Of a DNA stretch of 64,000 nucleotides, positions 1 through 64,000 are shown in pieces (positions within the stretch are counted from its first letter, which is position 1; each line of letters starts with the position of its first letter). The notes below the pieces were generated by a model that did no database searches, was not told where the DNA came from, and worked only from the letters and a program-made list of their open reading frames with translations. The stretch spans positions 62,001-126,000 of the forward strand of contig JAUSBR010000004.1 of NCBI GenBank assembly GCA_030651895.1. The letters run 5' to 3'. The DNA is from Sideroxyarcus sp. GTDB taxonomy: Bacteria > Pseudomonadota > Gammaproteobacteria > Burkholderiales > Gallionellaceae. Both the position numbers and the translations under genes were made by a program.

Positions 1-1888
1 CGCCGGCGCCGTATTCCTTGGTGATCCCCTCCAGCCGCGACGCCAGGTTCACCGCATCACCCATCACCGTGTAGGCCACACGCACTTCCGAACCCATGTT
101 GCCGACGCTCACGCGGCCGGTGTTGATGCCGACGCCGATGTGTATCTCGGGCCAGCCTTTCTCCCTGAAGTGCGGCTGCAATGCGCTCAGCGCGCGCTGC
201 ATCTCCAACCCGGACAACACCGCATGGTAGGCATGACGCGGATCGTGCAGGGGTGCACCCCAGAATGCCATGATACAGTCGCCCATGTATTTATCAATCG
301 TGCCGCGGTGGCCGTAGATCACGCGTGAAAGCGGCGTCAGGAACTCGTTCATCAGCAGCGAGAGCTCCTTCGGCTCAAGCCCTTCCGAAATGGTGGTGAA
401 GCCGCGCACATCGGAGAACAGGACAGTCATCTCGCGGCTCTCACCTTCCATCGAGACCTGTTCCGGATTCTTGCTCATCTCGTCCACCAGTTCGCTCGGC
501 ACATATTGTCCGAACAGGCCGGTGATCTTCTGTTTGGTGCGTGATTCGACGAAATAGCCGTAGGTCATGTTGAGCGCGAACAACGCCGCCACCATGATCA
601 GCCCGCCAGCCAGCGGCAGCGCCAGGTTGCCGTACTGCCACATCGAAGCGTTGATGGCCACCATGAGTGCCAGCGCACCAGCCGACAGCAGCGTGCCCTG
701 GATGGGGCTCATCATGGGCAGCAGAAACGCCAGCACCACGCCGAACAGCAACAGCAGCAGCACGTTGGCACCCAGCACATAGGGTGGATTCTGTTTGATA
801 TCCTGATTGAGGATGCCGCTGATCATGTTGGCGTGCACCTCCACCCCGGGATAGACCTCCCCGACCGGCGTGGAACGCATATCCATCAGACCGGGTGCAG
901 AAGTGCCCACCAGCACGATCTTGTTCTGCAGTTCTGTTATCGCGGTGCGCCCGTGCAGGACATCGGATACCGAGATATAGCGGAACGAGTTGCGCTCGCC
1001 GCGGAAGGGTACCAGCGCGCTGACTTCGGCATCGACCGGGATGCGCAGGTTACCCTGCGATGACTCCAGATCGAGCCACTCCAGACCGCCATAGTTCTTG
1101 TCCTTGTTGGTCGCATAACCGGGCGACAGTTTTGGCATCCCCAGCACGGTACGCACCACGGCCAGCGACAGCGACTCGTAATAGGCGCCCTCATACTCGA
1201 CGATCATCGGCACTCGGCGTACCACGCCGTCGAAATCCACCACCGGATTGAAATGCCCGGCGGTTGCCGCACTACCCTGTAACTCGATGAGATTTGCACC
1301 GAAACTGTCCCAGCGCATGAAGGTGATCGGCCGCCCCTTGAATGTCCCCGGTGTGAATATCGGTTCGGGAAGCACGCCCGAGATGCTCTTGTCGGAGCCG
1401 CGTTCGCTGTTGCTGAAGTAGTATCCCAGCACCACGTTGCGCTGCCGCATCTTGTCGGCGAAGAGATTGTCGTATTCGAGGTGCGGCTTGATCTGTGTCA
1501 GCACGGACTGAAACTGCGCGACATCCTTGAACTGCTTGCGCCCCAGTTCCTGCAGCACCTTGAGACCGGAGCTGTTGTCCTTCTCGGCGAACACCACGTC
1601 GAAGCCGACCACGGCAACGCCGTAGCGGTCGAACAACTCGTCCATGAGCGCGGCCATCTTGTCGCGCCCCCATGGCCAGCGGCCGTCTTCTTTCAGGCTT
1701 TTTTCGTCGATGTCGAGAATGACGATGCGCTCGTCACCCTTGTCCGGCAAGGTGAGCCGGAGCCGATAGTCATACAGTTTGGCATCGGTGAACTGGACGA
1801 AGCCCAGACGATAGAACTTGGCTCCATCCCCCAGGAACAACAGGACGACAGCCAGACCAAGCGCAATAAGAAGTGCGTGTTTCTTCAC
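1..1888 (-). CDS. CHASE2-domain class III adenylate cyclase (C-terminus cut by window edge)
   Basis: Probably makes cAMP from ATP in response to a signal sensed by an extracytoplasmic CHASE2 domain. The frame starts with GTG at 1888 (an in-frame TGA lies two codons upstream) and runs open to the window edge, about 629 codons. Order: N-terminal membrane helix, CHASE2 region (residues about 25-340, with DIDEKSL and GRWPWGR motifs), three membrane helices, then the cyclase domain with VLFSDVRGF (first metal Asp), DKYMGD (adenine-selecting Lys and second Asp) and YTVMGDAVNLASRLEG. It is the last visible gene of an operon with the kinase, phosphatase and FHA genes; the kinase carries a second CHASE2 domain. 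The cyclase-versus-guanylate call rests on these motifs only. Confidence 0.9.
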   Translation of the reverse strand, partial: MKKHALLIALGLAVVLLFLGDGAKFYRLGFVQFTDAKLYDYRLRLTLPDKGDERIVILDIDEKSLKEDGRWPWGRDKMAALMDELFDRYGVAVVGFDVVFAEKDNSSGLKVLQELGRKQFKDVAQFQSVLTQIKPHLEYDNLFADKMRQRNVVLGYYFSNSERGSDKSISGVLPEPIFTPGTFKGRPITFMRWDSFGANLIELQGSAATAGHFNPVVDFDGVVRRVPMIVEYEGAYYESLSLAVVRTVLGMPKLSPGYATNKDKNYGGLEWLDLESSQGNLRIPVDAEVSALVPFRGERNSFRYISVSDVLHGRTAITELQNKIVLVGTSAPGLMDMRSTPVGEVYPGVEVHANMISGILNQDIKQNPPYVLGANVLLLLLFGVVLAFLLPMMSPIQGTLLSAGALALMVAINASMWQYGNLALPLAGGLIMVAALFALNMTYGYFVESRTKQKITGLFGQYVPSELVDEMSKNPEQVSMEGESREMTVLFSDVRGFTTISEGLEPKELSLLMNEFLTPLSRVIYGHRGTIDKYMGDCIMAFWGAPLHDPRHAYHAVLSGLEMQRALSALQPHFREKGWPEIHIGVGINTGRVSVGNMGSEVRVAYTVMGDAVNLASRLEGITKEYGAG

Positions 1889-1940
1889 TTGTCACCCCGC
1901 CCCTCACCCCTTTGGTTTGCGCGTCGGCTCACTTTGCAGC

Positions 1941-2678
1941 TCAGGTCTTGAAATAGAACTCCATCTTCACCCCGGCCAGCTCGATGAGGTCGTGATCGCT
2001 CAGTTGGTGCGGCTGCTCGCCGATTGATGAACCGTTCACCGTCGGGAAACTGCCGCCTTCCACGTGCGTGATGAAATAGCCGTGCGGACGACGTGCCAGC
2101 ACCGCCACCTGCACGCCGGGCTTGCCCAGTGTGGTGAGGTTCTTCACCAGTTCCAGCTCCTTGCCGGAGTTGGGACCGTTCAATATCTGCACCACCGCCG
2201 AAGGCGGCTGCCCGCCGGTGGCGTCCACCGTCAGCCCGCTGGCAGTGGCATTGAACTGGGTGGTTTCCGCCTTCTGCGTCGAGGTGATGTCCGCCTGAGT
2301 CCTGTTGAATCCCTCAGCGGGTGACATCTTCACAGGAGCACGCAACACCATGGTCTTCTCGAAATCCGCCGCTGTCGTCTGCGTAGGCTGGTCGTTCAGA
2401 TACTTGAGTTTGTACTTGCCAATCTCGATGACATCGTTGTTCTGCAGGAAGTGCTTCTTGGTCGGCACGCCGTTGACCGACAGGCCGTTGGTGCTGTCCA
2501 GGTCTTCCAGGAAAGAGTCGTTCAGGATGGTGACGATCGCGGCGTGCTCGCTGCTCACCGCCAGATTGTCGATCACGATGTCGTTGTGCGGCTTGCGGCC
2601 TATCGTGGTGCGCTCCTTGTTGAGCGGGTATTCTTTCAGCACCGCCCCATCCATGCTGAGTATCAATTTTGCCGGCAT
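1941..2678 (-). CDS. FHA-domain phosphothreonine-binding protein
   Basis: 245 aa, soluble, no signal peptide. The N-terminal forkhead-associated domain (residues about 5-95) has the phosphothreonine-binding set: TIGRKPHNDI, SSEHA and DSTNG. A second, degenerate FHA-like fold seems present at the C-terminus (about 165-245: TLGKPG, TVNGSSIG, LSDHDLIELAG) without the SxxH signature. Between them is a Thr-rich linker with TMVLRAP, TQAD and TTQF stretches that could be kinase targets. It lies between the PP2C gene (37 bp upstream) and the cyclase gene, so it likely reads out the phosphorylation state set by the kinase and phosphatase. The target is unknown. Confidence 0.9.
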   Translation of the reverse strand: MPAKLILSMDGAVLKEYPLNKERTTIGRKPHNDIVIDNLAVSSEHAAIVTILNDSFLEDLDSTNGLSVNGVPTKKHFLQNNDVIEIGKYKLKYLNDQPTQTTAADFEKTMVLRAPVKMSPAEGFNRTQADITSTQKAETTQFNATASGLTVDATGGQPPSAVVQILNGPNSGKELELVKNLTTLGKPGVQVAVLARRPHGYFITHVEGGSFPTVNGSSIGEQPHQLSDHDLIELAGVKMEFYFKT

Positions 2679-2714
2679 ATCATCAATCCTCGTAGTTAAC
2701 TCTTGCTGTGTTGC

Positions 2715-3539
2715 TCAATTTCCCAACCAGGAACGCACTTTGGCCCACCAGCCTCGCGGGGCGGGGAAGCGTCCTTTTACTTTTACCAGGATGACCGAAA
2801 CGTTATCGCGTCCGCCATTGTCGTTGGCCAGCTGTATCAGTTGCGTCGCGGCCAGCGGCAGATTGTTCTGCAGCATCTGCACGGTCGAGCCGATATCGCC
2901 GTCTTCCACCATGTCGTTCAGTCCGTCGGAACACAGCAGGTAAACATCGCCGACCTGGACATCATGCACATGCAACTCGGGCTCGACTTCGGCGTCGATC
3001 CCGACCGCGCGTGTCACCAGGTTCTTGTTCTTGGACAGCCGCGCATCTTCCTTGCTGATCAGGCCGCTGTCGATCTGCTCCTGCAGCAGCGAATGATCCC
3101 GCGTAATGGTCACAAATTCCTCGCCGCGCATGCGGTACAGGCGGGAATCCCCGACATGCGCCACCGCCACGCGGTCGTCATAGAACAGGGCGGTGACGAT
3201 GGTCGTACCCATGCCCGCATACTGCGGTTGGCTTTGCGCCGCATGGAAGATGGACAGGTTCGCCTTCCTTACATTGTCGCGCAACAGCGCCACCCCGAGT
3301 TCTTCGCCCGCCGCGTCCACATCCTCCGGGCGCGCATTCTCCAGATGATGCCTGACTTCACTGGACAGCACCGAGACGGCGATCCCGCTCGCCACTTCGC
3401 CGGCATTATAGCCACCCATGCCGTCCGCCAGCACGACCAGGCCGCAGCCTGCATCATAGGCGACGCTGTCCTCGTTGTGAGAACGCACCATCCCCGGATT
3501 GGTCTGGCTGACTATTTCAAGCGCTTCTTGTATATCCAC
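2715..3539 (-). CDS. PP2C-family protein serine/threonine phosphatase
   Basis: 274 aa, cytoplasmic. Metal-dependent PPM/PP2C fold with the usual motifs in order: NEDSVAYD, LADGMGGYNAGEVAS, GTTIVTAL, VAHVGDSRLYR, the DHSLLQEQ helix, LCSDGLNDMV and GRDNVSVILV. The metal-binding aspartates are all present, so it should be active. It is the second gene of the operon, 48 bp after the kinase gene, and is expected to reverse phosphorylation by that kinase. A short hydrophobic or basic tail (KVKGRFPAPRGWW) follows the catalytic domain. Confidence 0.95.
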   Translation of the reverse strand: MDIQEALEIVSQTNPGMVRSHNEDSVAYDAGCGLVVLADGMGGYNAGEVASGIAVSVLSSEVRHHLENARPEDVDAAGEELGVALLRDNVRKANLSIFHAAQSQPQYAGMGTTIVTALFYDDRVAVAHVGDSRLYRMRGEEFVTITRDHSLLQEQIDSGLISKEDARLSKNKNLVTRAVGIDAEVEPELHVHDVQVGDVYLLCSDGLNDMVEDGDIGSTVQMLQNNLPLAATQLIQLANDNGGRDNVSVILVKVKGRFPAPRGWWAKVRSWLGN

Positions 3540-3587
3540 ATCCCACCCCTGAAAACGCCCTGTTATTCTTTGTCATGCACATGCGGC

Positions 3588-6104
<2,517 letters not shown>

Positions 6105-6202
6105 TATTCGCCCTGCCCGTTTTCTACGTTCCCTGAGCCACTAGGGCGGATACTAAAACATTTTTCAAGCCCAAGCCATACCTGTTTGATTTATCAGTTA
6201 TT

Positions 6203-6628
6203 TCACTTAACCAGCAAAACCGGGATAGTTGCCAGATGGGCGACCTTGCTGGCCACGGAACCCAGCAGCATATTGCTCAGCGTACCCTGTCCATGGGCGC
6301 TGACGACGATCTGGTCCACCTGCTGCTCCTGCGCGGCTTGGACGATGGCCTCCGCCGGGGTGCCGATGGCGACGTGGTAGCTGTAGATCAACCCGGCCGC
6401 GTCCAGTTTGGCACGGGCATCCGCCAGTGCGGCCATGCCCTGCTCGCGGTAATAGTCATTGATCGTATCCTGACTGATGAACAGCTTCACATTGCCGGAA
6501 GCCAGCTTCCACTGCACGTTGAGCAGATGGATCTGCGGCACCTCTTTCAGCCAGGCCACACTGGCGATCACATGCTCCACCGCACGGTTGGCGGCAGCGG
6601 AACCATCCACCGGGATCAATACTTTCAT
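6203..6628 (-). CDS. Universal stress protein (UspA family)
   Basis: 141 aa, one Usp domain. The N-terminus MKVLIPVDGS is typical, and the C-terminal SAHGQGTLSNMLLGSVA resembles the ATP-binding motif G-2X-G-9X-G(S/T), with Ser in place of the first Gly. I chose the ATG at 6628 because GGAGGTG sits just ahead of it; the frame stays open further upstream but into the terC gene. Last gene of the sucC-sucD-terC-usp run, 13 bp after terC. Likely a cytoplasmic nucleotide-binding stress protein; its role is not defined by the sequence. Confidence 0.93.
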   Translation of the reverse strand: MKVLIPVDGSAAANRAVEHVIASVAWLKEVPQIHLLNVQWKLASGNVKLFISQDTINDYYREQGMAALADARAKLDAAGLIYSYHVAIGTPAEAIVQAAQEQQVDQIVVSAHGQGTLSNMLLGSVASKVAHLATIPVLLVK

Positions 6629-6641
6629 ACACACCTCCACA

Positions 6642-7373
6642 TCATGATTTGTCGCGGGTTGCATCCACATCGACCAGATGCACCGCGGGTATCTTCCTCG
6701 CCATGCGCTGTGCCAGCCACAACCCCGTCGCCAGCACGAATAGCGCGCATGCCGCCGGCGCCAGCCAGTGCAGGTAATGATGGGCATCCATCAGGGGTTT
6801 GAGTGCGACCTCGGTCACCAGCATCTCGCCCGCCACATAACCCAGCAACGCGCCGCCCGCATAGATGATGAAGGGATAACGGTCGATCAGCTTCAATACC
6901 AACTGGCTGCTCCAGGCGATCAGCGGGATGCTCACCAGCAAGCCAAACACCAGCAGGCCGACGTTGCCCTTGGCTGCGGCGGCAACGCCGATCACATTAT
7001 CCAGACTCATCACGAAGTCGGCGATGATGATGGTCTTGATCGCTCCCCAGAGATGGGTTTCAGCCTTGATGTTGCCTTCGCCATGTTCTTCTTCCGGCAG
7101 GATCAGCTTGACGCCTATCCACAGCAGCAATATCGCACCGACCAACTTCAAATAAGGCAACGACAACAAACTGACGGCGAAGAAGGTCAGCACGATGCGC
7201 AAGCCGATCGCGCCACCGACACCGTACAGGATGCCTTTTTTGCGCTGCGCTTCCGGCAGGTTGCGGCAGGCCAGCGCAATCACCACCGCGTTGTCGCCCG
7301 ACAGCAGCAGGTCGATCATGATGATCTTGAATACATCCACCCAGAACTGGGGGCTTTGGAACATCTCCAGCAT
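6642..7373 (-). CDS. TerC/YjbE-family integral membrane protein
   Basis: 243 aa, about seven predicted membrane helices. The family's two acidic membrane motifs are present: LSGDNAVVIALA near residue 25 and MSLDNVIGVAAAA near residue 125. TerC-family proteins are linked to manganese export and loading of secreted metalloproteins, or to tellurite resistance, in other bacteria; which applies here is unknown. It starts 3 bp after the sucD stop, so its ribosome binding site lies in the sucD end and the two are probably co-transcribed. Confidence 0.9.
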   Translation of the reverse strand: MLEMFQSPQFWVDVFKIIMIDLLLSGDNAVVIALACRNLPEAQRKKGILYGVGGAIGLRIVLTFFAVSLLSLPYLKLVGAILLLWIGVKLILPEEEHGEGNIKAETHLWGAIKTIIIADFVMSLDNVIGVAAAAKGNVGLLVFGLLVSIPLIAWSSQLVLKLIDRYPFIIYAGGALLGYVAGEMLVTEVALKPLMDAHHYLHWLAPAACALFVLATGLWLAQRMARKIPAVHLVDVDATRDKS

Positions 7374-7376
7374 CGT

Positions 7377-8258
7377 TCAGCCTTTCAATACTTTCTGCAT
7401 CACGCGCCCCATCTCCGCCGGATTGCGCGTGATGTGGATACCGCATTCCTCCATCACTGCCAGCTTCTCATTGGCACCGCCCTGGCCACCGGAGATGATC
7501 GCCCCGGCATGGCCCATGCGCTTGCCTTCCGGCGCGGTGACCCCGGCGATGAAACCGACCACCGGTTTCTTCATGTTGGCCTTGATCCAGCGCGCGCATT
7601 CCTCCTCGTCGCTGCCGCCGATCTCGCCAACCATGATCACGGCATCCGTCTCGGGATCGTCGTTGAACAGCTTCATCACGTCGATATGTTTCAAGCCGTT
7701 GATCGGGTCGCCGCCGATGCCCACACAGGAGGATTGTCCATAGCCCAGGGCAGTGAGTTGCCCGACCGCTTCGTAGGTGAGCGTGCCGGAACGCGACACC
7801 ACGCCGATGCGGCCCTTCTTGTGGATGTGACCGGGCATGATGCCGATCTTGATCTCGTCGGGCGTGATGAGTCCGGGGCAGTTGGGGCCGATCAGCAGCG
7901 TGCGCTTGCCCTGCATCTTGTAACGCGTCTTCAGCATATCGTGCACCGGGATACCTTCGGTGATGCAGATCACCAGATCGAGATCGGCTTCCACCGCCTC
8001 GTCGATCGCTGCCGCCGCGCCCGAAGGCGGCACATAGATCACCGACACGGTCGCGCCGGTCGCCGCTTTCGCATCCCGCACCGAGGCATACACCGGGATA
8101 CCCTCGAACTCCTCACCCGCCTTCTTCGGATTCACGCCCGCCACGAAACAGTTCGCGCCGTTCGCATACGCCTTGCAGTTGACGGTGTGGAACTGGCCGA
8201 CCTTGCCGGTCATGCCCTGGGTGATGACTCTGGTGTCCTTGTTGATGAGGATGCTCAT
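7377..8258 (-). CDS. sucD: Succinyl-CoA ligase, alpha subunit
   Basis: 293 aa. Binds CoA and carries the phosphohistidine intermediate in the TCA step succinyl-CoA to succinate. The N-terminus is [15 protein letters not shown]; the Rossmann CoA-binding part contains GVNPKKAG, and the active-site His lies in [13 protein letters not shown]. Start taken at ATG 8258, which overlaps the sucC stop by 4 nt; the longer open frame upstream lies inside sucC and is ignored. Its length matches the family. Confidence 0.98.
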
Positions 8259-9424
8259 TTCGCCCCCTTCGCTGCCGCCACGACTTTTTGCGCCGCATCT
8301 GCCATGTCGTTGCCGGAGATGATGGGCAGACCCGATTCGGCCAGTATCTTTTTGCCGAGCTCGACGTTGGTACCTTCCAGTCGCACCACCAGCGGCACAT
8401 TGAGGCTCACTTCGCGCGCCGCCGCGACCACGCCCTCGGCGATCACGTCGCACTTCATGATGCCACCGAAGATGTTGACCAGGATGGCTTTGAGATGCGG
8501 ATTCTTCAGCATCAGCTTGAATGCCTCGGTGACCTTCTCCTTGTTCGCGCCGCCGCCCACGTCGAGGAAGTTGGCCGGGCTGCCGCCGTACAGTTTGATG
8601 ATGTCCATGGTCGCCATCGCCAGACCGGCGCCGTTCACCAGACAGCCGATGTCGCCGTCGAGCTGGATGTAGCTCAGGTCGAACTTCGACGCCTCGATCT
8701 CGGCCGGATCTTCTTCGTCGAGATCGCGGTAAGCCACGATTTCGGGGCGGCGATACAGCGCATTGGAATCGAAATTGAATTTGGCATCGAGGGCGACGAC
8801 ACGATTGTCCGCCGTGAGGATCAGCGGATTGATCTCGGCCAGCATCGCGTCTTTTTCCACAAAAGCCTGATACAACCCCTGCAACACCTTCACCGCTTCC
8901 GCGTTCGCCACATCGGGGATGCCGATGGCGCGCGCGACTTCCGCGCCCTCCTTGTCGGTCAATCCCGTGACAGGATCGATGCGCACGGTGCGAATCTTTT
9001 CCGGCGAATGCCTGGCGACCTCTTCGATCTCCATGCCCCCCTCGCTGGAAGCCAGCAGGGCCACGCGCTGCGAAGCGCGATCCACCACCATTCCGATGTA
9101 GAATTCCTTGACGATCTGCGCGCCCTCCTCGACCAGCAGGCGGCGCACCTTCTGCCCTTCCGGCCCGGTCTGGTGCGTCACCAGTTGCATGCCGAGGATC
9201 TGCTGCGCATGGCTCTTCACTTCGTCGAGCGACTTCGCCACCTTCACACCGCCGCCCTTGCCGCGTCCGCCCGCGTGGATCTGCGCCTTCACCACCCAGA
9301 CCTTGCCGCCCAGCTTCTGCGCGGCGGCAACCGCCTCGTCAACGCTGAAACACGCCGTTCCGCGCGGCGTCGGCACGCCGAATCCGCGCAGGATCTCTTT
9401 GCCTTGGTATTCGTGGATTTTCAT
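8255..9424 (-). CDS. sucC: Succinyl-CoA ligase (ADP-forming), beta subunit
   Basis: 389 aa, the usual length. N-terminal ATP-grasp domain ([33 protein letters not shown]) and C-terminal ligase domain ([25 protein letters not shown]). It provides the nucleotide- and succinate-binding half of the TCA-cycle enzyme and is co-translated with sucD through a 4-nt overlap. The 127 bp between it and the porin gene upstream hold a strong palindrome (9496-9529) that should separate the two operons. Confidence 0.98.
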
Positions 9425-9495
9425 GATGACCGCTCGCGTAGGGGACAGCCCGAAATTTACCAGAGCTTGAGTGAATTCGCAGGCCTTTCAATGCA

Positions 9496-9529
9496 ACGGG
9501 GTCGCCGGACTAGCATCCGGCGACCCCGT
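9496..9529 (-). terminator. Perfect 14-bp stem-loop after the porin-cytochrome operon
   Basis: Left arm 9496-9509 (ACGGGGTCGCCGGA) and right arm 9516-9529 are exact inverted copies with a 6-nt loop (CTAGCA). It sits 22 bp past the porin stop codon on the minus strand. There is no clean T-run after it in that direction (TTGCATTGAAAGG), so it may work as a weak terminator or as a 3' stabiliser of the operon mRNA. Confidence 0.6.
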
Positions 9530-9551
9530 CAGGGTTACAACGACACTTTTT

Positions 9552-11741
9552 TCAGAAATCCCAGCGCATACCCAGCGAGTAGGTGGTGCGGGTCGTCTTG
9601 TCGGATTGTGTCGCACCGCTGTAATTGGCGAACTCAAGCCCGAAATCGCCATCCACATACAACTCATCCCGGATGCGGTACGAGCCGCGCACCATCGGTG
9701 CAGTACGCTTGGACGTACCGCCATTCTGGTCGGTGTGATTGGAGAATTGCAAAGAGGAATCCATCGTCCAGCCGCTGTTGAATTGCGTGTGGTTGTAGAA
9801 GAAAAGACTGTTGCCCTTGACTGCGCTACCGTTGCTGAAGCTCAAGCTGGCCGACCAGGTATCCCCCTCCCGCAGCAGGTTGCTGCCGATGACTTGGCCG
9901 GTCAGCCCTTTTTCCAGTCCGCGTCCCGGCAAGGCCGTTGTGCTGCCGACGAGCGCGGCCGAGGTCGGCGAGGCCGCATCATATCCGGACAATCCGGTCG
10001 GATCGATTCCGGAGACGCCGGTGGTGTTGGAAACGCGCAAAGTGCCGATCGCCTGCCAGTTCTTACGCACCGGTACCGATACGCCGACCTGCCCCAGATT
10101 GGAAATAGAGGTACGCGCCAATGCCAGTTGGCGCAGACCGGTCGGCGACACCGCCTGCAGCATGGTGCTGACGGAAGAGGTACCCGCGCCGTTCAGCGCG
10201 TTGCGTATGCTCAGCGGCTTGCGGTGGTCGATCATGTAATTCAGGTTGTAACCCGGCATGCTGTTCGAGCCCATGATCTGCGCGGTGTTCACCGCCTTGA
10301 AATAGGCGTCGTAATCCAGCAGGGCATAGACCGTCTGCTTCTCCTGGTAATAACGGAACTCGGTACCCAGTGCACGGCGATCCTGCACACCGTCCACGGT
10401 CTGGTTGATGCCGTAGAACGACATCATGCCGCTTTCCACGCTCAAGCCGGCGAATCTCGGCTTGCTGCTGTCCGAGTAATCGGCCACTCTGCCGGCCACG
10501 GCATTGACCCGGAAGCTGCGCGAATCGCCATAGCCCCCGGCGATACCGTCGAAGCGGCTCTGCACACCGCTGCCCATCGAGCTCTGGCGACCGACACGCA
10601 CCAGATAATCGCTGGTGCGGCCCTTGATCTCGCCGTAAGCGACATTGAGACGGTTCTGGCTGGGCTGGTTGTCGACGAAGTTCAGCATGTTGACATCACT
10701 GAACACCAAGCGACCGTCGAATTCCTCGCTCAGGTAGCGCTGCGAAGCGTTGACGGTGGAGATCAGCATGGACTGGTCGACCGAAGACTGCGACGTAGTC
10801 GTGCTCGTGTTGTTGAGGATGAAGGTCGAATCGGTCTTGCTGCTGCCATAGTAATAATGCGAAGAGACCCCGCCGAAATACAGCCAGCGCGCGGCCTGCT
10901 TTTTGCGCTCTTTGGTCTGCACGATGGTCGGCTTGGGATCGTCGGGCCGGTTGCCCAGGCTTTCCAGCCTTTGCGCCACGCGCGATGCCCCCTCGCCGTT
11001 GGGATACAGCCTCAGGTACAAGTCATACTCGACCTTGGCCTTGTCGAGCTGGCCCGCGCGTTGGCGCGCCACACCGACCCACTCCTGCCCGTCCTGCGTG
11101 TAATCGTTGGGAGGAAGCAGCAGCAGCTTGTTGAAATTGTCCACCGCGACCTCGTTGTTCTTGGCCACCAGCGCTTCGCGCCCTTTCACCATCAGCGCGC
11201 GCGCCTGCGTGTTGACCTCCGCCATCTGCACCTGCATCGCGGTGGCACCGACCGCAACCGCAACCTCCGGCTTGATCACGGGCAGCGCAGTCAATGTCGC
11301 GCTGAGCACCGGTCTTTTTTCCGGCTTGATGGTGATCAGCAGGCTGCGATTGTCTTTCCCCATCGACACGCTGTACTCCGCCTCGCGCGAGAACTGCACG
11401 ACCAACTTGGGTTTGACATTCTGGTCGCGCGTGGTCACCGTAAAGCTGGGGATCAGACCGGAGGGCGGCGACTTGAGCACTTCATTGTCGGACCACTTCT
11501 CGTCGCCCGCAGGCCCCTTCACGCGCTCGTAGAATATCTCCAGCGTGTCACCGTGGCTGGCCGGAAAGTGGCTCTGGTACTGCACCGGTCCGGTCAGCAG
11601 GATGGTCGCGACCACGCCGCTATCCTGAAACTCCAGGCGCATGTCCTCAAGCGGCTGCGCATACGCGCTGACCGACAAGCCAGCCGCTGCCAGCAGGCCG
11701 TAGATCTTACGGCACGAATTCCCGAAATAACTGCGTATCAT
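9552..11741 (-). CDS. Outer-membrane beta-barrel (porin) with periplasmic TPR region, conduit partner of the multiheme cytochromes
   Basis: 729 aa. Start taken at ATG 11741 (MIRSYFGNSC), because GAGGAG lies just ahead; a longer frame begins at 11783. A signal peptide ends near SAYA|QP. Residues about 25-160 form a beta-rich domain, about 175-275 TPR-like helices (MVKGREALVAK, AKVEYDLYLRLYPNGEG), and from about 290 on alternating aromatic/polar strands end in GMRWDF, a typical outer-membrane C-terminal Phe. It is not obviously MtrB/MtoB. As last gene of the operon with the 24- and 18-heme cytochromes, it most likely forms the sheath that lets a heme wire cross the outer membrane. Confidence 0.8.
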   Translation of the reverse strand: MIRSYFGNSCRKIYGLLAAAGLSVSAYAQPLEDMRLEFQDSGVVATILLTGPVQYQSHFPASHGDTLEIFYERVKGPAGDEKWSDNEVLKSPPSGLIPSFTVTTRDQNVKPKLVVQFSREAEYSVSMGKDNRSLLITIKPEKRPVLSATLTALPVIKPEVAVAVGATAMQVQMAEVNTQARALMVKGREALVAKNNEVAVDNFNKLLLLPPNDYTQDGQEWVGVARQRAGQLDKAKVEYDLYLRLYPNGEGASRVAQRLESLGNRPDDPKPTIVQTKERKKQAARWLYFGGVSSHYYYGSSKTDSTFILNNTSTTTSQSSVDQSMLISTVNASQRYLSEEFDGRLVFSDVNMLNFVDNQPSQNRLNVAYGEIKGRTSDYLVRVGRQSSMGSGVQSRFDGIAGGYGDSRSFRVNAVAGRVADYSDSSKPRFAGLSVESGMMSFYGINQTVDGVQDRRALGTEFRYYQEKQTVYALLDYDAYFKAVNTAQIMGSNSMPGYNLNYMIDHRKPLSIRNALNGAGTSSVSTMLQAVSPTGLRQLALARTSISNLGQVGVSVPVRKNWQAIGTLRVSNTTGVSGIDPTGLSGYDAASPTSAALVGSTTALPGRGLEKGLTGQVIGSNLLREGDTWSASLSFSNGSAVKGNSLFFYNHTQFNSGWTMDSSLQFSNHTDQNGGTSKRTAPMVRGSYRIRDELYVDGDFGLEFANYSGATQSDKTTRTTYSLGMRWDF

Positions 11742-11844
11742 TCCCCAGCTCCTCAAATTATTCTTTCCGTCTCGCCGCATCATCCGGCCGCGGAATTATT
11801 TCCCTGCTCCGGAGCTGCATGACGCAGCCCCGGTCTTGCATCGA

Positions 11845-13437
11845 TCACCATCTGCTGTAGGCAGTACCTCTGTTGCCCAGCGGCTTGTGGCAACCGGACT
11901 TGGAGCAATCGTCCCCGGCCCCCATACCCTCATGGCCGACCGACTTCGTGCTCTGGCCATTACCCGAATATGGATTGTTCTTCAGGTGGCAAGTCGTGCA
12001 TGCATATCCCGCCAGATAGGGGACGTGCAATGCACTGCCGCTCTTCACGGTCGTCGGAGTGGTGTGACATGAAACGCAAGTCGTTCCGCCCGCATAGGGG
12101 ATATGGTTGGTTGGTTTGCCGCCCAGTGCGGGCGACCAGCCGGTCTTCAGATGGCACTGGCCGCACTCATCCGTGGTGGTGATATGACCGCCTGGCTTGC
12201 CGAGCGCCGCTCCGGTATGGCAGGTCGAACAGACATCCGATGCGCCTGCGCCGGTGTGGTTATAGTGCGCACCGGTGAAGGTGATGTAGTTCGTACCGTG
12301 GCAATCCTGGCAGTTGGTGATTCCCGAAGTCACATAGGCAGTATGCTTCGCCCGATTCGTCGAAATCTGAGTCATGCCCGCGGCATATGCCACATCGTCA
12401 TGGCATGTCGCGCAAGCCGATGCGCCCGAATGGCTGAACCTCGACCCTGCCCAGGCGGCCGTGCTGGTGTGGCATGAACCGCAACTGCCTATGCCCGCAG
12501 CTGAATACGCGCCATGTGCGGCCGTGGACGATATCTTGGTCATTTCCGGCGAATAGTCCGGCGTACCGCTGTGGCAATTCTGGCAAAGACCCGAAGTGGC
12601 CGTGTGGTCAAAGCGACCCGAAGCAAAAGTGCCGATGCCGAAGCTCTTGTGGCATGTGTTGCACGCCATGGATGCAGCTGCATATTTGGCATGGGCAGTC
12701 GTCGAAGCGACCTGCGTCACTCCGGGCGCATAGGCACCGTTCTGGTGGCAACTCCCGCACACAGCGGAAGCTCCCGAGTGATTGTAGTAGGCACTGGCAA
12801 AGGTGAGATAGTTGGTATGACAAGCCTTGCAATTGCCAGTGAAATTCACCGTGTCCATGCCCATCGGCAAGTGCCCGCCAGCATAATTGCGCCCCGGCCC
12901 GCCCGCTTTATGGCACACCGAGCAATCCGACGCGGTGTCGCTGTGATTCCATCTGGCCGGCACCCACGCGCTGCTTCGGTGGCAGTTGTCGCAGGACGCG
13001 CCCACCAGGGTCGAGACCGGGTGGTTGGACGGTGTACCCGGCTCGATGCGGCCGTTGTGGCAGTTGGTGCATTCGCCGGGTCTGGCCGTGCCGTGGTTGA
13101 AGCGCGCGCCAAAGAAGGTGGAGGTGTTGAAGTGGCAGGTATCGCAGGGCGCGTCGGTCACGATGTGCTTGGTCGATTTCGGCGTCGCCACCACGCGTCG
13201 TCCTGTGGCATGACAGCCGTCGCAAGTCCTGGGGGTGCCGACGAACACGCCGCCGACGTGGCAGTTCTCGCATGAGGTGGTGGCATGGCCGCCAGCCAGC
13301 GGAAATCCGGTCGACAGATGGTTGAATTCGAGATCGACTTTTGGCGCGGCCTTTGGCCCGGCAGCCTGCACTTGCATGGCCCCCAGCATCAGAATCGCGG
13401 CCAGCAGATAGCCCAGTATTTTTCCCAGTCGTTTCAT
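11845..13437 (-). CDS. Secreted 18-heme c-type cytochrome
   Basis: 530 aa with a Sec signal peptide (MKRLGKILGYLLAAILMLGA, cleavage near VQA|AG); no lipobox. I count 17 CXXCH motifs plus one CX4CH (CSKSGCH) near the C-terminus, so up to 18 hemes, one per about 29 residues. Many extra histidines (FNHG, YNHSG, RFDHTA, RFSHSG) can be distal ligands. Unlike the neighbouring cytochrome it is rich in Gly/Ala/Ser/Thr and low in Lys, which would suit an outer-membrane or cell-surface position. The 103 bp before the porin gene contain a GC-rich hairpin. Expected role: extracellular or membrane-spanning electron carrier. Confidence 0.92.
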   Translation of the reverse strand: MKRLGKILGYLLAAILMLGAMQVQAAGPKAAPKVDLEFNHLSTGFPLAGGHATTSCENCHVGGVFVGTPRTCDGCHATGRRVVATPKSTKHIVTDAPCDTCHFNTSTFFGARFNHGTARPGECTNCHNGRIEPGTPSNHPVSTLVGASCDNCHRSSAWVPARWNHSDTASDCSVCHKAGGPGRNYAGGHLPMGMDTVNFTGNCKACHTNYLTFASAYYNHSGASAVCGSCHQNGAYAPGVTQVASTTAHAKYAAASMACNTCHKSFGIGTFASGRFDHTATSGLCQNCHSGTPDYSPEMTKISSTAAHGAYSAAGIGSCGSCHTSTAAWAGSRFSHSGASACATCHDDVAYAAGMTQISTNRAKHTAYVTSGITNCQDCHGTNYITFTGAHYNHTGAGASDVCSTCHTGAALGKPGGHITTTDECGQCHLKTGWSPALGGKPTNHIPYAGGTTCVSCHTTPTTVKSGSALHVPYLAGYACTTCHLKNNPYSGNGQSTKSVGHEGMGAGDDCSKSGCHKPLGNRGTAYSRW

Positions 13438-13558
13438 CGCCCAGCTCCTCTTAATTATTCATTCCATGCACACCGGTCAAACCGACTTCTCCCCTTCTCC
13501 AAGAGGACACATCTGACCGGCATTTCCCTTCAACACCACCCTGCCCGCTTGCGGCAGA

Positions 13559-15388
13559 TTATTTCTTGCGCGCCTTCACTACAGTCTTCACCACATCCGT
13601 TCTGATCTGTTTCCAGTCGTTGCCGATATGGCAGCGTTCGCAACGGTCGCCATAGCTGCCGTTGTGTACATCCTCGCGGTCATGACAACTGCCGCATGAA
13701 CTGGCCAGCGACACCTTCTTGCCCATCGGCTTGGAATGGCAGCTGTAACACTTGTTGGCGATCTTCTTGTGCGCGCCGTCCAGCTTGAAATTGGTCTTGT
13801 CATGGTTGAAATCCCATGCCATCCAGTCGCGCACGTTGTGGCAATCCTGGCACTCGGTACCGAAACGGCGCTTGTGCGTCTTGGCATCGTCCTTCTGGTG
13901 ACACGACCAGCAATCTGTCTCGGCATCCTTGAATGTCGGTGCGGCATGACACTTCTTGCACTCCACCAGCATGTGCCGTCCCAGCAGCGGGAAGACCGAC
14001 ATGCTCCCGTGATCGAAGGTGGTCTTGTTCCATGATTTCTCGTCATGGCAGGACTCGCACTTCTTGCCTTCCTGCCCTTTGTGCTTGTCGTCCTTTTCAT
14101 GGCAGGAGTAGCAATCTTTCGGCAACTTGTCCGTCAGGTTTTTCTTGTGGCAGCTCACGCACTTGGCTGCCTTGTGTTTGCCCAGCAGCGGATACTTGGT
14201 CTGCTTGCCGTGATCGAAAGTGATCTCTTTCCAGCCGCGCTCGATGTGACAAGACTCGCATTTCTTGCCGAAGTTCCCCTTGTGCGACTTGTCGTCGTCC
14301 TTTTTGTGGCAGGAAATACAGGTCAGCTCCAGCTTGTCCTTGTACAGATCGCCTTTGTGGCACTCGGTGCACTTCAGCGGCGAACGGTGCTTGCCCAGCA
14401 AGGGGAACTTGGTCTTGTCGTGGTCGAACTTGATCTCTTTCCAGTCTTTCTCGACGTGGCAGGACTCGCACTTATTGCCGAACTTGCCCTTGTGCGCCTT
14501 GTCGTCGTCCTTCTTGTGGCAGGAACTGCACTGCTTGGGGGTGTCTTTGAACTTGTTGTCGATATGACACTTGGTGCAACCCACTTCGTTGTGCTTGCCC
14601 AACAGGGGATACTTGGTCAGCTTGTCGTGATCGTACTTGATCTCTTTCCAGTCGCGATCGACGTGGCAGGACTCGCACTTCTTGCCCAGCTTGCCCTTGT
14701 GCGCCTTGTCATCGTCTTTCTTGTGGCAGGACACACAATCCTTCGGCGTGTCCTTGAACTTGTTGTCGATGTGGCACTTGTCGCACTTCACGTCGGTGTG
14801 CTTGCCACGCAGCTTGAAGTCGAACTTGTCGTGATCGACGGTGGTGGTCTTCCAGTCTTTCTCGGAGTGGCACTTCGCGCAATCGGTGCCCAGCTTGCCC
14901 TTGTGCGCCTTGTCGTCGTCCTTCTTGTGGCAGTCGTTGCACAGGCTCGGTGCTTCTGAGTATTTCTTGTCCTTCTTGTGGCAGTCCTCGCACTTGACCT
15001 TGTTGGTGTCGGCGTGTTTTCCCTTCAGCGGGTAATCGGTCTTGAGGTGGTCAAATGTCGCCTTGTCCAGCACGACGATCTTGGCATCGCGCCCCTTGTG
15101 GTCGGTATGGCATTCCTTGCAATCCTTGCCCTGCTCGATGCGACCGTGGTAACCGCGCTGGCCTTCGACATCCTTGGCCACATCCTTGTGGCAGTCGCTG
15201 CACAGACGGTTCTGCGCGCCCTTGTCGAACTTCTTGTGGCATTTCTCGCACGTCTCTTCTTCCTTGGCATGGCCCTGAATGACCTCTCCTGGCATCAACA
15301 ACTTGTTGGCCTGCGCCTGCATGGGTAGCAGCGCAAACAAAAGACAGACTGCGGCAAAGGATCGAAGTATCGTCGTCATGGATTGCAT
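13559..15388 (-). CDS. Secreted 24-heme c-type cytochrome with tandem three-heme repeats
   Basis: 609 aa, Sec signal peptide (cleavage near AQA|NK), 24 CXXCH motifs. The centre (residues about 150-550) is six copies of a roughly 68-residue, three-heme unit: CHKKDDDKAHKGK, then CESCHVxxDWKEI, a DHDK-PLLGKH stretch with candidate distal His, and CxKCHIDNKFKDTPK. It is extremely Lys/Asp-rich and basic, as expected for a periplasmic wire. It starts 7 bp after the cytochrome b-like gene with no visible ribosome binding site, so translation is probably coupled. A second ATG (15379) is possible. Likely carries electrons across the periplasm between outer-membrane conduit and inner membrane. Confidence 0.93.
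   Translation of the reverse strand: MQSMTTILRSFAAVCLLFALLPMQAQANKLLMPGEVIQGHAKEEETCEKCHKKFDKGAQNRLCSDCHKDVAKDVEGQRGYHGRIEQGKDCKECHTDHKGRDAKIVVLDKATFDHLKTDYPLKGKHADTNKVKCEDCHKKDKKYSEAPSLCNDCHKKDDDKAHKGKLGTDCAKCHSEKDWKTTTVDHDKFDFKLRGKHTDVKCDKCHIDNKFKDTPKDCVSCHKKDDDKAHKGKLGKKCESCHVDRDWKEIKYDHDKLTKYPLLGKHNEVGCTKCHIDNKFKDTPKQCSSCHKKDDDKAHKGKFGNKCESCHVEKDWKEIKFDHDKTKFPLLGKHRSPLKCTECHKGDLYKDKLELTCISCHKKDDDKSHKGNFGKKCESCHIERGWKEITFDHGKQTKYPLLGKHKAAKCVSCHKKNLTDKLPKDCYSCHEKDDKHKGQEGKKCESCHDEKSWNKTTFDHGSMSVFPLLGRHMLVECKKCHAAPTFKDAETDCWSCHQKDDAKTHKRRFGTECQDCHNVRDWMAWDFNHDKTNFKLDGAHKKIANKCYSCHSKPMGKKVSLASSCGSCHDREDVHNGSYGDRCERCHIGNDWKQIRTDVVKTVVKARKK
13740..14932. repeat. Tandem repeat array within the 24-heme cytochrome gene
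   Basis: Six units of about 198-210 bp (66-70 codons), each encoding three heme sites. The strongest DNA-level copies share the forward-strand string TTGCCCTTGTGCGCC at 14484, 14691 and 14895, with a diverged copy at 14274. The outer units are more diverged. The pattern points to growth of the protein by in-frame duplication of a triheme module. Confidence 0.85.
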
Positions 15389-15395
15389 TCGCGGT

Positions 15396-16292
15396 TTAGT
15401 AGGCGTGGACAGCGTAGACGTGGTAGACCGCGCTGAACACCATCAAATAGACGAGCGGGATATGGAAGACGTGCCACAGCGAGAACAGCCGCTCGTAGGT
15501 GTGGAACTGCGAAGCATCACGGACTGCGACAAGATAGGTATGTATCTTGTCGCGGTACTCTTCATACATACCTTTCATGCTCTGCTTCTGCGCGTCAGTG
15601 AAATTCTTCTCTTTCGCCTGTGCATTCATGACCCGGCGCAATTGCCAGGGCAGATAGAGCGACAGCCACCATACCCGCAGGCTGGTGATGATGAAATTGC
15701 CGAGACCGAGACCGGTGTTCTTGGTGTATTTTTCGGCCTTGGCATGGAAATGATTCAGTTTTTCCTCAACCTTGGGTGCGAAGTGGAATGCGGACTTCAC
15801 ATCCCCTTTCTGTTCCATATCACCCTTAAGTTCGTTCACCGTTGCCTGACGACCGTAGAGACCGTGGTGGATCTTGGTATAGAAGAATCGACCGAAGGTG
15901 CCGCTACCCGACACCAGCAGCATGCAATACATGGCCACGGCGGCATTGATCGAGCCGGTGGGATGGATATAGGGGATGTAGACGTGGTAGGTGGAGTGAA
16001 AGACGATGGTCAGTGGACCCAGGATGCCCAGAACCATATGCCATTTGAACCAGGTGGGCAGGAAGCCGAAGTTCTCCAGGAATCGCCAGCGCTTGCGCAA
16101 AGGATAGAGCAACAGAGTCAGCATCATCAGGCCGCCCGCCAGACCGAGGTTATAGCCGAAATCGAACATCTCCTCGCCGGGGGTGTAAAGCGTCTGCGGA
16201 TACACCAGGAAGTATCCGCCGAACGTGATAAGGCCGACGATTCCAATGAATATCAGCCAGGGGAGATGCTCGGAATGTTTGCTCGACTTCAT
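15396..16292 (-). CDS. Inner-membrane b-type cytochrome-like protein (first gene of the porin-cytochrome operon)
   Basis: 298 aa, about five to six membrane helices: about 12-32, 46-63, 82-103, 116-135, 203-222 and 270-290. Histidine pairs at helix ends (FKWHMVLG, FHSTYHVYIP, LWHVFHIPL, AVYHVYAVHAY) suggest two b hemes, as in cytochrome b561 or ferric-reductase-like proteins. A cytoplasmic or periplasmic loop (about 135-200) is charged. There is no CXXCH. It should pass electrons between the quinone pool and the 24-heme cytochrome. The family identity is uncertain; heme binding is inferred from the histidines and the context. Confidence 0.75.
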   Translation of the reverse strand: MKSSKHSEHLPWLIFIGIVGLITFGGYFLVYPQTLYTPGEEMFDFGYNLGLAGGLMMLTLLLYPLRKRWRFLENFGFLPTWFKWHMVLGILGPLTIVFHSTYHVYIPYIHPTGSINAAVAMYCMLLVSGSGTFGRFFYTKIHHGLYGRQATVNELKGDMEQKGDVKSAFHFAPKVEEKLNHFHAKAEKYTKNTGLGLGNFIITSLRVWWLSLYLPWQLRRVMNAQAKEKNFTDAQKQSMKGMYEEYRDKIHTYLVAVRDASQFHTYERLFSLWHVFHIPLVYLMVFSAVYHVYAVHAY

Positions 16293-16300
16293 AATATATA

Positions 16301-16331
16301 GTTATCCAAATAACCCTTTGATAAAAAAGGG
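16301..16331 (-). promoter_or_regulatory. Two stem-loops in the 5' leader of the cytochrome operon
   Basis: On the minus strand the leader would begin with CCCTTT-TTTATC-AAAGGG (16331-16314), followed by GTTAT-TTGG-ATAAC (16314-16301), then nine nt to the ATG at 16292. The second loop holds the only Shine-Dalgarno-like stretch (TTGGAT). The structures could stabilise the mRNA or limit translation of the first gene. Confidence 0.4.
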
Positions 16332-16337
16332 CCGCGC

Positions 16338-16366
16338 ATTGTAATATCGCCCTGCCGGAACGGCAA
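16338..16366 (-). promoter_or_regulatory. Sigma70-like promoter of the porin-cytochrome operon
   Basis: Minus-strand TTGCCG (16366-16361), 17-bp spacer, TACAAT (16343-16338). It places transcription start near 16331, about 39 nt ahead of the first start codon. The rest of the 237-bp divergent region contains the CTTAAG box of the opposite gene. Confidence 0.5.
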
Positions 16367-16477
16367 ACAGGAATTATGTCGTTAGCGTTTTATTCAACAC
16401 GGCATAAAATGCCCGGCATGCGACTGACGCTATCCGGCATTAGTTCCTGATTCGAACTTCATTCAAACACAAACTGT

Positions 16478-16494
16478 CTTAAGCCGGGCTTAAG
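16478..16494 (+). promoter_or_regulatory. PmrA/QseB-type box upstream of the FAD oxidoreductase
   Basis: CTTAAG-CCGGG-CTTAAG, two half-sites with 5-bp spacing, matching the known PmrA box layout (YTTAAK-N5-YTTAAK). It ends 6 bp before a weak -10-like GACAAT (16501-16506), where a PmrA-type activator replaces the -35 element, and 35 bp before the ATG at 16530. The same box occurs at 21523-21539. Confidence 0.65.
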
Positions 16495-16529
16495 AATGCA
16501 GACAATAACCACTAGACCCACTCTGTGAC

Positions 16530-17825
16530 ATGGACATATTTGACCTATCTATCTATCTGATTCCGCTCGTTATCATCGCTTTTATCTATCTGAGCGGCCG
16601 CAAGAAAAAAGAACGCGCGTCCATCGAGACACTGAACGAATCCATCGTGGCCGGACTGACCGAGCCGCCCTCCCTGCATCCGGAGATTAACCCTAATCTC
16701 TGCCTGGGTTCCGGCACCTGCATCACCGCCTGTCCTGAACATGCGATCGGCATGATCAAGGGCAAGGCCGTGCTGGTGAACCCGACCCACTGCATCGGCC
16801 ACGGCGCCTGCGCTGTCGCCTGCCCGCACGACGCGATCACGCTGGTGTTCGGCACCTCCAAGCGCGGCATGGACATCCCGCAGGTCAGCCCCTCCTTTGA
16901 GACCAATGTCCCCGGCATCTTCATCGCGGGCGAACTCGGCGGCATGGGCCTGATCCGCAAGGCGGCCACCCAGGGCACCCAGGCCATCGAACACATCGCC
17001 AAGCTCAAGAGCGGTGGTACCCCCTACGACGTGGTCATCATCGGCGCGGGGCCGGCCGGCCTTTCCGCCACGCTGGGCGCCATCGAAAAGAAGCTGAATT
17101 ACGTCACCGTCGAACAGGAGACCTCGCTCGGCGGCTGCATCTTCCAGTATCCGCGCAACAAGGTGGTCATGACCGCACCTGTGAAACTACCGCTGGTCGG
17201 CGAGATGCGTTTCAAGGAAGTCAGCAAGGAGAAGCTGCTCGAGTTCTGGCATGGCATCGTGGCAAAGACCAGCATGAAGCTGAACTTCAACGAGCGCATG
17301 GAGAACATCACCAAGACCGACAAGGGCTTCATCGTCAAGACCAACAAGGGGTCCTACGAGACCCGCGCCGTGCTGCTGGCCATCGGTCGTCGCGGCACAC
17401 CGCGCAAATTGGGCGTGCCCGGCGAAGACTTGCCCAAAGTGGTGTATCGCCTGATCGAACCCGAGCAATACAAGAACATGCATGTGCTGGTGGTCGGCGG
17501 CGGTGACAGCGCGCTGGAGGCGGCCATGGCCATCGCCGAGCAGCCCGGCACCACGGTCACCCTCTCCTACCGCAGCGATGCCTTCGGCCGCGGCAAACCG
17601 AAGAACCGCGAGCGCCTGAAAACGATGACGGACAAGGGCCTGATCGATGTGCGCCTGAAATCCAACGTCAAGATGGTGGAGGAAAAGACCCTCGTGCTCG
17701 AACAGAACGGCAAGATGACGGAGATACCCAACGACGGTATCATCGTCTGCGCCGGCGGCATCCTGCCCACCCCGTTCCTCAAGGAAATCGGCGTGCTGGT
17801 GGAAACCAAGTTCGGCACTAGCTGA
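16530..17825 (+). CDS. Membrane-anchored ferredoxin-FAD pyridine-nucleotide-type oxidoreductase
   Basis: 431 aa. N-terminal membrane anchor (about 5-22), ferredoxin-like domain (about 50-110), then an FAD/NAD(P)-binding thioredoxin-reductase-like domain (VVIIGAGPAGLSA near 168, VLVVGGGDSALEAA near 318, closing with GIIVCAGG). Both iron-sulfur motifs are CX5CX3CP (CLGSGTCITACP and CIGHGACAVACP), so the second cysteine of the usual CXXCXXCXXXCP is replaced by Ser and His. No redox CXXC of thioredoxin reductase is present. Likely couples NAD(P)H and a low-potential carrier at the membrane. It diverges from the cytochrome operon and is preceded by a PmrA/QseB-type box. Confidence 0.85.
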   Translation: MDIFDLSIYLIPLVIIAFIYLSGRKKKERASIETLNESIVAGLTEPPSLHPEINPNLCLGSGTCITACPEHAIGMIKGKAVLVNPTHCIGHGACAVACPHDAITLVFGTSKRGMDIPQVSPSFETNVPGIFIAGELGGMGLIRKAATQGTQAIEHIAKLKSGGTPYDVVIIGAGPAGLSATLGAIEKKLNYVTVEQETSLGGCIFQYPRNKVVMTAPVKLPLVGEMRFKEVSKEKLLEFWHGIVAKTSMKLNFNERMENITKTDKGFIVKTNKGSYETRAVLLAIGRRGTPRKLGVPGEDLPKVVYRLIEPEQYKNMHVLVVGGGDSALEAAMAIAEQPGTTVTLSYRSDAFGRGKPKNRERLKTMTDKGLIDVRLKSNVKMVEEKTLVLEQNGKMTEIPNDGIIVCAGGILPTPFLKEIGVLVETKFGTS

Positions 17826-17838
17826 TCGCAGGCAGAGT

Positions 17839-19167
17839 CTAAGGGCGGAAAGTGACCGCCACGCACAGACCACGGGCATTGTCTGCCCGCGAGAAGTGCA
17901 CGGCAGCGCCGTGCACTTCGGCGATCCTTCTGACGATGGACAGCCCCAGCCCGCTGCCGCTGGCCTGGGTGTCCGCAGGACGATAGAAGCGCTCTGAAAC
18001 TCTGCTCATCTCCTGTTCCGAGATACCGGAGCCGTCGTCGCACACCGACAGGCTGGCAAGGCCTTCCCGCTGCACGACAACCACACGAACCGTAGTGCCC
18101 GAACTCGTGTGCCGCACGGCGTTATCGATCAGATTGCGCGCCAGGATGCGCAGCAATTCAGGATTGCCGCGCACCGTGACTTCTTCCCCTTCCGGCAATT
18201 CGATGTGCACACCTTTGTCCAAAGCAAGCGGCGCGATCACCGCGATCTCGCCGGCCGCGATATCCCGCAAACGGCATGACTGCGCAACAGCGACTTCCAG
18301 CGCGTCGACGCGCGCCAGCGTGAGCAGCTGTTCGATCAGATGTGCGGCGCGGTCGCAACCCAGGATCGCGTTGTCGAGCGCATGGTTGCGCTCCGCGGTA
18401 CCGCTTGCGTTGCGTGCCACCTGTGCCTGCGCCTTGATCCCCGCCACGGGCGTGCGCAATTCGTGCGCCGCATCCGCAGTGAAACGGCGCTCGCGCTGGA
18501 AAGTGGAATCGATACGGGCGAACAGCCGGTTGAGCCGCTCGATCAGCGGCAGCACCTCGCGCGGCGCGGCGACCGCATCCAGCGGCGTCAGCGTCTCCGG
18601 ATCGCGCCGCTCCAGTTCCGCCGCCAGTTTGTCCAGCGGGCGCAGGCCGCGCGCGACCGCAACCCACAACAGCAAAGCCAGCAGCGGTAATGAGAACAGC
18701 AGTGGCTGCAACAGATTGCCTGCGATATCGCGCGCCAGTTCTTCGCGCACATCTGCGCGTTCCGCCACATGGATCAGGAATTGCCCCGTCTCGTCCCAGG
18801 CACTGAACACGCGCCAGCGATGACCGTCGATGACACTGTCGCTGAAGCCTTCTTCCACATCGGCCAGATGCCGCTGCGTCGCATTGGCGGAGTGCATGCG
18901 CAATATCTTCCCGCCCTCCCATATCTGAAACGCCACCTGGCGCGCGTATTTGTGCAGCAGCGGTGCGTGATCCGTCTCCAGCTCGTCGAGCTCGTGTGCG
19001 GCCTGGGCGGACAGTAGCGCGGCATCCTGCGCCAGATGCGCATCCAACACCTCGTCGAACTCTTCGCGCGCATCGAAGTAGATGAACGTGGATGCACCCA
19101 CCCACACCACCACCACTGTCGTCAGCGCCAATGCCAGCAAGCGTCTCTTTAATGAATGTCCCTGCAT
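17839..19167 (-). CDS. Sensor histidine kinase, QseC/PmrB type
   Basis: 442 aa: membrane helix (about 8-30), periplasmic sensor region (about 31-150), second helix (about 155-173), short HAMP-like linker, dimerisation helix with phosphorylated His235 (AAHELRTP), and an ATPase domain with NLIDNAVRH, DDGSGI and GSGLGLSIV. It lacks a clear metal-binding ExxE motif in the sensor region, although acidic stretches (EEFDEVLDAH) are present. Its ATG follows the regulator stop by 1 nt, so the pair is co-translated. Last gene of the SHP operon, ending convergently 13 bp from the oxidoreductase gene. Confidence 0.95.
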   Translation of the reverse strand: MQGHSLKRRLLALALTTVVVVWVGASTFIYFDAREEFDEVLDAHLAQDAALLSAQAAHELDELETDHAPLLHKYARQVAFQIWEGGKILRMHSANATQRHLADVEEGFSDSVIDGHRWRVFSAWDETGQFLIHVAERADVREELARDIAGNLLQPLLFSLPLLALLLWVAVARGLRPLDKLAAELERRDPETLTPLDAVAAPREVLPLIERLNRLFARIDSTFQRERRFTADAAHELRTPVAGIKAQAQVARNASGTAERNHALDNAILGCDRAAHLIEQLLTLARVDALEVAVAQSCRLRDIAAGEIAVIAPLALDKGVHIELPEGEEVTVRGNPELLRILARNLIDNAVRHTSSGTTVRVVVVQREGLASLSVCDDGSGISEQEMSRVSERFYRPADTQASGSGLGLSIVRRIAEVHGAAVHFSRADNARGLCVAVTFRP

Positions 19168-19168
19168 C

Positions 19169-19837
19169 TCAATCTGCCTTGTCGGCGGGGATCAGATAAC
19201 CCACGCCGCGTATCGTCTCTATCAGTTCGGGGAACAGTTTGCGGCGCAGATGATGGATGTGCACCTCGACCGCATTGCTCTCGACCTCTTCGCCCCATGC
19301 ATATAGCTGCTCCTCGAGCTGCGCGCGCGACAGCACCTTGCCGGCATTCAGCAGCAGGGCATGCAGTACCGCGAACTCCTTGGGTGACAGATCGGCAGGC
19401 TGCTCGCGACAGGTCACGCGATGGGCGGCGGGATCGAGCTTGATCCCGGCAACCTGCAACAGCAGATCGACCTTGCCGCTGGCACGGCGAATCAGCGCGC
19501 GCAATCGCGCCGCCAATTCGCCCATGTCGAAGGGTTTGAGCAGATAGTCGTCCGCCCCGGCATCCAGTCCTTTGATGCGGTCGTTCACGGTATCGCGTGC
19601 AGTGAGGATGAGTACTGGTATGGATGAATTGCGGCTGCGCAGGCGCTGCAACACCTCCAGCCCGGAAAGACGCGGCAGCCCCAGGTCGAGCACCACGGCG
19701 GCATAGGCTTCCGTGCCGAGCGCGTGGTCGGCCGCGATGCCGTCCTTCATCCAGTCGACGGCGTAGCCGGCCTGTTTCAAGCCGGCCTGTATGGCATCGC
19801 CCAACAGGGCGTCATCCTCGACCACCAGCACGCGCAT
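19169..19837 (-). CDS. OmpR-family response regulator, QseB/PmrA type
   Basis: 222 aa: receiver domain with phospho-acceptor Asp51 (VVLDLGLP) and acidic pocket VVEDD, then a winged-helix DNA-binding domain (LSPKEFAVLHAL, VEVHIHHLRRKL, IRGVGYL). It belongs to the same operon as the cytochromes, 20 bp after the b561 gene. Its subfamily binds CTTAAG-type repeats in other bacteria, and two exact CTTAAG-N5-CTTAAG boxes occur nearby, so autoregulation plus control of the oxidoreductase is likely. Confidence 0.95.
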   Translation of the reverse strand: MRVLVVEDDALLGDAIQAGLKQAGYAVDWMKDGIAADHALGTEAYAAVVLDLGLPRLSGLEVLQRLRSRNSSIPVLILTARDTVNDRIKGLDAGADDYLLKPFDMGELAARLRALIRRASGKVDLLLQVAGIKLDPAAHRVTCREQPADLSPKEFAVLHALLLNAGKVLSRAQLEEQLYAWGEEVESNAVEVHIHHLRRKLFPELIETIRGVGYLIPADKAD

Positions 19838-19857
19838 ATCTCACCTCTCGCCGCATA

Positions 19858-20526
19858 TCAATCGTCGTCATCGCGTTGTTCGGCATGACCCGCAAACTCG
19901 GCGGGCGCCATCGCGCTGAGCGCGGAATAGCCGGCCCAGAACGTCACCACCGCGAGCAGCATTATGACACCCAGCCAGGCATACGAACGCTCTTCGCCGG
20001 CTTCGGGGGCGGCTTCTTTCGTTCCGCTGATCATGGCACTCACCAGGTTCTCGCGGTGCAGGATACTGCTCACCACGACGCCGGCGATATGCACGGCCAC
20101 GACTGCCAGCATGGCGAAGGAAAGCACCTCATGCAGTTCTTCCATCATGTCGCCGCCGATATCCTGAAACAGCAGCACGCCGCTCGCGCCCGAACCGATG
20201 ATCAGGAACAGCAGCAGCCAGATCGCCACACTGCCGGCCGGATTGTGCCCCACATAGCGTTCTGCCCTGCCTCTGGCCAACGCAGACACATAAGTAAGGA
20301 CCTCACCCGAGGTGAACAGGAAGGAAGCGAAGCGCGCATAACGCGTACCCATGAATCCCCACAGCACCCTGAAGGCGATCAGCCCCAGCATGGTATATCC
20401 CAGCATCACATGGATGTCGCGATAGCGCTCCGATTCCGAGGTCAGAAAGACGCCGCAGAACGACAGCACCATCGACCAGTGGAACACCCGCGTCGGCACA
20501 TCCCAAACCTGGATCCGTTCACTCAT
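19858..20526 (-). CDS. Cytochrome b561-family membrane protein (SHP/DHC cluster)
   Basis: 222 aa, four main membrane helices plus a fifth near the C-terminus. Heme-ligand histidines in the expected helices: RVFHWSMVLSF, RDIHVMLGY, EELHEVLSF and VAVHIAGV. The acidic tail ends in DDDD. It starts 14 bp after the diheme cytochrome gene. In characterised SHP/DHC gene clusters the b-type cytochrome delivers quinol electrons to the diheme cytochrome; the same role is inferred here. Confidence 0.92.
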   Translation of the reverse strand: MSERIQVWDVPTRVFHWSMVLSFCGVFLTSESERYRDIHVMLGYTMLGLIAFRVLWGFMGTRYARFASFLFTSGEVLTYVSALARGRAERYVGHNPAGSVAIWLLLFLIIGSGASGVLLFQDIGGDMMEELHEVLSFAMLAVVAVHIAGVVVSSILHRENLVSAMISGTKEAAPEAGEERSYAWLGVIMLLAVVTFWAGYSALSAMAPAEFAGHAEQRDDDD

Positions 20527-20540
20527 GATCTTCGTGCCTT

Positions 20541-21041
20541 CTATTTGGGCATGCGGATATTGCGCTCGCGGTAATCACCGCTCTCCGCCAGGGTATGGCA
20601 GGCCGCGCAATTGGCCGGGCTCTTCACCAGTGGATTCTTCCATACGCGCTGCGGCACCTCGTCATGCTCGCGGATGAACCAGCGCGTTTCGCTGATGCGC
20701 AGCAGGGGTTTGGCGACCGGATCCGGCTTCCGCTTACCGGCATTTTGCTCGAGGAATGCAGCGATCTCTTGCGCAACTGCAGGCTCCAGGCTCGCATCCG
20801 TACCGAAATGCTTGTCCAGCCCGGACATCATCTCGCGCCAGGACTCGGCGGGCAGCAAGCGCGGGGGGAAGGCCACATGGCACGAGCCGCACTCTTCCTG
20901 CCAGGCGGCATTGGTGGCGACAGCCCTGCGGCCGCCCTCGTGGTGCTCGTGATCGTCATCAGCCTGCGCGACAGACATCATCCCTCCCAGCAGGATGATG
21001 ACTGCGGACATGCGCAAAGTGTTTCGATTGTCGAACGGCAT
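20541..21041 (-). CDS. Diheme cytochrome c (DHC type)
   Basis: 166 aa with signal peptide (cleavage near AQA|DD) and two heme sites, CGSCH (about residue 51) and CAACH (about residue 146). The ATG at 21041 is preceded by AAGGAGG at proper spacing; a longer open frame upstream only overlaps the SHP gene in another frame. A His-rich N-terminus (DDDHEHHEGG) may bind metal. DHC proteins pass electrons from a b-type cytochrome to SHP, and all three genes are adjacent here. Confidence 0.92.
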   Translation of the reverse strand: MPFDNRNTLRMSAVIILLGGMMSVAQADDDHEHHEGGRRAVATNAAWQEECGSCHVAFPPRLLPAESWREMMSGLDKHFGTDASLEPAVAQEIAAFLEQNAGKRKPDPVAKPLLRISETRWFIREHDEVPQRVWKNPLVKSPANCAACHTLAESGDYRERNIRMPK

Positions 21042-21051
21042 GATGGCCTCC

Positions 21052-21471
21052 TTATTTCCCGATAGTGAGCAGGTAGGTGAGCACATCGCCCTTTTCCTGC
21101 GGCGTGCAGGCGCGCGCGAGTACGTCGTTGCAATTGCGCTTGAACCACTTCTCGACCTTGGTTGGATCAGTGAAACGCTCTGGATTGACCAGCGGCGCCA
21201 GCGGCTTGATGACCTTGCTGGTTTTGGCGTGCTTGCCGCTGTTTGCCGGATCTTCGGTATGGCAGGAAGCGCAGCTCCATTCGTTACCGTGGGTTGACTT
21301 GAAGAACTGTTCGCCGTTCGCTGCAGAAAAACTCTGGAACCCGGGGCTGGACTTTGCCGACCTGGCAAACTCGGCCATGAACTGGCCGAATGTTTCGGCG
21401 CATGCCGGTTGCACCGCCAGACCGCTCATTACGACCAGCAGCAGAACCAGCAAAGTATTTATACGCGACAT
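21052..21471 (-). CDS. shp: SHP-type (sphaeroides heme protein, DUF1924) high-spin cytochrome c
   Basis: 139 aa with signal peptide (cleavage near ACA|ET) and a single heme site CASCH at residues 67-71. Near the C-terminus, KRNCNDVLARAC gives Asn113 directly before Cys114, with Cys122 eight residues on. In SHP, an Asn in a disulfide-closed loop is the sixth ligand and swings away when O2 or NO binds; these residues fit that arrangement. First gene of the SHP-DHC-b561-regulator-kinase operon. It probably serves as a terminal oxygen- or nitrogen-oxide-binding reductase; the physiological substrate is not known. Confidence 0.88.
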   Translation of the reverse strand: MSRINTLLVLLLVVMSGLAVQPACAETFGQFMAEFARSAKSSPGFQSFSAANGEQFFKSTHGNEWSCASCHTEDPANSGKHAKTSKVIKPLAPLVNPERFTDPTKVEKWFKRNCNDVLARACTPQEKGDVLTYLLTIGK

Positions 21472-21522
21472 GATTGACCTCCTTTAAGTTGCACTTCGAC
21501 GGGTGCAGGATAGAAGGTCAGA

Positions 21523-21539
21523 CTTAAGACAAGCTTAAG
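21523..21539 (-). promoter_or_regulatory. PmrA/QseB-type box upstream of the SHP operon
   Basis: CTTAAG-ACAAG-CTTAAG (as read on the plus strand), the same layout as the box at 16478. A further CTTAAT lies at 21542-21547. On the minus strand the box ends 7 bp before a weak -10-like TTCTAT (21515-21510), and 51 bp before the SHP start codon. Likely bound by the regulator encoded in this operon. Confidence 0.65.
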
Positions 21540-21627
21540 TGCTTAATATCGCAGGAGAGTACCGCGAAAACACGGCATATAGACATCGCCTGTCCGCGTC
21601 GACAGGTGAATTGGAACGATGGGGAAT

Positions 21628-21703
21628 TGGTGCCGCTTGTCGGATTCGAACTGACGACCTACCGCTTACAAGGCGGTTGCTCTACCAACTGAGCTAAAGC
21701 GGC
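21628..21703 (-). tRNA. tRNA-Thr (anticodon UGU)
   Basis: 76 nt including the encoded CCA. Acceptor stem GCCGCTT/AAGCGGC, D-arm TAGCTCAGTTGGTAGAGC, anticodon loop CTTGTAA, T-arm with GTTCGAATC. It lies 9 bp after tRNA-Lys and is probably processed from the same transcript. Confidence 0.97.
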
Positions 21704-21712
21704 GGGTGAAAC

Positions 21713-21788
21713 TGGTGGGTCGGGCGAGATTCGAACTCGCGACCAACGGATTAAAAGTCCGCTGCTCTACCGACTGAGCTACCGACCC
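21713..21788 (-). tRNA. tRNA-Lys (anticodon UUU)
   Basis: 76 nt with encoded CCA. Acceptor stem GGGTCGG/CCGACCC, anticodon loop CTTTTAA, T-arm GTTCGAATC. It follows queC on the same strand by 64 bp. Confidence 0.97.
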
Positions 21789-21852
21789 GGTCCCAAAAGG
21801 GAGCGCGCATTATACGGGTTTGACTTTGACTGTCAAACCAAGCAGCAAAGCC

Positions 21853-22527
21853 TTACGCGTTTTGGTAGCGCGTGCTGTCCGCGACCCCGGCAGACTGGAA
21901 TCCTTCGCGCCGCAAACGGCAGGAATCGCAGCGTCCGCAGGCGCGTCCCAGCTCGTCGGCTTGGTAACAGGACACCGTCTGGGCATAGTCCACCCCCATG
22001 CGCACGCCCTCGCGGATAATCTCGGCCTTGGAAAGATGCAGCAGCGGTGCATGCAGGGTGAGCGGCTTGCCTTCAACCGCTGCCTGGGTCGCCAGATTGG
22101 CCATGCGCTCAAAGGCGGCCACATATTCAGGCCGGCAATCGGGGTAGCCGGAATAATCCACCGCGTTCACACCGAAGAAAATGTCCTGCGCCTTCAGCAC
22201 TTCGGCCCAGGCCAGCGCGAGCGACAACATGATGGTGTTGCGGGCGGGCACATAGGTGACGGGAATACCGCTGCTGGCCTGCTCCGGCACGGCGATGTTG
22301 GCATCGGTGAGCGCCGAACCGCCGAAGGCGGTGAGATCGATGTTGATGATGCGATGTTCGCGCGCGCCCAGCGACTCCGCCACACGTTTCGATGCTGCCA
22401 GCTCGGCATGATGGCGCTGGCCGTAATCCACACTCAAGGTGTAGCACTCGAAACCCTGCTTGCGCGCCATCGCCAGCACCGTCGCGGAATCCAGACCACC
22501 CGACAACAATACCACCGCTCTTTTCAT
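21853..22527 (-). CDS. queC: 7-cyano-7-deazaguanine (preQ0) synthase
   Basis: 224 aa. Converts 7-carboxy-7-deazaguanine to preQ0 with ATP and ammonia, in queuosine biosynthesis. The N-terminal PP-loop is [10 protein letters not shown]; the C-terminal zinc site is [10 protein letters not shown] with an upstream Cys (TVSCYQ). Start taken at ATG 22527, overlapping the queE stop by 4 nt. The frame runs far upstream but that part overlaps queE. Last protein gene of the long tol/que run. Confidence 0.98.
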
Positions 22528-23183
22528 CTTCCGACCTCGTTGCCCCACAACAACTTGTGCAGCTGCACCTGCATTCGCACCGGTAGACGGTCGCGCAATA
22601 TCCATTCCGCCAGATCCCGCGGGGCAAGGTGACCCTGCACCGGCGAGAACAGCACCGCACAACGTTGCGCGAGCTGTCGCTCCTGCAGAATCTGCTTCGC
22701 CCACTGATAATCGGCTGCATCGTTCAGCACGAACTTGATCTCGTCCTGCGCGGCCAGATGTTCCAGATTGGCCCACAGGTTCTTTTCCACTTCGCCCGAG
22801 GCCGGCGTCTTGATGTCGACCACCTTCTGCACTCTGGCATCCACGCCGCTCACATCCAGCGCGCCGCTGGTTTCCAGCGAGACTGCATATCCCGCATCGC
22901 ACAGGGCCTGCAACAAAGGCAGGCAATTCTTCTGCGCCAGCGGCTCGCCCCCGGTGACGCAGACGTAACGCGCATCGTGCCGCGCCACTTCGGCGAGGAT
23001 GGCTGCCAGCGTCATGTTCTGTCCGCCGCTGAAAGCATAGGTGGTATCGCAGTATTCGCAGCGCAAGGGACAGCCGGTGAGCCGGACGAACACGGTCGGC
23101 AGTCCGACGCGGCCGGTCTCGCCCTGCAGGGAAAAGAATATTTCGCTGATACGCAACGAATCGTTTGCGGAAGGAATGGCCAT
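22524..23183 (-). CDS. queE: 7-carboxy-7-deazaguanine synthase (radical SAM)
   Basis: 219 aa. Radical-SAM enzyme preceding QueC in the queuosine pathway. The cluster motif is CPLRCEYC (CX3CX2C) near residue 38-45, with ETGRVG upstream and the SAM-binding GGEP. ATG at 23183 is chosen because the protein begins with the family N-terminus ([13 protein letters not shown]); upstream sequence belongs to the intergenic region and cpoB end. Eight bp separate it from cpoB. Confidence 0.97.
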
Positions 23184-23191
23184 TGCTCTAC

Positions 23192-23947
23192 TTATTTGAT
23201 CGCAGCCAGGCGCTTCTTCGCTTTTTCCGATGCATCGCTTCCCGGGAACTGGGAGATGAGTTGTTTCAGGGTCTTCTGTGCGGCGGATTTGCTCTTCAGG
23301 CTCAACTGGCACTCCGCGACGTTGAGCATCGCTTCCTGCACACGCGGATGGTCCGGGTGTTTTTCGATCAAAGTCTGATAACTGCCAATACTGCTCTTGC
23401 ATTCTTTCAGCAGGAAGAATGAATTGCCCGTCCAGTACAGGACGTTCGCTTCATGCACGGACTGCGGATAGCTCTGCAGAAAGTCGCGGAAGGCCGCAGC
23501 GGCATTCTGGTATTTCTCCGCTTTGTACAGACTGTAGGCTGCTTCGAAAGTACGGTTCTCGCCGGCCGGATCGGCGACGACTCCTTTGCCGCTGTCGGGA
23601 CGACTGGCCGCGGGTTCATTGCCCTCGAAGCGGCGCAGACGCGAATCCAGATCGACGTAGAAATCCTTCTGGCGCTTTTCGGCGTCCTGCAAGCTATGGA
23701 TCAGCTCTTCGTTCTGACCGCGCAACTTGCGCAATTCGGTATTCAACGCTTCCATCTGCATCTGCAGATCGAGGGTCGAACGGATGTACTGCTCTTTTTC
23801 CTGCTCGGTCGAGGCCAGTGCCTGTTCCAGTTTGACGATGCGCGCTTCCAGCTGCTTCACCTGCTTGCGCGCATCGTCATCCGCGAACAGCCCTGCCATG
23901 GCAGAACTGCTCGCAACGCACAAACAGGCCAGCAACCAGAAACGCAT
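23192..23947 (-). CDS. cpoB: Tol-Pal cell-division coordinator CpoB (YbgF)
   Basis: 251 aa periplasmic protein: signal peptide (cleavage near AMA|GL), N-terminal coiled coil (about 30-110, heptad-rich KQLEARIVKLEQAL), linker, then three TPR-like units (about 130-250: AAYSLYKAEKYQNAA, VLYWTGNSFF, QEAMLNVAECQLSLK). It links peptidoglycan synthesis to Tol-Pal during constriction. It follows pal by 6 bp, as in most proteobacteria. Confidence 0.96.
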   Translation of the reverse strand: MRFWLLACLCVASSSAMAGLFADDDARKQVKQLEARIVKLEQALASTEQEKEQYIRSTLDLQMQMEALNTELRKLRGQNEELIHSLQDAEKRQKDFYVDLDSRLRRFEGNEPAASRPDSGKGVVADPAGENRTFEAAYSLYKAEKYQNAAAAFRDFLQSYPQSVHEANVLYWTGNSFFLLKECKSSIGSYQTLIEKHPDHPRVQEAMLNVAECQLSLKSKSAAQKTLKQLISQFPGSDASEKAKKRLAAIK

Positions 23948-23953
23948 ACCGGA

Positions 23954-24490
23954 TTACTTGGCGACGAAATCCACGCGGCGATTTTCTGCCCAGGATGCTT
24001 CGTCATGGCCGGTCGCGCGCGGTTTCTCTTCGCCGTAGCTCACCGTGGTGACCTGCGACTCTGTGGCACCCGACAAGACCAGCAACTTCTTCACGTTGTT
24101 GGCGCGACGCTGCCCCAGAGCCAGGTTGTATTCGCTGCTGCCGCGCTCATCCGCATTGCCTTCCAGACGAACTTTGCTGGCGCGGTTCTCGCTCAGATAT
24201 TTGCCGAGAGCCTGGACGGTGGCACGGTCTTCCGCCTGCACCGCATCCACATCGAACGGGAAGTGCACACTGGTTTCGGTCGGCATGGCCGCTGCTTCGA
24301 CGACAGGCGCGGCAGCTTCGGTCGCCTCTGGTGCCGGCGCGGCTGTAGCGGTCTCGGCCGGCGCAGCGGCAGGTTCGGTCGCCGCCGGTTCTGTAGCCGC
24401 TGTCGGCGCTTGCGTTTCTTCCTCGATCGGCTCGCTTGCGCAAGCCACCAGCAGATTCGCCAATACCAGACCCAATATCAATTTCTTCAT
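23954..24490 (-). CDS. pal: Peptidoglycan-associated lipoprotein Pal
   Basis: 178 aa. Lipobox LVAC gives lipid-modified Cys17. A long Ala/Glu/Pro/Thr-rich linker (about 20-75) is followed by an OmpA-like peptidoglycan-binding domain with VRLEGNADERGSSEYN and LGQRRANNVK. Anchors the outer membrane to the cell wall as part of the Tol-Pal system. The linker is longer than in E. coli Pal. Confidence 0.97.
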   Translation of the reverse strand: MKKLILGLVLANLLVACASEPIEEETQAPTAATEPAATEPAAAPAETATAAPAPEATEAAAPVVEAAAMPTETSVHFPFDVDAVQAEDRATVQALGKYLSENRASKVRLEGNADERGSSEYNLALGQRRANNVKKLLVLSGATESQVTTVSYGEEKPRATGHDEASWAENRRVDFVAK

Positions 24491-24515
24491 TGCATTCTCC
24501 TTTTATTCATCGAGA

Positions 24516-25784
24516 CTACTGCTTCAGGAAAGGCCCCCAGATCGGCTCGCGAATATCGCCGCGCTGGGCAACCATCTTCTGCTTCACTCTGCCGTCACTG
24601 GATACGGTTGCCAATATACCACGACCCTGCGACTCGGTTGCGAACAGGATCAGCTTGCCGTTGGGGGCAAAACTGGGTTTCTTTTCCCATCCGCCGGGTG
24701 TCAGTATCTGCACCTGCTTGCTCTCGAAATCCTGCACCGCGATGTAGAACGTGCCCCCGCTGAACTGCGAATAGACGAAACTCTTGCCGTCGGGACTGAA
24801 ACGCGGCGAGAAATTGTTGCCGCCCTCGAAGGTCAGCCGTTCGGCGTAACCGCCCTCTGCTGCCACACGATAGATCTGCGCCTTGCCGCCGCGGTCCGAT
24901 GTGAACAGAAGCGTCTTGCCGTCCGGCGAGAATGCCGGCTCGGTGTCGATGGTCTCGCTGAAGGTGATGCGGCGCAGGTCCTTGCCGTCGGCACCCACCA
25001 GATAAAGCTGCGAACTCCCGTCGCGCGTCAGCACGATGGCAAGCTGCTTGCCGTCCGGCGACCAGGCCGGGGCGCTGTTGCTGCCGGAAAAATCCGCCAG
25101 CACGGTGCGCTTCTGCGTCGCCAGCGACTGCACGAACACGGTCGCATGGCCGCGCTCGAAACTCACATAGGCGATCTGCTTGCCATCCGGCGACCAGGCC
25201 GGCGACATGATGGGCTCGTTCAACGACAGCAAGGTCTGCTCACCGTAACCATCGCTGTCCGCCACCACCAGCCGGAACTGCTTGCCCTCGCGGTTGACGT
25301 AGGCGATGCGCGTGCTGAACACGCCCGCACTGCCCGTCAGTTTTTCATACACCAGATCGGCGATGCGATGCCCGATGGCGCGCACCTGATCGCTCCTTGC
25401 CGTCACGGCCAGCGCGATCAATTCGGTTTGCCTCACCGCGTCGAGCAGGCGGAACCTCACTTCCGCACGTCCGTCTCCCAGTGCGCGCACACTGCCGATG
25501 ACCAGCGCTTCCACACCCGCCCATTCGACATATCTCACCTCGCCCGGCTCATGCGGCGCCTTGCCTGCCGGATCGATCAGCTTGAACAGCCCGGTGCGCA
25601 ACAGATCGTTGGACACCACACTGCTGATCGTCTGCCCCGCGATGCGTTCTTCCCCGCCGAAGCGCACCACCGAGATCGGCGTCTGATGTTCGCCCGCACC
25701 GGTGATCTCGATATCCAGAGTGGCTTGCGCGGATGTCACTACGCACAAACCGAAAAGCAATCCCAAGCAACCACGCATATGCAT
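24516..25784 (-). CDS. tolB: Tol-Pal translocation protein TolB
   Basis: 422 aa periplasmic protein with signal peptide (cleavage near AQA|TL), an N-terminal alpha/beta domain (about 20-150) and a six-bladed beta-propeller marked by repeated AWSPDGKQ, AFSPDGKT, RFSPDGKS and FAPNGK motifs. It binds Pal and TolA. It lies between tolA (5 bp upstream) and pal. Confidence 0.98.
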   Translation of the reverse strand: MHMRGCLGLLFGLCVVTSAQATLDIEITGAGEHQTPISVVRFGGEERIAGQTISSVVSNDLLRTGLFKLIDPAGKAPHEPGEVRYVEWAGVEALVIGSVRALGDGRAEVRFRLLDAVRQTELIALAVTARSDQVRAIGHRIADLVYEKLTGSAGVFSTRIAYVNREGKQFRLVVADSDGYGEQTLLSLNEPIMSPAWSPDGKQIAYVSFERGHATVFVQSLATQKRTVLADFSGSNSAPAWSPDGKQLAIVLTRDGSSQLYLVGADGKDLRRITFSETIDTEPAFSPDGKTLLFTSDRGGKAQIYRVAAEGGYAERLTFEGGNNFSPRFSPDGKSFVYSQFSGGTFYIAVQDFESKQVQILTPGGWEKKPSFAPNGKLILFATESQGRGILATVSSDGRVKQKMVAQRGDIREPIWGPFLKQ

Positions 25785-25789
25785 CCTTT

Positions 25790-26493
25790 CTACGGCCTGA
25801 TCGTCAACTTCAATTCGCGGAACATCTTTTGCAGATCGGCATCGGTCGGCACCGGCAGCGGCTGCGCCTTGTAGATGGCGCGCTCCGCCGCATTGTCGTA
25901 TGCCGTGTGTCCGCTGCTGCGCAGCAATTCCACATCCAGAACATCGCCGCCCGGCAGCAGCGTCACCTTGAACTCGGCCTTGGCCGACTCGGGCACATCC
26001 GGCGGCATCACGATGTTGCGGCGTATCTTGGCACGGATCATGTCCTGATAACGCCCCACCTGCGTCGCCGTCGCCGCATCCACTTCGGCGCGGATGCGCG
26101 CCTGTTCAGAATTGCGCAGACGCTCGGAATACGCCTCCAGCTCGCGCAACTCCTTCTCCTGCTTTGCCTTGGTAGCTGCCGCCGCTTTGGCTTTTTCTTC
26201 GGCCTGTTTCTTTTTCTTGTCGCGCACCTCGATATCCGCCTTCACCGGCGGCAACACAGGGGCTACAACCTTGGGCAGCGCTTTCGGTTCCGCCTTGACG
26301 GGCGGTTCAAGCAGTTGTTCGGGGGCGACTTCGGCTGCGGGCAGACTGTCCCACATCTCCACCATAAACTCTTCCGGCGGCTGCGCCTGCCAGCGGAATC
26401 CGAAATACAGCACGAAGAAGAACAACAGATGCACCGCCAGCGCCAGCATCCCGGCGGGAAGACGATAAGGCTCCGGATAGGTCAGCGCGGTAC

Positions 26494-26497
<4 letters not shown>
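25790..26497 (-). CDS. tolA: Tol-Pal energy-transducing protein TolA
   Basis: 235 aa: one N-terminal membrane helix (about 18-36), a short Pro/Lys/Ala-rich helical linker (about 70-125, KKKQAEEKAKAAAATKAKQEK), and a TonB-like C-terminal domain (about 135-235) with the VTLLPGGDVLDVELLRSSG motif. It is shorter than E. coli TolA because the helical linker is reduced. It overlaps the tolR stop by 4 nt. Confidence 0.95.
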
Positions 26498-26909
<412 letters not shown>

Positions 26910-26913
<4 letters not shown>

Positions 26914-27068
26914 GGCTGCACCTCCGACAGTGCGAATGGGTCGCTGCGCAGCAGCGGGGTACCCATCGGCCTACCCCTTGCGGGTACGTTACTGGCGAAG
27001 ACAGCCGTTTGCGGGAGGAGGTGCAAGGCAGCCATTCCCGCACCCATCGCTATCGCGCACCGTGTCAT
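26910..27068 (-). CDS. Small gene of unknown function between tolQ and tolR (52 aa)
   Basis: A 53-codon frame fills the whole gap between tolQ and tolR. Its ATG (27068) overlaps the tolQ stop as ATGA, and its TGA (26912-26910) overlaps the tolR GTG start as GTGA; AGAGG lies six nt before the ATG. The product begins MTRCAIAMGAGMAALHLLPQ, a positively charged end then a hydrophobic stretch to about residue 25, so a signal peptide (cleavage after VFA) or membrane anchor is plausible. The remainder is Pro/Arg-rich and polar. I recognise no family. The double overlap is the main evidence that it is translated. Confidence 0.6.
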
Positions 27069-27742
27069 GGCTGCCTCTGGAGTACGTTGGAGAATTCTTC
27101 GATGAAACTCTCGAAGCGCGACGACAGCCGCGTGACGTCATGCACATAGCGGTTGTATGCCACCACCGCCGGGATCGCGGCGAACAGGCCCATCGCCGTC
27201 GCCACCAGTGCTTCGGCGATGCCCGGTGCCACGTGCGCCAGCGTCGCCTGCCCCACGTTGGACAGACCGCGGAACGCGTTCATGATGCCCCACACGGTGC
27301 CGAGCAGGCCGACGTACGGGCTCACCGAGCCGACCGTGGCGAGGAAGGAAAGGTGCGATTCGAGATGATCCACCTCGCGCTGATATTTGGCACGCATGGC
27401 GCGGCGCGTGCCGTCCATCACCGCCGCGCTATCCACGCCGTGGGTCTTCTTCAGCTTGATGAACTCGGCGAAACCCGCCGAGAAGATCCGTTCCAGCGCC
27501 CCGATATCGCGGCGACCCCGGTTGTTCGCCTGCTGGTAGAGCGCAGCCAGATTCGGATTGCTCCAGAACGCGTCCTCGAACTCGCGCGACTGTTTCACCG
27601 CCGAACGCACCGCGAACAGCTTGAGGAAGATGTACCACCAGGACATCAGCGACACCAGCAGCAGCAAACCCATCACCAATTGCACCAGCAAGCTGGCATT
27701 GGCGACCAGATTGATGAACGACATATCCCCGATCAGTTCCAT
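27065..27742 (-). CDS. tolQ: Tol-Pal proton-channel protein TolQ
   Basis: 225 aa, MotA/TolQ/ExbB family, three membrane helices (about 14-36, 130-155, 165-190) with GLLGTVWGIMNAF and the AEALVATAMGLFAAIPAVV segment. Start taken at ATG 27742 (MELIGDMSF), 1 nt after the ybgC stop; a longer frame reaches 27781 but overlaps ybgC. Works with TolR as proton-driven motor of outer-membrane constriction. Confidence 0.97.
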   Translation of the reverse strand: MELIGDMSFINLVANASLLVQLVMGLLLLVSLMSWWYIFLKLFAVRSAVKQSREFEDAFWSNPNLAALYQQANNRGRRDIGALERIFSAGFAEFIKLKKTHGVDSAAVMDGTRRAMRAKYQREVDHLESHLSFLATVGSVSPYVGLLGTVWGIMNAFRGLSNVGQATLAHVAPGIAEALVATAMGLFAAIPAVVAYNRYVHDVTRLSSRFESFIEEFSNVLQRQP

Positions 27743-27743
27743 A

Positions 27744-28151
27744 TCAGTCTTTCCATTGATTTCGCAACACATCCGGCACACTCACCGGTTTGAAGGTCTC
27801 GACATTCACGCACACCAGATGCACCTCACCCTCGACCAGCACCTCGTCCCCGCGCATCACCGTCTGGTGAATGTTCAGCCGGCTACGCCCGATATCCTTG
27901 ATCTGCGACGTCACCGCCACCAGATCATCGAGCAGCGCCGGTCGCAGATAATCCAGCTTGAGCGAACGCACCACGAACACCACGCCCAGTTCTTTCATCA
28001 GCCCCGCATTGCTGTAACCGAAGGTGCGCAACCACTCCGTGCGCGAGCGCTCCATGAAGTTCACATAACTGGCGTGATAGACGACCCCGCCCGCATCGGT
28101 GTCCTGAAAATACACCCGTACCGGCAAGGAGAAGACCTTGTGCTTACTCAT
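27744..28151 (-). CDS. ybgC: Tol-Pal-associated acyl-CoA thioesterase YbgC
   Basis: 135 aa hotdog-fold thioesterase. The active-site Asp and surrounding motif are seen in [29 protein letters not shown] (residues about 14-42). Start at ATG 28151, which overlaps the ruvB end by 8 nt; the upstream extension overlaps ruvB. Its stop is 1 nt from the tolQ start, so translation is coupled. The gene classically opens the tol-pal cluster and acts on CoA thioesters of lipids. Confidence 0.96.
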
Positions 28152-29199
28152 CCCACAGCTCCTTGTTGTTGCCGCTGCGCGGCTGCACCAGACCAAAGTG
28201 TTCATAGGCATTCGCCGTCGCCATGCGCCCGCGCGGCGTGCGTTGCAGATAGCCCTGCTGGATGAGATACGGCTCCAGCACATCCTCGATGGTGTCGCGC
28301 TCTTCACCGATGGCGGCGGCAAGGTTGTCCACGCCGACCGGTCCGCCGAGGAATTTCTCGATCACGGTCTGCAGCAGTTTGCGGTCCATCACGTCCAGCC
28401 CGCGCGAGTCCACATCCAACATGGTCAGCGCGGCGTCCGCCACTTCACGTGTGGCATTGCCGTCGGCGCGCACATCGGCGTAATCGCGTACGCGGCGCAG
28501 CAGGCGGTTGGCGATACGCGGCGTGCCGCGCGAACGTTTGGCGATCTCCAGCGCGCCGTCCTGCGAGATGGGCAATTCGAGCAGACCCGACGAGCGCGTG
28601 ACGATGCGCTGCAACTCTTCCGCTGTATAGAACTCCAGCCGCGCCACGATACCGAAGCGGTCGCGCAGCGGATTGGTGAGCATGCCCGCGCGCGTGGTGG
28701 CGCCGACCAGTGTGAACGGCGGCAGGTCGATCTTCACCGAGCGCGCGCCCGGCCCCTCGCCGATCATGATGTCGATCTGGTAGTCCTCCAGCGCGGGATA
28801 GAGGATCTCTTCGACGACCGGTGACAGACGGTGGATCTCGTCGATGAACAGCACGTCGTTGGGTTCGAGGTTGGTGAGTAGCGCGGCAAGATCTCCCGCG
28901 CGTTCCAGCACCGGGCCGGAAGTGTGGCGGATGTTGACCCCCATCTCGCGCGCGATGATCTGTGCCAGCGTGGTCTTTCCCAGACCGGGCGGGCCGAACA
29001 GCAGCACATGGTCGAGCGGTTCATTACGCTTGCGCGCGGCCTGGATGAATATCTCCAGTTGCCCGCGTATCTTTTCCTGACCGACGTATTCGTCAAGCTG
29101 CTTGGGGCGCAGTGCGCGCTCCAGCGCCTCTTCCTGCTGCGAGGCGGGTGCAGCGGAGATGATGCGCGGCTCTGAAGTAAGGTCGTCGTTCTGGATCAT
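28144..29199 (-). CDS. ruvB: Holliday junction branch-migration ATPase RuvB
   Basis: 351 aa AAA+ motor: Walker [12 protein letters not shown] (about 63), Walker [10 protein letters not shown], sensor GATTRAGML, and a C-terminal winged helix (RTPRGR). With RuvA it drives branch migration of recombination intermediates. It overlaps ruvA by 4 nt. Confidence 0.98.
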
Positions 29200-29777
29200 G
29201 CTTTGGATAATAACTTAAGCGCCTGCCGGATGCCGCCCGAGACATCGGCATCCTTGGGCAACTGCTTCGCCGCCCAGTCCGCTTCTTTCTCGTTGTAGCC
29301 CAGTGCCAGCAAAGCATTGACGATGTCACTGCCGGAAGATGTTGCCATCGCGCCCTGTGCGACACTTGTGCCTGACACCGCGAACTTGCCTTGCAGTTCC
29401 AGCAGCAGGCGCTCGGCGGTCTTCTTGCCCACGCCGGGAATCTTGGTCAGTCGCGATGCATCCTTGTTCGCCACCGCGACGGCGAGATCGCCGATGCTCA
29501 GGCCGGACAGCACCGACAGCGCGAGCTTGGGACCGACGCCGCTGATCTTGAGCAACTGACGGAAGGCGATGCGTTCTTCATGGGTAGCGAAACCGTATAA
29601 AAGTTGCGCATCTTCGCGCACCACGAAATGCGTGTGCAGCACCACTTTCTCGTTCAGCGCGGGCAGGTTGTAGAACGTGCTCATCGGCACATCCACCTCG
29701 TAACCCACGCCCTGCACATCGAGCAATATCTGCGGCGGGTTCTTCTCCAGCAGGATGCCGCTCAGTCTTCCGATCAT
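29196..29777 (-). CDS. ruvA: Holliday junction DNA-binding protein RuvA
   Basis: 193 aa: N-terminal OB fold ([19 protein letters not shown]), helix-hairpin-helix region ([18 protein letters not shown] and [19 protein letters not shown]), and C-terminal RuvB-contact domain ([12 protein letters not shown]). Overlaps the upstream prenyltransferase gene and ruvB by 4 nt each. Confidence 0.98.
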
Positions 29778-30724
29778 GTGTTTCCCTTACTTAAAATCAT
29801 CGCCAGCGACAGCAGCGCGCCGTGCACCATCATCGCGCCTATGGTCGCCTTGATCGCATCGCCCAGTTGCTGCGGCTGTGCGGCGTGGCGCAACAGCAGG
29901 CGCGCGGCTTTCACGCTCAGCGGCAAGGCTAGGAATGCGACCAGCGCCCACAGCGGCAGCCAGCCCAGCACGATGCTGGCCAGCAACCATATATAAGACA
30001 GCGCCACGATCAGCACATAGCCCCAGCGCGCCTTGCCCACATCGAGCCGCGCCACCCAGTGCAGTTTGCCTGCCGCCGTATCCGCTGTGCGGTCGGGGAA
30101 CTGGTTGATGTAGAGCAGGTTGGCGACCAGCAGCGCATATGACAGACCCGCGATGAACGGCTCCGCGCTGAAACCTTTGCGCTGCACGAAATCGGTGCCG
30201 ACGGTGATGGCGAGGAAGCCTGCCGCCACGCACAGTTCGCCCAGCCCGCGACTGTTCAGACGGAACGGCGGCGCGGAATAGGCCCAGCCGATGAACAGCC
30301 CGGCGAGGCCGACATACAACAGTTGCGGCGCGGAGCGCGCCATCAGCCACAATCCGGCCGCGGCCACGCAGGCCATCAGCGCGAAACCGTAGTTGCGCAT
30401 CTCGTTCTGCGTCATCACGCCGTTCTGGATGAAGCGGCTGCCGCCGGTGAACGGGAAGATGCGTTCGGTGTTCTGCGCATCGGTGCCGTTGAGCGAATCG
30501 TAGTAATCATTGAGCACGTTCACCCCGGCATGCGCCAGCAGGGCAAATAATGCAGTGACCAGCGCCAGCGGGATATCGAACACGAGATCGCTATGCCAAG
30601 CTGCTGCCAATCCAAGCAGGCAGGCCATCAGGCTCGCCGTCAGGAACGGGGGGCGGGTCGCGGCGACATAGCGCGCGACGGGGTTGGCGAAAAGTTCCAG
30701 CGTCGGTTCCAGCGGCTGCGTCAT
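29774..30724 (-). CDS. UbiA-family (MenA-like) prenyltransferase
   Basis: 316 aa, about eight or nine membrane helices. The two Asp-rich prenyl-diphosphate motifs are [11 protein letters not shown] (about 72) and [12 protein letters not shown] (about 208), the latter resembling MenA/1,4-dihydroxy-2-naphthoate prenyltransferases. Start at ATG 30724 overlaps the ruvC stop by 4 nt; an upstream extension of the frame overlaps ruvC. No other menaquinone genes are visible in the window, so the aromatic substrate is unproven. It is embedded between ruvC and ruvA. Confidence 0.85.
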
Positions 30725-31239
30725 ACCAGTCTTCCTCCTCGAACTCGAAAACCTTTGGTCGCCAACGCGCCCAATCCCATACCGCCGTGTGCGTGGCAGA
30801 TGGCACAAGCCAGCGCATCTGCCGCATCCGGACTCGGCGTGCCGGACAGCTTCAACAACCGCTGCACCATCGCCTGCACCTGTTCCTTGTCGGCGTGGCC
30901 GTTGCCGACCACCGCCTGTTTCACCTGCAACGCGGTGTATTCCGCCACCGGCAGGTCTGCCAGTACCGCTGCGCAGATCGCCGCGCCGCGCGCCTGCCCC
31001 AGCAGCAATGTGGATTGCGGATTCACGTTCACGAACACCTTTTCCACTACCGCCTGTTCCGGCTTATGCAGTGCAATGACTTCAGCCAGCCCACTCAAAA
31101 TGACTTTCAGCCGCTCCGGCAGTTCGCCGTCTGGGGTCTTGATGCAACCGCTGGCGACGTAGTGCAGGTGCTGGCCTTCCTTGTCGAGGACGCCGAAGCC
31201 GGTGATGCGCAAACCGGGATCGATGCCAAGGATTCGCAT
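30721..31239 (-). CDS. ruvC: Holliday junction resolvase RuvC
   Basis: 172 aa, RNase H fold. Catalytic acidic residues lie in [17 protein letters not shown] (Asp7), VVEKVFVN and the C-terminal [14 protein letters not shown]. It cleaves the four-way junctions moved by RuvAB. The ATG overlaps the yebC stop by 1 nt. Confidence 0.98.
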
Positions 31240-31964
31240 TACTCGGATAGCACCGCGTTGGTAAAGACCTCCTGCACATCGCCGAGGTCTTCCAGTGCAT
31301 CCAGCAGTTTCTGCATCTTCACCGCATCATCACCGCTGAGTTCAACGTCGACGTCCGCCTTCATGGTGACTTCGGCCATCTCGGGTTTGAAGCCGGCCGC
31401 TTCCAGGCGCTGTTTCACCGCCACAAAATCATGCGGCGAGGTGATGACTTCGATACTGCCGTCATCGTCGCTGACGATATCTTCCGCACCCGCGTCCAGC
31501 GCCACTTCCATCAGCGCGTTCTCGTCGGTGCCGGGAGCGAAGATCATCTGGCCGCAATGCTTGAACAGGAAGGAGACGGAACCGTCGGTGCCCAGATTGC
31601 CGCCGTACTTGACGAAGACATGACGCACATCGGCCACGGTGCGCGTCTTGTTGTCGGTCATGCAGTCCACGATCACCGCCGCGCCGTTGATGCCGTAACC
31701 TTCGTAGCGCAACTCCATGTAGTCCACGCCTTCCAGCTCGCCGGCCCCGCGTTTGATGGCGCGTTCGACGTTGTCCTTGGGCATGTTCTGGTCGTAGGCC
31801 TTTTCCATCGCCAGACGCAGGCGCGGGTTGATGTCCGGATCGCTGCCGCCCAGCTTGGCCGCAACGGTGATCTCTTTGATCAGACGGGTGAATACCTGTC
31901 CGCGCTTGGCGTCCTGGCGCCCTTTGCGGTGCTGGATATTCGCCCATTTGCTATGCCCTGCCAT
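31239..31964 (-). CDS. yebC: YebC/PmpR-family protein
   Basis: 241 aa, full length. Typical N-terminus [20 protein letters not shown] and family motifs [21 protein letters not shown] and YEGYG. First gene of the yebC-ruvC cluster, as in most proteobacteria. Members have been described as transcription regulators and, more recently, as factors that help ribosomes at proline stretches; the sequence does not decide between them. Confidence 0.96.
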
Positions 31965-32069
31965 GTCGATTCCTTATATATGCAAAATATGCCGGATGGT
32001 AACATTTCGCCCCGCATTGACCAAAACCAGTGCGACAGACTTGTTTCAAGAAGCGGGGCGATCTGCCGT

Positions 32070-32075
32070 TATAAT
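32070..32075 (+). promoter_or_regulatory. -10 element upstream of the small cytochrome c gene
   Basis: Consensus TATAAT 36 bp before the ATG at 32112. No good -35 hexamer is visible at 16-18 bp, so an activator may be needed. Confidence 0.35.
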
Positions 32076-32111
32076 CCCTGCACATCGATATTTCATTCAA
32101 AGGAGCACCCC

Positions 32112-32423
32112 ATGAAGTTTTCCACTTTGCTGACCCTCTCCTCCGGCCTGCTGCTGACCGGCAACGCGCTCGCCGACGAGGCGCTGCTCCGCAAGAGCGG
32201 CTGCTTTGCCTGCCATCAGGTGGACAAGAAGGTCGTGGGCCCGGCGCTGAAAGATATCGCCGCCAAATACAAGGGCGATAAAGGAGCGGTCGCCGCACTG
32301 GCGAAGAAGGTCCGCGCCGGCGGTTCCGGCGTCTGGGGGACCACGCCCATGGCCCCAGCACCGGCGACGGTGAGCGATGATGATCTCAAGGCCTCGATCG
32401 CTTACATCCTCACGCTCAAGTAA
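32112..32423 (+). CDS. Small periplasmic class I cytochrome c (c551/c552-like)
   Basis: 103 aa. Signal peptide cleaved near ALA|DE, heme motif CFACH at about residue 31, and an axial Met in TTPMAPAP about 48 residues later, ending with the closing helix SIAYILTLK. Ribosome binding site AGGAG lies 7 nt ahead of the ATG at 32112. Likely a soluble electron shuttle, for example between the quinol-oxidising side and terminal oxidase, or to the multiheme conduit. It is followed at once by a strong terminator. Confidence 0.94.
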   Translation: MKFSTLLTLSSGLLLTGNALADEALLRKSGCFACHQVDKKVVGPALKDIAAKYKGDKGAVAALAKKVRAGGSGVWGTTPMAPAPATVSDDDLKASIAYILTLK

Positions 32424-32440
32424 GCACACAGTCCGCAAAA

Positions 32441-32476
32441 GAACAGGCCAGCTTAAAAGCTGGCCTGTTCTTTTTT
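32441..32476. terminator. Bidirectional intrinsic terminator
   Basis: Perfect 14-bp stem GAACAGGCCAGCTT/AAGCTGGCCTGTTC with a 2-nt spacer at the centre, flanked by AAAA on the left and TTTTTT on the right. It ends the cytochrome c transcript and can also serve the convergent EF-hand gene. Confidence 0.93.
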
Positions 32477-32493
32477 AACTATTCAACAAAGAC

Positions 32494-32982
32494 TTACTTG
32501 GCATCGCGCTTCATCATCATGCCCTTGTCGCGCATATTTTCGTGCATCTTCTTCATGCTGGCGTCCATCTCTGCCTTGGATATCTTGCCGTCCTTGTCAG
32601 TGTCGGTCTCGTCAAAATGCGCGAACACCATCGGCATGCCGATTTCGGCCTCATCCTTGCTCAGTGCGCCGTCATGGTTGATATCGACCTCGTCGAAACG
32701 GTCCTGGTAGCGCGGCTTGCACTTGTCCATCATCTTCTTGTGCATCGCATCCATCTCGTCCTGGGTGACTTTGCCGTCCTTGTTGGCATCCATATCCTTG
32801 AAATGGTCGCGGTGGAAGGTGTCGTATTCCTTCTTGCTGACGGCGCCATCCTTGTTCTGGTCCATCCCTTCCATCATCCAGCCGCCTTGCGGGCCGCCTT
32901 TCATGCCGCAGGCCTGCGCCAGCGGGGCGGCGCAGAGCAGGCTGGCCGCAATGATCATTGTCGAAATCTTCTTCATATTCAT
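32494..32982 (-). CDS. Secreted EF-hand calcium-binding protein
   Basis: 162 aa with signal peptide (cleavage near AQA|CG). Four EF-hand loops: DQNKDGAVSKKE, DANKDGKVTQDE, DINHDGALSKDE and DTDKDGKISKAE, each with the acidic 1, 3, 5 and 12 positions mostly kept. Met/Lys/His-rich elsewhere (MMMKRDAK tail). Predicted periplasmic calcium sensor or buffer; no partner is apparent. It converges on the cytochrome c gene across the terminator. Confidence 0.92.
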   Translation of the reverse strand: MNMKKISTMIIAASLLCAAPLAQACGMKGGPQGGWMMEGMDQNKDGAVSKKEYDTFHRDHFKDMDANKDGKVTQDEMDAMHKKMMDKCKPRYQDRFDEVDINHDGALSKDEAEIGMPMVFAHFDETDTDKDGKISKAEMDASMKKMHENMRDKGMMMKRDAK

Positions 32983-33074
32983 TCTCCCGGGTATCTATTG
33001 AGTCTGCCCCGTGCTCGGGGCAGTACCGAGCAGACAGGTTAACATGAAGGAAGTTCGCCGACTGGCTGGCGGGT

Positions 33075-33080
33075 TATAAT
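33075..33080 (+). promoter_or_regulatory. -10 element upstream of the RNase II gene
   Basis: Consensus TATAAT 27 bp before the ATG at 33108, in the same GTTATAATCC context as the element at 32070. No clear -35 hexamer. Confidence 0.35.
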
Positions 33081-33107
33081 CCGGCGGAATTTTTTCAGCA
33101 CCTCCCC

Positions 33108-34955
33108 ATGAACATATTTTACGAAGAAGACGGCGGTTTCAAGGTGGGGAATATCCTTGCCGACAACACCACTTCTCTGCAGGTCGAGAACACCCACGGC
33201 AAGCGCAGCAAGATCAAATCGGCCAACGTGATGCTGCGTTTCGCCCAGCCCACCCTGTCCGAGTTCATGACCCAGGCGGAGCAAGTGGCCGCTGACATCG
33301 ACGTGGATTTCCTCTGGGAAGCCTCGCCGCAGGATGAATTCGAGTTCGGCACGCTGGCGCAGGAGTATTTCGGCCACACCCCCAACCCCATCGAATCGGC
33401 CGGAGCCTTGATCCGCCTGCATTCCTCGCCCATGCACTTCTACAAGAAGGGCAAAGGCCGCTACAAGGCAGCCCCGCCCGATGCGCTGAAGTCGGCACTC
33501 GCCAGCGCGGAGAAGAAGCGCCTGCAAGCCGAACTACAGGCGCGCTACACCGAACAGCTCGGCAACTTCGAGTTGCCCGCCGAGTTCGCCGACAAACTGC
33601 AGATGATCCTGTACAAGCCGGACCGCAACACCATCGAAGTCAAGGCACTGGAGGCGGCGTGTGCGCACACCCACCTTTCTGCCGCCCACCTGCTGGAAAA
33701 GTGCGGCGCCTTGCCCTCCACGCACGACTATCACCTGAACAAGTTCCTGTTCGAGAATTTCCCGCGCGGCACCGGCTTCCCCGCCGTAACGGTGGAAGAA
33801 CACCCCGAACTGCCGCTGGCCGGAGTCAACGCCTTCAGCATCGACGATGCCAGCACCACCGAGATCGACGATGCCTTCTCGGTGGAGAAACTGGCGGACG
33901 GCAACTGGCGCATCGGCATCCACATCGCCGCGCCCACGCTGGGCATCGCGCCCGGCTCGGACATCGACGCCATCGCCGCACAGCGCATGTCGACCGTGTA
34001 CATGCCCGGCGACAAGATCACCATGCTGCCGGACAACGTGGTGCAAGCCTTCACGCTGTGCGCCGACAAGGTCTGCCCCGCACTCTCTTTATATGTGGAC
34101 GTGAATGAAGCGCTGGAGATCGTAAACAGTGCCAGCCGCCTCGAACGCCTGCACATCGCCGCCAATCTGCGCCACGACACGCTGGAACCGCTGTTCAACG
34201 AGGAGACGCTGGCGGCGGGCAAGCTCGATTACACCTATGCGCCCGAGCTCAAGCTGCTGTGGGATTTCGCGCAGAAGCTGGAAGCCGGTCGCGGCAAATC
34301 CGCCGACAACAGCACAGCGCAGGTCGATTACACCTTCAATGTCGAGGACGACCGCATCACCATCGGCCAGCGCCTGCGCGGCTCGCCCATCGACAAGGTC
34401 GTGTCCGAGCTGATGATCCTCGCCAACAGCAGTTGGGGGAAATTGCTGGACGACCATGATGTCGCGGGCATCTACCGCACGCAGAACAACGGCAAGGTAA
34501 AGATGAGCACCGTCGCCGCACCGCACCAGGGACTGGGCGTGGCGCATTACGCATGGTCCAGCTCGCCGTTGCGCCGTTACGTGGACCTGGTGAACCAGCG
34601 CCAGCTCATCAGCGTGCTACGCGGCGACGCTCCGTCCTACGCCAAGAACGACACCGCCCTGTTCGCCATCCTGCGCGACTTCGACACCGCTTACACCACC
34701 TACAGCGAATTCCAGCGTGAGATGGAACGTTATTGGTGCTTGCGTTGGCTGTTGCAGGAGAACGTGAAACAGGTCGAAGCGACCGTGCTGCGCGAGAATC
34801 TGGTCAAGCTCGCCGATATCCCGTTGGTCGGGCGCATCCCGTCGCTGCCGGAGACGCCTGCCAACACCAAAGTGACGCTGGAGATCGGCGACATCGACCT
34901 GCTTGATCTTAATTTCGATGCGCGTTTTCAGGCCAACGTGGAAGTCGCTGCATGA
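33108..34955 (+). CDS. RNB-family exoribonuclease (RNase II type)
   Basis: 615 aa. The RNB catalytic domain (about 240-520) carries the Asp cluster FSIDDASTTEIDDAFSVE and the conserved late motif AHYAWSSSPLRRYVDLVNQRQL. The N-terminal part (1-110) replaces the usual cold-shock domains with a shorter beta-rich region, as in many betaproteobacterial homologues. Degrades single-stranded RNA 3' to 5' in the cytoplasm. The tonB-like gene starts inside its stop region (4-nt overlap). Confidence 0.93.
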   Translation: MNIFYEEDGGFKVGNILADNTTSLQVENTHGKRSKIKSANVMLRFAQPTLSEFMTQAEQVAADIDVDFLWEASPQDEFEFGTLAQEYFGHTPNPIESAGALIRLHSSPMHFYKKGKGRYKAAPPDALKSALASAEKKRLQAELQARYTEQLGNFELPAEFADKLQMILYKPDRNTIEVKALEAACAHTHLSAAHLLEKCGALPSTHDYHLNKFLFENFPRGTGFPAVTVEEHPELPLAGVNAFSIDDASTTEIDDAFSVEKLADGNWRIGIHIAAPTLGIAPGSDIDAIAAQRMSTVYMPGDKITMLPDNVVQAFTLCADKVCPALSLYVDVNEALEIVNSASRLERLHIAANLRHDTLEPLFNEETLAAGKLDYTYAPELKLLWDFAQKLEAGRGKSADNSTAQVDYTFNVEDDRITIGQRLRGSPIDKVVSELMILANSSWGKLLDDHDVAGIYRTQNNGKVKMSTVAAPHQGLGVAHYAWSSSPLRRYVDLVNQRQLISVLRGDAPSYAKNDTALFAILRDFDTAYTTYSEFQREMERYWCLRWLLQENVKQVEATVLRENLVKLADIPLVGRIPSLPETPANTKVTLEIGDIDLLDLNFDARFQANVEVAA

Positions 34956-35821
34956 GAGAACTCCTCCTCAGCGCACGGCGTCATCATCAACGCATCGCAT
35001 TCGCGGCGCTGTTCTCGCTCACCCTGCACGCATTTTTCATGTTCGGCATCCGTTTCGTCATGCCGGAATGGAAGAACATCCCCGTCATCAGCCAGCCGCT
35101 GGAAGTCGTGCTGGTCAACAGCAAATCGGGCAACCGCCCTACCAATGCTTCCGCTTACGCGCAGAACAACCTGGAAGGCGGCGGCAACACCGACGAAGAA
35201 CATCGCGCCCGCACCCCGTTCCCGGTACTCGGCGACGGACAGCGTTTCTCGCCCGAACAGGCCGCCAGACGCCAGCGCGAACTGGAACAGGAATCGAAAC
35301 GCCTGCTGACGCGCAGCAAGGGCGACTATTTCGTGGCCGACGAGAACGACCAGCAGAAGCAATCCAGTTCGAAAGACAACGGACGCGACCTCGTGCAACG
35401 TTCGCTGGAGATCGCCAGACTGGAAGCGCAGATCAGCAAGAGCCTGGACATGTACGACAAACTGCCGCGGCGCAAATTCATCGGCGCGCGCACGCAGGAA
35501 TACCGCTTCGCCCAATACGTCGAGGACTGGCGCTCCAAGGTCGAACGCATCGGCAACATGAACTACCCCGAGATGGCGCGCCGCGAAAAGATCTACGGCA
35601 AGCTCACCCTCACCGTAAACATCCGCGCCGACGGCAACGTGGAAAGCATCGAGATCAACCGCCCCTCCGGCCAGCGCATCCTCGACGCCTCCGCCGTCCG
35701 CATCGTCAAACTCGCCGCCCCCTACCCGCCGTTCCCGGCGGACATCCGCAAGGACACCGACGTCCTCAGCATCACGCGCACCTGGATATTCACGACTACG
35801 GATCGGTTGGAGAGCGAGTAG
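34952..35821 (+). CDS. TonB-family energy-transducing protein
   Basis: 289 aa. One membrane helix near the N-terminus (about 17-37), a charged Gln/Arg/Glu-rich periplasmic linker (about 80-190), then a TonB C-terminal domain (about 195-285: MARREKIYGKLTLTVNIRADG, RPSGQRILDASAVRIVKLAAP, YPPFPADI). There is no Pro-Lys repeat typical of E. coli TonB and no exbBD beside it. Co-translated with the RNase gene. The receptor it serves is unknown. Confidence 0.9.
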   Translation: MRELLLSARRHHQRIAFAALFSLTLHAFFMFGIRFVMPEWKNIPVISQPLEVVLVNSKSGNRPTNASAYAQNNLEGGGNTDEEHRARTPFPVLGDGQRFSPEQAARRQRELEQESKRLLTRSKGDYFVADENDQQKQSSSKDNGRDLVQRSLEIARLEAQISKSLDMYDKLPRRKFIGARTQEYRFAQYVEDWRSKVERIGNMNYPEMARREKIYGKLTLTVNIRADGNVESIEINRPSGQRILDASAVRIVKLAAPYPPFPADIRKDTDVLSITRTWIFTTTDRLESE

Positions 35822-35880
35822 AGCGGGGCCGCTGCGGTCATTGTTGCTTCCTGTAATTGGACGTTCACATCTGAACTGTC

Positions 35881-35960
35881 GTAGGGTGCAATAAGCGTAG
35901 CGCATTGCACCGAATGTTGAGTCCCATACGGCGCAATGCCCGTTGGTTATTGCACCCTAC
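35881..35960. repeat. Inverted-repeat element (80 bp) after the tonB-like gene
   Basis: Outer arms GTAGGGTGCAATAA (35881-35894) and TTATTGCACCCTAC (35947-35960) are exact inverted copies; inside, GCGCATTGC and GCGCAATGC add a second, imperfect pairing. It resembles the short palindromic intergenic repeats common in environmental proteobacteria. It marks the left edge of the low-GC patch and could also end the RNase-tonB transcript. No ORF is seen between 35822 and 36006. Confidence 0.7.
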
Positions 35961-36006
35961 GCTGGCTAATGGGCGACCCCTCTAACTTGCCTTTAACTTG
36001 GGGACA

Positions 36007-36621
36007 TCATTCTTTGCCACCCCCACAAAGAAATTTCCAAGCCGCGCTTCCCTTCACAATTACAGGGCTACGCACGACATCTCGCCGAACCATTTGTTTA
36101 CTCACCCCATCTTCGGAAATTTCTTGGAACTCAAAAATACAAGCACCTTGACCGTTTTCGCGCTGCCCAGCTTGAACGAACATTTGATAGTTATTTTCCG
36201 GAATTGGTTTGAAACGAAATGCTAGTCGACAGGACGCACCGTCAGATGCGCCACCTCCAGAAAATGAAACTGAAAGCGTCAGATCATCTTTGACTGGGAT
36301 ATACACTTCCGAACCGATCTTCCCCCAATAAGTATCGGCGAAAGGCATCCCGATTTTCTTTTTGCTTTCCCCTGCAAAACCCGAAACATTTGTATGAACA
36401 GGGATTGCGACCGCTCCATTTTCGATTAGGCAGTTATTGCTGTTGTTATTTTGGTGCAAGGTGACACTCGCATGCACCCCCGCAACAACGACCGTCCTTA
36501 ACTTCGCCGTTGGAGCCAGTGCAGGGTTAGGCTCTATGTAGGGCGGGAGGGAGGCGGCACATCCAGAAAGTACGAATATCAGAGTGCAGTGCAATTGTTT
36601 GAGTATCCATTGGCTTGGCAT
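36007..36621 (-). CDS. Putative lipoprotein of unknown function
   Basis: 204 aa. The N-terminus ends in a lipobox (VLSGCAAS, Cys about residue 21), then a Pro-rich PPYIEPNPALAPT. The rest is beta-rich with Gly patches (SFSGGGASDGASC) and several cysteines; no catalytic motif is seen and I recognise no family. GC content is clearly below that of the neighbouring genes and the codon choice differs, suggesting recent transfer. ATG 36621 has only a weak ribosome binding site. It ends close to the inverted repeat at 35881-35960. Confidence 0.65.
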   Translation of the reverse strand: MPSQWILKQLHCTLIFVLSGCAASLPPYIEPNPALAPTAKLRTVVVAGVHASVTLHQNNNSNNCLIENGAVAIPVHTNVSGFAGESKKKIGMPFADTYWGKIGSEVYIPVKDDLTLSVSFSGGGASDGASCRLAFRFKPIPENNYQMFVQAGQRENGQGACIFEFQEISEDGVSKQMVRRDVVRSPVIVKGSAAWKFLCGGGKE

Positions 36622-36761
36622 GATGTTGTACTTTCTGAGTAAGGGCGTTACGTATCAGAGTGATTATTCCGGTCAGCTTCTGGCCGCCCTGTGTCCGTTT
36701 GACTTCAGCAACACTACCGTCCGTAGTTGCTCAAAGCAAACGGTGAAATAGTTGCAGCAGA

Positions 36762-37373
36762 TTACTTTGTGCACGGTTGGTTGTAACGAACGGGGGTAAA
36801 CGTCACCTTTCTTCCTGGATTATTTTGCCGAAGAGTTGCAGCTTCCTTTATAGCGCGCTCAGACATATCCTTGTGCCCCGTTTTACCTAGTGCAATTGCA
36901 TATTCATCAAGCTCATTGGCGAGAGAAATCGGATCACTGGTTTCAATTCCCAGTTTCTTAACTGCAGGGATGCCCCTGCTAAAATATGGAAGAGCTGCAC
37001 CGTATTGTCCACGATCAAAATTAAATCGAGCCAACTCAAATAATCTCATCGTCGTTATGCTGCTTTCTGGCCCCGTAATCTTCTCTTCAAGCGTGAGAGA
37101 TGATAACAGTAGCTTTTCTGCATCATCGTATTTGCAAAGATACCCCTTCATCCTACCAAGACCATACATTGATGCCGATGTTGTCGCATTCGAATGTGCG
37201 ATTCGCGCATTAAATAGAGCCTTGTCGTAGTTTTGTTCAGCACTTGCATAGTCGCGAATAGCCTCAGCTCGGAGCGCCATGTTGTAGTAGTTATATGCTG
37301 TTCTTTCGTTGATCGGGTTCGCACACCCAGAAATAAGTGCGACTAACAAAACAAAATATGCGTAATAACTCAC
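36762..37373 (-). CDS. TPR-containing putative lipoprotein
   Basis: 203 aa. Signal sequence with lipobox ALISGCAN (Cys about residue 17), then TPR-like helices: YNYYNMALRAEAIRDYASAEQNY, AEKLLLSSLTLEEK, LARFNFDRGQYGAALPYF and ELDEYAIALGKTGHKDMSE. Start is GTG at 37373, with AGGAG five nt ahead. AT-rich compared with its surroundings, like the neighbouring lipoprotein gene 140 bp downstream, so both may have arrived together. Probably a membrane-tethered assembly or scaffold protein; no partner is evident. Confidence 0.75.
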   Translation of the reverse strand: MSYYAYFVLLVALISGCANPINERTAYNYYNMALRAEAIRDYASAEQNYDKALFNARIAHSNATTSASMYGLGRMKGYLCKYDDAEKLLLSSLTLEEKITGPESSITTMRLFELARFNFDRGQYGAALPYFSRGIPAVKKLGIETSDPISLANELDEYAIALGKTGHKDMSERAIKEAATLRQNNPGRKVTFTPVRYNQPCTK

Positions 37374-37422
37374 AGAGTCTCCTGCTAACTAAAGTGATTA
37401 GTATTTAACGGCTGCAATCGAT

Positions 37423-37439
37423 TTTGCAATATCTGCAAA
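37423..37439. promoter_or_regulatory. Perfect inverted repeat TTTGCA-N5-TGCAAA
   Basis: A 17-bp palindrome (6-bp arms, spacer ATATC) in the 193-bp divergent region between the TPR lipoprotein and the metal-uptake-like genes; a related TGCAATCG lies just to the left. It has the size of an operator for a dimeric regulator. It does not match the enterobacterial Zur or Fur consensus closely. The rest of the region shows no gene. Confidence 0.4.
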
Positions 37440-37566
37440 CGTGTCAAGTTGGCCGAAAGCCGCACCCTATAGCCCTATACCCATCCCGTCAATATGCCAA
37501 ACGGCCTAGATACTCATACCGCCCAATTCGGCATCACTCTTGGAATACGCATGGTTTGCCACTAGA

Positions 37567-37878
37567 ATGCGCCGCATGTTCCGCTCCGTCTTACTGAAAT
37601 CGTTCCTCGTCCTCGCCCTGCTGTTCGCACAGCTTGGCGGGCTGACGCACGGCATCGCGCATACGCTGGCGGAAAAGTCGCAGGACCAGTCGCTGCCGCA
37701 CGACCAGCAATGCGAGTTGTGCGCGGCCTATGCGCAGGTCGGCAGTGCCATCGGCAGCGGCGATGTGCATTTCGATTTCGCCACTTCCTTCATCGAAGCG
37801 CACAGCGAACTTGCTGTCGCGTTCCACTCGTTCACCTTTGCTGCCTTCGCGGCACGCGCCCCGCCTTATACCGTTTGA
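37567..37878 (+). CDS. Small secreted or membrane-anchored protein with CELC motif
   Basis: 103 aa from ATG 37567; ATG 37576 is equally possible, and a TTG-initiated frame begins at 37540. A hydrophobic N-terminal stretch (VLLKSFLVLALLFAQLGG) is followed by histidines (LTHGIAHTL, LPHDQ) and a CELCAAY motif, then an alternating hydrophobic tail rich in Ala/Phe/His. His plus CXXC suggests metal binding, in keeping with the downstream ZnuA/ZnuB-like genes. I do not recognise a named family with certainty. Confidence 0.65.
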   Translation: MRRMFRSVLLKSFLVLALLFAQLGGLTHGIAHTLAEKSQDQSLPHDQQCELCAAYAQVGSAIGSGDVHFDFATSFIEAHSELAVAFHSFTFAAFAARAPPYTV

Positions 37879-37936
37879 TCCCAACGACCGCCCGCAGGAC
37901 AACTGCGGGTCTTGTGGACTTATTTCGGAGTAAGAC

Positions 37937-39157
37937 ATGTTCAAACGTTTCTGTTCGAGTACGGCCATCGCCGTATTGCTGATCCATTCCATCCCGACTT
38001 GCGCTGCAGACAGCGGTAATGCGGAAAATGCGTTCAATCCCGCCTTCTCGCTCATCCTGTCCGGCAGCTACGGCAATCTGCAGCGCGACCCCGCGATCCC
38101 TGCCACCGGTTTCGCCATGAATCCCAATCCGGGACATGAGCAGGGCTTCAACCTCGGAGAATCGGAGATGGGCATCTCTGCCAACATCGATCCGCAGTTC
38201 CGCGGCGCAGCCACTCTCGCGCTTGACCCGGCCGGTGGCGTCAGCGTGGAGAATGCCTTTGTGCAGACCACGTCTTTGGGCGACGGACTCAACCTCAAGT
38301 TCGGCCGCTACTTCTCCGGCCTCGGCTATCTCAACGAGCAGCACGCGCACGCCTGGGATTTCACCGATCAACCGCTGGTGTACGCCGTGCTGTGGGAGAA
38401 CCAGCTGGCCGAAGACGGTGTGCAACTGAAATGGCTGGCACCGACCGAGATGTTCTTCGAGATCGGCGGCGAGGTTGGCAAGGGCCGCGGCTTCCCCGGC
38501 ACCGAGCGCGCGAAGAACGGCAGCGGCGCGGGCGTGGTGTTCGTGCATCTCGGCGATGACATCGGCATCGAGCAGAGCTGGCGCGCCGGTGCATCGCTGC
38601 ATCGCACCCGGCGTGTCGATGCGGTCAGCGACGCAGTGCCCGACTTGCCCGGCACTGTCGGCGGCGTGAGCAACAGCTTCAGCGGCGACAGCCAGACCGT
38701 CGGCCTGGATCTGGTGTGGAAATACGCGCCCAACGGCAACATCAAAGATCGCTACCTGAAAGTGCAGACCGAGTATTTTCGGCGCAAGGAGAACGGCGAC
38801 CTGACGTATGACACTGCGGTTGCGGGCGCGAATATCACCGACACCTACTCCGTCACGCAAAGCGGCTGGTATGTGCAGGGCGTGTACCAGTTCATGCCGC
38901 GCTGGCGCAGCGGACTGCGTTACGACCGGCTCGATCCAGGTGTGGCGCAAGTTGGTGCGGCGAATGCCGGCAATATCATCGCCGACTATGCTTACAACCC
39001 GACACGCACCACCTGGATGCTGGACTACAGTGCCAGCGAATTCTCGCGTTTCCGCCTGCAACTGGCGCACGACAACTCGCGACAGGGATTGGCCGACAAC
39101 CAGCTCTTCGTGCAGTACATCATGAGTCTGGGCGCGCATGGGGCGCATCAATACTGA
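37937..39157 (+). CDS. Outer-membrane beta-barrel protein in a metal-uptake-like cluster
   Basis: 406 aa. Signal peptide cleaved near CAA|DS; GGAG lies 7 nt before the ATG. Alternating amphipathic strands fill the protein (LILSGSYGNLQ, LNLKFGRYFSGLGYLNEQHAH, GWYVQGVYQFMPRWRSGLRYDR) and the end (LFVQYIMSLGAHGAHQY) carries His residues rather than a terminal Phe. Looks like a phosphate-selective-porin or zinc-associated porin-like barrel. Followed by the ZnuA-like gene, so a role as the outer-membrane step of metal uptake is inferred. Confidence 0.8.
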   Translation: MFKRFCSSTAIAVLLIHSIPTCAADSGNAENAFNPAFSLILSGSYGNLQRDPAIPATGFAMNPNPGHEQGFNLGESEMGISANIDPQFRGAATLALDPAGGVSVENAFVQTTSLGDGLNLKFGRYFSGLGYLNEQHAHAWDFTDQPLVYAVLWENQLAEDGVQLKWLAPTEMFFEIGGEVGKGRGFPGTERAKNGSGAGVVFVHLGDDIGIEQSWRAGASLHRTRRVDAVSDAVPDLPGTVGGVSNSFSGDSQTVGLDLVWKYAPNGNIKDRYLKVQTEYFRRKENGDLTYDTAVAGANITDTYSVTQSGWYVQGVYQFMPRWRSGLRYDRLDPGVAQVGAANAGNIIADYAYNPTRTTWMLDYSASEFSRFRLQLAHDNSRQGLADNQLFVQYIMSLGAHGAHQY

Positions 39158-39162
39158 CAATA

Positions 39163-39225
39163 CCGTTCGCCCTGAGCTTGTCGAAGGGCATTCCATTCAT
39201 GCTTCGACAGGCTCAGCACGAACGG
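39163..39225. repeat. Palindromic intergenic repeat (63 bp)
   Basis: Arms 39163-39186 and 39202-39225 are near-perfect inverted copies (CCGTTCG...CTGAGCTTGTCGAAG versus CTTCGACAGGCTCAG...CGAACGG). This is the widespread REP-like 'TTCGACAGGCTCAG' family. It lies between the barrel gene and the ZnuA-like gene and could form a hairpin in their mRNA. A related palindrome occurs inside gspI at 47339-47403. Confidence 0.85.
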
Positions 39226-39249
39226 AATGAAATATACAAAGGACCCATC

Positions 39250-40143
39250 ATGAAAAGACTATTTGTTATGTTCTTTCTGCTGCTGCTCAGCATCCCCGCC
39301 CACGCCCTCAACATCTTCGCCTGCGAACCGGAATGGGCGGCGCTCACTCAGCAACTCGCGGGAGGCAAGGCCGACATCTACACCGCCACCGCCGCCCTGC
39401 AAGACCCGCACCGTATCGAGGCGCGCCCCAGCCTGATCGCCAAGGCCCGTCGAGCCGATCTGGTGGTATGCACCGGTGCCGAGTTGGAGATGGCCTGGCT
39501 GCCGGTTGTGTTGCGCGAATCGGGCAACAGCAAGGTGCAACCCGGCAGCAACGGTTACTTTGAAGCCGCCTCGGCGGTGCGCATGCTGGAAGTGCCGACA
39601 CGGCTCGACCGCGGCGATGGCGATGTGCATGCCCAGGGCAACCCGCATATCCAGACCGACGCGCGCAACTTTCTGCCGGTCGCTGCCGCACTCGCGCAGC
39701 GGCTGATGCAGCTCGATCCGGCGAACAAGGCGGAGTATCAGCAGCGCCTCGCCGTGTTCGAGCAGCAATGGCGCACGGCGCTCACCCGCTGGGAGAAGCA
39801 GGCCGCGCCGCTCAAGGGTGTGGCGGTGGTCGTGCAGCACCGGGGTTTCCCCTACCTGAGCAACTGGCTGGGATTACAGGAAGTGGCAACGCTGGAACCC
39901 AAACCCGGCCTGGAACCCAGCGCGGGCTGGCTGTCGCAGGTGCAGGATACGCTGCGCCAGCATCCGGCAAAGATGGTGCTGCGCGCGGCGTATCAGGATG
40001 GGCGACCCTCGGAATGGATCGCGCAGCGTGCGCATATCGCTGCAGTGGAACTGCCGTATACCGTCGGCGGCAGCGATGGAGCCAGGGACTTGTTCGGACT
40101 GTTCGATGACACCATCGCAAGACTACTGAAAGGCGTGCAATGA
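39250..40143 (+). CDS. ZnuA/TroA-like metal ABC transporter substrate-binding protein
   Basis: 297 aa. Start at ATG 39250 (MKRLFVMFFLLLL), with AAAGGA ahead; an upstream frame extension runs through the palindromic repeat. Signal peptide cleaved near AHA|LN. Candidate metal ligands are the His in LQDPHRIE, the His in GNPHIQTD, the His in VVQHRGFPYL and an acidic residue in GSDGARDLF. It lacks the His-rich loop of typical ZnuA. Binds Zn or Mn in the periplasm for the permease encoded by the next gene, with which it overlaps by 4 nt. Confidence 0.9.
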   Translation: MKRLFVMFFLLLLSIPAHALNIFACEPEWAALTQQLAGGKADIYTATAALQDPHRIEARPSLIAKARRADLVVCTGAELEMAWLPVVLRESGNSKVQPGSNGYFEAASAVRMLEVPTRLDRGDGDVHAQGNPHIQTDARNFLPVAAALAQRLMQLDPANKAEYQQRLAVFEQQWRTALTRWEKQAAPLKGVAVVVQHRGFPYLSNWLGLQEVATLEPKPGLEPSAGWLSQVQDTLRQHPAKMVLRAAYQDGRPSEWIAQRAHIAAVELPYTVGGSDGARDLFGLFDDTIARLLKGVQ

Positions 40144-40883
40144 ACATCGAACTGGGCATCCTCCTCCCTGCCTTCCTCGCCGGCCTGCTGGTGCTGGCCA
40201 CGCACATCCCTTTTGGTATGCGCGTGTTGCAGCGCGGGGTGATCTTCGCCGACCTCGCGGTGGCGCAGATCGCCGGGCTCGGCGTGATCATCGCCGAACT
40301 GCTCGGTCTGCTTGAACAGCCGGTGCTGGTACAGCTCATCGCCGCAGGCAGCGCGCTGGGGGGTGCGGCTTTGCTAGCCTGGATAGAACGGCGCGCGCCG
40401 GAAGTGAAGGAGGCTTATATCGGTCTCACCTTCGTGCTCGCCGCCAGCCTTGGCATCCTGCTGATGAGCCGCGACGTGCATGCGGGCGAACATCTGAAAG
40501 ATCTGCTGGTCGGACAGATACTGTGGGTGAACCAGGGCCAGCTCATCGCCACCGCGCTGCTCACCGCCGCGCTGCTCGTCGTCTGGAACCTCTTCCGCGA
40601 ACGCTTGGGCTATTTCGGCTTCTATGCCCTGTTCGCCCTCGCCATCACCGCTTCGGTACAACTGGTCGGCATCTATCTGGTGTTCGCCAGCCTGATCGTG
40701 CCCGCACTGGCCACTTATCGACAGCCAAAGCGGCGCTATCTCTTCGCCTTCGCCGTCGGGATCACGGGCTACGCGCTCGGCCTGCTGACGTCAGTCTGGC
40801 TTGATCTTCCCGCCGGGGCCGCCATCGTGTGCGCAATGGCATTGAGCGGCGGTATGTTGCTAACCGTACAGACGAGGACCTGA
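40140..40883 (+). CDS. ZnuB-like metal ABC transporter permease
   Basis: 247 aa, about seven to eight membrane helices, ABC-3 family. Features include ATHIPFGMRVLQRGVIFADLAVAQIAGLG near the N-terminus, the ATPase-contact-like segment AYIGLTFVLAASLGILLMS, and VQLVGIYLVFASLIVPALAT. No ATPase gene lies next to it; the following gene is gspC. Either a distant ZnuC is used or the pair works in another way. Confidence 0.9.
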   Translation: MNIELGILLPAFLAGLLVLATHIPFGMRVLQRGVIFADLAVAQIAGLGVIIAELLGLLEQPVLVQLIAAGSALGGAALLAWIERRAPEVKEAYIGLTFVLAASLGILLMSRDVHAGEHLKDLLVGQILWVNQGQLIATALLTAALLVVWNLFRERLGYFGFYALFALAITASVQLVGIYLVFASLIVPALATYRQPKRRYLFAFAVGITGYALGLLTSVWLDLPAGAAIVCAMALSGGMLLTVQTRT

Positions 40884-40964
40884 CGACCTCGCATAGTCAA
40901 TCCTGCCTTCATCCAACCAACAGGAGGTGTGTTTTATTCACCCTCCATATACAAAGGATGTCGC

Positions 40965-41528
40965 ATGTCATTGGCTAGAAAGCTCTTTGCCACACCCGCC
41001 AGAATCTGGATGAACTGGCCGCTCTGGGGCGGACTGTTGGCGATGCTGTTGTTGGCAAAACATGTCTGGGTACTGTTCGCGCCAACCGAACATGCCATCC
41101 CGGCCACTGCGATCACAACCAACTCAGTACAAACCGAACAATTGTTCGGCATGGTCAACGCTTCGACTTCTTCCGCCTCACTCAGCAGTATCCGCCCGAT
41201 CGGTATCTTTGCGCATAGCACAAGAGGATTTGCAGTGATGTTGACCGAATCCGGGCAAATCGGGGTAGGCCTGGGGGAGCAGGTTGTACCGGGTGTGCGG
41301 CTGATTGAAACACATGCCGACCATGTGATCCTGGAGCGCAACGGCATCCGCCAGCGAGTCGATCTGAACAAGCCCCCCGAAGCGACAGATAGCATCACCA
41401 CCGCCTCGTCGAGCGTACGCATCATGACGGCGACCACCGCAGGCGGACAGATGCTTGATCGACTCACTCCGGAACAGCTGCTGCTGATACAACAACAGCA
41501 AGTGAATTCATTGAGGGGAAGACCTTGA
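40965..41528 (+). CDS. gspC: Type II secretion system protein C (short form)
   Basis: 187 aa. Membrane helix (about 15-35) and a homology-region domain (about 75-145: IRPIGIFAHSTRGFAVMLTESG, QVVPGVRLIETHADHVILERNG) that should contact GspD. It lacks the C-terminal PDZ domain and ends in a Gln-rich tail. ATG 40965 is preceded by AAAGGATG; the GTG-initiated longer frame is less likely. First gene of the gspCDEFGHIJKLMN operon; the 81 bp before it contain a GGAGGTG...CACCCTCC hairpin. Confidence 0.85.
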   Translation: MSLARKLFATPARIWMNWPLWGGLLAMLLLAKHVWVLFAPTEHAIPATAITTNSVQTEQLFGMVNASTSSASLSSIRPIGIFAHSTRGFAVMLTESGQIGVGLGEQVVPGVRLIETHADHVILERNGIRQRVDLNKPPEATDSITTASSSVRIMTATTAGGQMLDRLTPEQLLLIQQQQVNSLRGRP

Positions 41529-43618
41529 TCAAGCGCATCTTGCAACTCAGCCTGCTGGCATTCTGTTTGACGCTCATCGTCGCGGTCCCTGTTCGTGCGG
41601 AACAGCAGCAGGAAGAACTGGTCTCGCTGAATTTCGTCAATGCCGATATCCAGGAAGTCATCCGCGCCATCTCGCAGATATCCAAAAAGAATTTTCTCGT
41701 CGATCCGCGCGTGAAAGGCACCATCAATATCGTCTCCGCCACACCCGTCTCGCCCGCACTGGGTTACGACATTCTGCTTTCCGCGTTGCGCCTGCAGGGT
41801 TATGCCGCCGTGGAAGCGGGCGGCGTCACCAAGATCATCCCGGAAGCCGACGCCAAACAGCATATCGATTCTCTGGCACAAGGCCGGGGCGACAAACTGG
41901 TTACGCGCGTGTTCATCCTGAAATACGAATCCGCCTCGCAACTGATCAACATCGTGCGTCCCATGGTCGCACCGAACAATGTGGTGGTCGCCTATCCTTC
42001 CAGCAATGCACTGGTGATCACCGACTACGCCAGCAGCGTGAAGCGCATCGAAAAACTCATTGACGCCATCGACCAGCCCAATGCCGATGCCCCGATGCTG
42101 ATCCCGGTCAAACATGCTTCTGCGGTCGACCTCGCCAACATCATCAACAAATTGATGCCCGAGGCTTCCGCACCGCAGGCCGGCGGCGACGACAACCAGC
42201 GCTTCGTGCTGATCGCGGACAGTCGTACTAACGGTCTGCTGCTGCGCTCGGACAATCCCGGCCGTATCGCCCGCGTCAAGGAACTGGTGGCCAAGCTGGA
42301 CAGTGCTGCCAATGTGCCCGGCAACATCCACGTGGTTCCATTGAAGAACTCGGATGCCACCAAGCTCGCACAGACGCTGCGCTCGGTGCTGAGCGGAGAC
42401 ACTGCTGCCGCCACTCCAAGCCCGGCAGGCGGAACTCAGCAGATCGCCATCGCCGCGCCATCCGGCGGCGGGCTGATTCAGGCCGACATCGCCTCCAATG
42501 CGCTTATCGTCACAGCCTCCGAGCCGGTCTATAACAATATCCGCTCGGTCATCGAGAGGCTGGATGTACGCCGCCCGCAGGTGTTCGTCGAAGCGCTCAT
42601 CGTCGAAGTGACCGCCGACAAGGCCGCCGAATTCGGCGTGCAATGGCAGAACCTGACCGGCCTGAACAAGAGCGGCTCCAATATCATCGGCGGCACCAAC
42701 TTCGGCACGACCGGCAACATCATCGGTGCTTCGGCCGACATCACCTCGGTCGGGCAGGGATTAAACCTCGGTCTGGTGAACGGCGTGACCACCCTGGTGG
42801 ATGGCACCAGGATACTCAATCTCGGCATGCTGGCACGTGCGCTGGAGACCGACAGCAACGCCAACATCCTGTCCGCGCCCAACCTGATGACGCTGGACAA
42901 CGAGGAGGCCAAGATCGTGGTCGGTCAGAACGTGCCGTTCATCACCGGTTCTTACACCAATACCGGATCGAGCAGCACCTCGGCCAACCCGTTCCAGACC
43001 ATCGAGCGCAAGGATGTCGGCCTGACACTGAAGATCAAGCCGCAGATCATGCAGGGCGGCACCGTCAAGCTGCAGATTTATCAGGAAGTGTCGAACGTGC
43101 TGGCCTCCTCGCTCAGAGATGCCGCGGGCGTCACCACCAACAAGCGCTCCATCGACTCGACCATCCTGGTGGACGAGAACCAGATCGTGGTCCTTGGCGG
43201 GCTGATCCAGGATTCCGTCACCGATGTGGCCAGCAAGACACCGCTGCTCGGCGACATACCCATCCTCGGCAACCTGTTCCGCTACGAGACCCGTCAGCAC
43301 ACCAAGACCAACCTGATGGTATTCATCCGCCCCTACATCATGTATCAGTCGGATGGATACAAGAAGGTCACCGATGAACGTTACGACCAGATGAACAAGC
43401 GACGCCAGGATGCGCGCATGCCCGACCACTGGATATTGCCGAACGACGACAAGGATAAATCGCTACCGCCCAAACCCGAAAAACCGCCCACCGCAAGCAA
43501 TGCCGGGCTTATCCAGATCGGCCCTGATTCGCCCGGCACACCTGCTCCCGAACCGCCCCCCACCCCGGCCAGCGCGCCCGCCGCAGCGACCACCTTCGAT
43601 CTCTTCAGTCAGCCATGA
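41525..43618 (+). CDS. gspD: Type II secretion system secretin
   Basis: 697 aa. Signal peptide (cleavage near VRA|EQ), N0 domain (about 30-105), three N-domains (about 110-330), then the secretin barrel domain (about 350-600, VEALIVEVTADKAAEFGVQW, GVTTNKRSIDSTILVDENQIVVLGGLI, DIPILGNLF). The C-terminal tail (about 620-697) is Pro/Ala-rich, without a recognisable pilotin S-domain. Forms the outer-membrane channel. Overlaps gspC and gspE by 4 nt. Confidence 0.97.
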   Translation: MIKRILQLSLLAFCLTLIVAVPVRAEQQQEELVSLNFVNADIQEVIRAISQISKKNFLVDPRVKGTINIVSATPVSPALGYDILLSALRLQGYAAVEAGGVTKIIPEADAKQHIDSLAQGRGDKLVTRVFILKYESASQLINIVRPMVAPNNVVVAYPSSNALVITDYASSVKRIEKLIDAIDQPNADAPMLIPVKHASAVDLANIINKLMPEASAPQAGGDDNQRFVLIADSRTNGLLLRSDNPGRIARVKELVAKLDSAANVPGNIHVVPLKNSDATKLAQTLRSVLSGDTAAATPSPAGGTQQIAIAAPSGGGLIQADIASNALIVTASEPVYNNIRSVIERLDVRRPQVFVEALIVEVTADKAAEFGVQWQNLTGLNKSGSNIIGGTNFGTTGNIIGASADITSVGQGLNLGLVNGVTTLVDGTRILNLGMLARALETDSNANILSAPNLMTLDNEEAKIVVGQNVPFITGSYTNTGSSSTSANPFQTIERKDVGLTLKIKPQIMQGGTVKLQIYQEVSNVLASSLRDAAGVTTNKRSIDSTILVDENQIVVLGGLIQDSVTDVASKTPLLGDIPILGNLFRYETRQHTKTNLMVFIRPYIMYQSDGYKKVTDERYDQMNKRRQDARMPDHWILPNDDKDKSLPPKPEKPPTASNAGLIQIGPDSPGTPAPEPPPTPASAPAAATTFDLFSQP

Positions 43619-45105
43619 TCCAAACAACGATCAACCGTCGAGCCGCACGCCGCCTGCCCTACACCTTCGCCAGGGCGCACGGGGTGGTGCTGACCGAGTG
43701 CGAGAATCGTGCCGCGCTGGCCGTGCGCAGCGATGCCAAACCGGAAGCCATCGCCGAGGTGATGCGCCAACTGGCGCTGCCTGTCGACGCCACCCTGGTG
43801 GATGCCGCCGATTTCGAGCGCATCCTCAGCAATGCTTACGCGCAGGCCGAAGACACCACCGCCACCCTGCTCGACGATGCCGAGCAGGACATGGACTTGT
43901 CCATGCTGTTGCAGGAATTGCCCAAATCCGCCGATCTGCTGGAATCGGTGAACGATGCGCCGGTCATCCGCATGATCAACGCACTGCTGGCACAGGCCGT
44001 GCGGGACAACGCCTCCGACATCCACATCGAGCCGTTCGAGACCCGCTCGGTGGTGCGTTTCCGCCTTGACGGCAGTTTGAAAGACATCGCCGAACCGCAC
44101 CGCGCATTGCATTCCGCGATGGTGTCGCGCATCAAGGTCATGGCCGACCTCGACATCGCGGAGAAGCGCCTCCCGCAGGACGGCCGCATCGCCTTGCATC
44201 TGGCGGGCCGACCCGTCGACGTGCGCGTCTCGACCCTGCCCACCGGACACGGCGAACGTGTGGTGTTGCGCTTGCTCAACAAGGAAGCGGGTCGCCTCGA
44301 TCTCGCCAAGCTCGGCATGAGTGTGCCTGCGCTGGCTGCCATGATGCGGCTCACCGCACAGCCGCACGGCATCGTGCTGATCACCGGCCCCACCGGTTCC
44401 GGCAAGACAACTACTTTATATGCGGCACTGGCGTGCATCGACGCGACCGTCACCAATGTGATGACGGTGGAAGATCCGGTGGAATACGACCTCGACGGCA
44501 TCAGCCAGACCCAGGTGAACCCGCGCATCGAAATGAATTTTGCCCGCGCCCTGAGAGCCATCCTGCGCCAGGACCCGGACGTGATCATGATCGGCGAGAT
44601 CCGCGATCTTGAGACCGCGCAGATCGCAGTGCAATCCAGCCTCACCGGTCACCTCGTGCTCGCCACGCTGCACACCAACGACACCGTGAGCGCCGTCACC
44701 CGCCTCACCGACATGGGCGTCGAGCCTTTCCTGCTTTCGTCCAGCATCGTCGGCGTACTGGCACAGCGTCTGGTACGTTGTCTCTGCATGGAATGCCGCG
44801 AGGCCTACAAGCCGGATGAAGCCGAGCTCGCCCTGCTCGCCCGCTACGGCAAACCGGATGTGATCTACCGTCCGGTCGGATGTGCCAAATGCAACCAGAC
44901 CGGCTATCGCGGCCGCACCGGCATCTACGAGATGCTGGAAGTGGATGACAAGTTCCGCAGCATGATCCACTCGCGCGAAAGCGAACAGCATCTGCGCGAC
45001 TACGCGATGCAAAGTGGCATGCTCAATCTGCGCGATGACGGGTTACGCTGGGTGGTTAACGGCACCACCTCGCTCGAAGAAGTCATCCGCGTGACGCGCG
45101 ACTGA
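43615..45105 (+). CDS. gspE: Type II secretion ATPase
   Basis: 496 aa. N2-like domain (about 90-130), then the RecA-like core: Walker A GPTGSGKTTTLYAAL (about 259), Asp box MTVEDPVEYD, Walker B ILRQDPDVIMIGEIRD, His box TGHLVLATLHTND. Two CXXC pairs (CLCMEC and CAKC about 30 residues later) form the zinc-binding hairpin. Cytoplasmic motor of pseudopilus assembly. Confidence 0.98.
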   Translation: MIQTTINRRAARRLPYTFARAHGVVLTECENRAALAVRSDAKPEAIAEVMRQLALPVDATLVDAADFERILSNAYAQAEDTTATLLDDAEQDMDLSMLLQELPKSADLLESVNDAPVIRMINALLAQAVRDNASDIHIEPFETRSVVRFRLDGSLKDIAEPHRALHSAMVSRIKVMADLDIAEKRLPQDGRIALHLAGRPVDVRVSTLPTGHGERVVLRLLNKEAGRLDLAKLGMSVPALAAMMRLTAQPHGIVLITGPTGSGKTTTLYAALACIDATVTNVMTVEDPVEYDLDGISQTQVNPRIEMNFARALRAILRQDPDVIMIGEIRDLETAQIAVQSSLTGHLVLATLHTNDTVSAVTRLTDMGVEPFLLSSSIVGVLAQRLVRCLCMECREAYKPDEAELALLARYGKPDVIYRPVGCAKCNQTGYRGRTGIYEMLEVDDKFRSMIHSRESEQHLRDYAMQSGMLNLRDDGLRWVVNGTTSLEEVIRVTRD

Positions 45106-45115
45106 GGATTCCGGG

Positions 45116-46339
45116 ATGGCCACTTTCCACTACAACGCACTCGACACAGCAGGCAAAGCCCGCGACGGGGTGATCGAAGCCGACTCGGCGCGACTCGCCC
45201 GCACCACTTTGCGCGAGGGTGGCCTGTTCGTGGTCGAGCTGGATGCGCAGTCTGATCCACTCTCTCAAAATGGCGCGCGCAGCCTAAAACTGCCGTTCCA
45301 CAAACGCATCCCTCGCTCCGAAGTCAGCCTCATGCTGCGCCAGCTCGCCACCCTGCTCGAAGCCGGATTGCCGCTGGAGCAGGCGCTGGCCGTGCTGATC
45401 GAACAGGGCGACAACGCGGCCATGCGTCAGGTCATCGCCGCATTGAGATCGGAAGTCTTGGCGGGCAGCACGCTGGCGCGCGCGATGGACAAGCATCGCG
45501 ACACCTTCCCCGAGATACACCGCGCACTGATCAACGCGGGCGAAGCCTCCGGTGAACTGGCCACGGTGATGGACAAGTTGGCGACCTATTCCGAAGGTCA
45601 GCAAGACCTGCAACAGAAGATCGCTCTGGCGATGGTGTACCCCGCCATCGTCATCACCGTTGCCGTCCTCGTTGTCGGCGGCCTGCTGCTGTTCGTCGTG
45701 CCACCGGTGGTGGAAGTGTTCCAGCAGACGCGGCAGGAACTGCCCTTCCTCACCAAGGCACTGATCGCGCTCAGCGATTTTCTCTCCGCCACATGGTTCT
45801 ATCTGATCGCGACTCTGGTGATCGGCGGCATCGCGGCTCAGCGCGCACTGCACAAGGAAGTATTGCTTTTCCAACTGCATCTCAAACTGTTGCGCCTGCC
45901 CATCGTCGGCAAACTGATACGCGGCAGCAACACCGCGCGTATGGCCAGCACCCTGTCGATCCTGGTGGGCAGCGGCGTCGGCCTGCTCACCGCACTCACC
46001 GCCGCCTGCGGCGTGATCAACAACCTGCCGATGCGTCGCGCGCTGGAAGACGCAGCCAGCAGGGTGCGCGAGGGCGTGACGCTGAGCCGCGCGCTGGCCG
46101 TCTCCGGCCTGTTTCCGCCCGTGCTCGTCCACCTCATCGCCAGCGGCGAGCAAAGCGGCCGTCTCGACATCATGCTGGACCGCGTCGCCAAACAGCAGAC
46201 TCAGGAAGTCTCCGGTTTCACCACCGCACTCACCTCGATTCTGGAGCCGGCGCTGATCCTGTTCATGGGCGCGGTGGTGCTGATGATCGTGCTGGCGATC
46301 CTGCTGCCGATCATCCAGATGAACCAGATGGTGAAGTGA
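45116..46339 (+). CDS. gspF: Type II secretion inner-membrane platform protein
   Basis: 407 aa. Two T2SSF domains (about 72-195 and 275-397), three membrane helices (about 172-195, 222-242, 375-398), and the motifs RQLATLLEAGLPLEQAL and TLSILVGSGVGLLTALTAA. Starts 10 bp after gspE. Confidence 0.97.
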   Translation: MATFHYNALDTAGKARDGVIEADSARLARTTLREGGLFVVELDAQSDPLSQNGARSLKLPFHKRIPRSEVSLMLRQLATLLEAGLPLEQALAVLIEQGDNAAMRQVIAALRSEVLAGSTLARAMDKHRDTFPEIHRALINAGEASGELATVMDKLATYSEGQQDLQQKIALAMVYPAIVITVAVLVVGGLLLFVVPPVVEVFQQTRQELPFLTKALIALSDFLSATWFYLIATLVIGGIAAQRALHKEVLLFQLHLKLLRLPIVGKLIRGSNTARMASTLSILVGSGVGLLTALTAACGVINNLPMRRALEDAASRVREGVTLSRALAVSGLFPPVLVHLIASGEQSGRLDIMLDRVAKQQTQEVSGFTTALTSILEPALILFMGAVVLMIVLAILLPIIQMNQMVK

Positions 46340-46380
46340 GGAATGATTCCGCCGATATCTTATTGCCAAGGAAAATTGCC

Positions 46381-46809
46381 ATGAAAACGAATAACAATCC
46401 AGGCTTCACGCTCATCGAAGTGATGGTCGTCATCCTCATCATCGGCGTGCTGGCCGCGCTGGTCGTACCCAAGGTGATGAGTCGTCCGGACGAGGCCCGT
46501 ATCACCGCCGCCAAGCAGGACATCGCCACCATTTCTCAGGCACTCAACCTCTACAGGCTGGACAATCACCGTTATCCAACCACCGAGCAGGGACTGGCGG
46601 CATTGGTTAAGAAAACCACCATGCCGCCCATCCCCGCCAACTGGAAGAGCGAGGGCTACCTCGACCGCGTGCCGAAAGACCCTTGGGGCACGCCCTATCA
46701 ATACCTGCAACCAGGCCTGCATGGAGCGGTGGACGTGTTCAGCTTCGGCACGGATCGCGCGGCTGGCGGAGAAGGCAACGACGCCGACATCGGCTCGTGG
46801 CAGGACTGA
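46381..46809 (+). CDS. gspG: Major pseudopilin
   Basis: 142 aa. Start at ATG 46381: the prepilin leader MKTNNNPG is followed by FTLIEVMVVILIIGVLAALVV, with processing after Gly8 and Glu at mature position 5. The C-terminal calcium-binding loop region contains GTPYQY and DIGSWQD. The upstream extension of this frame is inside gspF. Forms the shaft of the pseudopilus. Confidence 0.97.
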   Translation: MKTNNNPGFTLIEVMVVILIIGVLAALVVPKVMSRPDEARITAAKQDIATISQALNLYRLDNHRYPTTEQGLAALVKKTTMPPIPANWKSEGYLDRVPKDPWGTPYQYLQPGLHGAVDVFSFGTDRAAGGEGNDADIGSWQD

Positions 46810-46820
46810 ACCGGGGAAAT

Positions 46821-47294
46821 ATGATGCGCGGCTTCACACTACTGGAGATGCTGGTCGTACTGGTCGTCGCCAGCATCATGCTCAGCATGGTGACCCTGAA
46901 ACTGATGCCCAGCGCGCAGAGCGTGTTGCGCGAAGAATCACAACGGCTTGCCTTCCTGATGGAGAACGGCGGCATGAGTTCTCAAGCCGGCGGCCAAGCA
47001 CTCGCGTGGTCCGGCACCGGCAACAGCTATCGCTTCTGGCTACGTACCAGGGAAGGTGAATGGGTGCGCATCGAACGCGACAACCTGCTGCACCCGCGCA
47101 CGATGCCGGAATCGGTGCGCATCGGCGAGGTCAGTTCCAACGGTCGCCGTATCGAACCGGGCGCCTTGGTAGTCCTCAGCCCGGAGCTGTCGACGAAAAG
47201 TTTCCGTGTGAGCCTGCGCAGCAGCGAACTGACTTCCAGCATCCTTGGCAACGGGCTTGGAAAGGTGGAATCCATATCGGGAGACACACCATGA
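46821..47294 (+). CDS. gspH: Minor pseudopilin GspH
   Basis: 157 aa from ATG 46821 (MMRG|FTLLEMLVVLVVAS), processed after Gly4. The following beta-rich domain (about 45-150) contains WFW-type core residues (SYRFWLRTREGEWVRIE). GGGGAA lies just upstream. Overlaps gspI by 4 nt. Confidence 0.92.
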   Translation: MMRGFTLLEMLVVLVVASIMLSMVTLKLMPSAQSVLREESQRLAFLMENGGMSSQAGGQALAWSGTGNSYRFWLRTREGEWVRIERDNLLHPRTMPESVRIGEVSSNGRRIEPGALVVLSPELSTKSFRVSLRSSELTSSILGNGLGKVESISGDTP

Positions 47295-47800
47295 ACGTGA
47301 TCAGAAATCCGTTCGCGCCGATCCTCTCGAAGGGGATGCACTCCGACAAAAGTCGTTCATGGCTCGACCTTGCCATCAATCCCGGACGTAGTCGAAGGAG
47401 TGCCGCACAACAGCGTGGTGTCCGGCAGCATGACCACTGCGGAGGGTTCACCCTCCTCGAAGTCCTCGTCGCCCTCTTCATCCTCGCGGTCGCCATGACC
47501 GCCGTATCGCATACAGCGAACTCCAGCATCCACCATGTCGATGCAATGCGTACCCGCATCATCGGCGACTGGGTGGCACAGAACCGGATGGCACAGCATC
47601 AGGCCCGCGGTGATTGGCCCGCACCCGGCATCCAAAGTGGCGAAGAGATACAGGCGGGGCAGACCTACACGTGGGAGGAAGAGGTTATCACCACCCCCAA
47701 CCCCACCCTGCGCCGCATCATTGTGCGAGTGCATGCACCGGCAGACGCGAATCACACGCTACGCGAACTGACTGGATACCTGGTGCAATACCCGCGATGA
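47291..47800 (+). CDS. gspI: Minor pseudopilin GspI with unusually long leader
   Basis: 169 aa. The pilin motif CGG|FTLLEVLVALFILAVAMTA begins only after residue 52, whereas leaders are usually 5-10 residues. The extra stretch (about residues 10-45) is encoded by a palindromic repeat (47339-47403) that keeps the frame open. ATG 47291 overlaps the gspH stop by 4 nt as expected; the only later in-frame start is Met16, still giving a long leader. The remainder matches GspI (IGDWVAQNRMAQHQ, WEEEVITTP). Confidence 0.9.
   Translation: MNVIRNPFAPILSKGMHSDKSRSWLDLAINPGRSRRSAAQQRGVRQHDHCGGFTLLEVLVALFILAVAMTAVSHTANSSIHHVDAMRTRIIGDWVAQNRMAQHQARGDWPAPGIQSGEEIQAGQTYTWEEEVITTPNPTLRRIIVRVHAPADANHTLRELTGYLVQYPR
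47339..47403. repeat. Palindromic repeat inside the gspI leader
   Basis: Arms GCACTCCGAC (47339-47348) and GTCGAAGGAGTGC (47391-47403) pair as an inverted repeat with a central part CGTTCATGGCTCGACC. It resembles the TTCGAC-type REP-like family also found at 39163-39225. It is read through in frame (about 22 codons). Confidence 0.6.
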
Positions 47801-48402
47801 ACAAATCCTCTCTCCATGGCTTCACTCTCATCGAACTGCTCGTCGCGCTGTTCGTGTTCGCATTACTGGCCGTCACCGCCTATCGCGGGCTGAACGCGGT
47901 GACACAGACGCGTGCGCATATCGATCAGGAGACGCGCAAGTGGCAGGCACTGGAACGTTTCTTTGCGCGGCTGGATGGCGAGGCGGCGCAGGCGCTGCAG
48001 CGTCCGGTGCGCACGGCGAACGGGGCGGAAGCACCCGCCTGGGCGGGCACAGCATCTGCCACGGGCAGTCTGGAAGATGTGCAATTGGCATTCACACGCA
48101 ACAGCGGTTTCGATGCTGATGGCGTCCCGTTGCCACCGCAACGCATCGGCTATCGGCTGCGTCAGAACAAGTTGGAGCTATTGCGCTGGGCTGCACTGGA
48201 TAGCGCTCCGTACAATGCACCGGCAGTGGATACTGTGCTGGAAGGTGTGAGCGAATTCAATGTGCGCCACCTCAGCAGCCGTTCGACCTGGGAAAAACAG
48301 TGGCCACCTTTGGTTCCAGATACCTTTCTGCCCAGGGGCGTGGAGGTAGAACTGGTGTTGAAGAGCGGCGAAAGACTGACACGGTTCTTTTCACTGCGAT
48401 GA
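47797..48402 (+). CDS. gspJ: Minor pseudopilin GspJ
   Basis: 201 aa from ATG 47797 (MNKSSLHG|FTLIELLVALFVFALLAV), processed after Gly8. The globular domain is typical of GspJ (RFFARLDGEAAQALQRPVR, SWEKQWPP-type end). Overlaps gspI and gspK by 4 nt. With GspI and GspK it forms the pseudopilus tip. Confidence 0.95.
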   Translation: MNKSSLHGFTLIELLVALFVFALLAVTAYRGLNAVTQTRAHIDQETRKWQALERFFARLDGEAAQALQRPVRTANGAEAPAWAGTASATGSLEDVQLAFTRNSGFDADGVPLPPQRIGYRLRQNKLELLRWAALDSAPYNAPAVDTVLEGVSEFNVRHLSSRSTWEKQWPPLVPDTFLPRGVEVELVLKSGERLTRFFSLR

Positions 48403-49316
48403 ATACCCGCATACAACACGGCATGGCTTTGGTGATGGTGTTGCTGATCGTGGCGATGGCGACAACCATTGCCGCGTTCATGGCACAGCAGCAGAGTTTC
48501 TGGCAGCGCGCAGTGGAGAACGGGCGAGACCGTGCGCAGGCGCGGCGTATCGCCGAAGCCGGGATAGACTGGGCACGCGCGGTACTGGCAGACGATGCGT
48601 CCGTAAACCAATTTGATCACGGCAAGGAGATGTGGGCGATGAGACTTCCGGCCATTCCGGTGGAGGGCGGCGAGGTGCGGGGCACAATCGTGGATCAGCA
48701 GGGTCTGTTCAATCTGAACAATCTGGTGCGCTACGGAGTAGTCAGCACACCCGATCTGGCGCGTTTACAGCATCTGCTCGCCGCGCTTGGACTGCCGCTG
48801 GAACTGGGCAGCACGCTGACGGACTGGATGGACACGAACAGCGAGGTGGCGGCGAACGGCGCGGAGAACGAGCACTATATGAATCTCGCCAAGCCGTACC
48901 GTTGTGCCAACCGTCCGCTCTCCGACATCGGCGAACTGACCTGGGTGAAAGGTTTCGATGCCCACATCATCAAGCGTCTCCAGCCATTTGTGAGTGTACT
49001 GCCGGAATCGAACACGGCGCTGAACGTGAACTTCGCCCCGGCGGAAGTGTTGATGGCGGTGCTGCCCGGATTGACGCTGGAGAGTGCGCGGCAGATCGTG
49101 ACACAGATCAAGACCACACCGTTCAGGAGCACGACGGATTTTTTACAACAACTGCCGGCAAATGTTCCGCGGATAGGAATCATGAATCTGACCGTAAGCA
49201 GCCAATATTTCATGGTGACCGGCTATGCCACCCAGGGCGAAGGATATTCGGCCGCGCATGTACTGTTGAAACGCAATGGCTTATGGTCTTCACAAGTTAG
49301 AAAGAGTCTGCAATGA
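48399..49316 (+). CDS. gspK: Minor pseudopilin GspK
   Basis: 305 aa from ATG 48399. The leader MNTRIQHG precedes MALVMVLLIVAMATTIAA, lacking Glu5 as is usual for GspK. It has the large inserted domain with VRGTIVDQQGLFNLNNLV and the conserved helical part (LTDWMDTNSEV, NVNFAPAEVLMAVLPGL). Caps the pseudopilus. Confidence 0.95.
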   Translation: MNTRIQHGMALVMVLLIVAMATTIAAFMAQQQSFWQRAVENGRDRAQARRIAEAGIDWARAVLADDASVNQFDHGKEMWAMRLPAIPVEGGEVRGTIVDQQGLFNLNNLVRYGVVSTPDLARLQHLLAALGLPLELGSTLTDWMDTNSEVAANGAENEHYMNLAKPYRCANRPLSDIGELTWVKGFDAHIIKRLQPFVSVLPESNTALNVNFAPAEVLMAVLPGLTLESARQIVTQIKTTPFRSTTDFLQQLPANVPRIGIMNLTVSSQYFMVTGYATQGEGYSAAHVLLKRNGLWSSQVRKSLQ

Positions 49317-50521
49317 ATCTGCGCATCTATCTCACCGCACACTGGCAGGACGCCGCATCGAACTGCGCCTGGGCGCTGCTTGATGATGGGGGAAGTATGC
49401 GCGATTCCGGCAACGGCACATTGGCCGCGATGCCGCCGCACGACGAAGCAATTGTCATCGTCGCCGCCGAGCGCGTGCTTGCAACGACCGCCATGTTGCC
49501 AAAGATCAAGCGCAGCAAACTGGAGACCGCTCTGCCCTTCGCACTGGAAGATACGTTGATCGACGATGTCAGCGAGGCCCATGTCACGCCCGGAGCAAAA
49601 CGCCCGAACGGGAGCACTGAGCTCTACACATTGAACAAGAACTGGCTGGCGCGCTTCCTTGCTGCCAGTATCGCAGCCAAACTGCGCATCCGCAGCATCG
49701 TGCCCGAGTACTGCCTGCTTCCAACACGCGCCGGCGAGTGGAGCATCGCATGGGATGGCGCGCAGGGTTTCCTTGCGACGACTCCCGGCATGGGCAACGC
49801 ATTGGACAGCGGCGACGAGACGCGTGCACCGGTCGGCCTGCAACTACGCTTGCAACATGAGCCGCCCTCCGCACTCCGCGTGTTCGTGCTAGGCGACGAT
49901 ATCCAGGCACCGAGCTGGGTGACAGGCGTGCCGCTTATCTTCGAGAACCAGCGCTTCGACTGGCGCAAGGCCGAGATCCCCGCCGAAGCACCCAATCTGA
50001 TGTGGGGCAAGTTCGCGCCGCCGCCGCGCTTCAGCGAATTCCTGCCTTGGCTGCGTCCGGCCCTGATGGCGGCACTGCTGCTGTTCAGCGTGGAAGTGGT
50101 CATCAGCAATCTGGAATGGATCGTGCTCGCGCAGGAAAGGCGCCAGTTGCTCGACAGCATGACCGTGACTTTCCAGGAGACTTTCGGCGCGGAAGCCACC
50201 ATCACTGATGCGCCCCTGCAAATGCGGCGCAACGTGGCGCGCCTGCGCCATGCAGCGGGCGTCAGCGACGATGCGGATTTCTCGCCGCTGCTGGAGAAGT
50301 TCTCCGGTGCATTGGGCAGCGTTCCCGGAAGCAATTTGCGCACGTTGCGCTATGACGACGGCAAACTGGATATCGAGATGACGCTTGCCGATGCGGCCGC
50401 GCTCGATACATTGCAAGGTCGCATCGCGGAAACGGGACTGCTGGCACAAGTGACAGACACGCAGGATGCGGGCGGCGCAATGACCGTGCAGCTGCGCGTA
50501 TCGGCCGGAGGTGCAAGATGA
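49313..50521 (+). CDS. gspL: Type II secretion protein L
   Basis: 402 aa. Cytoplasmic actin-like domain (about 1-240, including LPKIKRSKLETALPFALED), a membrane helix (about 245-265, ALMAALLLFSVEVVIS), and a periplasmic ferredoxin-like domain. It recruits GspE to the inner membrane. Overlaps gspM by 4 nt. Confidence 0.94.
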   Translation: MNLRIYLTAHWQDAASNCAWALLDDGGSMRDSGNGTLAAMPPHDEAIVIVAAERVLATTAMLPKIKRSKLETALPFALEDTLIDDVSEAHVTPGAKRPNGSTELYTLNKNWLARFLAASIAAKLRIRSIVPEYCLLPTRAGEWSIAWDGAQGFLATTPGMGNALDSGDETRAPVGLQLRLQHEPPSALRVFVLGDDIQAPSWVTGVPLIFENQRFDWRKAEIPAEAPNLMWGKFAPPPRFSEFLPWLRPALMAALLLFSVEVVISNLEWIVLAQERRQLLDSMTVTFQETFGAEATITDAPLQMRRNVARLRHAAGVSDDADFSPLLEKFSGALGSVPGSNLRTLRYDDGKLDIEMTLADAAALDTLQGRIAETGLLAQVTDTQDAGGAMTVQLRVSAGGAR

Positions 50522-51021
50522 AGAATTTGATCACGAAGTTGAAAGCGGAACACTGGAACACGCTGAGTGCCACCGAGCAGAAGACTATATTGCGCGGAGC
50601 CTGGGTGCTGCTGCCGCTGCTGGCTTGGGGAGTGTTGTGGCAACCCGCCCACGATGCGCTACCCAAACTGCAGACGACGCTGCCGCATCTTCGCGCGCAG
50701 GCAGAGCAGATGCAGTCGCTCGCCGGACAGGCGCAGACGCTACGCCAGCAGGCGCAACTCGCCGTGCTGGATAGCGACGCACTCAGGACTGCCGTGGAGA
50801 AGTCCGCGCAGGCCGCCAACCTGCCGCTGCTGGTGGTACCGGACGAACAGAACAGCGTGCGCATCAGCGCCGAGAGCATTCCCTTCGCACAATGGCTGCA
50901 ATGGCAGCACGCGCTGAAACAGACCCAGCACATCCGCGTATCGTCCGCGATGCTGGTGGCGTCATCCGAACCGGGCATGGTCAAGGTGCAGGCCACGCTG
51001 ACCAACGGAGCCGATCTATGA
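50518..51021 (+). CDS. gspM: Type II secretion protein M
   Basis: 167 aa. A short cytoplasmic end (about 1-22), one membrane helix (about 25-43, LRGAWVLLPLLAWGVLW), then a periplasmic ferredoxin-like domain rich in Gln/Ala helices. Partners GspL. Overlaps gspL and gspN by 4 nt. Confidence 0.93.
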   Translation: MKNLITKLKAEHWNTLSATEQKTILRGAWVLLPLLAWGVLWQPAHDALPKLQTTLPHLRAQAEQMQSLAGQAQTLRQQAQLAVLDSDALRTAVEKSAQAANLPLLVVPDEQNSVRISAESIPFAQWLQWQHALKQTQHIRVSSAMLVASSEPGMVKVQATLTNGADL

Positions 51022-51776
51022 CCTTACGCCGCCGCGTGTCGCTGGCACTGCTGTTCGGCAGCGTGTTCCTCGCCGGGATGCTGGTTTTCGCACCCGCCTC
51101 GCTGATGGGCCATGCTCTGACACGCGCTTCCGGCGGCACCCTGTCGCTGGCGCAGACCACGGGCAGCCTGTGGCAGGGCTCCGGCGTGGCGCTATTGAAG
51201 AGCAAATCGCGCCAGCAGACGCTGGGCAACTACCGCTGGAAACTGAACCTGCTCGATGCCTCGATGCATGTGCAGACGAACGATTCGGCGCCGATGATTG
51301 TGCGCTACATCCCGTTCTCCAATCGCGTCAACATCGACTCCCTGCATGTCACCCTGCCCGCCTCCGCGCTCGATCTCATCGTGCCGCAACTGGGGCCTTA
51401 CCAGTTGCAGGGCATGTTCGAAGCACGCAGCGAACATCTGGAACTGGATGCAAGCGGATTGAACGGCCAGGTCACCGTGGATTGGGCGCGTGCCGCCTCC
51501 GGTCTTTCCGAGATACGCCCGCTGGGCGATTACCGCATCGTGCTGAACGGCAACGGCAACGCAGTGGATGCGCAACTATCCACCCTCTCCGGCAAGCTGC
51601 TGTTGAACGGAACGGGCAGCTTCGACCCCCGGAACGGCATGCAACTCAACGGTACCGCCCAGGCTGCACCCGGTGCGGCTGCGGCAGAACTGAACGAACT
51701 GCTGCACCACATCGGCCCGGAAATCAGCCCCGGTATCTACACGCTGGCCCTGATGCCACAGGCCGCTGCCCGCTGA
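51018..51776 (+). CDS. gspN: Type II secretion protein N
   Basis: 252 aa from ATG 51018. N-terminal membrane anchor (about 8-30), then a beta-rich periplasmic domain (LAQTTGSLWQGSGVALL, VNIDSLHVTLPASAL, DARLSTLSGKL-like repeats). GspN occurs only in some T2SS operons; its role is unsettled. Last gene of the operon, ending 6 bp from the convergent DUF4405 gene with no clear terminator between them. Confidence 0.92.
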   Translation: MTLRRRVSLALLFGSVFLAGMLVFAPASLMGHALTRASGGTLSLAQTTGSLWQGSGVALLKSKSRQQTLGNYRWKLNLLDASMHVQTNDSAPMIVRYIPFSNRVNIDSLHVTLPASALDLIVPQLGPYQLQGMFEARSEHLELDASGLNGQVTVDWARAASGLSEIRPLGDYRIVLNGNGNAVDAQLSTLSGKLLLNGTGSFDPRNGMQLNGTAQAAPGAAAAELNELLHHIGPEISPGIYTLALMPQAAAR

Positions 51777-51782
51777 GCGTCC

Positions 51783-52274
51783 CTACTTGCCATCCGCCAG
51801 GATGGCACCCAGCACCCGCATCTGTTGCTTCACATCCGGACCGACCAGTTCGCTGACACTCTGTTCGTCCGACACCGGCTGCAAGCCGGCCTTCACCAGC
51901 CTGTCGCGCAACTCCGCAGGCGTGACCTTCGCCACCTGCGCCAGCGTCGTCAGCAAGGCCTGCGACAAGGAACGGATCGGCTGCATGAAAGGCGGTTCTC
52001 CGTCGGAGCCGAGCGGGATGAAGCTCGCCGCCAGTACTAGCACGAACACACCCATCAGCAGCTTGCCGCGCGCCGTCGCGAGATGCGACTTGAACCCACC
52101 CATATTCGCCAGCACATGCAAGGCGACTCCGCCCAGCAACACCCAGCTCAGCCACTCGTGCACGAATTTGTTCGCGCCACTGTCGGCATGGAAGAAGATG
52201 AGTACCCCGGTGACCGCGGAGAGCAAAAACGCCCCCGCGGTGACGGGCGTGACCCAGTTACGCTGTATCTTCAT
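51783..52274 (-). CDS. DUF4405-like membrane protein
   Basis: 163 aa: three membrane helices (about 9-27, 40-60, 72-90), with paired histidines FFHADS, FVHEWL and ALHVLAN that could ligate heme as in small b-type cytochromes, followed by a soluble helical tail (about 95-163: LAQVAKVTPAELRDRL). The tail may be a DUF4405-associated or helix-hairpin region. It lies 54 bp downstream of the Spy-like gene on the same strand and could be regulated with it. Confidence 0.75.
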   Translation of the reverse strand: MKIQRNWVTPVTAGAFLLSAVTGVLIFFHADSGANKFVHEWLSWVLLGGVALHVLANMGGFKSHLATARGKLLMGVFVLVLAASFIPLGSDGEPPFMQPIRSLSQALLTTLAQVAKVTPAELRDRLVKAGLQPVSDEQSVSELVGPDVKQQMRVLGAILADGK

Positions 52275-52328
52275 GATTCGACCCTTTCGATACGTTTGAG
52301 CGTTTCACCGCGCAGCGTCTCGCGTGAT

Positions 52329-52775
52329 TTATTTCCACCCCCGGCGGCCGTCGCGACCCGGCATCTCGTCGTCGAAAGCCTTCTGCTGCTCCGGCGTCAG
52401 CACCGCATAGAATTCCTTGAGCGCCTCCAGATGCGTAGTCATGTTCTTCTCCATGGCGCGCATGTGTTCCAGCATCTTTTCCATGCGTTGCGGTGCATTC
52501 AATTTTTTCATCTCGTCCGGATCGGGACGTGCCGACTTGTCCATCATCGGTTGGCTGGCGGTGAACTTCTTCCAGGCTGCCTCCTGCTGCGCGGTCAGCT
52601 TCAGTTCATCGTGCAGCGAAGCGAGGTGACGCTCGCGCATCTTCTCCATCTTCGCGCTATCCTTGCCCATCATCGGACCGTCGCCGAAGCTGCAATCGCC
52701 GCCGCGTGCGTAGACGCTTGTAGATACCGCAATGATCGCCGCACCGGCCAGTAACATTTTCACTGTCTTGTTCAT
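52329..52775 (-). CDS. LTXXQ-motif periplasmic chaperone-like protein (Spy/CpxP type)
   Basis: 148 aa from ATG 52775 with AGGAGAAAG ahead; the longer frame from 52820 is less likely. Signal peptide cleaved near VYA|RG. Two family motifs, LTAQQEAAWKKF and LTPEQQKAFDDEM, lie in a highly helical, Met/Lys/Glu-rich protein (KMEKMRERHLASL). Divergent from the OmpR-type pair at 52931, the same layout as cpxP-cpxRA, so a role in envelope or metal stress and feedback on that kinase is inferred. Confidence 0.88.
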   Translation of the reverse strand: MNKTVKMLLAGAAIIAVSTSVYARGGDCSFGDGPMMGKDSAKMEKMRERHLASLHDELKLTAQQEAAWKKFTASQPMMDKSARPDPDEMKKLNAPQRMEKMLEHMRAMEKNMTTHLEALKEFYAVLTPEQQKAFDDEMPGRDGRRGWK

Positions 52776-52872
52776 ATTCTTTCTCCTGTCTATTGGTTGA
52801 ATGTCGCGCCGTCCTGGCACGGTGCCTATTTAACGAGTCGCTTGTATCCGGCGTATGTCTGCCACCGAGCAT

Positions 52873-52921
52873 TTTGTACAGATTTGTATCGCTTGCCCGC
52901 GCGCGCGCATTTCGATGTAAT
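52873..52921 (+). promoter_or_regulatory. Promoter and direct-repeat operator of the 52931 regulator
   Basis: TTTGTA at 52873-52878 and 52883-52888 form a 10-bp-spaced direct repeat, as bound by OmpR-type regulators. Just after it, TTGCCC (52893-52898), 17-bp spacer, TGTAAT (52916-52921). The start codon follows the -10 by only 9 bp, so the leader would be nearly absent. The repeat also sits upstream of the divergent Spy-like gene. Confidence 0.5.
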
Positions 52922-52930
52922 GTCCGCCCC

Positions 52931-53659
52931 ATGGACACTTCCGTTACAGCACCGCGCATCCTGATCGTCGACGATGATGCCGACATCCGCAGCCTGCTGG
53001 CCGATTATCTCGGCGAACAGGGCTGGCATATCAGCACCGCGCCTGATGGGGCAGCGATGCAACAGGTGCTCGACACCACGCCCATCGACCTGATCGTGCT
53101 CGACCTCACCCTGCCCGGTAGCGATGGCCTGACTTTGTGCCGCGACCTGCGCGCACACTCCACCATCCCGGTGATCATGCTCACCGCGCGCAGCGCACCG
53201 CTGGACCGCATCCTCGGGCTGGAGATGGGCGCAGATGATTACCTGTGCAAACCGTTCGAGCCGCGCGAACTGCTGGTACGCATCCGCAACGTGCTGCGCC
53301 GCAGCCAGGGCGCTGCGACCGAGACATCTATTGCGGAGACAAAATGGCATTTCGCAGACTGGACGCTGGACGAGACCACGCGCCAGTTGCAGAGCAGTGC
53401 CGGTCTGGTGGTGGTGCTCTCCGGCGGCGAATACCGTTTGCTCAAGGCGCTGCTGGAAAGACCCAACCGCGCACTCAGCCGCGACCAGTTGCTCACACTC
53501 ACGCAGGGCCGCGAGACCGACCCGCTCGACCGCTCCATCGACCTGCACATCAGCCGCCTGCGCCAGAAACTGGGCGACGACGCGCGCGCGCCCAAACTCA
53601 TCAAGACGCTGCGCAACGAGGGTTATCTGCTGGTCGCCACCGTCAAAAAGGGAAGCTAG
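52931..53659 (+). CDS. OmpR-family response regulator
   Basis: 242 aa: receiver domain with IVDDDADI and phospho-acceptor Asp58 (LIVLDLTLPG), then winged-helix domain (LSGGEYRLLKALLE, DRSIDLHISRLRQKLGD, IKTLRNEGYL). ATG 52931 has no Shine-Dalgarno, consistent with the promoter layout. The stop codon abuts the kinase ATG. Likely controls the divergent Spy-like gene and itself. Confidence 0.95.
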   Translation: MDTSVTAPRILIVDDDADIRSLLADYLGEQGWHISTAPDGAAMQQVLDTTPIDLIVLDLTLPGSDGLTLCRDLRAHSTIPVIMLTARSAPLDRILGLEMGADDYLCKPFEPRELLVRIRNVLRRSQGAATETSIAETKWHFADWTLDETTRQLQSSAGLVVVLSGGEYRLLKALLERPNRALSRDQLLTLTQGRETDPLDRSIDLHISRLRQKLGDDARAPKLIKTLRNEGYLLVATVKKGS

Positions 53660-55003
53660 ATGTTTGCATTCTTCCGCTCCATGCACGGCCGCCTGTTCCT
53701 GATCCTGGTGATCGGCATCATCGCGACCGCAGCCGCCACCATCCTGTTCACCCACGGCCGGCAGAGCGAGATGTTCGAGCGCGTGCGCGCGCACCATCTT
53801 GCCGGCGAGATCGAGGACCTGGTGGAATCGCTGCAGGAGTTGCCGCTGACAGAGCGCGACGATTTCCTGCACGCCCCTCACGGTATGGGCATCCACGGAC
53901 AGCTGGATCGCGGCGACCTGCCGCCGTTCGCCAGCCGCGACCGCCTGCTGGAGAAGGTGCTGCAACACCGGTTGGACGATGTACGCGTCGAGGCAGAGCA
54001 GCCGGACAAGCGCGCCTGCGGCGCTGGCGACAGGGGCCGGCCGCGCCGCATGCCCGCGCCGCCGCTGTGCCAGCGCGTGCGCCTCACGCTGGAGGATGGC
54101 AGCGCCCTGATACTGACCATCCCGATGCCGCCGATGCGCGAGCCCGCCTACACCCCGCCGACGCCGCTCGCCCTGCTGGTGTTCGCGCTGTGCATAGCCC
54201 TGCTCGCCTGGCTGGTGGCGCGCATCGCCACGCGGCCGCTGCGCCAGCTGGCTGACGCCGCCGACAAGCTCGACATCTCTCGCGCGGGCGAACCCCTGCC
54301 GGAACAGGGCAGCAGCGAGGTACGCGCCGCCACGCGCGCCTTCAACCGCATGCAGAAACGCATCTACGAGGACGTGCGCGAACGCACCGGCATGCTGGCC
54401 GCCATCGCCCACGACCTGCAGACCCCGCTCACGCGCCTGCGCTTGCGCCTGGAAAAACTGCCGGACGAGACGTTGCGCGACAAACTGGTCGGCGACATGC
54501 AGGCCATGCAGCAGATGTTGCAGGAAGGTCTGGAACTGGCGCGCAGCATGGACAACGGCGAACCAGTGCAACTGCTGGACCTCGATTCGCTGCTGGACAG
54601 CCTGTGCAGCGACGCGGTCGAAGCAGGACAACTGGTGGAATACAGCGAGCATGCGCCCGTGCAGTTGCAGGCCCATCCGCTGGCCTTGCGCCGCGCGTTG
54701 TCCAACCTGATGGACAACGCGGTGAAATACGGCCAGCGCGCCGAGGTGTCGCTGCGCCGCGACGAACGCCAGTGCCACATCCTCATCCGCGACCACGGCC
54801 CCGGCATCCCCGCCGAGCTGCTGGAGCAGGTGTTCACCCCGTTCTATCGCATCGAACATTCGCGCTCGCGCGAGACCGGCGGCACGGGCTTAGGACTCGC
54901 TATCGCGCGCAACATCGTATTGCGCCACAACGGTGAGTTGACACTGACTAACCATCCGGCGGGCGGATTGCAAGTGCATGTTGTATTGCCGCTAACCCTG
55001 TAG
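53660..55003 (+). CDS. Sensor histidine kinase (OmpR/CpxA-like partner)
   Basis: 447 aa: membrane helix (about 12-30), periplasmic sensor (about 31-165) with a His-rich patch (HAPHGMGIHG) and Arg/Pro-rich stretch, second helix (about 168-190), HAMP (about 190-242), dimerisation helix with His251 (IAHDLQTP), and ATPase domain (NLMDNAVKYG, DHGPGIP, GGTGLGLAIA). The histidines suggest metal sensing, but this is speculative. Immediately follows its regulator gene (0 bp). Confidence 0.94.
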   Translation: MFAFFRSMHGRLFLILVIGIIATAAATILFTHGRQSEMFERVRAHHLAGEIEDLVESLQELPLTERDDFLHAPHGMGIHGQLDRGDLPPFASRDRLLEKVLQHRLDDVRVEAEQPDKRACGAGDRGRPRRMPAPPLCQRVRLTLEDGSALILTIPMPPMREPAYTPPTPLALLVFALCIALLAWLVARIATRPLRQLADAADKLDISRAGEPLPEQGSSEVRAATRAFNRMQKRIYEDVRERTGMLAAIAHDLQTPLTRLRLRLEKLPDETLRDKLVGDMQAMQQMLQEGLELARSMDNGEPVQLLDLDSLLDSLCSDAVEAGQLVEYSEHAPVQLQAHPLALRRALSNLMDNAVKYGQRAEVSLRRDERQCHILIRDHGPGIPAELLEQVFTPFYRIEHSRSRETGGTGLGLAIARNIVLRHNGELTLTNHPAGGLQVHVVLPLTL

Positions 55004-55022
55004 GTTGGCCACCTGCATCCGC

Positions 55023-55028
55023 TATAAT
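55023..55028 (+). promoter_or_regulatory. -10 element upstream of aroE
   Basis: Consensus TATAAT 29 bp before the aroE start codon, in the 54-bp gap after the kinase gene. No good -35 is seen. It suggests aroE-mtgA can be transcribed separately from the two-component genes. Confidence 0.4.
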
Positions 55029-55057
55029 CTGCGCTCTTTTTTGACGCGCGCACCCGC

Positions 55058-55864
55058 ATGACCGACCGCTACGCCGTTATCGGCAACCCCATCTCGCACA
55101 GCAAGTCGCCGCTGATCCACAAACTGTTCGCCGAACAGACCGGGCAGGACATGAGCTACGAAGCCATCGAGGCGCCGCTGGACGGCTTCGCCGCGACCAT
55201 CCAACGCCTGCGCGACGAGGGTTACAAGGGTTGTAACGTCACTGTGCCGTTCAAGTTCGAGGCGTATGCCCTGTGCGACCAGCTTGCCCCGCGCGCGCGC
55301 GATGCCAAAGCCGTGAACACCCTGGCCTTCAGGGATGGCAAGATACTCGGCACCAACACAGATGGCGCCGGCCTGCTTGCCGATCTCGACAAGAATCTGG
55401 AGTTCAAGCTGATGTGGAAGGATGCACTGTTGCTCGGCGCGGGCGGCGCGGCGGCCGGCGTGGTGTGGCCGCTGTTCAACGCGGGTCTGGGGCTGGATAT
55501 CGCCAACCGAAACATCGAAAAAGCGCAACTGCTGGCCGACGAATTCAAAGGCGCAGGCACGGTCTACGCCCGGCGCTATGAAGAGCTCACAGGCAAAAGT
55601 TACGACCTCGTCATCAATGCCACCTCCAGCGGTCTGTCGGACGAATTACCGCCGCTACCGGACGGCTTGTTCAAGCCGGGCGCTCTGGCCTACGACATGA
55701 TGTACGGGCGCGAGACACCGTTCATGGCCTATGCCCGCAAGCAGGGTGCCGCAATCGTCTCCGACGGACTGGGCATGCTGGTCGAGCAGGCTGCCGACGC
55801 CTTCTTTCTGTGGCGCAATGTGCGGCCCGACACCAAACCCGTATTAGCGTTGTTGCGCAAATGA
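55058..55864 (+). CDS. aroE: Shikimate dehydrogenase
   Basis: 268 aa. Reduces 3-dehydroshikimate with NADPH in aromatic amino-acid biosynthesis. Substrate-site motifs YAVIGNPISHSKSP and NVTVPFKFEA (catalytic Lys) and NTDGAG; NADP-binding GAGGAAAGV; C-terminal DGLGMLVEQAA. Full length. The stop overlaps the mtgA start by 4 nt. Confidence 0.97.
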   Translation: MTDRYAVIGNPISHSKSPLIHKLFAEQTGQDMSYEAIEAPLDGFAATIQRLRDEGYKGCNVTVPFKFEAYALCDQLAPRARDAKAVNTLAFRDGKILGTNTDGAGLLADLDKNLEFKLMWKDALLLGAGGAAAGVVWPLFNAGLGLDIANRNIEKAQLLADEFKGAGTVYARRYEELTGKSYDLVINATSSGLSDELPPLPDGLFKPGALAYDMMYGRETPFMAYARKQGAAIVSDGLGMLVEQAADAFFLWRNVRPDTKPVLALLRK

Positions 55865-56553
55865 AAAAGAAGAGTCTACTCTGGCGTATCACGCTGGGAT
55901 TACTGGCATTGCTGGTGCTGTATCAACTGTGGCTGTTCGCCCATGTGGTCTGGTGGATCAAGTTCAATCCCGCCACCAGTTCGTTCATGGAAGACCGTCT
56001 GGAAGTGATGCAGGACAAGAACCCCAAGGCCGGGCTGAAACACAAATGGGTGCCCTACAAGAAGATTTCCAACAACCTCAAGCGCGCGCTCATCGTTTCC
56101 GAGGATGCTCGCTTCGTCGATCATGAAGGTTTCGACTGGGAAGGCATCGCCAAGGCTTACGAGAAGAACCTGAAGAAGGGCAAGATCGTCGCGGGCGGCT
56201 CCACCATCAGCCAGCAACTGGCGAAGAACCTGTTCCTCTCCACCAAGCGCACGCCCTGGCGCAAAGGCGAGGAAGCGCTCATCACGCTGATGCTGGAAGG
56301 CGTGATGGACAAGCAGCGCATCTTCGAGATCTATCTCAATGTCATCGAATGGGGCAACGGCGTGTTCGGCGCGGAAGCGGCGGCGCAGCATTACTTCGGC
56401 GTCAGTGCCTCACAACTCAGCCCCGAACAGGCGGCCAAGCTCGCCGCCATGGTGCCCAACCCGCGCTACTACGACCGCAACCGCGAAGCGCGCGGCATGC
56501 TCGCCAAGACCATCGTCATCCTCGACCGCATGCCGGATGCGGAGATCCCCTGA
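55861..56553 (+). CDS. mtgA: Monofunctional biosynthetic peptidoglycan transglycosylase
   Basis: 230 aa. One N-terminal membrane helix (about 8-30) and a GT51 domain with the catalytic Glu in VSEDARFVDHEGFDW and the family motif GGSTISQQLAKNLFLS. Polymerises lipid II on the outer face of the inner membrane. No transpeptidase domain. Co-translated with aroE. The 224 bp after it, up to the GGDEF gene, hold no gene. Confidence 0.97.
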   Translation: MKKKSLLWRITLGLLALLVLYQLWLFAHVVWWIKFNPATSSFMEDRLEVMQDKNPKAGLKHKWVPYKKISNNLKRALIVSEDARFVDHEGFDWEGIAKAYEKNLKKGKIVAGGSTISQQLAKNLFLSTKRTPWRKGEEALITLMLEGVMDKQRIFEIYLNVIEWGNGVFGAEAAAQHYFGVSASQLSPEQAAKLAAMVPNPRYYDRNREARGMLAKTIVILDRMPDAEIP

Positions 56554-56777
56554 ACAAGAATTGATCATCGTCACAGCCACAAGCTGCGCGCGCGACACCC
56601 CCATAGAATCATCCACTTGAAGATGGCATAGAGGCGTATGATGCCCCTGCCATCGGCGAGCAGCGGGGAGCTGCTCACACCCCTCACATTCCCGACCAGA
56701 CAAGCGATACACGTTTGCATCCGTCGGCAATTTCCGGGATGTCACTGATCCAGGCAAGGCAACCGCAGGGGGACACC

Positions 56778-59000
56778 ATGGACAAGAAGCCGAGGGAAGC
56801 GGCCGCACTGCGCAGCAAAGCCGAGGCACAACTTGCCGACGCACCGACACGGAAGACATCCATCCGCTCCGCCGAAGACCTGTTACACGAACTGCGTGTA
56901 CACCAGATCGAACTGGAGATGCAGAACGACGAATTGCGGCAGGCACAGATCGCCCTTGAGGAATCGCGCGACCGCTACGTCGACCTGTATGAGTTCGCCC
57001 CGGTCGGTTATATCACCCTCGACCACGCCGGCATGATCGCCGGAGTGAATCTCACCGCCGCCGCATTGCTCGGTGTGGACCGGAAAAAACTGATCAAGCA
57101 CCGCTTCGCCGGTTTCGTCGCGGCCGACTCCCATGATCACTGGTATCGCCATTTTTCCCTGACACGCCAGGGCCAGTCGCTGCAAAGCTGCGAACTGGTA
57201 CTCAAGCGCAACGGCGACTCGCACTTTCACGCGCAACTTGATTGTGTCAATTCACAAAACTGTGACAACTCATCTGTACGCATCATCCTTACCGACATCT
57301 CCGCGCGAAAACAGATCGAGGATGAGTTGCGCATCGCCGCGATCACCTTCCAGTCCAGCGAGGGGATCGTCGTTACCGACGCCGACGGTATCATCCTGCG
57401 GGTCAACGGCGCCTTCACCAAACTGACCGGCTACAGCGAGGCAGAAGCGGTAGGCAAGACGCCCGCCCTGCTGAGTTCCGGTCGGCACGACAAATCGTTC
57501 TACATGCGCATGTGGACCAGCATGCGGCAAGAGCATTACTGGCAGGGCGAGATGTGGAACAAGCGCAAGAACGGCAAGATCTACGCCGAGTGGCTGACCA
57601 TCTCCGCCGTTCTCGCTCCCGACGGAAGTATCACGCATTACGTCGGCAGCTTTTCCGACATCACCAAGGACAGCGAAGCGGAGGCCGAAATCCATCGGCT
57701 GGCCTATTACGACCCGCTCACGCAACTGCCCAACCGCCGCCTGCTGATCGACCGCCTGGGCCAGGCACTCGCCGCCAGCCGCCGCAACGGCCGCTACGGC
57801 GCATTGCTGTTCCTCGATCTGGATAATTTCAAGACCCTCAACGACACGCGCGGCCATGATGTCGGCGACCTGCTGCTGGTCGAGATCGCGCAGCGCCTGC
57901 ATGACAATGTACGAGAGGGTGATACCGTGGGACGCCTGGGCGGCGACGAGTTCGTGGTGATGCTGGAAGACCTGAGCGAGGACGCGCAGATGGCGGCATT
58001 GCAGGCCGGCATCGCGGGCATGAAGGTGCGCGACGCCATCGCCATGCCGTACATGCTCAAGGGATTGGAGTTCACCGGCACAGCCAGCATCGGAGTCAGC
58101 CTGTTCTGCAACGAGGGGGATTCGGTCGATGACCTGCTCAAGCATGCCGACCTCGCCATGTACCACGCCAAGGAAGGCGGCCGCAACAGCCTGCGCTTCT
58201 TCGATCCCGAGATGCAGGCTGTATTGGACGAGCGCAGCGCGATGGAAAGCGATCTGCGCCATGCGCTGGAGCGCAAACAACTAAGCCTGCATTACCAGAT
58301 CCAGATCGACGCCACACGCAGCCTCATCGGCGCCGAGGCGCTGCTGCGCTGGGAGCATCCCGAGCGTGGCCAGGTCTCTCCCGCGCAATTCATCCCGCTG
58401 GCCGAGGACACCGGACTAATCTTGCCCATCGGCCTGTGGGTGTTACAAACGGCCTGCGCCCAGATCAAGGCCTGGTCCGACAGTCCGGTCACGCGCGGGC
58501 TACAACTTGCCATCAATGTCAGCGCACGCCAGTTCCGGCAGTCGAATTTTGTCGAGCAGGTGCAGCAGACCCTCGCAGCCAGCAGCATCGACCCACAGTA
58601 CCTGAAGATTGAGCTCACCGAGAGTCTGGTGCTCGACAACGTCAGCGATACCGTCATCAAGATGAACACGCTCAAGGAGATGGGGGTCAGCCTGTCGATG
58701 GACGACTTCGGCACCGGTTATTCTTCCCTCTCCTACCTCAAGCTGTTGCCGCTGGACCAGTTGAAGATCGACCAGTCCTTCGTGCGCAACGTCGCCAGCG
58801 ATGCCAACGACGCGGCCATCGTAAAAGCCATCATCACCATGGGAAGAACCTTCGGCCTGCACGTCATTGCCGAGGGGGTGGAGTCCTCAGAACAGCATGA
58901 ATTCCTGGATCAGCACGGCTGTCATGGCTATCAGGGATACCTGTTCGGCAAACCGATGCCGATAGATCAATTCAACGAGTGGGTCCGGCAGCGCGCCTGA
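56778..59000 (+). CDS. PAS-PAS-GGDEF-EAL cyclic-di-GMP signalling protein
   Basis: 740 aa from ATG 56778 (GGGGG seven nt ahead). No membrane helix. Order: N-terminal helix region (about 25-65, QIELEMQNDELRQAQ), PAS (about 65-175), PAS/PAC (about 185-305), GGDEF (about 310-475) with YDPLTQLPNRRLLIDRL and intact GGDEF, EAL (about 485-735) with GAEALLRWEHPERG, ELTES, DDFGTGYSSLSYLK and KIDQSFV. Both active sites look complete, so it could make or degrade c-di-GMP depending on the PAS signal; cofactor unknown. Confidence 0.96.
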   Translation: MDKKPREAAALRSKAEAQLADAPTRKTSIRSAEDLLHELRVHQIELEMQNDELRQAQIALEESRDRYVDLYEFAPVGYITLDHAGMIAGVNLTAAALLGVDRKKLIKHRFAGFVAADSHDHWYRHFSLTRQGQSLQSCELVLKRNGDSHFHAQLDCVNSQNCDNSSVRIILTDISARKQIEDELRIAAITFQSSEGIVVTDADGIILRVNGAFTKLTGYSEAEAVGKTPALLSSGRHDKSFYMRMWTSMRQEHYWQGEMWNKRKNGKIYAEWLTISAVLAPDGSITHYVGSFSDITKDSEAEAEIHRLAYYDPLTQLPNRRLLIDRLGQALAASRRNGRYGALLFLDLDNFKTLNDTRGHDVGDLLLVEIAQRLHDNVREGDTVGRLGGDEFVVMLEDLSEDAQMAALQAGIAGMKVRDAIAMPYMLKGLEFTGTASIGVSLFCNEGDSVDDLLKHADLAMYHAKEGGRNSLRFFDPEMQAVLDERSAMESDLRHALERKQLSLHYQIQIDATRSLIGAEALLRWEHPERGQVSPAQFIPLAEDTGLILPIGLWVLQTACAQIKAWSDSPVTRGLQLAINVSARQFRQSNFVEQVQQTLAASSIDPQYLKIELTESLVLDNVSDTVIKMNTLKEMGVSLSMDDFGTGYSSLSYLKLLPLDQLKIDQSFVRNVASDANDAAIVKAIITMGRTFGLHVIAEGVESSEQHEFLDQHGCHGYQGYLFGKPMPIDQFNEWVRQRA

Positions 59001-59037
59001 TATCTTCAACGCGCTGCCACTGCAGCGCACCTTGGCC

Positions 59038-59829
59038 TTAATACCCGGCTGAAATAGCGATCCCGAAACCGGAATCGGGACTGCCGTCGGCATAGCCTTT
59101 CAGCAGGTAGCCGCGCAGGAAGGTATCGCGACCGATCTCGCGGCTGACGTAGAGAACCAGTTCGCGCTGCTCCGCCGCGGTAACCGCTGCCTTTTGCACA
59201 TAGCGATATTCGATCCCGCCATTGCTCAAATCGCCGAAGCGATAGTCACCCGCGACGGTGCCGTAGTACACGTTATCCAGCGGCACTTCAGCCGAGCTTC
59301 CCAATACCTCATAGCCGAAGACGAGACTGGGCGTGAAATCGCCGAAGGCGCGATAACCATACAGTTGCGCGGCGTAGTCGTTCTTGCCGGTGCCCAGTGT
59401 CTTGTTGGCCGTACCGAATTTGATGCGGCCGGCCAGATCGATTCCGGCGTCGACCTTATCTGCCGCATACACGTTGTAGGCCAACAGCGCGACCACGTCG
59501 CCCAGCCCCGAGTTTGTCGTGCGTGTCGTCGTGGTCGTGGTCGCGCGCCGCCCCCTGCCGCCGCCGCTGGCCAGCACGCTGCCATCGCCGGTCACCTGGA
59601 TGTACGGCACGGTCAGCTTCATCATCCACCGTCCTGTCTCGTAGAGCGCGCTCACCGGCACGGTGACGATGTCGGTGGTCGAGGTGGTCCCGTATTTGCC
59701 CGTGCTGGACTCATAGCCCAGCATCATGGTGAGGTAGCTATCGTCTTTCTCCTCGGCACTTGCGCCGCCCGCAGCGAACACCAACGCCGCTGCCAGCCCC
59801 CATATCCTGCCCTGCTTCATATTCATCAT
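59038..59829 (-). CDS. Putative outer-membrane beta-barrel protein with Arg/Thr-rich loop
   Basis: 263 aa from ATG 59829 (AAAGGA six nt ahead); a TTG start at 59847 is less likely. Signal peptide cleaved near ASA|EE. Beta-strand pattern throughout (LTMMLGYESSTGKYG, WMMKLTVPYIQVTGDG, QLYGYRAFGDFTPSLVFGYEVLGSS), ending IAISAGY. One loop (about 90-110) reads GGGRGRRATTTTTTRTT, an unusual Arg/Thr run. Resembles small outer-membrane transporter-like barrels; no closer family recognised. Third gene of a group divergent from the 60886 two-component pair. Confidence 0.75.
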   Translation of the reverse strand: MMNMKQGRIWGLAAALVFAAGGASAEEKDDSYLTMMLGYESSTGKYGTTSTTDIVTVPVSALYETGRWMMKLTVPYIQVTGDGSVLASGGGRGRRATTTTTTRTTNSGLGDVVALLAYNVYAADKVDAGIDLAGRIKFGTANKTLGTGKNDYAAQLYGYRAFGDFTPSLVFGYEVLGSSAEVPLDNVYYGTVAGDYRFGDLSNGGIEYRYVQKAAVTAAEQRELVLYVSREIGRDTFLRGYLLKGYADGSPDSGFGIAISAGY

Positions 59830-59843
59830 GTCGTATCCTTTTT

Positions 59844-60203
59844 TCAACGTCCGCGACCGCCGCCCCGGCTCATGGCTCCGCCGCGATAGGCGCTGCCCGT
59901 TCTGCCACTGCGCTCGGCACGCGAGCGATATCCGCGCCCGTAGCCGCTGTCTTCGGGCTTGTCCTGATCTTTCTCAGCCTCTGTCTCCGTTGGCCTGCCC
60001 TGCTCCGGCGCTTTCACGGCAGCCTCTTTGACCTGCTTCTGCAATTGTTCGCGATAGGCTTCGTATTCCGCCTGACTCATCGACTTCAGCCGGACTGGCG
60101 CCGCTTCAGTCGCTTCCGCCGCCGTGGCCGGGGTGGAAACGAGACAGCATCCCAGCAAAATCGCGGGACTGCTTCTGAAAATGAACTTCACGATATTGCG
60201 CAT
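59844..60203 (-). CDS. Secreted Arg/Gly-rich protein of unknown function
   Basis: 119 aa from ATG 60203 (GGAG nearby). A signal peptide (about 1-28, cleavage near ATA|AE) is followed by an acidic/Lys-rich helical middle and a C-terminus GRGYRSRAERSGRTGSAYRG then SRGGGRGR. No family recognised. It lies between the barrel gene and the 60306 gene on the same strand, downstream of a terminator. Confidence 0.6.
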   Translation of the reverse strand: MRNIVKFIFRSSPAILLGCCLVSTPATAAEATEAAPVRLKSMSQAEYEAYREQLQKQVKEAAVKAPEQGRPTETEAEKDQDKPEDSGYGRGYRSRAERSGRTGSAYRGGAMSRGGGRGR

Positions 60204-60252
60204 GACCTCACTCCGGAACAATTGCGGCTACAGCCAACGATATTCAAATAAA

Positions 60253-60292
60253 GGGCTGCGAACTGGTTGTATACCTTACCCAATTCGCAGCC
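60253..60292 (-). terminator. Intrinsic terminator after the 60306 gene
   Basis: Stem GGCTGCGAA (60254-60262) with TTCGCAGCC (60284-60292) plus an inner TGG/CCA pairing; on the minus strand it is followed by TTTATTTG. It should end most transcripts of the 60306 gene before the 59844 gene. Confidence 0.7.
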
Positions 60293-60305
60293 TTCCAGCA
60301 CACTA

Positions 60306-60710
60306 CTAGCGGTTCTTGCCCTGGCCGGAACCGGCGCTGCGCGAACTGCCGCTGCGGCGTTGCGAGCCGCTAGCCGATCCATCGCGCGCCTTGACGCCGC
60401 TGCCCTTGTCGGCATTCTTGCCATTGGCGGCACGCATCGCTGCGCGCTCTTCATCCGTCATCTCGGCCTGCTTCTGGGCACGATATTGCTCGCGCTCCTG
60501 CTGGGTCATGCCCGCCGTCTCGTCCTGATGTTCGGTGCGGATCTGCTCACGGGTACGCGTCTGCGTTTTGTCCTGCGTCTGGGTCGTATCACTTACCTGG
60601 TCGCGCACCTGATCGCGGTCGCGCAACGGCTCGTCCGCTGCCATACCCGTTCCGGCCACGCCCAGACCCAGCGCCAGTGTTGCGCCCAGCAATATTTGTT
60701 TTGTGCTCAT
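60306..60710 (-). CDS. Secreted charged protein with Ser/Arg/Gly-rich tail, unknown function
   Basis: 134 aa. Signal peptide cleaved near GMA|AD; GGAGATCATC precedes the ATG. Middle part is Gln/Arg/Asp-rich and helical (RDRDQVRDQVSDTTQTQDKTQTRTREQ, a heptad-like stretch, residues about 30-57), followed by a DUF-like EEREQ-YRAQKQAEMTDEERAAM helix, then a basic SGSQRRSGSSRSAGSGQGKNR-like tail. I recognise no family. It is divergent from, and probably controlled by, the regulator at 60886. Confidence 0.65.
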   Translation of the reverse strand: MSTKQILLGATLALGLGVAGTGMAADEPLRDRDQVRDQVSDTTQTQDKTQTRTREQIRTEHQDETAGMTQQEREQYRAQKQAEMTDEERAAMRAANGKNADKGSGVKARDGSASGSQRRSGSSRSAGSGQGKNR

Positions 60711-60817
60711 GATGATCTCCTGTCGAATGTGATGTTGATTTTCAGATCAGGTTGCTTGCCTGACGACTGCATCTTGAGCCTTGGCCGTTTCTCGGAGATT
60801 TCAGGGTCGTTGCAAAT

Positions 60818-60878
60818 TGTAACGATGTGTTACAGCGGACTGTCGCCTGTGACAGTGATCTTCCCACTCGGGTATAGT
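60818..60878 (+). promoter_or_regulatory. Operator-like palindromes and promoter of the 60886 regulator
   Basis: TGTAAC-N5-GTTACA (60818-60834) and ACTGTC-N6-GACAGT (60839-60856) are inverted repeats. A -35-like GTGACA (60849-60854) and TATAGT (60873-60878) are separated by 18 bp. The ATG at 60886 is 8 bp past the -10, so transcription would begin at or next to the start codon. The palindromes can also serve the divergent gene. Confidence 0.5.
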
Positions 60879-60885
60879 AAACCTC

Positions 60886-61593
60886 ATGGAAGCAAAAAAC
60901 ATTCTGGTGGTGGACGACGATGCCGGCCTGCGCGAGCTGCTGCAGCAATATCTGGGTGCGCAGGGCTATCACATCGCGACGGTTGCGGACGGCGCCGCGA
61001 TGGATTCCTATCGCACGGCCAACCCGGTCGACCTGATCATCCTCGACCTGATGCTGCCGGGCGAGGACGGTCTGTCGCTGGCACGCAGGCTGCGGACGCA
61101 GAGCGACCTGCCCATCATCATGCTCTCGGCGCGTGGCGAAGATGTCGACCGCATCGTGGGGCTGGAAGTGGGCGCGGACGACTATCTGGCCAAGCCGTTC
61201 AACCCGCGCGAACTGCTGGCGCGCATCCGCGCCCTGCTGCGGCGCAGCGACAGCAACCATGACACGAGCAGCGACACATCGACCCTGCACTTCGGCGACT
61301 TCGCGCTCAACCTCGACACCCACGACCTGCACAAGAGCGGCAGCAACATTCCGCTGACAGCGGGCGAGTTCAACCTGCTGCGCATCTTCGCCGAGCATCC
61401 CAACCGCGTGCTGAGCCGCGACAGCATCATGGACATGCTCAAAGGCTACGAGCGATCACCCTTCGACCGCAGCATCGACGTGCGGGTGACACGCCTGCGC
61501 CGCAAGATCGAGAGCGACCCGAACAACCCCTTGTACATCCGCACCGTGTGGGGCGAGGGTTATCTGTTCGCTTCCGGCGGCGAACGGTTCTGA
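60886..61593 (+). CDS. OmpR-family response regulator (second pair)
   Basis: 235 aa: receiver domain with VVDDDAG and Asp54 (IILDLMLPGEDG), switch KPFNPREL, then winged-helix domain (LTAGEFNLLRIFAEHP, SIDVRVTRLRRKI, IRTVWGEGYLFA). Closest in style to OmpR proper. No Shine-Dalgarno ahead of its ATG. The next gene, its kinase, starts 2 bp after the stop. Confidence 0.95.
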   Translation: MEAKNILVVDDDAGLRELLQQYLGAQGYHIATVADGAAMDSYRTANPVDLIILDLMLPGEDGLSLARRLRTQSDLPIIMLSARGEDVDRIVGLEVGADDYLAKPFNPRELLARIRALLRRSDSNHDTSSDTSTLHFGDFALNLDTHDLHKSGSNIPLTAGEFNLLRIFAEHPNRVLSRDSIMDMLKGYERSPFDRSIDVRVTRLRRKIESDPNNPLYIRTVWGEGYLFASGGERF

Positions 61594-61595
61594 CC

Positions 61596-62900
61596 ATGGC
61601 CGCGCTGCATTCGCTCTTTCGCAGCACTGCCACTACCGTGGCGACCGCCTTGCTGATATTCCAGCTCGTGCTCATCGCCGCCACCGTGAACTACGTCATG
61701 TTGCCCATGGCGAAGCGCTCGGCCGAGGATCTGGCGGCATTGCTGGTGCTCTCCGCACAAACCTGGGTGGAATTGCCGCCGGAGACGCGCGAGGATTTTG
61801 AATTCGAGCTGGCGCAGAAACACCAGTTCATGCTGTTCCATGACGGAATCTCCCTGCCGCCGCGCGACCACATCTATCCCTACCTGACCCTGCTGGACAG
61901 CGCGCTGACAACACGCACCGGCCAGCCCATCGCGATCAAGATGACCGAGTTCGACACCACCTGGTTCTGGGCGGAGATACACACCGGCGGCAGGATGATC
62001 CGCATCGGCTTCCCCAAGGAACGGCTGAACATGGACCCGCCCAAGATGCTGGTATTGGCGCTGCTCGCCACGGTCATCCTGACGCTGTTCACCGCACTGA
62101 TTCTGGCCCGGCGCATCACCCGGCCGCTGGCGCATTTCTCGCGCGCCGCGCAGCGTATCGGTGAGGGCAACCTGCCCGAATCGTTTCCCGAGACCGGCAT
62201 TAGGGAGCTGTCGGGACTGGCCGCCACCTTCAACCAGATGGCGGTACAGGTACGCGAACTGCTGGCCAACCGCACCACCATGCTGGCCGGCATCTCGCAC
62301 GACCTGCGTACCCCGCTCGCGCGCATGCGCCTGGCCATCGAGATGCTGCCCGAGGGCACCGACCCGAAACTGGTCGCGCGTCTGCAACATGACGTGGACG
62401 AGATGAACCAGCTCATCGGCGAGTTTCTCGCCCTGAGCCGCGACTTGCAGAAAGAGACTCCGCAGCAGACCGACATCGACGAGTTGTTGCAGGAATTGGC
62501 GGACAACGCCAGGGAAGCGGGAGCGCGGGTGGAGTTTGAACCGGCCGGGAATGCGCTGTGCAACGTCGGCGCGCTATCCCTGCGCAGGGTATTGACCAAC
62601 CTGATCAGCAACGCCGTGCGCTACGGCGACAATGACACGGTGACGATCACACGCGAGATCGGGGAGAAGGAGATCGTGATCCGCATCATGGACTGCGGCC
62701 CCGGCATCCCCGCGCATGAACTGGAGAACGTCTTCCACCCTTTCTACCGACTGGAGGCCTCGCGCAGCAACACCACCGGCGGCAGCGGCCTCGGCCTCGC
62801 CATCGCCCGGCAACTGGCCGACAGCAACGGCTGGAAGATCGAACTGCTCGCGCGTCCCGGCGGCGGCACCGAAGCCAGGCTGACCCTACCGCAGACGTAA
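61596..62900 (+). CDS. Sensor histidine kinase, EnvZ-like
   Basis: 434 aa from ATG 61596; the frame is open further upstream inside the regulator gene. Two membrane helices (about 12-37 and 150-172), a periplasmic sensor, HAMP (about 172-225), His235 in ISHDLRTP, ATPase domain with NLISNAVRYG, DCGPGIP and GSGLGLAIA. The EnvZ-type motif SHDLRTPLARMR fits the OmpR-like regulator. Signal unknown. Confidence 0.94.
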   Translation: MAALHSLFRSTATTVATALLIFQLVLIAATVNYVMLPMAKRSAEDLAALLVLSAQTWVELPPETREDFEFELAQKHQFMLFHDGISLPPRDHIYPYLTLLDSALTTRTGQPIAIKMTEFDTTWFWAEIHTGGRMIRIGFPKERLNMDPPKMLVLALLATVILTLFTALILARRITRPLAHFSRAAQRIGEGNLPESFPETGIRELSGLAATFNQMAVQVRELLANRTTMLAGISHDLRTPLARMRLAIEMLPEGTDPKLVARLQHDVDEMNQLIGEFLALSRDLQKETPQQTDIDELLQELADNAREAGARVEFEPAGNALCNVGALSLRRVLTNLISNAVRYGDNDTVTITREIGEKEIVIRIMDCGPGIPAHELENVFHPFYRLEASRSNTTGGSGLGLAIARQLADSNGWKIELLARPGGGTEARLTLPQT

Positions 62901-62917
62901 GCCGCCGGCACGCCGGA

Positions 62918-64000
62918 CTACGATCTCACATCCTCTTCCACGTAGCGCAATATCGCCTCGAACAGCACCTCGCGCGGGAAGGCGTTGTTATGGCGCAGCA
63001 GTCGGTTCCACAACGAGCGCTTCGAGCGGTTGAACGGCAGTGCCACCGCCCAGTGATCCGACTTCAGGTAACCGAGCAATGCCGCGCCCGGCAGCACCTG
63101 GTCGTGGATGAGCATGTGGCTATCGTTGCGCGGCTCCACTTCGGCGAGTTTGGCATAGAGCATGCGCAGGAACCAGTGCATGCGCTGCGGCTTCACGAAG
63201 GTGACCAGCGAGTAATAACGGATACCCTGCGGCATCGTGTGCCAGTTCTTGCGCAGCCAGTGCAGGCAGCGGTCGCGGCTGATGCTCTTGAGGAAGTTCT
63301 CGTTGACGTGCGAACAGGCGCCCGGCGTGGGCAGCAGTTCCAGCACTTTCTTGTAACGGTTGAGCCAGTCGGCCAGCGGGCTGCCGCTGACCACACCGGC
63401 CACGCTGACCACGGCGCGCAGGTTGTGCGGCGTATCGGCGCCCATGCGCCGCAGCGCTTCCAGCGTGTCGGGCAGCCCTTTGGAATATGCCACCACGATG
63501 ACATTGGTGGCGTCCTTGTGTTTGCGCAGGGCGGCTTCGACTATCCTGGCATTGTGTTCGGAGGTGGCGATCCCGCGCACATGCACCACTTCGATGGTGC
63601 CGTAACGCGGCTTGAGATAGTCGTACTCGGTCGCGGGGTCGACCGACACGCCGCGTCCGAACGGCAACGCGACATCGGAGACGCATTCCCACAGCACGCC
63701 GGAGACGATAACGACGACGAGATTGGACGGAGTCTCCGGAAGGTCGACCGGCACCGGCGGCACTGCATCCTCGCCGAGGTTGTGCAGGATCTCTTCGAGC
63801 GTGCGCCCGTCGGGATAGCGCCCCTCGCGCTGTTCCACCACCGCACCAAGCAGGTTGCGAAACTGCGAGCGCTCGTCATGCGCGGGCGGCATGCCCAGCG
63901 GGAACAGCGTCAGCGGCGGCGGCATCTCCTTCTCGCGCAGCATGTAAGTGCCGAACAGGAAACGCCACAGCCACAGCAGCGTGAGTGCGCCGGTCAGCCA
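62918..64000 (-). CDS. Membrane-anchored alpha/beta-hydrolase-like protein (N-terminus cut by window edge)
   Basis: At least 361 residues; the frame is open to the right edge, where a hydrophobic stretch (about 20 residues, LLWLWRFLFGTYM) precedes Met at 63943, so the true start is probably outside the window. The core has alternating hydrophobic strands and the nucleophile-elbow-like VVAYSKGLPDTLEAL (AYSKG in place of GXSXG), VSVAGVVSGSPLADWL, and a late His (KSDHWAVALP). Could be a lipase/esterase-like enzyme; substrate unknown. Converges with the kinase gene 17 bp away. Confidence 0.75.
   Translation of the reverse strand, partial: WLTGALTLLWLWRFLFGTYMLREKEMPPPLTLFPLGMPPAHDERSQFRNLLGAVVEQREGRYPDGRTLEEILHNLGEDAVPPVPVDLPETPSNLVVVIVSGVLWECVSDVALPFGRGVSVDPATEYDYLKPRYGTIEVVHVRGIATSEHNARIVEAALRKHKDATNVIVVAYSKGLPDTLEALRRMGADTPHNLRAVVSVAGVVSGSPLADWLNRYKKVLELLPTPGACSHVNENFLKSISRDRCLHWLRKNWHTMPQGIRYYSLVTFVKPQRMHWFLRMLYAKLAEVEPRNDSHMLIHDQVLPGAALLGYLKSDHWAVALPFNRSKRSLWNRLLRHNNAFPREVLFEAILRYVEEDVRS

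Follow-up and report, generated by a model that had tools for sequence, protein, structure and literature searches.

The gene cluster and its likeness to PCC3

We analyzed a stretch of 64,000 nucleotides from Sideroxyarcus sp. of the family Gallionellaceae (contig JAUSBR010000004.1, positions 62,001 to 126,000), which we call the window. Four open reading frames on its minus strand lie where a preliminary description had placed them, and they encode an inner-membrane protein (IMP), two cytochromes, and a barrel protein. The IMP (15396..16292; 298 amino acids) had been called b-type-like, and a motif scan found WX3HX13H twice along with SGXXG, the motifs by which a PCC3 IMP is recognized; it probably carries two b hemes. 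These motifs are kept in all 76 IMP frames of more than 240 amino acids from loci L125–L204. No Pfam family scored over its cut-off for the IMP (PF01794 was not matched), and a profile search against solved structures gave four weak matches of no bearing and no convincing structure.

The predicted periplasmic cytochrome c (13559..15388, minus strand) has 609 amino acids, a signal-peptide-like start, a Lys-rich composition, and 24 CXXCH sites arranged in eight three-heme units. The predicted outer, or “extracellular,” cytochrome c (11845..13437, minus strand) has 530 amino acids, is rich in Gly, Ser, Thr, and Ala, and also begins like a signal peptide; inspection of the sequence by eye revealed no lipobox. 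It has 17 CXXCH sites and one CX4CH, which is the last site. Both counts are as previously described. When we shuffled the residues of each protein 500 times, the mean number of CXXCH sites was 0.35 (maximum 3) for the 24-site protein and 0.19 (maximum 2) for the other, so we rejected a chance origin for the heme counts.

The outer-membrane protein (9552..11783, minus strand; 743 amino acids) has no CXXCH, and its start is probably better placed at 11741, given a GAGG site. The N-terminal TPR region that had been proposed is weak in the sequence (E = 0.007, below the Pfam cut-off) and clear in the AlphaFold2 model, which predicts a beta domain (residues 45–153), TPR helices (182–277), and a barrel of 22 strands (299–742). 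The porin had also been described as unlike MtrB, and indeed no MtrB-type model in Pfam or NCBIfam matched it at E ≤ 1. The MtrB barrel has 26 strands, as compared to the 22 predicted here. Porins of PCC3 are described as unrelated to MtrB/PioB and to OmbB. For PCC3 porins, up to 42 transmembrane regions have been predicted (He 2017, PMC5566968). Among the best 50 of 360 matches (E ≤ 0.001) in a fold search with the barrel model, we found ordinary porins and pilus ushers, with TM-scores of at most 0.31 by query length and at most 0.46 by target length. We therefore name no closer relative.

Together these genes form a cluster of an already described kind, the PCC3 porin-cytochrome type, which was named in 2017 (He 2017, PMC5566968) and was still termed functionally unverified in 2025 (PMC12442390). 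The parts, their order, the IMP motifs, and the heme numbers (24 and 18) agree with the sections of He 2017 and Hoover 2023 (PMC10734462) that we compared, which is why we assign it to that kind. As in those accounts, a barrel, an outer cytochrome, a periplasmic cytochrome, and an IMP with two WX3HX13H motifs and SGXXG lie in one cluster, at predicted places in the envelope. The cytochromes and the barrel also occur together in relatives, as the preliminary description implied; in 52 operons picked for having the IMP and the barrel on one contig, the order was always IMP, periplasmic cytochrome, outer cytochrome, barrel. It had further been proposed that one promoter drives the genes. Between 9300 and 16600, we found two promoter-like sites versus 2.9 expected, one of which (16366–16338) reads into the operon, and the ORF coordinates leave gaps of 121 bp before the outer-cytochrome gene and 61 bp before the barrel gene. 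A single promoter is therefore not an established fact.

The cluster resembles MtrCAB and MtoAB in pairing an outer-membrane barrel with cytochromes, but its four genes include no CymA-type gene. The cut-off for the DmsE/MtrA family is 192.2 bits and the window's cytochromes reach 46 and 23.3; with these scores and no match to an MtrB-type barrel, we rejected membership in the Mtr/Mto systems. No protein in the window's own genome (73% complete) exceeded the DmsE/MtrA cut-off.

Heme numbers in the two cytochromes

For the Gallionellaceae, Table 1 of Hoover 2023 (PMC10734462) gives 21, 24, or 27 hemes for the periplasmic PCC3 cytochrome and 10–35 for the outer one, and the window's 24 and 18 sites fall inside these counts. 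Across the relatives, 80 of the 82 distinct frames for the periplasmic cytochrome carried 18, 21, 24, or 27 heme sites. The two exceptions, L161 (9 sites) and L173 (10 sites), are broken frames that end inside a repeat unit: the IMP of L161 is split as well, and the cytochrome of L173 continues in another frame. These two rows were dropped from the 82 frames. Separately, 8 of 123 records were excluded since their frames are cut off by a contig end. The heme-number class changed about 17 times on the IMP tree. The outer cytochrome had 6–60 hemes and followed no three-step rule; its N-terminus is conserved between short and long forms, and the remainder is variable. The periplasmic heme count moving in threes, the barrel model with its 22 strands, and the beta domain at the N-terminus of the barrel protein are additions to the PCC3 descriptions that we compared. 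AlphaFold2 modeled the 24-heme protein too poorly (pLDDT 65.7, pTM 0.31) to yield a length.

The preliminary description had divided the labor between a periplasmic and an outer cytochrome. This division is plausible, given threes within narrow bounds in one protein versus a conserved N-terminus with a variable rest in the other. With hemes this numerous, the cytochromes might instead act as a capacitor, storing charge periplasmically and on the cell surface, with the barrel serving as an export or anchoring pore rather than a conduit. Storage is also raised in Hoover 2023, the predicted N-terminal beta domain and TPR would fit a docking role, and electron transfer by PCC3 is itself a prediction. 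But the set of four or five parts is conserved, with predicted places from the cytoplasm to the outer membrane, and the periplasmic hemes are bounded at 18–27 in threes while the outer hemes are not, as a spanning length would require. We consider a charge store to be very unlikely.

A divergent flavoprotein that accompanies PCC3

Divergent from the IMP gene lies a gene (16530..17825, plus strand) for a protein with an N-terminal membrane helix, a ferredoxin-like domain, and an FAD/NAD(P) part, which we call FFO. The ferredoxin-like domain has six cysteines and an invariant His91, and every Fe-S site deviates from the standard motif. The flavin part resembles the FAD/NAD(P) fold of thioredoxin reductase (TrxR) and YpdA and is apparently circularly permuted. 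The six cluster cysteines, His91, and the FAD and NAD(P) glycines are invariant in 26 of 26 FFOs. All 26 also have more Lys and Arg after the hydrophobic helix than before it, so by the positive-inside rule the soluble part should be cytoplasmic. The FAD and NAD(P) motifs of FFO point to a putative use of NAD(P)H.

FFO is, by its distribution across genomes, a near-constant fifth component of PCC3. In the family, strong FFOs were found in 64 of 71 genomes with PCC3 (the window's genome and G093, a near-copy of it, are counted here; seven lacked one) and in none of 79 without PCC3. Among 369 genomes of the class, the IMP was found in 42 and FFO in 43, with both in 41 and either in 44. As for the mismatches, an FFO fragment adjoins the IMP in G340, FFO lies together with a barrel and a cytochrome in G327, and in G247 a contig of 3.5 kb carries pieces of FFO and a 4-heme cytochrome. 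A sample of 398 genomes from the phylum gave 15 matches, nine of them both weak and partial. No FFO lay within 1.5 kb of the strong IMPs in G745, G863, and G648. In wider stretches, FFO comes after the barrel in G745, and in G648 it is found upstream at a distance of about 4.4 kb; the 8.8 kb upstream in G863, where the contig ends inside the cluster, holds no FFO.

At 57 of 80 named loci, FFO is head-to-head with the IMP gene and under 1 kb away; it is elsewhere in the locus at six and absent from 17. Three of those 17 have less than 1.5 kb of upstream sequence, six (L158, L159, L162, L166, L167, and L201) belong to genomes in which a PCC3 locus is also present elsewhere, so that they are additional copies, and L151 and L152 have IMPs without cytochromes. 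One genome, G069, has a single FFO and three IMPs. Thus the four genes of the conduit as first described are real, but the description was incomplete, as a fifth gene is nearly always there. The PCC3 of the published accounts has four parts with a quinone-linked IMP, while here there is this divergent Fe-S/FAD/NAD(P) protein as well.

We found no mention of FFO with PCC3 in the open-access journal papers searched. One candidate was cluster 360 in Table 1 of Hoover 2023 (PMC10734462), a “4Fe-4S ferredoxin” with one CX2-4CH motif in 41 of 87 genomes; we rejected it, as none of the 26 FFOs has such a motif.

The likeness to TrxR and YpdA raises the possibility that FFO is a cytoplasmic-side reductase that helps to mature the 40-odd c hemes by passing electrons to apocytochrome thiols or to heme. 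By clustering, a CcmI-type family occurs near PCC3 at 11 of 80 loci, and family models confirmed it at both loci that were checked (L188 and L193); at L188, CcmF and CcmH accompany it. However, the flavin part has no CXXC in any of the 26 FFOs, and its FAD motif is GPAG at what we take to be the position of the active cysteine of YpdA. Furthermore, no strong FFO was found in the 17 family genomes that have MtoA and lack PCC3 (16 of them above the MtoA-family cut-off), and FFO pairs with the IMP. We view a maturation role as unlikely.

Further observations bear on how the locus may be controlled in the window's clade. A perfect CTTAAG-N5-CTTAAG box of the PmrA-box type (16478..16494, plus strand) lies in the gap from which the FFO and IMP genes diverge. 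A second perfect box (21523..21539, plus strand) lies 52 bp upstream of a DUF1924-DHC-cytochrome b561-regulator operon. Beyond FFO are genes for a QseC/PmrB-like histidine kinase (17839..19167, minus strand) and a PmrA/QseB-like response regulator (19169..19837, minus strand), each with homologs at 8 of 80 named loci. The two putative boxes would tie the PCC3 locus to this neighboring QseBC/PmrAB-like pair, which is a candidate regulator of PCC3 in the clade. A perfect box is present in the gap between FFO and IMP at four of the eight loci with the regulator (among these, L125 comes from almost the same genome as the window) versus none of 47 without it, where one box with one mismatch was seen. 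The CTTAAG box is not general to PCC3.

Proposed electron flow through the five parts

PCC3 is probably a wire that carries electrons across both cell membranes, which is its candidate function, and we think it fairly likely that this trans-envelope conduit has five parts, not four. FFO would exchange electrons with the cytoplasmic b heme of the IMP, and the periplasmic b heme would exchange them with the 24-heme wire, whose length, set in three-heme steps, would bridge the periplasm. The wire would in turn exchange electrons with the hemes at the N-terminal end of the outer cytochrome, which the barrel would hold, and the far end of that cytochrome would exchange them with a substrate outside. 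Divergent neighbors need not cooperate, and the link between FFO and the IMP is drawn from sequence. Also, the CcmI-type genes near FFO or PCC3 would suit a role in maturation.

The IMP and FFO may form a module that resembles a NADPH oxidase or ferric reductase in split form: the membrane part has two HX13H pairs, and its partner is an NAD(P)-binding flavoprotein whose soluble part is predicted to be cytoplasmic. Split bacterial forms of these enzymes exist, such as MsrQ with Fre. Here, however, the flavoprotein is separate, membrane-anchored, TrxR-like, and permuted, with an extra ferredoxin domain, and in profile searches the IMP showed neither PF01794 nor sequence homology to that family. 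He 2017 (PMC5566968) describes the IMP as having five helices and reads the HX13H pairs as like those of ferric reductase/NOX and cytochrome b.

In three loci from Rhodocyclales, an inner module of the IMP, an 18-heme cytochrome, and FFO adjoins Uet-like genes, Uet being known to us by its description in Hoover 2023. FFO is on the same strand as the other two genes, and in the listed frames it overlaps the 18-heme cytochrome by a few bases at two of the three loci. The Uet-like genes encode an NHL-repeat protein, a barrel-like protein, and a 4-heme cytochrome, with an 11-heme cytochrome in L191. Uet as described has undecaheme and tetraheme cytochromes, NHL proteins, a barrel, and separate three-heme cytochromes, whereas the window lacks all of the Uet-like outer-membrane genes and its cluster has cytochromes with 24 and 18 sites and no NHL gene.

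The direction of electron flow we infer from the inner reactant: if this is NAD(P)H, then outward flow is favored; electrons moving inward, with Fe(II) as donor and NAD(P)+ as acceptor, would go uphill and against the membrane potential. A bolder and less likely reading is an NAD(P)H-linked exporter, in which a two-subunit module of the di-heme-b IMP and the permuted TrxR-like flavoprotein, with its His-containing Fe-S site, would feed the three-step wire, the module could be joined to the PCC3 barrel or to Uet-like sets, and hosts known to oxidize iron, sulfur, or nitrite would reduce substrates outside the cell.

According to the published model, Fe(II) or some other external donor supplies PCC3 with electrons, which reach the quinone pool by way of the IMP (He 2017, PMC5566968); FFO would then be a separate enzyme that merely travels along. 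The preliminary description likewise took the conduit to be for Fe(II) oxidation, and Gallionellaceae PCC3 was reported from the genomes of iron oxidizers (Hoover 2023, PMC10734462). The expression data in the reports we compared do not support this role. In Sideroxydans ES-1, both PCC3 clusters went down on Fe(II) (PMC8788666), and on magnetite there was no rise: the first cluster was largely undetected and the second was at similar levels in all samples (PMC12016527). In strain CL21, the copies diverge, with copy 1 down and copy 2 up, and the change was significant only for the copy-2 IMP (PMC12442390). The rise of that IMP during iron oxidation favors the published reading and speaks against a purely outward role. 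He 2017 also notes PCC3 in only a few known iron oxidizers. Moreover, a passenger would not be expected in 64 of 71 family genomes with PCC3 and none of 79 without, nor would it be expected to co-occur with the IMP in 41 of the 44 class genomes where at least one of the two is found. Overall, we consider an inward, quinone-linked PCC3 with an unrelated FFO to be rather doubtful.

For the five-part conduit that we favor, FFO is a candidate marker gene and gives a concrete handle on PCC3, which was functionally unverified as of 2025. That the periplasmic wire changes in steps of three hemes and that the outer set is swapped in Rhodocyclales suggests that envelope-spanning wires are modular. FFO leads us to predict that cytoplasmic NAD(P)H is linked to the wire, either in place of the quinone pool or in addition to it, and thereby has a bearing on the wire's connection to metabolism.

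The window cluster and its relatives

An ORF check of the window found four open reading frames on the minus strand, running from 16292 to 9552. These encode an inner-membrane protein (IMP; 15396–16292, 298 aa) with WX3HX13H twice and SGXXG, a periplasmic multiheme cytochrome c (MHC) with 24 CXXCH motifs, an outer MHC with one CX4CH besides its 17 CXXCH motifs, and a barrel protein of 743 aa. The heme motif numbers in both cytochromes greatly exceed the composition-based expectation. The two motifs of the IMP are those given for porin-cytochrome cluster type 3 (PCC3) by He et al. 2017 (PMC5566968), and the window's 24 and 18 heme sites lie within the numbers in Table 1 of Hoover et al. 2023 (PMC10734462), which are 21, 24, and 27 hemes for periplasmic and 10–35 for outer cytochromes. 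The IMP motifs and heme numbers bear out the preliminary description's assignment to PCC3, so the cluster belongs to an already known kind; the role in Fe(II) oxidation that was also proposed for it is unproven. The window's own genome (73% complete) contains one IMP, and none of its cytochromes reaches the MtoA-family cut-off. In the record "Gallionellaceae bacterium UBA12482" (locus L125), the IMP is 100% identical to the window's, and the divergent membrane-anchored Fe-S/FAD/NAD(P)-binding protein (FFO) is 97% identical, so the window's host is closely related to UBA12482.

Among 150 Gallionellaceae genomes, the barrel was present in 70 and the IMP in 61, with both together in 60. We also examined 52 stretches that were picked because the IMP and barrel share one contig, so that the result describes gene order and not co-occurrence: in all 52, a single strand carries, in this order, the IMP, an MHC with 21, 24, or 27 hemes, a further MHC or two, and the barrel. 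Scanning genome contigs with an IMP profile gave 182 relatives, and we used the best 80 of the 182 as named loci. (Many of these loci stop at a contig edge, and not all hold the full PCC3 set.) Thiobacillus, Polaromonas, Steroidobacteraceae, and Nitrospira are among the record titles in these best 80. PCC3-type loci also appear under the titles Klebsiella pneumoniae MAG (L188) and Rhizobium sp. (L182). The L182 IMP groups within the Thiobacillus clade of the IMP tree (L188 is outside the tree rows), so L182 is probably mislabelled or comes from a mixed bin. The loci L151 and L152 carry an IMP with 60% and 59% identity to the window's, but neither cytochromes nor a barrel nor FFO; by our own reading, the ORFs preceding the L151 IMP look flagellar.

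Four Nitrospirota records (L193, L194, L199, and L202; L199 is cut) have a PCC3 IMP and a 24-heme periplasmic cytochrome. In L193, L194, and L202, the strand opposite the IMP and periplasmic MHC carries the barrel and outer MHC, and FFO is placed past the barrel. He et al. 2017 (PMC5566968) was the one paper in our literature search in which PCC3, cytochrome, and Nitrospira all occur, Nitrospira a single time; neither in that paper nor among the titles listed did we see PCC3 reported from Nitrospira.

Periplasmic and outer-membrane parts

As the periplasmic MHC we took the one that first follows the IMP on its strand, which gave 82 distinct complete frames. Eighty of these have 18 (3 frames), 21 (14), 24 (53), or 27 (10) hemes, and the other two, with 9 and 10 hemes, are broken frames. 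Heme spacing repeats in units of about 17-18-33 residues, with distinct end units. Parsimony on the IMP tree (79 rows, with weak support for 21 of its 76 inner branches) gives about 17 changes of heme class. These changes, together with the quantised heme numbers, indicate that heme units are gained and lost three at a time and within a narrow range, as they should be in a part that has to reach from membrane to membrane. Hoover et al. 2023 (PMC10734462) suggest a periplasm-spanning length for the 21-, 24-, and 27-heme cytochromes, and we found no comment on the three-heme step in the accessible text of that paper.

The 73 distinct outer MHCs have 6–60 hemes (modulo 3, these numbers give 0, 1, and 2 in 33, 19, and 21 proteins), and CX4CH is the final heme site in 46 of them. 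With heme motifs masked, we compared the 110-residue ends of 36 short and 20 long forms. The N-terminal 110 residues had a mean score of 157.6 (sd 57.1), compared with 59.2 (44.8) at the C-terminal end and 54.3 (50.6) in middle pieces. Judged by these sequence scores, the N-terminus is the constant end, and it is a candidate for the segment that sits inside the barrel. The model of the barrel protein (pLDDT 86.4, pTM 0.58) predicts a beta domain at residues 45–153, TPR helices at 182–277, and 22 barrel strands; the 50 Foldseek matches listed are ordinary barrels and ushers with low TM-scores. Two barrel frames of about 1000 aa (G019:C166 and G028:C11, the latter in L118) match the query's N-terminal beta domain twice.

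The FFO–IMP gap and neighbouring genes

The Salmonella PmrA box is described as CTTAAG, five bases, and XTTAAT (PMC3973317). We scanned the 64-kb window for CTTAAG-N5-CTTAAG with at most one mismatch and found two matches, both perfect (0.01 expected). One is at 16478, between FFO and the IMP, and the other is at 21523, upstream of a DUF1924-DHC-cytochrome b561-response regulator-kinase operon. In this operon, DUF1924 and DHC diheme cytochromes and cytochrome b561 (19858–21471) lie with a QseBC/PmrAB-like pair, for which the best models, all below cut-offs, are PmrA and QseB (regulator) and QseC and PmrB (kinase). Eight of the 80 named loci have the regulator pair. A perfect box is in the FFO–IMP gap of four of these eight, versus none of the 47 other gaps examined; across the 80 loci (1,288,899 bases), there are 11 perfect boxes, 10 of which are in six of the eight regulator-bearing loci. 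Because boxes co-occur with the regulator pair, the PCC3 locus in this clade is probably under QseBC/PmrAB-like control. Enteric PmrB senses Fe(III).

Clustering places a CcmI-type family of cytochrome c maturation genes near PCC3/FFO in L174, L175, L179, L180, L183, L184, L185, L188, L193, L194, and L202 (assigned by family models in L188 and L193 and by clustering in the others).

FFO as a near-constant fifth component of PCC3

The most useful result is that PCC3 has a near-constant fifth component, FFO (16530–17825, plus strand). The preliminary description had a conduit of four genes: the four ORFs stand, and the count of components was one too few. FFO and the IMP are head-to-head and at most 1 kb apart in 57 of the 80 named loci, and FFO is elsewhere in the locus in six; it is absent from 17, three of which have under 1.5 kb upstream. 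Among the 150 family genomes, 64 have a strong FFO (over 300 bits), every one among the 71 with the IMP or barrel, and none of the 79 genomes with neither IMP nor barrel has one (Fisher, 7e-35, a value that ignores relatedness). Another 19 family genomes have weaker matches only (31–37% identity, flavin part alone), most of them in frames close to 800 aa long, and were left out of the FFO count. As a multiheme control, strong FFO was found in none of 17 family genomes with an MtoA match (16 over the MtoA cut-off) but no PCC3.

The association extends to a class sample of 369 genomes from 272 genera, in which 42 have the IMP (E ≤ 1e-40), 43 have FFO (E ≤ 1e-50), and 41 have both (Fisher, 7e-51, again ignoring relatedness). 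Three further genomes lack FFO and match the IMP weakly and over part of its length; with them included, the proportion is 41 of 45 IMP genomes. On the 41 contigs with both, the genes are divergent in 38, and 31 of these pairs are at most 1 kb apart. Of the three mismatched genomes, one contains a piece of FFO next to the IMP, another combines FFO with a PCC3 barrel, and the third offers a short contig. However, pairing is not strict: G069 has three IMPs and one FFO, and six named loci, which are further PCC3 copies, lack their own FFO.

In FFO, an N-terminal membrane helix is joined to a ferredoxin-like domain and an FAD/NAD(P) part. All 26 aligned FFOs share the cluster cysteines 58, 64, 68, 88, 94, and 98, His91, and the glycines of the FAD and NAD(P) motifs, and none has a CXXC in the flavin part. 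At position 61, 25 sequences have Ser or Ala and one has Cys; both Fe-S motifs thus differ from CX2CX2CX3CP at the second ligand position. Residues 166–430 match thioredoxin reductases, TrxR-like ferredoxin-NADP reductases, and YpdA, starting near their N-terminus, and 116–158 resembles a C-terminal segment of the same chains (best E 0.024, weak alone, but the region recurs in many chains). From these alignments, the flavin part appears to be circularly permuted, with the ferredoxin domain ahead. Lys and Arg are commoner after the helix than before it in all 26, so the catalytic part is predicted to be in the cytoplasm.

In the main texts of the openly available articles that we searched, we found no paper joining PCC3 with a flavoprotein. 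The main text of He et al. 2017 (PMC5566968) mentions no flavoprotein, FAD, or ferredoxin; the accessible text of Hoover et al. 2023 (PMC10734462) mentions no flavoprotein, pyridine nucleotide, or NADPH; and FFO-type terms are absent from the CL21 paper, both ES-1 papers, and the 2026 Leptothrix paper. Hoover et al. (PMC10734462) refer to ferredoxin for Rnf and for a cluster in their Table 1 that carries a CX2-4CH motif; we rejected FFO as that cluster, with CX2-4CH in 0 of 26 FFOs. The heme numbers of genome G050 (17+1 with 21, and 28+1 with 24) equal those published for ES-1, so G050 may be ES-1. In G050, one FFO adjoins the first cluster on its barrel side, and another FFO is elsewhere. If G050 is ES-1, the first-cluster FFO would be the gene next to Slit_0867; we found no paper naming the locus tags that adjoin the ES-1 PCC3 clusters.

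In three Rhodocyclales loci (L191, L195, and L198; the family models cover L195 and L191), the IMP, an 18-heme cytochrome, and FFO are consecutive on one strand, and the divergent side has an NHL-repeat protein, a barrel-like protein, and a 4-heme cytochrome (plus an 11-heme cytochrome in L191). By description, these outer genes resemble the gene list of Uet in Hoover et al. 2023 (PMC10734462). This arrangement suggests that the IMP, the periplasmic wire, and FFO form an inner module, and FFO would point to the inner electron partner of PCC3 and to the direction of the electrons.
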